DNA from: a virus
Direction: 5' to 3' (one strand)
Length of the DNA stretch: 26,485 nt
IMG/VR virus record: IMGVR_UViG_3300037796_000177
Location: 1 to 26,485 of that record
Position 1 is the stretch's first letter, and every line of letters starts with the position of its first letter. Below the pieces are notes generated by a model. It worked only from the letters and a program-made list of their open reading frames with translations, searched no databases and was not told the DNA's origin. Of this stretch, positions 1 through 26,485 are shown piece after piece. The position numbers were made by a program, and so were the translations under genes.

Positions 1-106
1 CATTAAAGTAAAAATACGCAACGCCCTTTTCGTCAATAGTTTTCGGATCAACCTCTATGTTTTCTGCATAATAATGTTTAGTTAATGAGGTGACTCTATA
101 TTTCAT
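1..106 (-). CDS. Partial cassette ORF, unknown function (3' end outside window)
   Basis: An open frame starts at ATG 106-104, with a consensus SD AAGGAG about 8 nt upstream, and runs off the left edge. The visible product begins MKYRVTSLTKHYYAENIEVD and shows no recognisable domain in its 35 residues. It lies 26 nt beyond the outer box of the attC-like site at 132-219, the position expected for the first ORF of the next cassette. The preceding ORF's TAA stop directly abuts this ATG, so translational coupling is possible. I do not recognise the family. Confidence 0.6.
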   Translation of the reverse strand, partial: MKYRVTSLTKHYYAENIEVDPKTIDEKGVAYFYFN

Positions 107-325
107 TTAATTCTCCTTAATCACAAATTTCACACAACGTTTGCGAATGTACGAAGTTAGCTTGCAAATTTTGGTGAAGATTTTTCTCAAAAATCTGAAC
201 CGTACATTCGCTGTTGTACGATGTGAAACGGATTTACCAATACCATCATAATGATAAACTAATGGCGGTGGTTGATGCACCGCAACACCAAACCTCATTT
301 TATATTTATACATATCAATATTCAT
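107..325 (-). CDS. Small cassette ORF whose C-terminal half is translated attC
   Basis: A 72-residue frame starts at ATG 325 with GGAG just upstream. Only about the first 33 residues (beginning MNIDMYKYKMRFGVAVHQPP) are cassette-specific. The rest, from about residue 35, is read through the attC-like site 132-219 and contains the stretch TSYIRKRC. The same tail ends the unrelated ORF at 1451-1672, because both read the same repeat in the same frame. The stop TAA abuts the ATG of the next cassette. Either this is a genuine short protein with a recombination-site tail, or the frame is open only because the repeat is. Function unknown. Confidence 0.45.
   Translation of the reverse strand: MNIDMYKYKMRFGVAVHQPPPLVYHYDGIGKSVSHRTTANVRFRFLRKIFTKICKLTSYIRKRCVKFVIKEN
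132..219 (-). other. attC-like recombination site A
   Basis: Outer boxes are ACACAAC at 132-138 and GTTGTAC at 213-219 on the + strand. Inner arms GCGAATGTACG and CGTACATTCGC are perfectly complementary. The unpaired spacers next to the boxes are unequal (4 nt versus 1 nt). The centre holds a sub-hairpin, GATTTTT/AAAAATC. Site A is nearly identical to site D at 1476-1563, with one difference in the conserved core. The arm asymmetry and strong cruciform potential fit folded single-strand attC recombination. Confidence 0.75.
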
Positions 326-345
326 AATTTACTCCGTTTCATTTC

Positions 346-399
346 GTACAACGTTCACGACTCATCCGAAGTTTTAATTTCTGATAGCCGCTGTTGTGT
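346..399 (-). other. attC-like recombination site B (short)
   Basis: Outer boxes are GTACAAC at 346-352 and GTTGTGT at 393-399 (+ strand). Inner arms pair imperfectly (around ACGACTCATC and GATAGCCGC), with G-T pairs and an extrahelical base. The centre is short. The site sits 13 nt beyond the stop of the ORF at 412-621 and 21 nt before the start of the ORF at 107-325. Confidence 0.65.
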
Positions 400-411
400 G
401 ATGTAAAATTA

Positions 412-621
412 TTACCCATATATTTTTTTAATATGTACATTTTCTTTTTTGATCACTTGTTTCGTCCACGATGAATTAAGAGCTTTTTGAGCAGTGTTCA
501 CGTTTTCATAAACCATTATTTTTGATTTTGAAGAACTGCCACCTCTTGACATACAAATATTACTTGTTTCATTGTCAATTATTGCCCAAAGTTCAGTAAT
601 TGTTTCTTTTGTTCTGTACAT
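412..621 (-). CDS. Cassette ORF, hypothetical 69-residue protein
   Basis: The start is ATG 621 with a consensus AAGGAG SD a few bases upstream, 26 nt after the outer box of attC C. The protein begins MYRTKETITELWAIIDNETS and is a small mixed-charge, probably cytoplasmic protein with no signal peptide or membrane segment. A central SRGGSSSKSK stretch is Ser/Lys-rich. The final residues HIKKIYG precede the stop, and attC B follows within 13 nt. I do not recognise a family. It occupies one complete cassette (about 300 bp with its attC) and relies on outside transcription, since no promoter is visible inside the cassette. Confidence 0.65.
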   Translation of the reverse strand: MYRTKETITELWAIIDNETSNICMSRGGSSSKSKIMVYENVNTAQKALNSSWTKQVIKKENVHIKKIYG

Positions 622-646
622 ATTAACTCCTTAATAATTTTATTTC

Positions 647-702
647 ACAAAACTTCATTTATGCGAAGTGGCGTTAGCCATTTTGTATAATCGCTGTTGT
701 CT
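647..702 (-). other. attC-like recombination site C
   Basis: Outer boxes are ACAAAAC at 647-653 and GTTGTCT at 696-702 (+ strand). Inner arms pair less well than in sites A, D, E, F and G. The stop codon of the methyltransferase ORF (TAA, complement of 674-676) lies inside the site, so the last residues of that protein are attC-encoded. Its R'-side half (CTTCATTTATNCGAA) closely resembles the same half of site H at 2726. Confidence 0.6.
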
Positions 703-1450
703 GCTGTCCCAGCGTGTCTTTGATGCGTTTATTTGCAATGTCATAGTACTTCTCTTCTTTCTCTATCCCGATAAAATTTCTGCCTGTATTGATGCAGGCT
801 ACTGCCGTTGTTCCTGAGCCGATTGTAAAGTCTAATACTGTTTCATTTTCAAGTGTGTATGTTTTAATTAAGTATTCTATCAATGCTACTGGTTTTTGGG
901 TTGGGTGAAATTTGTGCAAACTATTACACTCTCCCATTCGGTTATTAAACTCAATAATGCTTTTTGGGAATCTTGTTTTAGTATCACATTTATTATTACT
1001 AATTTTACAACCATAATGATTACTGTTAGTTTTTTTATTTGATACAGGTCGTATATTTTTCTTTTTCGCAATTGTTTTTATTGGATAATATTTGTTTTTA
1101 TTTTTACAAAATATAATTATATTCTCATGTATTTTCATGGGCTGGTATTTAGCTTGCATTATGTTTGCGGGTAATACCTTATTCCACACCCAATCATACT
1201 TATAATTCTTAATATTACTCATTCTCAATGCACTGCTAAATGGTTCACTCCCAAATAAAACAATCGCACCATTCGGTTTAATAATCCTATTCAACTGCTC
1301 CCACATCGGCTCAAATGGAATAACACTATCCCACTTACAAGCTGTTGTTCCATATGGTGGGTCAGTTATAATCGCATCAATAGTTTTATCAAGTATATCT
1401 TTCATAACTTGCAAACAATCGCCTAAATAGATTTTATTAAGTTCTAACAT
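674..1450 (-). CDS. Beta-class DNA methyltransferase carried on a cassette
   Basis: Predicted S-adenosylmethionine-dependent DNA methyltransferase (N6-adenine or N4-cytosine) of 258 residues. The catalytic motif DPPYG is at about residues 30-34. The phage/plasmid-typical HPTQKP is at 182-187. The AdoMet-binding motif DFTIGSGTT is at about 207-215. The motif IV-first, motif I-last order defines the beta class. The start is ATG 1450 with SD AGGAG, 26 nt after attC D. The last residues, including QQTTAIIQNG, are encoded within attC C. No restriction endonuclease is adjacent, so it is a solitary ('orphan') enzyme; protection of phage DNA from host restriction is a natural inference. The target sequence cannot be read from the protein. 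Confidence 0.88.
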   Translation of the reverse strand: MLELNKIYLGDCLQVMKDILDKTIDAIITDPPYGTTACKWDSVIPFEPMWEQLNRIIKPNGAIVLFGSEPFSSALRMSNIKNYKYDWVWNKVLPANIMQAKYQPMKIHENIIIFCKNKNKYYPIKTIAKKKNIRPVSNKKTNSNHYGCKISNNKCDTKTRFPKSIIEFNNRMGECNSLHKFHPTQKPVALIEYLIKTYTLENETVLDFTIGSGTTAVACINTGRNFIGIEKEEKYYDIANKRIKDTLGQQTTAIIQNG

Positions 1451-1672
1451 TTACACTCCTTTACGCTGGAATTGCAGACAACGTTTGCGAATGTACGAAG
1501 TTAGCTTGCAAATTTTGGTGAAGATTTTTCTCAAAAATCTGAACCGTATATTCGCTGTTGTGTGACGTTTGGAAATACACTTTGGACAAGTAAACTTCAT
1601 ATTGTTGTTTTCTACTTCCTGTAGAAAGAATTTCCCACATGTGTCACACGCAATTTCCATGCTTATTGCCAT
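1451..1672 (-). CDS. Small zinc-ribbon cassette protein with attC-encoded tail
   Basis: A 73-residue frame starts at ATG 1672 (AAGGA about 9 nt upstream). Residues 1-36 form a compact zinc-ribbon-like unit with CDTC (C9, C12) and CPKC (C29, C32). The remainder is translated from attC site D and carries the same TSYIRKRC stretch as the ORF at 107-325. The stop TAA abuts the ATG of the methyltransferase gene, suggesting translational coupling across the attC. A two-CxxC mini-protein could bind nucleic acid or protein partners, but its function is unknown. An internal ATG four codons downstream (MEIACDTC) is an alternative start. Confidence 0.6.
   Translation of the reverse strand: MAISMEIACDTCGKFFLQEVENNNMKFTCPKCISKRHTTANIRFRFLRKIFTKICKLTSYIRKRCLQFQRKGV
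1476..1563 (-). other. attC-like recombination site D
   Basis: Outer boxes are AGACAAC at 1476-1482 and GTTGTGT at 1557-1563 (+ strand). The internal sequence matches site A almost base for base, with a single C/T change that turns one arm pair into G-T. Near-identical attC copies separated by non-homologous ORFs are the expected product of cassette capture and exchange. They would also allow homologous recombination that deletes the two cassettes between A and D. Confidence 0.75.
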
Positions 1673-1698
1673 AATCTAAATCCTTATTTTCAAATTTC

Positions 1699-1780
1699 AC
1701 ACAACGCTCAAGATTGTGCGAAGTCTGCGTCAGCAGATTTGGGTGAAGCCGTAGGCGAAACCGCACAATCTTTGTTGTGT
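1699..1780 (-). other. attC-like recombination site E
   Basis: Outer boxes are ACACAAC at 1699-1705 and GTTGTGT at 1774-1780 (+ strand). Inner arms AGATTGTGCG and CGCACAATCT pair perfectly over 10 bp. The centre contains further inverted repeats and the GGTGAAG element also present in sites A and D. The site follows the stop of the ORF at 1787-1984 by only 6 nt. Confidence 0.75.
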
Positions 1781-1786
1781 GTAGTT

Positions 1787-1984
1787 TTATATAACTTCTA
1801 TATCTATAATACAATAATGTTCTTTTTCATTATTGAAATATTCATCGTACTCTTCTTCAGAAATTAACGGTGTGTCTGAATAATTTTCTGTATGATACTC
1901 TTTTAATTTATCATAACTTTCTGATGCGAGTACAAAATTATCCAATTCATAATAATCGTAAGTTCTATGAAACAATGCTTTCAT
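1787..1984 (-). CDS. Cassette ORF, small acidic hypothetical protein
   Basis: A 65-residue protein starts at ATG 1984 with SD AGGAG, just after site F. It begins MKALFHRTYDYYELDNFVLA, is rich in Asp, Glu and Tyr, and has no membrane segment or signal peptide. A run LISEEEYDEYFNNEKEHY gives strong net negative charge. Small acidic phage- or cassette-borne proteins sometimes mimic DNA or inhibit nucleases, but nothing in the sequence proves such a role. The stop is followed immediately by attC E, the classic cassette end. Family not recognised. Confidence 0.6.
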   Translation of the reverse strand: MKALFHRTYDYYELDNFVLASESYDKLKEYHTENYSDTPLISEEEYDEYFNNEKEHYCIIDIEVI

Positions 1985-2360
1985 TATAATCTCCTGTTAT
2001 ATAAAATTTCATACAAAGTTTGCGGATATATGAAGTCGCTTTAGCGATTTGGGAGAGTAAAGCTTTAACTTTACGAACCATATATCCGCTGTTGTACGAT
2101 GTAGGGGGCGATGGTATATTCATCCAATGTGTAATTTGTATCTTATCCCCCTCTAAGTCATTACCAATATAATTATCTTTTGATTGATAACGTTCTTTCC
2201 ACACAATTGGATATACAGTGAAAAAACCGTCTCCATTTATAAACTCTAAGTAAATAGCACGTTGTATTCTGCTACACTCATAATCGGATATATTTTGTGT
2301 CCAGATAACAACCTCTTGACCGTCTTTAGGTTTTTTCTTTTTTATGTTATACCATTTCAT
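1965..2360 (-). CDS. DUF551-like cassette protein reading into attC F
   Basis: The 131-residue frame starts at ATG 2360 (SD AGGGGG just upstream). Residues 1-85 show the DUF551 pattern: an N-terminal W-x-x-x-x-x-x-P-x-D-G motif (MKWYNIKKKKPKDGQEVVIW) and a closing ITHWMNIPSPP, the family's HW-x-P-P signature. DUF551 is a small domain of unknown function common in phages and prophages. From about residue 87 the frame runs through attC F, giving a tail with the same TSYIRK stretch seen elsewhere, then overlaps the start of the next ORF. The functional protein is probably the first 85-90 residues. Confidence 0.65.
   Translation of the reverse strand: MKWYNIKKKKPKDGQEVVIWTQNISDYECSRIQRAIYLEFINGDGFFTVYPIVWKERYQSKDNYIGNDLEGDKIQITHWMNIPSPPTSYNSGYMVRKVKALLSQIAKATSYIRKLCMKFYITGDYNESIVS
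2011..2097 (-). other. attC-like recombination site F with altered crossover box
   Basis: The right box is GTTGTAC at 2091-2097. The left box reads ATACAAAG at 2011-2018 instead of the expected AYACAAC-G, so the conserved AAC/GTT triplet at the crossover is changed by one base. Inner arms TGCGGATATATG and CATATATCCGC pair well, and the centre holds a GTAAAG/CTTTAC hairpin. The change would be expected to weaken or block cassette excision at this side. Confidence 0.65.
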
Positions 2361-2376
2361 TTTAGCCCCCTATTTC

Positions 2377-2430
2377 GTACAACGTTTGCGACTATCTGAC
2401 GTTTTAATGTTCTGATAGTCGCTGTTGTGT
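2377..2430 (-). other. attC-like recombination site G (short)
   Basis: Outer boxes are GTACAAC at 2377-2383 and GTTGTGT at 2424-2430 (+ strand). Inner arms GCGACTATC and GATAGTCGC are perfectly complementary over 9 bp, with a short loop. The site lies 12 nt after the stop of the ORF at 2443-2700 and 16 nt before the start of the ORF at 1965-2360. Confidence 0.75.
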
Positions 2431-2442
2431 GTAGTTGCAAAA

Positions 2443-2700
2443 TTATCCATTTTCGTATCCTCGCTCAAATTCATAATGATAATTAATTGATAAATCTTTC
2501 CACGCCGGAATAAAGTTCAAATCACTATCCCCAAGTGGTGTATATTGAACGTTAGTTGCAACAACAATAACAGGTATATCTAATATCTTTGGTTCGTCCC
2601 AAATCCATTCTTTGTTGTCAATCCATATCAAATAATCAGGAGTTGTTTTACACCGTCTCAATCCTGCTGCAACTCGTTCAATTATTCTTCTCTTATTCAT
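2443..2700 (-). CDS. Cassette ORF, hypothetical 85-residue protein
   Basis: The start is ATG 2700, preceded by AAGGAG and lying 25 nt after the outer box of site H. The protein opens MNKRRIIERVAAGLRRCKTT (a basic N-terminal helix) followed by a Trp- and Asp-rich part with a hydrophobic IPVIVVATNV strand. No catalytic motif or membrane segment is obvious, and I do not recognise the family. attC G follows the stop within 12 nt, so this is a complete single-gene cassette. It is the first complete cassette next to the phage backbone. Confidence 0.62.
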   Translation of the reverse strand: MNKRRIIERVAAGLRRCKTTPDYLIWIDNKEWIWDEPKILDIPVIVVATNVQYTPLGDSDLNFIPAWKDLSINYHYEFERGYENG

Positions 2701-2725
2701 AAAATCTCCTTAATTTTGCAATTTC

Positions 2726-2798
2726 ACACAACTTCATTTATACGAAACTTCGCATAAAAATTATTTTTACATCCATAATTTGTTTTCATATGTTGTTC
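2726..2798 (-). other. Degenerate attC-like site H at the array edge
   Basis: The left box ACACAAC at 2726-2732 is intact and the right box reads GTTGTTC at 2792-2798. Arms pair poorly (ATACGAAAC against GTTTTCAT with a bulge). A local hairpin, TTTATACGAA/TTCGCATAAA, dominates the left half. The left half matches that of site C. The site begins 14 nt after the stop of the nuclease ORF at 2812-3126, so either that ORF was itself once a cassette or this is the scar where the array joined the backbone. It is less certain than the other sites. Confidence 0.45.
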
Positions 2799-2811
2799 CT
2801 TTTTATTTTTA

Positions 2812-3126
2812 TTACATACATTTTTCTATTTGTTTTTTATATTCTATAATTTTTTCAGGTTTTTCATATCGTAACACTTTCCAACCCAACTCAACAGCCG
2901 AATTTAACTTTTCCATATCTTTTAAAAAGCCTGACCCTCGCACATGCCGCCCATTAGTCCATATTCCACCGTCTATCTCTACAGCAAGTTTTTTTTCAGG
3001 TAATGCGAAATCAAACCGCCATTTTCTATTATTATTAAATTTATATTCTGTTTGCCATTCATAACCGGTCATGCTTTGTAACACCTGTAATGTAGCTTGT
3101 TTTTTTAATTTATTCAAAATCTTCAA
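2812..3126 (-). CDS. Vsr/DUF559-like PD-(D/E)XK nuclease
   Basis: A 104-residue protein with the compact nuclease signature FDFALPEKKLAVEIDGG at about residues 39-55, then GRHVRGSGF, a downstream D, and GWKVLRYEKPEKI near the C-terminus. This matches very-short-patch-repair/DUF559-type endonuclease domains, where the D and E-x-D residues bind the metal. It spans essentially just the catalytic domain. The start at ATG 3126 overlaps the 3' end of the upstream gene by 17 nt, indicating coupled translation. It may act in phage recombination, resolution of DNA structures or homing. The second nuclease of this fold in the window (21446-22150) shares the GWKVLR motif. Its stop is followed by degenerate attC H, so a cassette origin is possible. 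Confidence 0.7.
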   Translation of the reverse strand: MKILNKLKKQATLQVLQSMTGYEWQTEYKFNNNRKWRFDFALPEKKLAVEIDGGIWTNGRHVRGSGFLKDMEKLNSAVELGWKVLRYEKPEKIIEYKKQIEKCM

Positions 3127-3352
3127 CCCCTTTTATGTCAAGACGGTTTTTATGAACTACTAAAACATTTTGTTCAACTAAAAATTCAGCTATTTTATGT
3201 AGTATAGACCTTTTGTTTTTTTTATACATTATCTCTGAATCTATTGTTATTATCTCTCCATACTTTGAATCAATGTACATACTTAACGCTGCAAGTAGTT
3301 TATTAGAATTAACAATACATTTATTTTTTTTTATATACGTTTCAAATTTCAT
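3110..3352 (-). CDS. Hypothetical 80-residue protein
   Basis: The start is ATG 3352, with GGGAG upstream. The product begins MKFETYIKKNKCIVNSNKLL and is helical and Lys-rich; residues ISEIMYKKNKRS-like to the C-terminal half (HKIAEFLVEQNVLVVHKNRL) resemble a small winged-helix or helical bundle fold in pattern only. No catalytic residues are recognisable. It overlaps the downstream nuclease gene, and the two probably form a translational unit. Nothing in the sequence fixes a function. Confidence 0.6.
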   Translation of the reverse strand: MKFETYIKKNKCIVNSNKLLAALSMYIDSKYGEIITIDSEIMYKKNKRSILHKIAEFLVEQNVLVVHKNRLDIKGVEDFE

Positions 3353-3398
3353 TGTTTAATAACTCCCTATAAATTTATTTTTAAATTTTATTAAAAGA

Positions 3399-3437
3399 CA
3401 CCTCCCGGGGATCCCCATCGATTCTCCCGGGAAGGTG
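3399..3437 (-). terminator. CCCGGG-based hairpin between primase and downstream genes
   Basis: CACCT-CCCGGG at 3399-3409 pairs with CCCGGG-A-AGGTG at 3426-3437 around a loop containing ATCGAT. On the leftward transcript the stem is followed by TCTTTTAAT, a weak U-tract. It may be an intrinsic or leaky terminator after the primase gene, or a processing site. The rest of the gap 3353-3495 is AT-rich and shows no other gene. Confidence 0.45.
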
Positions 3438-3495
3438 CCCACAAAAATAAATTTTATATAGAGATGATTATGGAGCTTATTCATAATCCAATTTG

Positions 3496-4392
3496 TTATG
3501 CCAGTAGCTTCCGAAGCTCTTTCGCCTGGCTATCAGATAAATCCCCCGGATCCCCTCTAAAGTCTAATTCAATCAACTCCACATCTTTTCCTATAGCGCA
3601 AAGTTTTTCTGCAACTTTTTTAGCTTTTTGTTGGGCTTCCGGTTCTGGGTCGAATACAAAAAATATCCGATCATATCTCGATAAAAGAGACACTTGGTGA
3701 TCGGTCATAGAAATTCCAAAGGTAGCGGCATAACCGTCCCCCATCCTCCAAACATCGGTAATTCCTTCAACAAGCCTTATAGACCTCCCAGGACAATTAT
3801 CAATATTATATAGAGTCTTTTTATAGTGCTTGCGGCTTTTTTCTATGGGACAACCTTTATACCTGAGTTTCTGTTTGTTGGTAATGTCCCGGGCTTGAAA
3901 ACTAATAAGAATACCGTTTTCATAAATAGGAATTATGATACGCAAAGCAAAATCAAACCCAGCCCAACGAGCACATGGCCCAGTTCCGGTCACTTTATAC
4001 TTAGTTTCAATAACGTCAGGATCGAACCCCCGGGAGGCTAAATAACGTTTATGAAATTTCCCTAGCCGCGATCCCGGAAGTTCTATTTTTACAGAAAAGT
4101 TTTCATTTATAATCTTATTATTTAATTTTGATACGTTACTCCTGTGAGTTTTGTATTGATTTAATATTTGTTTTGCTTGACGTTCATCTATCGAAAGTAT
4201 ATTACGGATCACGGACACAGCGTGGTGTCCCCCGCACTTCCAACAATGAAATTTCCCTTCCGGGGAAAACCCCAAGTGATTACTGTCCTCATGATAAGGA
4301 CACGAAACATTAACCCAACCAGGACTTACGTTTTTTCCATAAGTCCAATATTGAATGTTGTAATCCTTACAAAATTTTTCTAAATCAAACAC
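3496..4392 (-). CDS. DNA primase (CHC2-type zinc finger plus TOPRIM)
   Basis: Synthesises RNA primers for lagging-strand replication. The zinc finger has CPYH at residues 31-34 and CWKC at 50-53, the CHC2-type pattern with C31, H34, C50 and C53. The TOPRIM domain follows, with VEGITD at about 208-213 (catalytic Glu) and FVFDPEPE at about 245-252 (metal-binding acidic residues), then a DPGDL motif at 281-285. At 298 residues it is shorter than bacterial DnaG and lacks a recognisable helicase-binding domain, as in many phage primases. The start is GTG 4392, chosen because AAGGA lies about 9 nt upstream and the frame begins there. Promoter 4413-4441 sits just upstream. It probably works with the DnaB-like helicase encoded at 11257-12666. 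Confidence 0.9.
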   Translation of the reverse strand: MFDLEKFCKDYNIQYWTYGKNVSPGWVNVSCPYHEDSNHLGFSPEGKFHCWKCGGHHAVSVIRNILSIDERQAKQILNQYKTHRSNVSKLNNKIINENFSVKIELPGSRLGKFHKRYLASRGFDPDVIETKYKVTGTGPCARWAGFDFALRIIIPIYENGILISFQARDITNKQKLRYKGCPIEKSRKHYKKTLYNIDNCPGRSIRLVEGITDVWRMGDGYAATFGISMTDHQVSLLSRYDRIFFVFDPEPEAQQKAKKVAEKLCAIGKDVELIELDFRGDPGDLSDSQAKELRKLLA

Positions 4393-4412
4393 TTTTTATT
4401 TTCCTTCAGTCT

Positions 4413-4441
4413 ATTATAGGACTTGTGTAACAAAATTTAAA
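4413..4441 (-). promoter_or_regulatory. Leftward promoter for the primase gene
   Basis: On the minus strand the -35 is TTTAAA (4436-4441), followed by a 17-nt spacer ending AAGTCC, then -10 TATAAT (4413-4418). The spacer end and -10 match the promoters at 23446-23474 and 8417-8445. The gene's SD and GTG start follow within about 20 nt. The rest of the gap 4393-4504 is AT-rich with no convincing gene. Confidence 0.65.
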
Positions 4442-4504
4442 TTTATTCTTTATATATATCAAATTCCAACATCTTCTATAAGCCTATTCATAATATTATC
4501 CTTT

Positions 4505-5257
4505 TTATAAATTTTCTAAATCTTTTTTGTCGATAACATAAATCACATCAGCATTTTTACCAGAATGTAGTCTATATGTGTTCCCATCAAAAGAAGGTAC
4601 AATCCCCATTTCCCAGAGGTCTATACAACATTGAAAAGGATTAAATCCTTCTTTATGTTCTACATACCCCCAATTTTTTAAATCAAAAAAAGAAGAGAAA
4701 TAAGCCCATACCGAATCAAGGACTGAAGCAAAGACCAAATCAGGGACTGAAGAAAAGACCGAATTATTGACTAAAGAAAAGACCGAATTATTGACTGAAG
4801 CAAAGACCGAATTATTGACTGAATCCAAGATCAACTTATTAGCCTTATTGACTAAAGCAAAGACCGAATTCCATTCTTTTAAAAGACTGATGATTTCTTT
4901 TGAAACTCTTTTCTTTTTACAATCCTCAAAAGGATGTATAATTGGTTTAATAATTAACTCAGGAATAATAGTTTTAAAATCAAGATTATTAACAAACCTT
5001 TCAGCATGTTCTGAATCATTTTTTGTGTTAATCTGATCTACTGAAAACCTTTTAGTCAAAGGATCATATTCAAACTTATTAAATTTATCTTCAACATTAT
5101 TTCCTTTTGCTATTTTACCTTCCTTTTGATAAAAATCAATTATAGAACTATGGGAATCTGTTCTCCATGAACTATTTCTTATCTGTTTTCTCTGTTCTGC
5201 ATCAAAGTAAAAATATTTACCTCGACCATTACTCACGAAACTAAAAAATTTACACAT
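4505..5257 (-). CDS. Repeat-containing phage protein with NSVF-type 8-residue repeats
   Basis: A 250-residue protein of unknown function. The N-terminal domain (MCKFFSFVSNGRGKYFYFDA onward) and the segment with PELIIKPIIHPFEDC resemble a hypothetical phage/bacterial family that I recall with DSVWDSVRDSV-like repeats. Residues about 128-185 contain tandem 8-residue units of the form NSVFASVN / NSVFSLVN. The C-terminal domain includes NPFQCCIDLWEMGIVPSFDG and a predicted beta-rich end. The periodicity would place Val/Phe on one face, a solenoid-like or amphipathic structure. The start at ATG 5257 has GAGG about 8 nt upstream. The gene contains no CCGG, unlike most of its neighbours. Confidence 0.7.
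   Translation of the reverse strand: MCKFFSFVSNGRGKYFYFDAEQRKQIRNSSWRTDSHSSIIDFYQKEGKIAKGNNVEDKFNKFEYDPLTKRFSVDQINTKNDSEHAERFVNNLDFKTIIPELIIKPIIHPFEDCKKKRVSKEIISLLKEWNSVFALVNKANKLILDSVNNSVFASVNNSVFSLVNNSVFSSVPDLVFASVLDSVWAYFSSFFDLKNWGYVEHKEGFNPFQCCIDLWEMGIVPSFDGNTYRLHSGKNADVIYVIDKKDLENL
4709..4876 (-). repeat. 24-bp tandem repeats encoding an 8-residue motif
   Basis: Copies of a 24-bp unit beginning GACCGAATTATTGACT (+ strand) start at 4757, 4781 and 4805, with diverged units on both sides (around 4709, 4733 and 4862). The period is a multiple of three, so copy-number changes would keep the reading frame. It encodes the NSVF repeats of the surrounding gene. Confidence 0.75.
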
Positions 5258-5267
5258 AATATTGCCC

Positions 5268-5738
5268 TCACTTAATCAATGACTCAACTTCTTCAACAGC
5301 TCGAGTTGCCAAAGTATGTTTCCAACCCATACTTTTTAACTCCCCAATTAACCGACATTTACCAAACTTCCGGGAAAAATTCACAAAGGTTCCCCGCTTG
5401 ATTAAATCTAATAGACGTTGCGCCGGATCGGACAGCCTGTCCAGAGATTCATTAAAAATTTCCTCCTCCGAATCCTCATAAACAAGTTGATCCTCAAAAA
5501 GTTCTATATTTACACCACCCTTTCTTTTTTCAGATCGGCAAAAATCATTTAATGTCCGAAGTCGATGGTGAAGAAATGTACTAAAAGATCCCCGGTTCGA
5601 ATCGAAACGATCTAATGCTTCACAGAAAATTAAATACCCCTGTGCCTCCAACTCGTCAAACTCTATATTATATTTCTTAGAATATGTCCAGGCTTGTTTT
5701 CGAATTTGGTTGCGATGTTTTTTGAATAATGTTGTCAT
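5268..5738 (-). CDS. Sigma-70-like factor
   Basis: A 156-residue protein whose residues about 10-70 resemble sigma-70 region 2: helical, with FDELEAQGYLIFCEALDRFD followed by GSFSTFLHHRLRTLNDFCR, the core-binding and -10-recognition helices. The C-terminal part (LSDPAQRLLDLIKRGTF and a following helix pair) may be a reduced region 4. It probably redirects host RNA polymerase to phage promoters, although the promoters read here look host-like. The start at ATG 5738 is supported by AGGAG upstream. It lies in the radC operon. An alternative is a sigma-like replication or anti-sigma protein, since region 4 is weak. Confidence 0.6.
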   Translation of the reverse strand: MTTLFKKHRNQIRKQAWTYSKKYNIEFDELEAQGYLIFCEALDRFDSNRGSFSTFLHHRLRTLNDFCRSEKRKGGVNIELFEDQLVYEDSEEEIFNESLDRLSDPAQRLLDLIKRGTFVNFSRKFGKCRLIGELKSMGWKHTLATRAVEEVESLIK

Positions 5739-5750
5739 GCTATAAGCTCC

Positions 5751-5924
5751 TTATTGATAGTTATAATGATTATTTAAAATATAATCCAGTTCTTTTTTCG
5801 TCACCGTCTTTTTTCCGGTTATAATAAAATACAAATTTAATATATGTTCCGCTATTTCAACATCGAGAGATTCCCCGGGATATTCCCGGGAACCTTCTAC
5901 AAGTTGATCGATATAAGATTTCAT
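5751..5924 (-). CDS. Hypothetical 57-residue protein
   Basis: I place the start at ATG 5924 (MKSYIDQLVEGSREYPGESL) rather than at longer upstream options. The shorter frame begins 1 nt after the radC stop (TAAAATG), the usual spacing of coupled genes, while the extension would overlap radC. The product is acidic to neutral and helical, with EIAEHILNLYFIITGKK in the centre. No family is recognised. It lies between radC and the sigma-like gene on the same transcript. Confidence 0.6.
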   Translation of the reverse strand: MKSYIDQLVEGSREYPGESLDVEIAEHILNLYFIITGKKTVTKKELDYILNNHYNYQ

Positions 5925-5925
5925 T

Positions 5926-6360
5926 TTATAAAATACCTTGCTTTTTAAAGGAATAATATTCATTATCAGAATACACCACGTGGTCAAGCAATTCAATTCC
6001 CATAAGTTTACAGGCTTGCTCTATTTTCCGTGTGAACGCAATATCATCTTCACTGGGGGAAACTTCCCCAGAAGGATGGTTGTGAGCCAATAAAATTCTT
6101 GAACCATTTGTTAATAATACAGGCCGAATAACATCAACAGGCTGAATATATAAAGCATTATGAGTACCTTTGCATACAAGATGTTTTTCAATAACTTTAT
6201 TTTTAATATTTAAAATTAAGCAATAAAGCTCTTCTTGAAGGGGGTTGTAATCCTCTTTAAGAATATCAAAAACAGCATCAGGAGTAGTGAGAGACTCTGA
6301 CTCTGATTCAGCAACTTTAAGCGAATACGTTTTGGTTGTATATTTAATTTCTTTTATCAT
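5926..6360 (-). CDS. radC: RadC-like JAB/MPN domain protein
   Basis: 144 residues containing the RadC-type JAMM metal motif: an upstream Glu (E43/E44), HNHPSG at about 93-98, and S/D residues at about 101-106 (SPSEDD). The usual N-terminal helix-hairpin-helix of bacterial RadC is absent, as in short plasmid/phage versions. RadC proteins are predicted metallo-hydrolases whose role is unsettled; phage and plasmid copies often sit among anti-restriction or repair genes. The start is ATG 6360, because GGAG lies 6-9 nt upstream and the longer frame would use TTG without an SD. Promoter 6406-6434 gives a leader of about 40 nt. It contains no CCGG, unlike the backbone. Confidence 0.85.
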   Translation of the reverse strand: MIKEIKYTTKTYSLKVAESESESLTTPDAVFDILKEDYNPLQEELYCLILNIKNKVIEKHLVCKGTHNALYIQPVDVIRPVLLTNGSRILLAHNHPSGEVSPSEDDIAFTRKIEQACKLMGIELLDHVVYSDNEYYSFKKQGIL

Positions 6361-6405
6361 AATAAGCTCCAAAATAAAATTTATTGTTAGTTAGTTACTA
6401 AGTAT

Positions 6406-6434
6406 ATTATAACCTATTTTTATTAAAAAGTCAA
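6406..6434 (-). promoter_or_regulatory. Near-consensus leftward sigma-70 promoter for radC operon
   Basis: On the minus strand: -35 TTGACT (6429-6434), a 17-nt spacer, and -10 TATAAT (6406-6411). This is the best consensus match in the window. It would drive radC, the 57-residue protein, the sigma-like gene and the repeat protein. Confidence 0.8.
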
Positions 6435-6443
6435 GTTTTTTTT

Positions 6444-6471
6444 AAAAAAATTAAGTTTTTTTAATTTTTTT
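6444..6471 (-). terminator. Possible A/T-only terminator after the 504-residue protein
   Basis: AAAAAAATTAA (6444-6454) and TTAATTTTTTT (6461-6471) form an 11-bp inverted repeat just after the leftward gene ends at 6475. The transcript's 3' arm ends in a U-run. The lack of any G-C pair makes efficient termination uncertain. Confidence 0.35.
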
Positions 6472-6474
6472 TTA

Positions 6475-7989
6475 TTATGCAGAAATTTTGGATTTTTCGG
6501 ATTCAACCTCAGCAACAGACTGTTCCCATAGATCATCATTTGTATAAGGTAAATTTTCTTCATCCCTCCACCACTGTTTTTTCTCGAATATTGAATTGAT
6601 TTTATTATTAACCTCTTCACGGGCACTTTGCTCTTCTAATCTATGAATGTATTCAATATCCTCCGGAGAAACATCCAACAGCACGCTCCACTCATTTTTC
6701 ATATAAACTTGAAACTCATCCCACGCATCTCCCTTCCCCCAAGTCAACAAAGCAATTCTTTTATAAGAAAAATTATTGTTTAAAAAATCAAACACCCTTT
6801 CCATAAATTGTTCAAAACACCGACAATGATCAGCAAACCTCATATGAGATTGTCTGTTATATTTCGATAAATCCGCCGACCGCTTTTCATATTCCTTTTT
6901 TAATTTACGAAGGGCGGAAAAGAACACGACACGATCCCGTGCAGTGGGTTTGTAGTCTTTGAAATTTTCATCATAGTATTTTTCAGCTAAATTTAATTCA
7001 TCTTCATCGAAATGTTTGTGAAGTTGCCGGAGAGTCTTTGCATCTCCCTCCCAAACATTTCCGGTTTTCATAAATAAAAGAGCTGTTGATTTTTTTGATC
7101 CATAATTAAATATAAAACTTGATAGGGAGTTATTGATATACATATCCGGCTTATTGCGTATACTCGCAAAATATCTTTTGATTGACTTTCGGAGAGCTTC
7201 CACTGCTTGTTCTACACTATCAAATTTAGTTGTTTCAATTTCATTAGATTCTAAGAATTCTTTATCAATGGATTGTTTTCGAATAAATTCTCCTGTATAT
7301 ATTTGGTGAATGTAAGTCGATAAATTGAGTATGGTTTTGGATACCTTTTCCCCGGGAGCCGGGATTTTATGACTGGAACATTTACCCGGGCAGTTTTCTG
7401 AATAATAAGTATTGAGAGCTGATATATGATTTAACATTTCTTTTGATACAATCGGTTGATCGGAAACCAATTTCACTTGAGTATTCAATTCTTTCACCAC
7501 TGCTTTTTTATAGGAATCTTGAGTTGGCTTATAATTTAATTTGGTATAACATTTACACTTTTGTTTTTTGTTTTGATCGTAAGTATTTATATCTTTTATC
7601 AGCCCCAATTCTTTTAATAAATTTCTAGCTTTCCGAATCCGATCACGACCTATGCCCAAACCTTCAGAACAATAATGAACTTGAGCCCATACTTGATTTG
7701 TTTTTGATTCAGCCGATTTCATTAAATAAAATTGATACAAAGCCAAAGCATCCACCCGAGATTTACTATCACTTTGAAGTATTTTCTTTTGATGAAAAAT
7801 AGGAATGACGGTGTATTCAGATATATGAACATTCAAAAAAGCTTTTAGTAATTTATCAAACAAAGTTTTTACATTCAATAAATGTTTTTGAACTTCTCCT
7901 ACAAGACCGGATTCAAATTGTTTTTTAAAGTCTTGTAATCCTTCCTCTACCCCGGAATTATCTAAATATACATAATCTTCTATACTCAT
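6475..7989 (-). CDS. Replication-type protein with winged-helix-like domain
   Basis: 504 residues, predicted cytoplasmic. Residues about 80-150 (RVDALALYQFYLMKSAESK, then GIGRDRIRKARNLLKELGLI) have the pattern of a winged helix-turn-helix as in phage replication initiators and DnaD-like proteins, followed by a short Cys/Lys segment (KQKCKCYTK). The C-terminal half is helical with conserved-looking aromatic pairs, and no ATPase or nuclease motif is visible. The position beside a divergent AT-rich region favours a role in origin recognition, but this is inference. The start at ATG 7989 overlaps the upstream 48-residue gene by 4 nt (ATGA), with GGAG upstream. The family is not identified with certainty. 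Confidence 0.6.
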   Translation of the reverse strand: MSIEDYVYLDNSGVEEGLQDFKKQFESGLVGEVQKHLLNVKTLFDKLLKAFLNVHISEYTVIPIFHQKKILQSDSKSRVDALALYQFYLMKSAESKTNQVWAQVHYCSEGLGIGRDRIRKARNLLKELGLIKDINTYDQNKKQKCKCYTKLNYKPTQDSYKKAVVKELNTQVKLVSDQPIVSKEMLNHISALNTYYSENCPGKCSSHKIPAPGEKVSKTILNLSTYIHQIYTGEFIRKQSIDKEFLESNEIETTKFDSVEQAVEALRKSIKRYFASIRNKPDMYINNSLSSFIFNYGSKKSTALLFMKTGNVWEGDAKTLRQLHKHFDEDELNLAEKYYDENFKDYKPTARDRVVFFSALRKLKKEYEKRSADLSKYNRQSHMRFADHCRCFEQFMERVFDFLNNNFSYKRIALLTWGKGDAWDEFQVYMKNEWSVLLDVSPEDIEYIHRLEEQSAREEVNNKINSIFEKKQWWRDEENLPYTNDDLWEQSVAEVESEKSKISA

Positions 7990-8132
7990 TGATTTACTCC
8001 AAACTGTAAATGATATTCAAGAATTTGACTAACAACTAATTCATAAAGAGCCTTAATTATTTCTTCAGCATAATCTCTACTAATCAAATATATAGGAGTA
8101 CCAACAAACCCGGGCGTAATAATAAACTTCAT
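7986..8132 (-). CDS. Small leader-controlled protein, 48 residues
   Basis: The start is ATG 8132 (MKFIITPGFVGTPIYLISRD), chosen over an upstream ATG at 8168 because AGGA lies 6-9 nt before it. The product is short and ends with helical EEIIKALYELVVSQILEYHL. It is the first gene of the leftward transcript from promoter 8228-8256 and is overlapped by the downstream winged-helix gene. Its ribosome-binding site is predicted to be paired with the transcript's 5' end (see the leader entry). No family is recognised. Confidence 0.6.
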   Translation of the reverse strand: MKFIITPGFVGTPIYLISRDYAEEIIKALYELVVSQILEYHLQFGVNQ

Positions 8133-8221
8133 GAATTTTCCTTTTTGGATATTCCTTTTTAAAATCAATAAGGGAACAGAGGGAGTCGGCCAACCCCCTC
8201 TGTTAAAGATTCCAAAAAGGT
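8133..8221 (-). promoter_or_regulatory. Structured 5' leader with RBS-occluding stem
   Basis: The leftward transcript expected to start near 8221 begins with CCTTTTTGGA (complement of 8211-8220). This is perfectly complementary over 10 nt to TCCAAAAAGG (complement of 8140-8149), which contains most of the AGGA SD of the 48-residue gene. Between them a second perfect stem, AACAGAGGG/CCCTCTGTT (8175-8183 with 8196-8204), forms an inner hairpin. The nested arrangement would hide the SD until unfolded. No known riboswitch class is recognised. Confidence 0.6.
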
Positions 8222-8227
8222 ATTTTA

Positions 8228-8256
8228 ATTATATACTAAAAAACAAAAAAAGTAAA
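8228..8256 (-). promoter_or_regulatory. Leftward promoter at the divergent region
   Basis: On the minus strand: -35 TTTACT (8251-8256), a 17-nt T-rich spacer, and -10 TATAAT (8228-8233). Transcription would begin about 8221, at the first base of the structured leader. It serves the 48-residue gene and the winged-helix gene. Confidence 0.7.
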
Positions 8257-8284
8257 GGACAAAAACAATTTTTTTATTTTCAGA

Positions 8285-8332
8285 CCCCCTCCTGGATTTC
8301 AGGAGGGGTACCCCCTCCTGGATTTCAGGAGG
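8285..8332. repeat. Two tandem copies of a 22-bp hairpin-forming sequence
   Basis: The same 22-bp sequence occurs at 8285-8306 and 8311-8332. Each copy is an inverted repeat: CCTCCTG, loop GATTT, CAGGAGG (a 9-bp stem CCCCTCCTG/CAGGAGGGG in the first copy, 7-bp in the second). They lie 30-80 bp upstream of the leftward promoter and downstream of nothing transcribed rightward. They could be operators for a dimeric phage regulator, replication elements or RNA hairpins. Confidence 0.75.
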
Positions 8333-8340
8333 TTAAGTGC

Positions 8341-8634
8341 TTATAGTCTAAAGAAATATATAATATATATTATATAAAGTATCAATATAGATACTGTATT
8401 CCCTATTAAAAAAATATTAGAAAAATAGGAAATGAATCCTATAATAAAATTAGTAAAAATTTTAGGGAAATTAAAAAAAATGAACATATCACTGTTTTTA
8501 CCCTGCCCAACAGCCTTAAACACCCTGTCTAAGCCACATATAGCCACGTAGCAAGGACTTTTGGTTGATTTTAGTAAAAAGATACCATCAATGGTTTAAA
8601 CACCCTTTAAAACGCAAATACAAGGATTTCAATT
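8341..8634. other. AT-rich divergent intergenic region, candidate origin
   Basis: About 300 bp without a convincing gene. Contents: an AT-only stretch around 8356-8376 (alternating AT runs); an inverted repeat AGTATC/GATACT at 8378-8383 and 8390-8395; the rightward promoter at 8417-8445; and an 11-bp direct repeat TTAAACACCCT at 8516-8526 and 8596-8606. It separates leftward from rightward replication genes, a usual place for an origin or early control region. Nothing here proves replication initiation. Confidence 0.4.
8417..8445 (+). promoter_or_regulatory. Rightward promoter for the replication block
   Basis: -35 TTAGAA (8417-8422), a 17-nt spacer ending AATCC, and -10 TATAAT (8440-8445). 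The -35 is weak against TTGACA but resembles TTATAA/TTTAAA of the other phage promoters, and the TCC before the -10 is shared. It would give a leader of about 180 nt before the gene at 8635. Confidence 0.5.
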
Positions 8635-9078
8635 ATGAGATTATGGCATTATAAATTACTGCCTTACCTTCCCCGGCAACAGCTATTGGGCCAGCATCGG
8701 GAGTGCGCAGCTCTCCGGGGAAAGGGTTGGGGCAAGAAGCATGCAACCGTCAATTATGTGTTTCGTTATTCTTATGAATGTTTATTTGAGTACCATTTAA
8801 AAGTAATAGAGGAAATGAAAAACCGCAATTATTTTCCGGATCCGGTTTGGGAGCGGTTTGAGTATAGGGGGAAAAATTCTCCGGAACTCCGAAGGGAATA
8901 CAACCCGAGAACCCGGAGGTGGTTTCCTTACCCGGAACATGATACCAATTATCTTAAATTATGCATACAAAATTTAAATAATAAAATTCAAAATGCTCCT
9001 GTAGAAAAGTATAACCGATCAGAAGTGTATAAATTTATTGAATACAAAAAGGAGATATTCAATGCCAGCAGGCTATAA
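8635..9078 (+). CDS. T4 endonuclease V-like (Pyr_excise) protein
   Basis: 147 residues resembling the pyrimidine-dimer glycosylase family. MRLWHYKLLPYLPRQQLLGQ is followed by HREC at 21-24 and GKKHATVNYVF at about 33-43. T4 endonuclease V uses Glu23 and an N-terminal amine; here Glu falls at exactly residue 23 within the equivalent H-R-E, but residue 2 is Arg rather than Thr, so the chemistry may differ. Many bacterial homologues of this MRLWH type are annotated only as conserved hypothetical. The start at ATG 8635 has AAGGA about 8 nt upstream. It is the first gene of the rightward block and overlaps the helicase gene by 17 nt. The likely role is excision of UV damage, at moderate confidence. 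Confidence 0.7.
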   Translation: MRLWHYKLLPYLPRQQLLGQHRECAALRGKGWGKKHATVNYVFRYSYECLFEYHLKVIEEMKNRNYFPDPVWERFEYRGKNSPELRREYNPRTRRWFPYPEHDTNYLKLCIQNLNNKIQNAPVEKYNRSEVYKFIEYKKEIFNASRL

Positions 9079-10654
9079 TAATTATAATTTTAAAAGATTC
9101 GAAGTCAATACAAGAAGTAAAAAACTGGAAATAAAATTCCGGTTGAAAGATCGAAACGAATGGAATAATATATTGGGGATTGTAAAGGGGTTGACTGGTA
9201 GGGCGTTTATGTCTTCTAGTAAGTGTTGGACGGCTCCCGACCTTCCTCACAATCGGGAAACTCTTATCAAAGCCGGATTTCAATTTCAAAAACCCCCTAC
9301 AGAAAAAATACCGGAGAAAAAACCAGTCAATATTGATGAGTCCTTAGTTCCATATTTAAGACCGTATCAGTTGGAGGATCTTAAATTTGCAGAGAGCCGA
9401 GAAGGGAGGGTTTTATTTGCGGAGCCGATGGGATTGGGAAAAACTGTTATCGCCCTGTCTTATTTAATTATTCACCCGGAGTACCGCCCCTGTCTTATTA
9501 TCGTGACAGCCACAACCAAGCTTCAGTGGTATAGAGAATTTAAAAAGTGGGTAAGTAAAAAAGAGTATATTGAAATTCTATACGGCAAGACTCCCCGACC
9601 TCTCCGAAATGACGTGACTTATATAATAAATTGGGATATATTAGATTCTTGGAAAGAGGAGATTATAAAAAATAATTTTAAAATTATTATTTCAGATGAG
9701 GTTCAAGCTGTAGGAAATCCGAAAGCGAAAAGAACAAAAGCCTATCAAAAAATAGCTAAAAAAATCCCTCATGTGTTGGCTCTTTCCGGCACTCCTTTTC
9801 AAAGTGGCCCATGGCAGTTTTTTACTATACTGAATATTTTAGCACCTCAAGTTTTTTCTAACCGTTGGAAATTCTATGAAAGGTATTGTGATTTGAAATA
9901 TAACGGATTTGGGAGTGACTATAAAGGAGCCACCAACCTCGATGAATTACATCAACTCTCCCGACATTATATGATACGACATGAAAAAGAAAAAGTATTG
10001 AAAGATCTACCACCGAAAATAAAAACCGTCATACCCCTCGAAGTAAAAAATAGAGCCGGATATGATGAACTTTTTTCAGAGTTAATCCGTGGAGGGGTAA
10101 ATCCCAGAGACATCGAAAGGTTAAATGATTCCGTGTTTCAGTATAAAGCAGAGGAAGTTATTAAATGGATTGAAGATTTCTTAGAGTCCGGGGAGAAGTT
10201 GGTGGTGTTCGCCTGGCACCGGGCGGTGGTTGATATTTTATTCGATTATTTTAAAAAAATAGCTATTCGATTATACGGTGGAATTACTGGCAAAGATCGA
10301 CAACATTCTATAGATCAATTTATAAACAACCCCCGGAAAAAATTATTTATTGCAAACTTGATTGCCGGTGGGGTTGGTATTGATGGGCTTCAGGGAGTGT
10401 GTAACAACGTAGCTACTGTGGAACTATATTTCAACCCGGCTACGCATTGGCAAGCTGAAGACAGGCTTCACAGAATGGGGCAAGCTTCCGTGGTAAATTC
10501 TTATTATCTCGTGATGGACAATTCTATTGAAACGGACATCATGGAGATTCTCGATACAAAGGGGGAAGCCTTCATGAAGGTTATGCGTGGGGAGTCCCTA
10601 GAGGAAACTAACCTGTTGACCGAACTAATTAAAAAATACAAAGGAAGGTTTTAA
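9062..10654 (+). CDS. SNF2-family DNA helicase/translocase
   Basis: A 530-residue superfamily 2 ATPase. The N-terminal ~85 residues hold a small domain (KKLEIKFRLKDRNEWNNILG onward) reminiscent of SMARCAL1/HARP-associated modules. Helicase motifs: Walker A GLGKT at about 124-128; motif II DEVQ at 212-215, where most family members have DEAH/DEAQ; motif III SGTPF at 242-246; and QAEDRLHRMGQ at 464-474. Such phage proteins remodel replication forks or branch-migrate DNA. The start is ATG 9062, placed by AAGGAG 7 nt upstream; an upstream ATG at 9038 has no SD. Its stop is immediately followed by the MT-A70 ATG. Confidence 0.9.
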   Translation: MPAGYNNYNFKRFEVNTRSKKLEIKFRLKDRNEWNNILGIVKGLTGRAFMSSSKCWTAPDLPHNRETLIKAGFQFQKPPTEKIPEKKPVNIDESLVPYLRPYQLEDLKFAESREGRVLFAEPMGLGKTVIALSYLIIHPEYRPCLIIVTATTKLQWYREFKKWVSKKEYIEILYGKTPRPLRNDVTYIINWDILDSWKEEIIKNNFKIIISDEVQAVGNPKAKRTKAYQKIAKKIPHVLALSGTPFQSGPWQFFTILNILAPQVFSNRWKFYERYCDLKYNGFGSDYKGATNLDELHQLSRHYMIRHEKEKVLKDLPPKIKTVIPLEVKNRAGYDELFSELIRGGVNPRDIERLNDSVFQYKAEEVIKWIEDFLESGEKLVVFAWHRAVVDILFDYFKKIAIRLYGGITGKDRQHSIDQFINNPRKKLFIANLIAGGVGIDGLQGVCNNVATVELYFNPATHWQAEDRLHRMGQASVVNSYYLVMDNSIETDIMEILDTKGEAFMKVMRGESLEETNLLTELIKKYKGRF

Positions 10655-11260
10655 ATGCTGCCGTTTCCAAATAAAAAATATCAAATAATTTATGCAGACC
10701 CCCCGTGGAGCTATAGAGACAAAGCACTTGCTGGCAATCGTGGTGCTGGATGTAAATATCAAACTCAAGAAAAAGAATGGATAGACAACTTACCTGTTTC
10801 AGATATAGCAGAAAAAGACTGTGTTCTTTTCTTGTGGGTTACAATGCCAAAATTAAATGAGTGTTGGCAACTAATAGAAAAATGGGGTTTTGAATATAAA
10901 ACAGTTGCTTTTACTTGGGTAAAAAGAAACAAAAAAAGCAATACTTGGTTTTGGGGTATGGGTAGTTGGACAAGGGCAAACGCTGAATTATGCTTAATTG
11001 CAACTAAAGGGAAACCAAAAAGAATAAATGCCGGTGTGCATTCCGTAATAGACACACCAATAGAAAGACACAGTAAAAAACCCGATGAAGCGAAAAGGAG
11101 GATTGTTGAGTTGGTAGGAAATGTACCGAGAATAGAATTATTTGCAAGACAAAAAACAGAAGGTTGGGATGTATGGGGAAATGAGATTATCGATTATTTT
11201 CCCAAAGAGGGAATATCAAAAACGGAAAATGTGTTTTTAAAAAAGGGCTTTTCAATATGA
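10655..11260 (+). CDS. MT-A70-family adenine methyltransferase
   Basis: 201 residues with the MT-A70 catalytic motif DPPW at 15-18 within IIYADPPWSYRDK, a central VLFLWVTMPKL strand, ATKGKPKR, and RIELFARQKTEGWDVWGNE near the end. This is the typical phage MT-A70 architecture, predicted to transfer methyl groups to adenine N6 in DNA. No restriction partner is present, so self-protection or regulation is likely. It contains a single CCGG over about 600 bp while both neighbours have several per kb, and codon choice looks more AT-rich. It therefore seems a later insertion between the two helicase genes, yet it abuts the SNF2 gene and overlaps the next one by ATGA. Confidence 0.9.
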   Translation: MLPFPNKKYQIIYADPPWSYRDKALAGNRGAGCKYQTQEKEWIDNLPVSDIAEKDCVLFLWVTMPKLNECWQLIEKWGFEYKTVAFTWVKRNKKSNTWFWGMGSWTRANAELCLIATKGKPKRINAGVHSVIDTPIERHSKKPDEAKRRIVELVGNVPRIELFARQKTEGWDVWGNEIIDYFPKEGISKTENVFLKKGFSI

Positions 11261-12666
11261 TTAACCGTACCAAAATAGAACTCTCGGAGGAAAACCGGAT
11301 TCTGTCTCATTTAATAGCTTCCACTGATTTTCTCTCTCAACTACGCCCCATAGTAGATCCTCAACTTTTTAAAAGTACGATGGCACAACAAATCTCTTCT
11401 TGGGTATTAGAATTTTATGATCAGTTTGAATCTGCTCCGAACAAAGCCATTCAAGACCTTTACGTGAAAAAGCGGAAGGAAATTCGAGATGAAGAGGACA
11501 CGGAATTGATAGCCAAGTACCTTACTAACCTCTCGAAAGATTGGGAACAGGCGAAAATAACCAATATAAATTACACTGTCAAGTCGGCTATTCAATATTT
11601 TAAAATTCGATCCTTAGAAAAATTGAAAGATAATATTGAATACGCTATCAATCAAGGCAACTCCGCTCTCGGAGAAAAATATATATCACAATTTTCTAAA
11701 ATTGAAAAACCTTCTGGAACTGGGATTGACTTATTGAAAGACAACCAATTGATTTCTGCCGCTTTTTCTGAACGCAATGAATTTCTTTTTCGGTTCCCCG
11801 GAGCACTTGGAGACGTGTTTGGGGATTTTTCCCGGGGGGATTTTCTTGCTTGTATGATGCCTGCTAAAAGGGGAAAAACTTATTTTATGATTGATGCTTG
11901 TAATAGGGCGGCAATGATGGGATTGAAAGTTGCTTGGTTCTCTCTTGAGATGACCCGTGCTCCCGTGCTTAGAAGGCAGTGGCAGTGTATACAGGGATTG
12001 CCGCTGAAAGGGGGAACCATTGAAATGCCCTGCTTTACGGAATACAAGAACGGAAAATTTAAAATCGGTATGAAAAAAGTAAAAAAGAAGGCACTTCCCA
12101 CCGATCAGGAGACTATCCGAAAAGAACAAAAAAAATATAAAAGGGCTTTGAAGTCTGGGCAAATCAAAACTGTAATTTTTCCGGCGAATGAAGCAACCAC
12201 TGGGGATGTGGAAAACACCTTGGCTAATTGGGAGTATTATGAAAACTTTGTGCCTGACGTTATTATTACTGACTATGCGGATTTATTTAAAATTGAGGAT
12301 AGGGATTACAGGCATGGTATCGATAATATTTGGAAAACACACCGGGCGTGGGCTCAAAAATATGATTGTATGGTTATTACCGGGAGTCAAACCGACCGAA
12401 AAAGTCAAGAAGGTGACGTGAAGAAAACCTCTGCCGCTGAAGATATTCGTAAACTCAATCACGTCACCCATATGATAACTAAGCAACAAAACAAATGGGA
12501 AAAGTCTGAAGGATATAGCCGGATGGAGTGCTTGGTACAAAGAGAAGGCAAACAATACCCGGGATCTGCTTTTGTTTTGGAGTGTCTTGATATTGGTAGA
12601 CCCTATATTGATAGCAAAAAAGACTTGGAAGTTGTCGTTGAGAAAAAAGTAAAAAATACAGATTGA
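11257..12666 (+). CDS. DnaB-like replicative helicase
   Basis: A 469-residue RecA-fold helicase. The N-terminal helical part (1-150) fits the DnaB N-domain and linker. Walker A is divergent: MPAKRGKT at 201-208, with Met where the first Gly of GxxxxGKT is expected. FSLEMTRAPVLRR at 228-240 is the DnaB H1a-type motif. Walker B VIITDYADL is at 335-343. VITGSQTDRK supplies the sensor Gln. An insertion rich in Lys (about 262-305) is unusual. It should unwind the fork with the primase at 3496-4392. The start at ATG 11257 overlaps the upstream stop by 4 nt. Confidence 0.85.
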   Translation: MINRTKIELSEENRILSHLIASTDFLSQLRPIVDPQLFKSTMAQQISSWVLEFYDQFESAPNKAIQDLYVKKRKEIRDEEDTELIAKYLTNLSKDWEQAKITNINYTVKSAIQYFKIRSLEKLKDNIEYAINQGNSALGEKYISQFSKIEKPSGTGIDLLKDNQLISAAFSERNEFLFRFPGALGDVFGDFSRGDFLACMMPAKRGKTYFMIDACNRAAMMGLKVAWFSLEMTRAPVLRRQWQCIQGLPLKGGTIEMPCFTEYKNGKFKIGMKKVKKKALPTDQETIRKEQKKYKRALKSGQIKTVIFPANEATTGDVENTLANWEYYENFVPDVIITDYADLFKIEDRDYRHGIDNIWKTHRAWAQKYDCMVITGSQTDRKSQEGDVKKTSAAEDIRKLNHVTHMITKQQNKWEKSEGYSRMECLVQREGKQYPGSAFVLECLDIGRPYIDSKKDLEVVVEKKVKNTD

Positions 12667-12682
12667 ATTCCTATAATAAATT

Positions 12683-13732
12683 ATGAAACATTTAAAAACA
12701 ACTTTATCTATTCGTGGGGATCATTATTATTGCCCTTTGTCTTTACAAATGGACACGTATTGGAATTGCTTTACTAATTGTATTCACTGTTACCTTAGAA
12801 GAATGAACCGAACTTGGGGAACTGACTTGCGCCCGGCTGACCCGGAGGAAATCCGAAAAAAACTCACCAACGGTTTGAAAAATAAAAATCCTCAAAGCTC
12901 TTTAGCCCACGCATTGCGTCAAAAGAAAACTATCAGACTGGGGAACAAAACAGATCCCTACCAAGATGCTGACAAAGAATATAAAGTCACCCGGGAAGCC
13001 GTGCGAATTCTCCGAGATCTTAATTGGACATATTTGATTCAAAGTAAATTTATGGATAATATGAACCGTGATTTGGATTTGTTTGATCCGGCTCTCACTA
13101 CGTTCATGCCTGTGATTTCTCCGGGACTCGAAAAAGATTGGGAAATACTAGAGAGAAAAAAAACCACTCCAATTCATTCAAGATTAAAATTTATATCTGA
13201 AAGACAAAAAGAAGGTTATAATATTGGCGTCAACGGTGAACCTTTCATACCTGGATATCATACAATTGATAATTTTGAAGAAGCTCTCCGAGTATTAAAA
13301 AATTATGATATAAAATCTTACAATACCTATCATCTTCACTTTAATGATATTGTAGCAAAAAATCTTCACGAAGCCGGAATTGATATTGAGAAAATATTTT
13401 ATGCTAACCAAGATGAAAACTGGAGACCTGTTTTAAAACAACTAATTGACTTGGCTCAGAAATATGATATTGTTTTGGGATGTCCCGATTTCGTAAATTC
13501 CGGAGCCTATCAAAGTGAAGCGAATACCTGTTGTGGTATCAATGTTCCCAATCCCTGTGAATTTACTATACTGAATTGGAAAAAGAAAAAGATGAAAGGA
13601 CTTGATGATGAAGAAATTCTCCGGGAGTCTTTTGACGGTATAGGGAGTCTGGACGAAGGTAGGGAAATTCTTTGCGGAACCGATCCCAAAAGTGAATTTT
13701 ATGGATACAAAGATATTGTTTGGAGTTGGTAA
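12683..13732 (+). CDS. Radical SAM enzyme, spore-photoproduct-lyase-like (first)
   Basis: A 349-residue radical SAM protein. The 4Fe-4S cluster motif is C29-x3-C33-x2-C36 (YWNCFTNCIHCYL). IRLGNKTDPYQDADKEYKVT at 85-104 matches the SPL/Rv2578c-type 'lGtxTDPYQPxE' motif, linking it to the photoproduct-lyase-like branch. The C-terminal part has extra cysteines (C267, C283, C284, C292, C331) that could bind an auxiliary cluster. The substrate is unknown; DNA-linked thymine chemistry is a family-based inference. There is no SD before ATG 12683. A TATAAT lies 5 nt upstream, too close for a normal leader. Downstream it overlaps the 72-residue ORF by TAATG. Confidence 0.85.
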   Translation: MKHLKTTLSIRGDHYYCPLSLQMDTYWNCFTNCIHCYLRRMNRTWGTDLRPADPEEIRKKLTNGLKNKNPQSSLAHALRQKKTIRLGNKTDPYQDADKEYKVTREAVRILRDLNWTYLIQSKFMDNMNRDLDLFDPALTTFMPVISPGLEKDWEILERKKTTPIHSRLKFISERQKEGYNIGVNGEPFIPGYHTIDNFEEALRVLKNYDIKSYNTYHLHFNDIVAKNLHEAGIDIEKIFYANQDENWRPVLKQLIDLAQKYDIVLGCPDFVNSGAYQSEANTCCGINVPNPCEFTILNWKKKKMKGLDDEEILRESFDGIGSLDEGREILCGTDPKSEFYGYKDIVWSW

Positions 13733-13950
13733 TGTATAAATTATTATTGGGTGATTGTATAAAAAAACTTGAAGAATTGGAGAATGAATCTGTAGATTTT
13801 TCAACGTTTTTTTGGATTGACGCAGTTTCTAGAATTTCCGCTAAAATTAGCGGTACTGTTTTTTGCGGATCAACCGCTGATACCTTAAAAAAAAGATTGG
13901 GATTTCAACAAAAGAATTCTTATACATTTAACAAGGAATATTTTTCATGA
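13732..13950 (+). pseudogene. Methyltransferase N-terminal remnant fused to unknown sequence
   Basis: A 72-residue frame. Its first 23 residues (MYKLLLGDCIKKLEELENES followed by VDF) match the start of beta-class DNA methyltransferases just before the catalytic DPPY. At that point the sequence changes to STFFWIDAVSRI and no catalytic motif follows. The second half (KISGTVFCGSTADTLKKRLG) resembles the end of some transferases in pattern only. An internal deletion that joined two partial genes would explain it. The frame remains open and is overlapped on both sides (TAATG, ATGA), so it is still translated within the radical SAM operon and may have a new role. Confidence 0.55.
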
Positions 13951-14771
13951 TAGACTCTCCGGAAGAACTATACACTATATTAGGACACGAAGTCATAGTC
14001 AAACGAGAGGACTGTTGCGTGAATGACGATGAAAATCAGCCACCTTTCAGTAAAGTCCGGGGATTGTATTCACGGATTCAAAATTTAATAGAACTTGGGT
14101 ACACTCATTTTGGGTATACAGAATCAGCCGTGTCTATGGCTGGTTGGGGAGTAGCTTATGTCTGCGCCAAATTAGGAGTACAAGCCGTTATTTATGACCC
14201 CCAATATGTCCGTGAGGATTTCCGGGGAGCTGAAATTTTAACATTACACCGAAAAATGTGGGACAAATTCGGAGCTATAGTCAATCCGATTAAAGCCAGC
14301 ATGGTGAAAGTAAACTATAACATATGTAAAAAACACCTCGAATCAACGTATTCCAACGCAATCATGCTTCCCTTGGGTTTACCCTTTGAAGACTCAATTG
14401 AAGCCACTAGAGAACAATTAGACACTATACAGAACCTCTATAACAGTATTGTTGTTTGTGTAGGTTCCGGAACTATTACAGCCGGATTGCTGCGGGGAGA
14501 AAAAGAAAAACCGATTTATGGTGTAATGTCGAGAACTGGGAACAAAGAATTGATGCATAAAAAAATATTAAAAAAAAGTGGTTGTATTTTATTTACCGGG
14601 GAGAACTTAAAAATAATTGATGAAGGGTGGCATTATACAGAAAAAAGTAATTGGGAATGCCCTTTTCCTTCTCATCCGTACTATGATTTAAAAGCCTGGG
14701 AATGGCTTGTAAATAATATAAATAAAATTCCAAAACCCGTGTTGTTTTGGAACATTGGGAGAAAAATATGA
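13947..14771 (+). CDS. PLP-dependent enzyme, fold type II
   Basis: A 274-residue protein resembling the tryptophan-synthase-beta/ACC-deaminase superfamily. The N-terminal VKREDCCVNDDENQPPFSKV places the candidate Schiff-base lysine at K36. A substrate-side loop GYTESAVSMAGWG is at 56-68. The glycine-rich phosphate-binding loop GSGTITAGL is at about 173-181. At 274 residues it is shorter than most family members, as in other phage versions. The gene is sandwiched between two radical SAM genes with ATGA overlaps at both ends, so all three probably act in one pathway on a small molecule or on DNA bases. The substrate cannot be deduced. Confidence 0.82.
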   Translation: MIDSPEELYTILGHEVIVKREDCCVNDDENQPPFSKVRGLYSRIQNLIELGYTHFGYTESAVSMAGWGVAYVCAKLGVQAVIYDPQYVREDFRGAEILTLHRKMWDKFGAIVNPIKASMVKVNYNICKKHLESTYSNAIMLPLGLPFEDSIEATREQLDTIQNLYNSIVVCVGSGTITAGLLRGEKEKPIYGVMSRTGNKELMHKKILKKSGCILFTGENLKIIDEGWHYTEKSNWECPFPSHPYYDLKAWEWLVNNINKIPKPVLFWNIGRKI

Positions 14772-16180
14772 AAAAAGATTATTGGTATTATCGGGACTTA
14801 GTAAAAAAAGCGATCCCCCGGAGAAAATTATTGTTTAAAAATCAAGAACAATATAACATGAAGCAAAAAGGTCGGAAAAGTAATTATAAGCAGTTTAATC
14901 TAATGACTGAAGAAATGGTTAAAATGGAGAGGTTGCTGGATACGGAGAATATCAATTCGTTCGCTGAAGTTTCTCTCCGGGCTCAAAGTTGTCCGATGCC
15001 TTTCAATATAGACGTGTATGACGGATTGAAATGCCCTTATCAGTGCCGGTATTGTTTCGCTGATTATTTCCGGCATTCCCTGTATACTTCCTTTTTTGAT
15101 AATGGTTCAACTCTCGGACTCCGGAACTGTTCCATTGAAAATCATAAGGCTGGACTTGATAAGTTAATGAAAGTGAGAGGGGAAAAAGCCAAAGGGCAAA
15201 ATGAAGTTGAAAATGCCGTTCGTTTACAAATTCCTATACGGCTGGGGATTCGTTTTGAAGACTTTCCTCCGATAGAACGGAAAAGACAAGTATCATTAAA
15301 ACTTTTAGAGTATTTACGTGATGTGGAGTACCCGGTTATGATTAACACTAAATCAGAGATTCCCGGGGAGGAATCTTATGTGAAAGCACTTTCCGAAAAC
15401 AAAGCCGGAGCTGCAATTCATTTTACTTTAATTTCTAATGATGATGATTTCTTAAAAGCTATCGAACCGGGAGCACCGGCGTTTAAAAAACGTTTACAAG
15501 CTGCTAAAAATTTATCTGATGCTGGGGTGCGTGTTGTAGCAAGGATTGAGCCTTGGATGATTTTTCTTAATGACGAAAAAGAAAAAGTTGATGAATACAT
15601 TCGACAAATCAAAGAAGCCGGAATCAGACATATGACTTTTGATTCGTATTCTTATTCAGCCAACTCCAAAGGACTCGCCAGCAACTTCGAGTCAATAGGA
15701 ATTGACTTTCAAAGAATGTTTTTATTATCTTCAGATTCTCAGGGACTCTCTTCATTTTTACTCGGAAAATTTATGGAGTATTTTCAAGAGAATGGATTGA
15801 GTTGTAGTACGTTTGACCAAGGGAATGTCCCTGCGAATGACGATTGGATTTGTTGTAGTGTAGGTGACCATTTTGAAAAGTACGGATTCAATTGGGGATC
15901 CGGAGTCATAGCAATAAAATTTATTCAAAGCCGGGAGCACATAGCCACCCGGTGGAGTGATTTTGTTGAGTTTGTAGAGAGTCGTGGAGGATTTCTTTCA
16001 GATAATCTCCGCTTAGACGTTCACAAACTTTGGAACGGTGTGGGTGATGCGGCTTGGCCAATTTTTTGGGGAGCCGGAATCCATCCAGTTGGATTAGACG
16101 AACACGGAACAGTTTGGGTATACAGACCCGGAAAAGAAAATGATTTCAGAAATAAAATAATTGAAGGAGTAATTCAATGA
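14768..16180 (+). CDS. Radical SAM enzyme (second)
   Basis: 470 residues from ATG 14768. I prefer this start to the ATG at 14747 because it makes an ATGA overlap with the PLP gene and has GGGAG upstream. The cluster motif is C89-x3-C93-x2-C96 (LKCPYQCRYCFADY). The barrel includes RLGIRFEDFPPIERK, VMINTKSEI and VVARIEPWM, strands comparable with the SPL/DUF1848-like family. An N-terminal extension of about 85 residues is Lys-rich, and the C-terminal domain has a CC pair (DWICCSVGDHF). It differs from the first radical SAM gene in size and motifs, so it is not a recent duplicate. The reaction is unknown. Confidence 0.82.
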   Translation: MKKDYWYYRDLVKKAIPRRKLLFKNQEQYNMKQKGRKSNYKQFNLMTEEMVKMERLLDTENINSFAEVSLRAQSCPMPFNIDVYDGLKCPYQCRYCFADYFRHSLYTSFFDNGSTLGLRNCSIENHKAGLDKLMKVRGEKAKGQNEVENAVRLQIPIRLGIRFEDFPPIERKRQVSLKLLEYLRDVEYPVMINTKSEIPGEESYVKALSENKAGAAIHFTLISNDDDFLKAIEPGAPAFKKRLQAAKNLSDAGVRVVARIEPWMIFLNDEKEKVDEYIRQIKEAGIRHMTFDSYSYSANSKGLASNFESIGIDFQRMFLLSSDSQGLSSFLLGKFMEYFQENGLSCSTFDQGNVPANDDWICCSVGDHFEKYGFNWGSGVIAIKFIQSREHIATRWSDFVEFVESRGGFLSDNLRLDVHKLWNGVGDAAWPIFWGAGIHPVGLDEHGTVWVYRPGKENDFRNKIIEGVIQ

Positions 16181-16881
16181 TAAAAATAACAGGACAAACA
16201 GAAACTATGTTTGCACAGGCCGTAGCTCTTGCTCAATCGGGTAAAATGAAAAGTACAATACACGCTTTTGGGAATACTATCTATATTTTAAATATGGATA
16301 ATTCAATTTTGATTCGGTTTGATTCCGTTCAAAAATTTCCGGAGCCGATTTCATTTTATGCGAATGATTATGAGTCTTCCGAAATGGGAATTGAAAACGG
16401 TCAAGTGTTTTTCAATCTCTACCAGGGAGAATATGCCCGGAAAAAATATTGTAGCAAGCCCCAAGAAAATTTCACCAACGTTTCTACCCAGTGGGACAAG
16501 TTTTCTCCGAACAAGGATTCAGCAATCACATTAACCAAAGGTATTGCGGGACTCCTAGAAGATGGACTTAGTCATATTGAGTTTATAAATGGAGCTGACG
16601 GCATTAAGCTATTACAGAAAAATATATATGACGGAACCCGTGTGGAAATAAGCAAAGGTGATGGAACCCGGGGATTTATTGTTGAAAACGTCCCGGTTGA
16701 TTGTTTACCTGTGGGAATTCGTACAGCTGATTTAAAATCGCTTTTTTCTTTGGTAGATTCTTTGAATTTTTATATTCAAAAAGATAATTACATTTATTTT
16801 TCTGATCCCAATAATATTTTAACAGGAATCATTTCAACCTGTTTGTATGATGAACTTGGTTATATAGCAAAAGGCAAATAA
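16177..16881 (+). CDS. Possible sliding-clamp-like protein (two-domain)
   Basis: 234 residues, overlapping the radical SAM stop by 4 nt. The pattern of alternating strands (STIHAFGNTIYILNMDNSIL, then later GTRVEISKGDG and NYIYFSDPNNILTG) resembles a PCNA/DnaN-type processivity fold with about two domains. No exact family motif is recognised, so this is a fold-level guess. It sits about 870 bp upstream of a more convincing beta-clamp gene at 17753-18820. Alternatives are a transcription accessory clamp such as T4 gp45-type proteins, or an unrelated beta-rich protein. Confidence 0.45.
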   Translation: MIKITGQTETMFAQAVALAQSGKMKSTIHAFGNTIYILNMDNSILIRFDSVQKFPEPISFYANDYESSEMGIENGQVFFNLYQGEYARKKYCSKPQENFTNVSTQWDKFSPNKDSAITLTKGIAGLLEDGLSHIEFINGADGIKLLQKNIYDGTRVEISKGDGTRGFIVENVPVDCLPVGIRTADLKSLFSLVDSLNFYIQKDNYIYFSDPNNILTGIISTCLYDELGYIAKGK

Positions 16882-16882
16882 C

Positions 16883-17026
16883 ATGGGTGGAAAAAGCAGA
16901 AAAACAGGCAGTGTAAGTAAGAAACTAATTGACCGTATTAAGAATGGGACGTTAAATAAACCCAAGCCTAAAACAAAATCAGAAGGCTCCGGGAAAAGTA
17001 AAAAGGCGAATCCATTTGGACTATAA
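16883..17026 (+). CDS. Small Lys-rich protein, 47 residues
   Basis: ATG 16883 lies 1 nt after the previous stop. The product starts MGGKSRKTGSVSKKLIDRIK, is strongly basic, and ends KKANPFGL. The low-complexity Lys/Ser middle suggests nucleic-acid binding. The aromatic C-terminal tail is placed like a partner-docking peptide, and the gene lies between two clamp-like genes, but it does not match a standard clamp-binding motif. Its 3' end overlaps the next gene by 11 nt. It is a real-looking small gene by spacing, with function unknown. Confidence 0.5.
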   Translation: MGGKSRKTGSVSKKLIDRIKNGTLNKPKPKTKSEGSGKSKKANPFGL

Positions 17027-17756
17027 TTCTTTATTACAAAAAACAAACATACCACCAAACTTTTATTGCTCCCAAGAATATTTTACAAAAGCCGGGTGGA
17101 AAGAGGAAATCAATTCAGACGGCATTTTTGTGAAAGATGAAGAAGGGGGGCTCATGCTCCCTCCTCTGTCTTTTTCGGGGCAGATCTTATCAGGGGACTA
17201 TTATGCGGGATTCAGTAATATGAACGATGGTGATTTTTTAGATTACGAATTTATATTTGAACCCCTTCATCCAGCAATGAGTTTGGATAGAATTCCCGGG
17301 GGAGCGTATAAAACGGTACGTAAAAACATACGTAAATTTTTAGAAAATAATTACCCGCTACTGATAAAAAAGTCCGGGGAAAGTTATTTGAATATAGTTG
17401 CGGATTGGTTTGAAGAAAAAGAAGGCACTGACGTATACGACACCGAAACCTTAGTCAAGTATGTAGAAGAGCCGGAGAACGTATTGTGGTTATATTCAGG
17501 GGACGTTTTAAAAGGCGTTATCATGTACGATGTTAATCACGTTTGCGTCAATTTCCGTTATTGCTTTACTACAAGAGACTGGGGATTAAATGAATACGCC
17601 CGGTTGACGTTTTTTCAATATGTATATAAAAACTATCCAGGGAAAACAATCAATGACGGAGGAAGCCTGGACAGTCCAAGTATATATCAATTTAAAAAAA
17701 AATTGAACCCAATTAAAATCAATACAATAAACACATTACAAGGAGAGTATTTATGA
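17016..17756 (+). CDS. GNAT/DUF2156-like acyltransferase fold protein
   Basis: 246 residues. The C-terminal ~120 residues (WLYSGDVLKGVIMYDVNHV and INDGGSLDSPSIYQFKKKLN) resemble the acyltransferase half of DUF2156/lysylphosphatidylglycerol-synthase-like and GNAT proteins, where the 'NDGG ... L ... FK.K' motif closes the fold. The start is TTG 17016, overlapping the previous gene; AAGG lies about 9 nt upstream, and the first ATG in frame is about 45 codons in. It is followed by the beta clamp with an ATGA overlap. Acylation of a modified nucleotide or of a protein are possible roles. The family call is tentative. Confidence 0.5.
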   Translation: MDYNSLLQKTNIPPNFYCSQEYFTKAGWKEEINSDGIFVKDEEGGLMLPPLSFSGQILSGDYYAGFSNMNDGDFLDYEFIFEPLHPAMSLDRIPGGAYKTVRKNIRKFLENNYPLLIKKSGESYLNIVADWFEEKEGTDVYDTETLVKYVEEPENVLWLYSGDVLKGVIMYDVNHVCVNFRYCFTTRDWGLNEYARLTFFQYVYKNYPGKTINDGGSLDSPSIYQFKKKLNPIKINTINTLQGEYL

Positions 17757-18820
17757 TACTACAAAAAACAGCCCTCTTGGATACGATGAAACATTGTCTC
17801 CCAGGAGTAGAAAAAAGCAACTCACTAATTGAAGGAGCGGACACTTTTGTATTCGGACACGGTGCAATTCATTCGTATAATGACGGCATTTCTGTTTCGG
17901 CTTCCTTTGATAGTGGAGATTTAACCGGAGCCGTAAAATCAATGGATTTCTATAAACTCATTAGCAAAGTACCTGCGGAGCAAATAGAAATTACCCCGGC
18001 GGACGGTGAATGGTTATTAAAAACCGATAGCATGGAAGCTCATATCAAGTTGGTTCAATCTAAAATATCAGAGTATATTTCAGAACTACAAATCAATGAC
18101 CTGGAATGGAGTACGTTGCCGGAGGACTTCTTTGAAGGGGTTCGGCTGTGTAAGATCGGTTGTAATCACTCTATTCAGCGTGGTATATATGCGAACGGTA
18201 CGGACTTAATAAGCACCGATACTATCCGGATAAATCATTTTAAAATGTCGGCAGAAATGCCCGTGTTTTGGCTTGACGATCCGGCGGTAACTGAACTTAT
18301 GAAACTGACGGACATTAAAGAGTATTCTATTCAGCCATCCTGGGTACACTTTAAAAACGAGTCCGGAGTTATATTCAGTTGTAAGCGGAAAGCTGATAGC
18401 CAGTATCCTTTTCAACAGTTAATGTCTCACGTCACCAATCACGGCAAACAGGAATCGGATCCGGTCTACAAGTTCCCTCCGAACATAAATGAAGTTATCG
18501 ACCGGGTTTCAGTTCTTGCCGGAACTATCCGGGATGCTCTAGCCGTTCAAATGAGAATCAGCAAAGAAGCCATCACTATAGAAAGTTCTAAAGACTCTGG
18601 AAGCATAAAAGAAATTGTACCCTTTTCGGAACCTATCGAACAACTGGAAGCTGGGCAAGTTATCAATATGTGGGTGGAGCCGTCTTTCTTAATGGAAGCC
18701 AGTAAAAAAGTCGTGGGATTCTTTGTTAAAGAGCATTCCCAAGGGGAAAGAGTTCAGAAAAATATTGTATTTTTCAACGATCGTTATACCCAAATTGTTG
18801 CCACTTATATAGACGGATAA
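17753..18820 (+). CDS. Beta-type sliding clamp (DnaN-like)
   Basis: 355 residues, close to the ~366 of bacterial DnaN and consistent with three clamp domains. Supporting segments are LCKIGCNHSIQRGIYANGTD and DTIRINHF in the middle domain (the DnaN 'RGI ... V.TDG.RL' pattern) and VVGFFVKEHSQGERVQKNIV near the end. It should tether the polymerase encoded at 18833-21391, 12 nt downstream, and be loaded by the AAA+ loader at 22528-23442. The start at ATG 17753 has AAGGAG about 7 nt upstream. Sequence similarity to DnaN is weak, as usual in phages. Confidence 0.65.
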   Translation: MILQKTALLDTMKHCLPGVEKSNSLIEGADTFVFGHGAIHSYNDGISVSASFDSGDLTGAVKSMDFYKLISKVPAEQIEITPADGEWLLKTDSMEAHIKLVQSKISEYISELQINDLEWSTLPEDFFEGVRLCKIGCNHSIQRGIYANGTDLISTDTIRINHFKMSAEMPVFWLDDPAVTELMKLTDIKEYSIQPSWVHFKNESGVIFSCKRKADSQYPFQQLMSHVTNHGKQESDPVYKFPPNINEVIDRVSVLAGTIRDALAVQMRISKEAITIESSKDSGSIKEIVPFSEPIEQLEAGQVINMWVEPSFLMEASKKVVGFFVKEHSQGERVQKNIVFFNDRYTQIVATYIDG

Positions 18821-18832
18821 AAAATAATAATT

Positions 18833-21391
18833 ATGAAATTTGGTTTTTTTGATCTAGGAAATGGGGAGAACCCGAACCATGAACGCAAGAAATCTACCGT
18901 CACAAAAAAGATCGGGTGCGATGCTTGTGGGCTATATGATAATTGCGAAACTCCTTATATGAAAATAAAAGGAAAAGGGAGAAAAGGAATTTTTTTCATT
19001 GTAGAAAATCCTACTGATTCTGACGATCAAAAAAACCAATTGTTGTCAGGTTTCTCCGGGGACTTATTAAAAGAAATTTTATATGAAAATAATATAGACC
19101 TTTATGACGATTGTTATACTGTTTCCGCTATCCGATGTTTCACCGGGAAACCACAACCAAAACAAGCCGGGAATTGTAGGCATAAGCTTTTAAAAGATAT
19201 TACTGAAAAAAGCCCCAAAGTAATTATTTCACTTGGGACATTATCTATTCAGGCACTTATAGGCCATCGATTAGCCGGTAGAATTTCTGGAAGTTCTTTT
19301 AAATATGAAAATTTTTATGGAGAGCAAATCCCGGATCAAGAATTGAAAACGTACGTGTGCCCAACTTATTCTCCGGTGTTCTTAATGAAATACGATGACC
19401 CGGTTATGAGAAAACAATTCAAAGAACATGTTCAATCAGCTTTAAATAATTGCTTAACTTATGAACAATTTCCCTTATGGCAACAAACAAAAGTAAAAAT
19501 CACCACAAACGAATCCGAAGCAATCGAATTTTTAAAATCTCTTAAAAATGAAAAAAGGATTGCATTTGACTATGAAACCACTGGAATAAAACCGGACAGG
19601 GAAGGACACGAACTGGTTTGTGTTTCTATAGCTACGGAAAAAGATTGTTTTTCTTTTCCATTCTTTCAAAGCCCAGAATTTTTAAAAGAGTGGGAACAGG
19701 TAATTACTAATAAAAGGATTGGAAAAATAGCTCATAATATTGGATTCGAGAATTCCTGGACAAAACATTGCGTGGGATCTTACGTGAACCGCTGGACTTG
19801 GGATACGTGTTTGGGCCAACATATCCAAAATAATAGACAACCAACAAACTTAAAATTTACCACTTATATAAAATTTGGCATTATGGGGTATGATGAGGAA
19901 GTGGATAAATTTATAACTACTAATAAGCCGGGACAAGAGGACAATAATACGAATAATTTCAATTGTATTAACGAAGCCCCCATGGACAAACTTCTTTACT
20001 ATTGTGGGTTGGATTCTATTTTCTCCTATGAATTATATAAAATTCAAAGATCTGAATTATCTGATAAACAAAAAGAAGGTATGAAACTTTTTTTAAAAGG
20101 AGCGGAGGAGCTAAGTAAAATACATCGAACTGGTATGTGTATTTCCAGACCCCTTCTTATAAAATATTACAAAGAACTTTCCCAGGAAATCGAACAAAAA
20201 GAAAAAGATCTAAAAAAAACGAAGGATTGGAAAGCGTACGGATCCCATGATTTTAATTATAATTCTAATGATCAACTCAAAAAACTTTTATATGATATTT
20301 TAAAATTACCGAAGCCGGACGGAAAAAAAAGTGTTGATGAAAAAGCTCTCACCACTTTAAATATTCCCTTTACTAAAAAAATTCTCGAAATTAAAAAAAT
20401 CAAAAATCTCCGGGACACTTACATTGATGGGTTTCGCCGGGAAGCGGTCAAAGGCAAAATACATCCCTTTTTCAACCTATCTACGGTCAAGACTTTCCGA
20501 AGTTCCGCAAATGCCCCCAATTTTCAAAACATTCCCAAGCGGAATAAAACCATAAAAAATAAAATCCGATCTATTATCATTCCAAGACCTGGAAACAAAA
20601 TTATTGAATATGACTACAAGGGGGTAGAAGTGAGTATTGGGGCGTGCGTTCATAAAGATCCCAATATGATAACTTATATTCTTGATGAGTCTACGGATAT
20701 GCACCGGGATACGGCTATGGATTTATTTTTTAGAACGGAAAAAACGATTTTAAAAGAGGAGCGGCAAACAGCTAAAAATGGAATGGTGTTCCCGGCTTTT
20801 TATGGCTCTTCATCTTTTGTGAATAAAAAGTCCGGAGAAACAGTTGGAAATATTACCAAAGGAATTTGGGAACAACTGGGTGAAGAAACATTCCAACATC
20901 TCCGGGACAACGGCATTAAAAATATAGAGCAATTCCAAAAACATGTAGAACAGATTGAAAACGTGTTTTGGGGGGAAAGGTTTGAAGTATACTCGGAGTG
21001 GAAAAATGAAGTGTACGAACAATACAGGAAAGATGGTTATGTTGACTTGCTCTCCGGGTTCCGCTGTTATGGGCCGATGAAAAAAACTGAAGTGTGTAAT
21101 TACCCTATCCAGGGAGCCGCATTTCACTGTCTATTATGGACAGTAAACCATGTGAATGACCTTATACACAGGGTGTCCGGTCGGAGCCACCTTATTGGCC
21201 AAGTCCACGATTGTATTGTAGTAGACTGTCACCCTGATGACGAATCTGAAGTTGATAATATAATAAAAACATGGGGCACTGAAAAAATAAGAGAATATTG
21301 GGACTGGATAATTGTACCTTTAAAGATTGAAAAAGAACGTACTCAACTAAATGGTTCATGGGCAGAAATTGAAGATTGTGGGTACTTATAA
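18833..21391 (+). CDS. Family A DNA polymerase with N-terminal UDG-like domain
   Basis: An 852-residue replicative polymerase. Residues about 25-210 form a uracil-DNA-glycosylase-like domain (CDACGLYDNC at 29-38, then IVENPTD, VSAIRCF, SLGTLSIQAL), as in SPO1-type phage polymerases. The 3'-5' exonuclease has FDYETTG at 245-251, AHNIGFE at 300-306 and YYCGLDSIF at 389-397. Polymerase motif A is DYKGVEVSI (594-602). Motif B is R644-x3-K648 ending FYG at 656-658, one residue longer than in E. coli Pol I. Motif C is QVHDC at 790-794, with Cys in place of the usual Glu. The SD before ATG 18833 is weak. No 5'-3' exonuclease domain is present. Confidence 0.92.
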   Translation: MKFGFFDLGNGENPNHERKKSTVTKKIGCDACGLYDNCETPYMKIKGKGRKGIFFIVENPTDSDDQKNQLLSGFSGDLLKEILYENNIDLYDDCYTVSAIRCFTGKPQPKQAGNCRHKLLKDITEKSPKVIISLGTLSIQALIGHRLAGRISGSSFKYENFYGEQIPDQELKTYVCPTYSPVFLMKYDDPVMRKQFKEHVQSALNNCLTYEQFPLWQQTKVKITTNESEAIEFLKSLKNEKRIAFDYETTGIKPDREGHELVCVSIATEKDCFSFPFFQSPEFLKEWEQVITNKRIGKIAHNIGFENSWTKHCVGSYVNRWTWDTCLGQHIQNNRQPTNLKFTTYIKFGIMGYDEEVDKFITTNKPGQEDNNTNNFNCINEAPMDKLLYYCGLDSIFSYELYKIQRSELSDKQKEGMKLFLKGAEELSKIHRTGMCISRPLLIKYYKELSQEIEQKEKDLKKTKDWKAYGSHDFNYNSNDQLKKLLYDILKLPKPDGKKSVDEKALTTLNIPFTKKILEIKKIKNLRDTYIDGFRREAVKGKIHPFFNLSTVKTFRSSANAPNFQNIPKRNKTIKNKIRSIIIPRPGNKIIEYDYKGVEVSIGACVHKDPNMITYILDESTDMHRDTAMDLFFRTEKTILKEERQTAKNGMVFPAFYGSSSFVNKKSGETVGNITKGIWEQLGEETFQHLRDNGIKNIEQFQKHVEQIENVFWGERFEVYSEWKNEVYEQYRKDGYVDLLSGFRCYGPMKKTEVCNYPIQGAAFHCLLWTVNHVNDLIHRVSGRSHLIGQVHDCIVVDCHPDDESEVDNIIKTWGTEKIREYWDWIIVPLKIEKERTQLNGSWAEIEDCGYL

Positions 21392-21414
21392 AAAATTTAA
21401 TTTCATAGTATAAT
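21386..21414 (+). promoter_or_regulatory. Promoter upstream of the homing endonuclease
   Basis: -35 TTATAA (21386-21391, overlapping the polymerase stop), a 17-nt A/T-rich spacer, and -10 TATAAT (21409-21414). The same TTATAAAAAA start, spacing and TATAATATA end occur at 23446. Transcription would begin near 21421. Confidence 0.6.
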
Positions 21415-21418
21415 ATAG

Positions 21419-21437
21419 CTTCGTATTAAACACGAAG
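21419..21437 (+). promoter_or_regulatory. Leader hairpin overlapping the endonuclease SD
   Basis: CTTCGT (21419-21424) and ACGAAG (21432-21437) form a perfect 6-bp stem with a 7-nt loop. The right arm covers the first half of the SD AAGGA (21435-21439). A transcript starting at about 21421 would lack the first two bases of the left arm, so the hairpin should be stable only in read-through RNA from upstream. Confidence 0.5.
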
Positions 21438-21445
21438 GAATATTT

Positions 21446-22150
21446 ATGAAAAAATGTAGCGTTTGTAATAAAGATATTAGTCATTTACATTTTAATAAAA
21501 AATTTTGTTCTGAAAATTGTAAAAGTAAACGGCTTTTAAAAGTTTGTAAAAATTGTAAAAAAGAATATAGAACCGATAATAAAAAATCATTTTTTTGTAG
21601 TCGAGATTGTAGTGCTCGGTACTGGGCAAAAGATCCGGAGTGGTTAGAAAAAACTAAACACCACCGCATTTCTTTTTTTAAAACGAAAGCAGGAAAAGAC
21701 CATGCGGAGGCACATTCTAAACGAATGTCTAAAAATAACCCAATGAAGAATTTAAAAACTGTAAAAAAAGCTATACAAACGAGAAAAGAAAACGGCACTT
21801 TGGATAGTTTAAAAGAAGTTCGTTGGAATGGAAAAGATTATACAAAAAGTCAGTTATTGATAAACTCTTTTTTAAAATGGGAATTAGAAGTTGTAATTAA
21901 GACTAATAAAATTATAAAAAATGTTCCTTATTTTTATCGAGTGGATATTGGAAATTCGTTAAATAAATGGGCAATAGAGTGTGATGGATTTTATCATACT
22001 ACAGAAAAACAAAAAGTTTTGGATCTAAAAAAGAATAAATGTTTGGAATTGTTAGGGTGGAAAGTTTTAAGAATAAAAGATAAAGAAATCTTTTTTGATA
22101 CCTCAAACGTGTTATTAAAAATAGAAAAGTTTTTTGGGATAAAAGTATAA
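21446..22150 (+). CDS. Freestanding homing endonuclease, Vsr-like with zinc fingers
   Basis: 234 residues. The N-terminus has paired-Cys zinc-binding units: CSVCNK, FCSENCK, CKNCKK and FFCSRDC (residues 4-55). The middle has a NUMOD3-like KNNPMKNLKT segment used by phage homing enzymes for DNA contact. The C-terminal nuclease domain reads YRVDIG, WAIECDGFYH and GWKVLRIKDKEI, a PD-(D/E)XK/Vsr-type core with E-x-D and His. It lies between replication genes, has its own promoter and leader hairpin, and is AT-richer with only one CCGG, all signs of later insertion. Its target may be in the neighbouring polymerase or loader region of related phages. Confidence 0.8.
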   Translation: MKKCSVCNKDISHLHFNKKFCSENCKSKRLLKVCKNCKKEYRTDNKKSFFCSRDCSARYWAKDPEWLEKTKHHRISFFKTKAGKDHAEAHSKRMSKNNPMKNLKTVKKAIQTRKENGTLDSLKEVRWNGKDYTKSQLLINSFLKWELEVVIKTNKIIKNVPYFYRVDIGNSLNKWAIECDGFYHTTEKQKVLDLKKNKCLELLGWKVLRIKDKEIFFDTSNVLLKIEKFFGIKV

Positions 22151-22152
22151 CA

Positions 22153-22347
22153 ATGATAAATATATACAATACCAATAGTTATGAAGCTCTCCCGAATATA
22201 GCAGACAATGCGTATGAACTGGCAATAGTGGATCCGGATTATGGGATTTATTCCGAAAAAAACTTCCTCCGTATTAAAAATAAAATCAAAAGAGAATTTC
22301 AAGAAGTTGGAATGTTTATGAGTGATGAACTCATAAAAAAATTATAA
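22153..22347 (+). pseudogene. Truncated DNA methyltransferase relic
   Basis: A 64-residue frame whose start INIYNTNSYEALPNIADNAY and following AIVDPDYGIYSE match the N-terminus of phage beta-class methyltransferases, where AIVDPPYGIG is expected. The second residue of the catalytic DPPY is changed to Asp (DPDY), and the protein stops 30 residues later without HPTQKP or the AdoMet motif. It therefore cannot be an active methyltransferase. It lies 2 nt after the homing endonuclease stop. Insertion of that gene or a deletion could have destroyed the original gene. Confidence 0.7.
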
Positions 22348-22369
22348 AAATTGTTAAGGAGTACATACA

Positions 22370-22531
22370 ATGACAAAATATCAATTTACAATAGATTATT
22401 TAATGAAAAGAGCCGGAACAACTACCGGGCATCTCAATGTCAGTAAATCTATTGAGGAAGCAGAGGAAGCCTGGAACCGCTTGGAGGAGATCCGAGAAGA
22501 ACAGGAAGAGGAAGAGGAGGACACCGCATGA
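22370..22531 (+). CDS. Small acidic coiled protein, 53 residues
   Basis: ATG 22370 with AAGGAG 7-8 nt upstream. The product starts MTKYQFTIDYLMKRAGTTTG and ends in a long Glu-rich helix (EEIREEQEEEEEDTA). It overlaps the clamp-loader start by ATGA. The strong SD and coupling make it a likely gene. Its function is unknown; the acidic helix could contact a basic replication partner. Confidence 0.6.
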   Translation: MTKYQFTIDYLMKRAGTTTGHLNVSKSIEEAEEAWNRLEEIREEQEEEEEDTA

Positions 22532-23442
22532 ATCTATACAGAAAATACAGACCCCAAACTCTCGATGACCTTATTGGAAATGAGGGAGAGATTGAAAGCA
22601 TTCGGAAGACTTTAGAGAACCCGGATCGACCTCATACCTATCTTATTTCTGGGCCAAGTGGTTGCGGAAAAACTACTATTGCCAGGATATTTGCGAAGGA
22701 ATTGAAAGCTGATAATTGCTCTATACATGAAATCAATACTGCTAACAATCGTGGTATTGATACCGCCCGGGAAATAGAAGACAGTATTCAATACGCTCCT
22801 GTAGGGGGTGGAGTAAAAATATTTATAATTGATGAGTGTCATAACATTACCGGAGTGGCTCAAGATGCCCTCTTAAAACCTTTAGAGGATACCCCGGATC
22901 ATGTGTATTTTTTTCTTTGTACTACCGACCCAAAGAAATTAAAAAAAGCTATTCATACCAGGTGTACTCAAATTAAAGTTGAGTCCGTGGATTCCGAAAT
23001 CCTGTATAAATATCTCCGGAAAATAGCCAAAAAAGAGGGTAAGGATTTAGACAAAAAGTTCATTGAAATGATAGCGGAAAATTGTGAAGGATCCCCCCGG
23101 AGGGCTCTAGTAGCATTGGAACAGGTTATGGATATGACCGATGAAGACCAAATTCAATCCGTTATAAAATTCGGTGGAATAGAGGATCAGGAAACCATAG
23201 CTTTATGTCGGGCTCTTTTAAAAGAAAAATCCTGGAAACCCGTGGCCACTATACTGAAAGGACTCAAAGGAGTAGAGCCGGAATCAGCTCGGTATGCGGT
23301 ACTAGGATATATGAATGCTGTATTGCTTAATAGTGGATCGGACAAAGCTGCCCGGTGTATAGAAGAGTTTCGGGAACCTTTTTATAATTCCGGATCCGCC
23401 GGGTTATCATTAGCTTGTTACAACACTTTGTTTTTAGAATAA
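22528..23442 (+). CDS. AAA+ clamp loader subunit (DnaX/RFC-like)
   Basis: 304 residues. NLYRKYRPQTLDDLIGNE at the N-terminus is the DnaX/RFC signature. Walker A GPSGCGKT is at 42-49, Walker B FIIDECHN at 99-106, sensor 1 CTTDPKK at 131-137, the arginine-finger region HTRCTQIK (an SRC-type motif) at 143-150, and sensor 2 GSPRRAL follows. It loads the sliding clamp encoded at 17753-18820. No second loader subunit is seen in the window, so a homomeric assembly or a distant gene is likely. The start at ATG 22528 overlaps the preceding gene by 4 nt. Confidence 0.9.
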   Translation: MNLYRKYRPQTLDDLIGNEGEIESIRKTLENPDRPHTYLISGPSGCGKTTIARIFAKELKADNCSIHEINTANNRGIDTAREIEDSIQYAPVGGGVKIFIIDECHNITGVAQDALLKPLEDTPDHVYFFLCTTDPKKLKKAIHTRCTQIKVESVDSEILYKYLRKIAKKEGKDLDKKFIEMIAENCEGSPRRALVALEQVMDMTDEDQIQSVIKFGGIEDQETIALCRALLKEKSWKPVATILKGLKGVEPESARYAVLGYMNAVLLNSGSDKAARCIEEFREPFYNSGSAGLSLACYNTLFLE

Positions 23443-23445
23443 AAT

Positions 23446-23474
23446 TTATAAAAAATAAGTTATAGTCCTATAAT
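23446..23474 (+). promoter_or_regulatory. Promoter for the recombination gene group
   Basis: -35 TTATAA (23446-23451), a 17-nt spacer ending AGTCC, and -10 TATAAT (23469-23474). The SD AAGGAG and ATG 23492 follow closely. It would drive the coiled-coil, SSB and RecA genes. Confidence 0.65.
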
Positions 23475-23491
23475 ATAACAAGGAGAACAGT

Positions 23492-23971
23492 ATGAAAAAT
23501 ATCGGAGAAAACTTTGAAGATGATATCAAAATTGATCGGTATAAACTCGACCGGGAATGTCAAGAACATGCCCTGAGATTTCTTTTTTATTCCGATAAAC
23601 TTGCCGAAGCAAAAACTGCTTTTTCAGAAGCGGAGGATTCTTACAAGCTAATAAGAGCTCAAAGAGAATTAGATTATCGACAAATGGCGGACTTACCGGG
23701 CGGAATGAAAAAAGTAGAAGCCAGTTATGCTTTATTGGTTGAAGATGATGAAGCAGTGATTGCTTCAAAAAAACAAGTCACCCAAGCTAAAAAAGCCCTT
23801 AACACTTATGAAGCCGCAGTCAGATCCCTCGAACACCGAAAGAATCAACTGGATAGTTTGGTTAGACTTTGGTGTGCGGGATACTACGCCAACCCGGGAG
23901 AAAATAAAAGAGATGCGGACAAGTTGAATAGGAGTCGGGAAGCGTTGAACCATCCAAAGGATTCAGAATGA
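23492..23971 (+). CDS. Coiled-coil phage protein upstream of SSB
   Basis: 159 residues, starting at ATG 23492 with AAGGAG 8 nt upstream. A long helical region from about residue 20 to 130 has coiled-coil character (AEAKTAFSEAEDSYKLIRAQ, then QAKKALNTYEAAVRSLEHRK). A short LVRLWCAGYYANPG segment is followed by a polar tail. No enzymatic motif is visible. Proteins of this shape often sit beside ssDNA-binding and recombinase genes in phages, and a recombination-mediator role is possible but unsupported. It overlaps the next small ORF by ATGA. Confidence 0.6.
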   Translation: MKNIGENFEDDIKIDRYKLDRECQEHALRFLFYSDKLAEAKTAFSEAEDSYKLIRAQRELDYRQMADLPGGMKKVEASYALLVEDDEAVIASKKQVTQAKKALNTYEAAVRSLEHRKNQLDSLVRLWCAGYYANPGENKRDADKLNRSREALNHPKDSE

Positions 23972-24138
23972 GACAACGTACAGCGAAATTATTGCGAAGG
24001 TATTGTGCCCGCAACAATAGTCCTTACCGTCAAGCCAAGAAAATGGTAAACGCAATGGATGTAAAAACAAAATCAAATTTATTAAATTCACTTAGAGGAG
24101 CAGAAAATGCCGAAAAAGACACGCCGAAAAGTAAATAA
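23968..24138 (+). CDS. Small basic protein, 56 residues
   Basis: The start ATG 23968 overlaps the previous stop by 4 nt. The product begins MRQRTAKLLRRYCARNNSPY and is rich in Arg and Lys through its first 40 residues. Its 3' end overlaps the SSB gene by 32 nt in another frame. Tight coupling and the basic character suggest a real nucleic-acid-associated protein. No family is recognised. Confidence 0.5.
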   Translation: MRQRTAKLLRRYCARNNSPYRQAKKMVNAMDVKTKSNLLNSLRGAENAEKDTPKSK

Positions 24139-25129
24139 AAACAGGTACAAGGATACCTACAATAACCGGGAATCCGGAAGCAATGGAAGTAAAAATGGAT
24201 TTATTTCCTGGAAAACTTTTAAAAACAAACCGGATTTCTTTAGCCCGAAAGAAGGTGTTAACAAGTTCAATATAATCCCTTTTGAGATTAAAAGCAAAAA
24301 CCACCCGGAAGTTGCGGCAAAGAATCTCGAGATCGGTGATTTGGATATTTTTCTTGATATATGGGTTCATAAAAAAATTGGCCCAGGTGAACAGGACGTA
24401 GTATGTTTGAAACATAATTATAACAAGTATTGTCCTATTTGCGCAGAAGAAAAGAAATATTGGGACAGCGGAGAAGAAGAATCAGCGAAACAAATGAGAG
24501 CTAGGAGACGTTGTCTGTTTAATATTCAGCCTATAGCAAAAGGAGAGCCCCAAGCTTTAAAAGTATGGGAGGTGTCTCACTATTGTTTCGGGCAGTTATT
24601 AGTAGAGGAAGCCAATGATCAGGCGGACGGTGAAGACATTATAAACTATGCGGATCTTGAAGAAGGACAAATCATTAAAGTCCGGATGAAAGAAGAGCAA
24701 CTGGGCAAAAATACTTTCCTTGAAGCTACCCGGATTGACTTTATGGAAAGAGAGGAAGAGCTGGAAGATGAGTTAATCGATGAGGCTTTTTCTTTTGACG
24801 CAGGGTTGAAAGTTCTCTCCGAATCCGAAATTGAAAAAGTTATGTTTGGTGCGAATGAGGATGAGGAAGAAAAGGACAAAGAATCCCCTTACACCGAACA
24901 TGATGAAGAGGATGAAGAAGATTCGGATGAGGAACCTGATGAAGAGGAGGAAGAAGAAGAAGAGGAAACGGAAAAAGAACGCAGAGTAAGAATACGAGCC
25001 GAGAAAAAAGCAGAAAAAACCAAAAAAGAAAAATCAAAATCCAAACCTGAGTGTTTCGGTAATGTAGATACTAAAGATGCGTGTGATACTTGCCCTGTTT
25101 GGGATGATTGCATGGATGCTTCCGAATAA
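24107..25129 (+). CDS. gp32-like single-stranded DNA-binding protein
   Basis: 340 residues. The N-terminal 30 residues are basic. The OB-type core (about 45-225) contains a zinc-binding set C100-x2-H103-x5-C109-x2-C112 (CLKHNYNKYCPIC), as in T4 gp32. A very acidic stretch (about 255-295) follows, then a Lys/Arg segment and a C-terminal cysteine cluster (C316, C326, C329, C335) that most gp32 proteins lack. It coats ssDNA during replication and recombination and typically cooperates with the RecA-like protein encoded downstream. SD GAGGAG lies 7 nt before ATG 24107. The acidic region may dock partners or limit DNA binding. Confidence 0.82.
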   Translation: MPKKTRRKVNKNRYKDTYNNRESGSNGSKNGFISWKTFKNKPDFFSPKEGVNKFNIIPFEIKSKNHPEVAAKNLEIGDLDIFLDIWVHKKIGPGEQDVVCLKHNYNKYCPICAEEKKYWDSGEEESAKQMRARRRCLFNIQPIAKGEPQALKVWEVSHYCFGQLLVEEANDQADGEDIINYADLEEGQIIKVRMKEEQLGKNTFLEATRIDFMEREEELEDELIDEAFSFDAGLKVLSESEIEKVMFGANEDEEEKDKESPYTEHDEEDEEDSDEEPDEEEEEEEEETEKERRVRIRAEKKAEKTKKEKSKSKPECFGNVDTKDACDTCPVWDDCMDASE

Positions 25130-25491
25130 TGTCAGATTCTCAAATTCTATTAAAAGCCGCATTAGAAATTGCGGAAACTTTTGAACATGGACCAAAGACT
25201 CTCTCCGGAATAAGAAATGCCGGGGAGTCTTTTGGGTTCGTGGATAAATATGACGGATTTCATTACAGTGTAGATAAAGATAAATTTCTTAAATATTTAC
25301 AAGTGGTTAACAATACCCCTTTTGCTGTTTCCAAAAAAATCGGGGTTAATGCAGGTTCCCTTACCTATCAATTAGCGCGGTTGGGAATTTCGTTGAAGTC
25401 GTTCGGATCTAAAAAATACTTGGAGGATGTAGATGTCAGAAAAATTACAGAATTCTATTACGAAAAAAATAAACTCAAAAACAAAAAGTAA
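25129..25491 (+). CDS. Small helix-turn-helix-like protein
   Basis: 120 residues from ATG 25129, which overlaps the SSB stop (TAATG); an upstream ATG at 25108 is less likely. The middle contains VSKKIGVNAGSLTYQLARLG at about 85-104, a helix-turn-helix pattern, after an N-terminal helical part beginning MSDSQILLKAALEIAETF. A DNA-binding accessory role in recombination or transcription is plausible. It overlaps the RecA-like gene by 59 nt in a different frame, showing strong coupling. The family is not identified. Confidence 0.55.
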   Translation: MSDSQILLKAALEIAETFEHGPKTLSGIRNAGESFGFVDKYDGFHYSVDKDKFLKYLQVVNNTPFAVSKKIGVNAGSLTYQLARLGISLKSFGSKKYLEDVDVRKITEFYYEKNKLKNKK

Positions 25492-26485
25492 CACTCCCAG
25501 GTATCTATCTACCGGGTGTACTCTTGTTGATCTTGTAGTTGGAGGTGGCGAGGGAATGGGATTCCCGGAAGGGGGTGTACTAAATTTAGTTGGGGATAAA
25601 TCTGCCGGGAAAACTTTTTTAGCTATGGAAACTATAGCTGCAAATTATTACAAATATAAAAAGGATTTTGCTTGGAATTATGATGATGGGGAGGAGGGCA
25701 ACACTTTTGATACCAAGGCTTTGTATGGGATAAATATAACAGACCCTGATCATAACTATAAGTCCCGGAAAATTGAAGAGTTTGATGTCAACTGCCATCG
25801 GTTTCTCCGGAAAAAAATGCGCCCTGGTAAAATTGGGCTTTATTGTATTGACTCCTTGGATGGGCTTTCCGATTCCGAAAAAGAAGAGCGCGCGGAAATT
25901 CGATACAAACAAGCAGAGACCGGAAAAGAAATAAAAGACGCAGGAACCTTCGGAACCAAAGCTCCGAAGTTTTTATCTCAAGAATTTTTCAAAGACAAGA
26001 CCGGACAGTTCAAAGATAAAAATGCATCGTTGATTATCGTGTCTCAAGTTCGGGAAAATCTTGATGCGGGTTCGTTTGGAAAAAAATTAAAACGGAACGG
26101 TGGGAAAGCCCTGGACTTTTATGCTCATACTTGTCTATGGTTAGCCACCTGGATTAAAATCAAGAAAAAAGACATTGATGGGACGGAACGTCAAGTTGGT
26201 GTGATAGTAGAAGCCAAAACAGAAAAAAGCAAAACCCCTCGACCCTATCGAAAATGTCGGTATATAGTGTTTTTTGATTATGGTATTGATAATATCGGTA
26301 CCAATCTTAATTATTTATATGATTGTTGGGGGGATGACGGAAAGTTGAAAAAAAGTTCGCAATCTATTCCCTGGGGAGGGAAAAAGGAAATCAACTTACA
26401 AAATTTAAAAAGCTTCCTGGAAACCCATGACAGTTATGATCGCTGCAAAGCAGACAAAAAGAATGATACCGGGCGGAGTAATCTT
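25433..26485 (+). CDS. RecA/UvsX-like recombinase (3' end outside window)
   Basis: An open frame of 351 codons runs to the window edge from ATG 25433, with a strong GGAGG SD 6 nt upstream. Walker A GDKSAGKT is at 54-61 after GFPEGGVLNLV, the RecA-core arrangement. Walker B is IGLYCIDSLDGLSD, and LIIVSQVREN carries the ATP-sensing Gln. A C-terminal FFDYGIDN segment is also RecA/UvsX-like. It performs strand exchange on ssDNA coated by the upstream SSB. The gene starts inside the preceding ORF. No stop codon is present before 26485, so the C-terminus is missing. Confidence 0.9.
   Translation, partial: MSEKLQNSITKKINSKTKSNTPRYLSTGCTLVDLVVGGGEGMGFPEGGVLNLVGDKSAGKTFLAMETIAANYYKYKKDFAWNYDDGEEGNTFDTKALYGINITDPDHNYKSRKIEEFDVNCHRFLRKKMRPGKIGLYCIDSLDGLSDSEKEERAEIRYKQAETGKEIKDAGTFGTKAPKFLSQEFFKDKTGQFKDKNASLIIVSQVRENLDAGSFGKKLKRNGGKALDFYAHTCLWLATWIKIKKKDIDGTERQVGVIVEAKTEKSKTPRPYRKCRYIVFFDYGIDNIGTNLNYLYDCWGDDGKLKKSSQSIPWGGKKEINLQNLKSFLETHDSYDRCKADKKNDTGRSNL

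Follow-up and report, generated by a model that had tools for sequence, protein, structure and literature searches.

A conserved phage module of two radical SAM enzymes, an additional sliding clamp and a FemX-like transferase, a candidate route to hypermodified DNA bases

The genes for two radical SAM enzymes (rSAM1 and rSAM2) and a PLP enzyme, found in the viral DNA considered here (the window, meaning the whole stretch of 26,485 nucleotides), are confirmed as real genes and as members of a bigger conserved module. This module is widespread among phages, yet undescribed. Its constant part consists of the two radical SAM enzymes, an extra sliding clamp, a microprotein and a DUF2156 transferase. 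We consider that the module probably puts an amino-acid-derived modification on the bases of newly replicated phage DNA, without the steps of 5-hydroxymethyl-dU formation, kinase and amino acid:DNA transferase. That DNA is the substrate, and which base and chemistry are involved, is what we infer. The module and its neighbours in the window are as follows.

8635-9078: pyrimidine-dimer glycosylase (Pyr_excise 7e-21)
11257..12666, + strand: DnaB-like replicative helicase, the upstream replication neighbour, kept upstream of rSAM1 in relatives
12683..13732, + strand: rSAM1, radical SAM enzyme, 349 aa, with CxxxCxxC at C29/C33/C36
13720/13732..13950, + strand: gene scar ORF, 73-76 aa, between rSAM1 and PLP and overlapping both; probable start ATG 13732
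13947..14771, + strand: PLP-dependent enzyme of fold type II, M6 gp52 homologue, with invariant K36
14768..16180, + strand: rSAM2, radical SAM enzyme, about 470 aa, with CxxxCxxC, a conserved upstream Cys and a CC pair
16177..16881, + strand: c1, two-domain sliding clamp predicted to have the T4 gp45/PCNA fold; its start overlaps the rSAM2 stop
16883..17026, + strand: MGGKSRK microprotein, 47 aa, with an invariant basic N-terminus and a variable tail
17016..17756, + strand: DUF2156 / LPG-synthase / FemX-like transferase ("GNAT"), assigned by Pfam PF09924 and a structure model
17753..18820, + strand: DnaN-like (DNA polymerase III beta) sliding clamp; its start overlaps the transferase stop, and relatives match DNA_pol3_beta
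18833..21391, + strand: UDG family 4 domain fused to a PolA-type DNA polymerase, the downstream replication neighbour

Across uncultivated phage contigs, the order of genes is rSAM1, a variable enzyme, rSAM2, the PCNA/gp45-like clamp, the microprotein, the DUF2156/FemX-like transferase and the DnaN-like clamp, with the helicase flanking the module on one side and the polymerase on the other. This order is repeated in dozens of contigs, far beyond chance. The contigs surveyed are mostly fragments, and among the dereplicated ones complete through the DnaN-like clamp, rSAM1, rSAM2, c1, the transferase and the DnaN-like clamp are each present in 39/39. A profile scan of viral contigs with rSAM1 recovered 58 loci, and a scan with the single sequence recovered zero. 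Searching annotated phages at the DNA level returned zero matches. For rSAM1, rSAM2, c1, the microprotein and the transferase, tblastn against 50,697 phage records returned none, or two to three weak partial matches. The module was found in no cultured phage of the searched collection, which would explain its having been overlooked.

An earlier note on this DNA had described two radical SAM genes on either side of a PLP gene, and this arrangement stands, with CxxxCxxC in both flanking enzymes. The start-stop overlaps that it reported hold in part, as PLP and rSAM2 overlap by ATGA, whereas rSAM1 and PLP have no direct overlap and are bridged by a remnant ORF overlapping both. Its proposed survey of co-occurrence does reveal a linked system built around the two radical SAM genes, but the PLP gene is optional, being present in 21/39 complete contigs, and was rejected as part of the constant core.

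The CxxxCxxC motif is kept in at least 95% of 52 rSAM1 and 40 rSAM2 sequences. The rSAM1 family additionally carries invariant C17, C267, C283 and C284 (95%-conserved columns, 52 family members). The start of rSAM2 is ATG 14768, at the PLP stop, and not the TTG at 14747 that had been listed; in some phages the gene is interrupted by an intein. Both enzymes give weak matches to the Radical_SAM, PA0069 and Rv2578c models, and searches of solved structures by sequence with rSAM1 and rSAM2 yielded chance matches only.

The PLP enzyme belongs to fold type II, having a PALP domain and a Schiff-base lysine. Its ORF matches PALP weakly, at 3.4e-6 and below the curated cut-off, and phrog_7093 at 7e-45; the family profile aligns with threonine dehydratase at 4.8e-6, placing the invariant lysine at the FK-RG motif. 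In other contigs its place is taken by an aldo-keto reductase, by methyltransferases, by an FAD oxidoreductase or by DUF362. The aldo-keto reductase occurs in 1/21 contigs with PLP versus 9/18 without it (Fisher p 0.002, a value that ignores the relatedness of the contigs). The small ORF preceding PLP joins, in frame, an N-terminal piece of an N6/N4 DNA methyltransferase (residues 6-26) to a C-terminal piece of a second GNAT (residues 26-68). Its local alignment score is 93 against the GNAT2 of contig L069, compared with 49 or less in 200 shuffles, and 54 against the methyltransferase, compared with 41 in shuffles; L069 retains the intact order rSAM1-N6MT-GNAT2-PLP. A reading of 13720-13950 as the start of a methyltransferase was dropped, since the alignments show a fusion scar.

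A "clamp-like" gene had been noted earlier, and this proved right twice over, for the DnaN-type clamp at 17753-18820 and for c1 at 16177-16881. The identity of c1 as a clamp had been doubted, its profile giving no alignment to the DnaN-like clamp, and the structure model overturned this doubt. The AlphaFold2 model (pLDDT 85.1) matches PCNA in Foldseek at E about 4e-8 to 5e-8 and T4 gp45 in VIA-align at Z 15.1, which gives c1 the gp45/PCNA clamp fold on predicted structure. Every c1 locus with a left flank has rSAM2 upstream. A gp45/PCNA-type clamp tied to rSAM2, together with the location between helicase and polymerase, indicates DNA. However, c1 may serve replication alone, joined to the module by gene order only.

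The gene for the 47-aa microprotein was overlooked in the first reading. Its product is 42-73 aa long across contigs and is found in all 43 contigs having the clamp and transferase, and a DNA scan of 2.9 million viral contigs gave 69 loci, every one adjoining core genes. A hydrophobic LF-like pair is present in 31/41 of the tails, against a shuffle mean of 9.0 and a maximum of 16.

The gene described as "GNAT-like" is real, but its product is better described as DUF2156/LPG-synthase-like. PF09924 matched 3/8 of its relatives (best 1.5e-4), and the AlphaFold2 model (pLDDT 84.7) has 2hqy, MprF, Sbb17 and FemX as its best matches in Foldseek and VIA-align. The VIA-align Z is 18.8 for the DUF2156 protein 2hqy, 14.6 for MprF, 13.1 for Sbb17 and 12.3 for FemX, with ordinary acetyltransferases next at about 10. 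Fold and family profile thus both place it with DUF2156. Judged from the model, the nearest solved relatives of known function are aminoacyl-tRNA-dependent transferases, and aminoacyl-tRNA is plausibly the source of the amino acyl group.

Among the closest known systems is the thymidine hypermodification of phage M6, whose DNA contains 5-(2-aminoethyl)dU (PMC6449724). In M6-like cassettes, a radical SAM and a PLP enzyme lie beside kinase and pyrophosphorylase-like genes (PMC9476957). The PLP enzyme of the window shares 36% identity over 98% coverage with M6 gp52, falls in the same tree and belongs to the gp52 family. We take M6 gp52 to be a decarboxylase, and gp53 presumably to be an isomerase. 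The PLP enzymes of three module contigs (L008, L158 and L159) branch inside the clade of M6 context, in two places, so the PLP enzyme has been exchanged between the two systems. Alignment of rSAM1 with M6 gp53 reaches an hhalign probability of 95-97%, the two being separate families with general radical SAM similarity contributing, and rSAM1 appears to be remotely homologous to gp53.

The earlier note had found the hallmark kinase and pyrophosphorylase genes missing, and the wider search agrees, as the hallmark genes are absent from the 26-kb fragment and from 29 related contigs. Each search carried a positive M6 control. The 5-hmdU DNA kinase (PF18748) was detected in none of 9 records, the helical domain PF18723 (HMUDK) in none of 21, M6 gp55 as a protein query in none of 9, and the amino acid:DNA transferase (PF18724) in 0/30 records from fragmentary contigs. 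The 29 contigs in which the three hallmark families are absent total about 1.7 Mb, several being 60-172 kb long; as they are fragments, any single absence is weak. A search for a thymidylate-synthase homologue or DNA-base kinase elsewhere had been suggested: the window has no thymidylate synthase, and the kinase was not found. The thymidylate-synthase-family pyrimidine hydroxymethylase is absent from the window and from most related contigs, thymidylate synthase being limited among relatives to G008, G016 and G023 (broken).

In the mechanism that we propose, the dedicated gp45/PCNA-like clamp would tether the enzymes to new DNA, with the microprotein perhaps as an adaptor. One radical SAM enzyme would then activate the base. 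Its likeliest site is the methyl of thymine, since the M6 counterparts of two of the module's enzymes work on the side chain of that base. The DUF2156/FemX-like transferase would stand in for the hallmark transferase and give an amino acyl group whose plausible source is aminoacyl-tRNA. Rearrangement of the adduct would fall to the other radical SAM enzyme, a role already proposed for M6 gp53. The PLP enzyme could finish the side chain here, via decarboxylation or a related alpha-amino-acid reaction; elsewhere the finisher may be an aldo-keto reductase, an FAD oxidoreductase, a methyltransferase or a DUF362 protein. Analogy suggests both thymine as the target and which radical SAM step comes first. 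Only tentatively, and at less than even chance, do we suggest the fuller picture of a new class of DNA-modification machine in phages, in which a modification-only clamp would move along new DNA with an aminoacyl-tRNA-dependent transferase and the radical SAM enzymes on board, the microprotein acting as adaptor. Amino acids would be joined directly to an ordinary base, needing neither a 5-hydroxymethyl precursor nor a kinase, and the product would afterwards be varied by interchangeable enzymes.

The earlier note left the choice between a new DNA-base modification route and photoproduct repair. A homologue of M6 gp52 and an apparent remote one of gp53, without the hallmark genes, speak for modification, and repair of the SPL type is disfavoured. 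On that account, one or both radical SAM enzymes would be SPL-like, led by the clamp to UV lesions in phage DNA and reversing them there. The location in a replication block, the pyrimidine-dimer glycosylase gene in the window and weak matches to SPL models (PF20903, E 0.003; TIGR03886, E 0.008; TIGR04070, E 0.013) are in keeping with it. Yet these matches, at 14.5-16.8 bits, lie far under the SPL-family cut-offs of 27-437, the PA0069/Rv2578c models outscore them, and the glycosylase was undetected in the surveyed relatives. Repair would also leave unexplained the homology with M6 hypermodification enzymes and the swapping of PLP, aldo-keto reductase, FAD oxidoreductase and methyltransferase, and we regard it as improbable. 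A full M6-type pathway with kinase and transferase genes in unsequenced parts of the genomes is very improbable: the PLP family in common with M6, the apparent kinship of the radical SAM enzymes and the fragmentary contigs would allow it, but none of the three hallmark families was seen in the related contigs, and these genes are adjacent in M6-type contigs.

Two further readings place the chemistry on another substrate. The MGGKSRK microprotein could be a RiPP-like substrate that is modified, or on which a small molecule is built; its constant presence in the module context, its place beside an aminoacyl-tRNA-transferase-like gene, and its conserved N-terminus and variable C-terminus, like a leader and core, would suit this. 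Against it, the LF-like pair suggests a clamp-binding motif over a modified core, enzymes of the PLP and radical SAM families are found in other phages within clusters for DNA modification, and a dedicated sliding clamp would have no role, so that we consider a peptide pathway unlikely. The enzymes might instead alter dNTPs before incorporation, or tRNA. The pool is altered first in many hypermodified phages, tRNA modification is common among radical SAM enzymes, and in G008 the thymidylate synthase adjoins the transferase gene. Most contigs lack thymidylate synthase, however, the contigs scanned had no dedicated tRNA genes close to the module, and the extra clamp best suits DNA; we hold this reading to be improbable. 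Neither the missing thymidylate synthase nor the absent dedicated tRNAs decides between these substrates.

If modification of DNA bases by the module is true, phages possess a second, chemically distinct route for placing amino-acid-derived groups on DNA, skipping the hydroxymethyl and kinase steps, and DNA modification would be coupled to a dedicated sliding clamp. The new DNA side chains would be relevant to restriction evasion and to DNA-labelling tools. MGGKSRK offers a simple genetic marker for finding hundreds of such phages.

Compared with known systems, c1 shares the two-domain clamp fold of T4 gp45 (Z 15.1), but comes beside a DnaN-like clamp in one operon, 3' of a radical SAM gene. 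The transferase resembles FemX, MprF and DUF2156 transferases in predicted fold and domain length (the Z of 14.6 being for the LPG synthetase C-terminal domain), and differs in having about 10% identity and a short, free-standing form. With SPL and SPL-like proteins (PA0069, Rv2578c; COG1533 in general) the radical SAM enzymes share a common subgroup by weak profile scores, and an intein is recorded by NCBIfam in Rv2578c relatives, as seen in some phage rSAM2; in contrast, those of the module lie far under the family cut-offs, have other conserved cysteines and sit in a multi-enzyme operon. Cassettes by terminase genes (L129, L146, L161) likewise hold a PLP superfamily member and an rSAM2-like enzyme, but comprise only a ParB-like protein, PLP and one radical SAM enzyme, with no clamp, transferase or microprotein seen. 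The M6/Yuavirus cluster for 5-(2-aminoethyl)-dU shares the gp52 PLP family, has in gp53 an apparent remote relative of rSAM1, adjoins replication genes and varies in its finishing enzymes. The 5-hmdU kinase, the HMUDK helical domain and the amino acid:DNA transferase of that cluster are missing from the module, as is, usually, a thymidylate-synthase homologue. The module adds another radical SAM enzyme, its dedicated gp45/PCNA-like clamp, the DUF2156-like transferase and the MGGKSRK microprotein.

The three genes that the earlier note had read as a radical SAM/PLP/radical SAM operon are all present in the window, and they lead into a longer module with two clamps, a microprotein and a transferase.

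Genes of the module in the window
12683-13732, rSAM1, radical SAM enzyme
13947-14771, PLP enzyme
14768-16180, rSAM2, second radical SAM enzyme; ATG 14768 is the better start and overlaps the PLP stop as ATGA
16177 (start), c1, predicted clamp; start within the rSAM2 stop
16883-17026, MGGKSRK microprotein, between c1 and the transferase
17753 (start), DnaN-like clamp; start within the transferase stop

The start-stop overlaps claimed for the three-gene operon hold between PLP and rSAM2, but rSAM1 and PLP are separated by an open reading frame of 73-76 aa. Residues 6-26 of this frame resemble the start of an N6/N4 DNA methyltransferase (score 54; 200 shuffles did not exceed 41). A second GNAT-type gene is matched at its end by residues 26-68 (score 93; shuffles did not exceed 49). 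Judged by these alignments, the frame is a scar. In a related viral locus, L069, the order is rSAM1, methyltransferase, GNAT2 and PLP, with methyltransferase and GNAT2 both intact; given this order and the scar matches, the ancestor of the window phage probably had both genes and lost them by one deletion.

The window, an entire IMG/VR virus record, shows no end repeats over its 26,485 bases and is probably a fragment. It also carries a PolA polymerase fused to a UDG family 4 domain (18833-21391), which are two separate genes in several relatives, and a pyrimidine-dimer glycosylase gene (8635-9078; Pyr_excise, T4 endonuclease V family, 7e-21), which was not detected in the surveyed relatives and is therefore probably a separate acquisition. 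In the minus-strand gene block there are five dispersed repeats of about 44 nt (114-157, 1458-1501, 1681-1724, 1993-2036 and 2359-2402; 66-100%), two of them inside 99-nt repeats at 94% identity, a family which is possibly a regulatory or mobile element. A tandem repeat of a 24-nt unit (4686-4840, within ORF 4505-5257) repeatedly encodes SVNNSVF-like units.

A profile search with rSAM1 turned up 58 viral-contig loci, plus a single one in a metagenome-assembled genome of Thioalkalivibrio. After removal of duplicates, rSAM1 and rSAM2 occur together in 51 contigs, and the DnaN-like clamp gene is reached in 39; in this set, anchored on rSAM1 and hence selected for it, rSAM1, rSAM2, c1, the transferase and the DnaN-like clamp are present in 39/39, in identical order. 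Co-occurrence of the three genes thus holds for the radical SAM pair, but PLP is found in only 21 of the 39. Because rSAM1 anchors select for rSAM1, a second search was made with c1, and rSAM2 accompanies every c1 locus having upstream sequence (counted as loci, not independent phages, with the loci of one contig recurring). The gene set is a conserved module, of which no description was found in the literature searched.

In some of the c1-found loci rSAM1 is diverged, scoring as a weak match to rSAM2, and adjoins a DUF362 protein. Modules of this kind include L187, L218 and L225, the last two with an extra protein that resembles a glycosyltransferase by eye and has no meaningful Pfam match. 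The rSAM2 proteins of several relatives bear intein-like insertions exactly at the iron-sulphur cysteine motif, either before the first cluster cysteine (L005, L006, L078, L082) or after the third (L050, L080, L087, L091), L091 having both; NCBIfam records the same for Rv2578c relatives.

The neighbours described earlier as clamp-like and GNAT-like fared differently. Two clamps are indeed encoded. c1 has no Pfam match and no alignment to the DnaN-like clamp in profile comparison; its AlphaFold2 model (pLDDT 85.1) matches PCNA (Foldseek E ~5e-8) and T4 gp45 (Z 15.1), and on this modelled fold it is a sliding clamp. The "GNAT" model (pLDDT 84.7), however, has the DUF2156 protein 2hqy as its closest neighbour (Z 18.8). 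Next come lipid aminoacyl transferases of the MprF type (Z ~14), then Sbb17, a peptide synthase that depends on aminoacyl-tRNA (13.1), and FemX (12.3), with acetyltransferases below all of these (~10). Together with Pfam PF09924, which matches 3/8 members, these predicted fold neighbours suggest an aminoacyl donor.

The microprotein (42-73 aa) has a nearly invariant start, GG-K-S-R-K-x-G, and its pattern is matched in 41/43 contigs carrying c1 and the transferase; translations of the other two (L005, L006) show MAGGKSRK. In L057 the first match lies far upstream, but the peptide is also found at the usual site of this contig (L112). A DNA pattern for this start, run over 2.9 million viral contigs, gave 69 loci, with a core module gene in 69/69. 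The microprotein itself matches nothing in Pfam, PHROGs or annotated phages. An LF-type hydrophobic pair, which resembles a clamp-binding motif, occurs in 31/41 tails (shuffle mean 9.0, maximum 16; exploratory, as the motif was picked after viewing the tails).

In PLP-less contigs, the slot beside rSAM1 is often occupied by an aldo-keto reductase (PF00248, 5e-30), Methyltransf_25-type methyltransferases or an FAD oxidoreductase (DAO). The aldo-keto reductase is present in 1/21 PLP-plus vs 9/18 PLP-minus contigs (Fisher p 0.002, which ignores shared descent and is one of several comparisons). None of the tabulated variable enzymes is present in six PLP-less contigs, bar a DNA methyltransferase in one, so the core probably does not require these enzymes to act. 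Exchangeable finishing enzymes on a constant core look like a combinatorial side-chain pathway. Elsewhere, L123, L125, L127 and L128 place PLP beside methyltransferase-like genes and a DnaN-like clamp, with radical SAM genes absent and some neighbours resembling PAPS-reductase and ParB by eye.

Among annotated sequences, the PLP protein has its closest relatives in the PLP genes of M6-like Pseudomonas phages, with 36% identity at 98% coverage. In M6, gp52 (PLP) adjoins gp51 amino acid:DNA transferase, gp53 radical SAM, gp54 5-hmdU kinase and gp55 helical domain, a gene set published as a thymidine-hypermodification cassette (PMC9476957), and M6 DNA contains 5-(2-aminoethyl)dU (PMC6449724). The alignment of rSAM1 with gp53 spans the barrel and extends to a distal cysteine. 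In a tree of 75 PLP sequences, a single group (99/96) holds most of the PLPs from the new context, but the PLPs of L008, L158 and L159 fall inside the M6-context clade at two places; PLP genes have therefore moved between the module and the M6-type cluster, and such movement supports the idea of one substrate type common to both. The family has a third context in L129, L146 and L161, compact ParB-like, PLP and rSAM2-like cassettes near terminase-like genes.

Gene content, folds and homologies are established by this analysis, whereas DNA as the substrate, the base, the amino acid and the step order are inferred for a proposed pathway. The clamp and microprotein would keep the radical SAM enzymes and transferase on new DNA, an amino acid would be attached to a base, the thymine methyl being the probable site, and the variable enzyme would complete the side chain. 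For the PLP enzyme the predicted substrate is an alpha-amino acid, with decarboxylation, as in the case of M6 gp52, as a candidate reaction.

Photoproduct repair by SPL-like radical SAM enzymes is the weaker of the two ideas in the earlier note: spore photoproduct lyase models score far under the cut-off, and repair leaves the finishing enzymes unexplained. Base modification has a serious rival in a peptide pathway that would use the microprotein as its substrate, since this protein is constant in the module and found nowhere else in the contigs scanned. Less likely is a route at the nucleotide or RNA level, and so is a hidden M6-type pathway. The missing hallmark genes remarked on earlier are indeed absent in searches over ~1.7 Mb of viral contigs: PF18724 from 30 records, PF18723 from 21 and PF18748 from 9, M6 being positive each time, and the gp55 protein from 9 (a search without positive control). 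Just a few of the contigs have a thymidylate synthase. Fragmentary contigs weaken each single hallmark absence, yet leave the overall pattern standing. Hypermodification without the M6 hallmark genes would, if true, be a new class; set against the M6-type pathway, the module stands outside it by hallmark genes, yet behaves like a hypermodification system.
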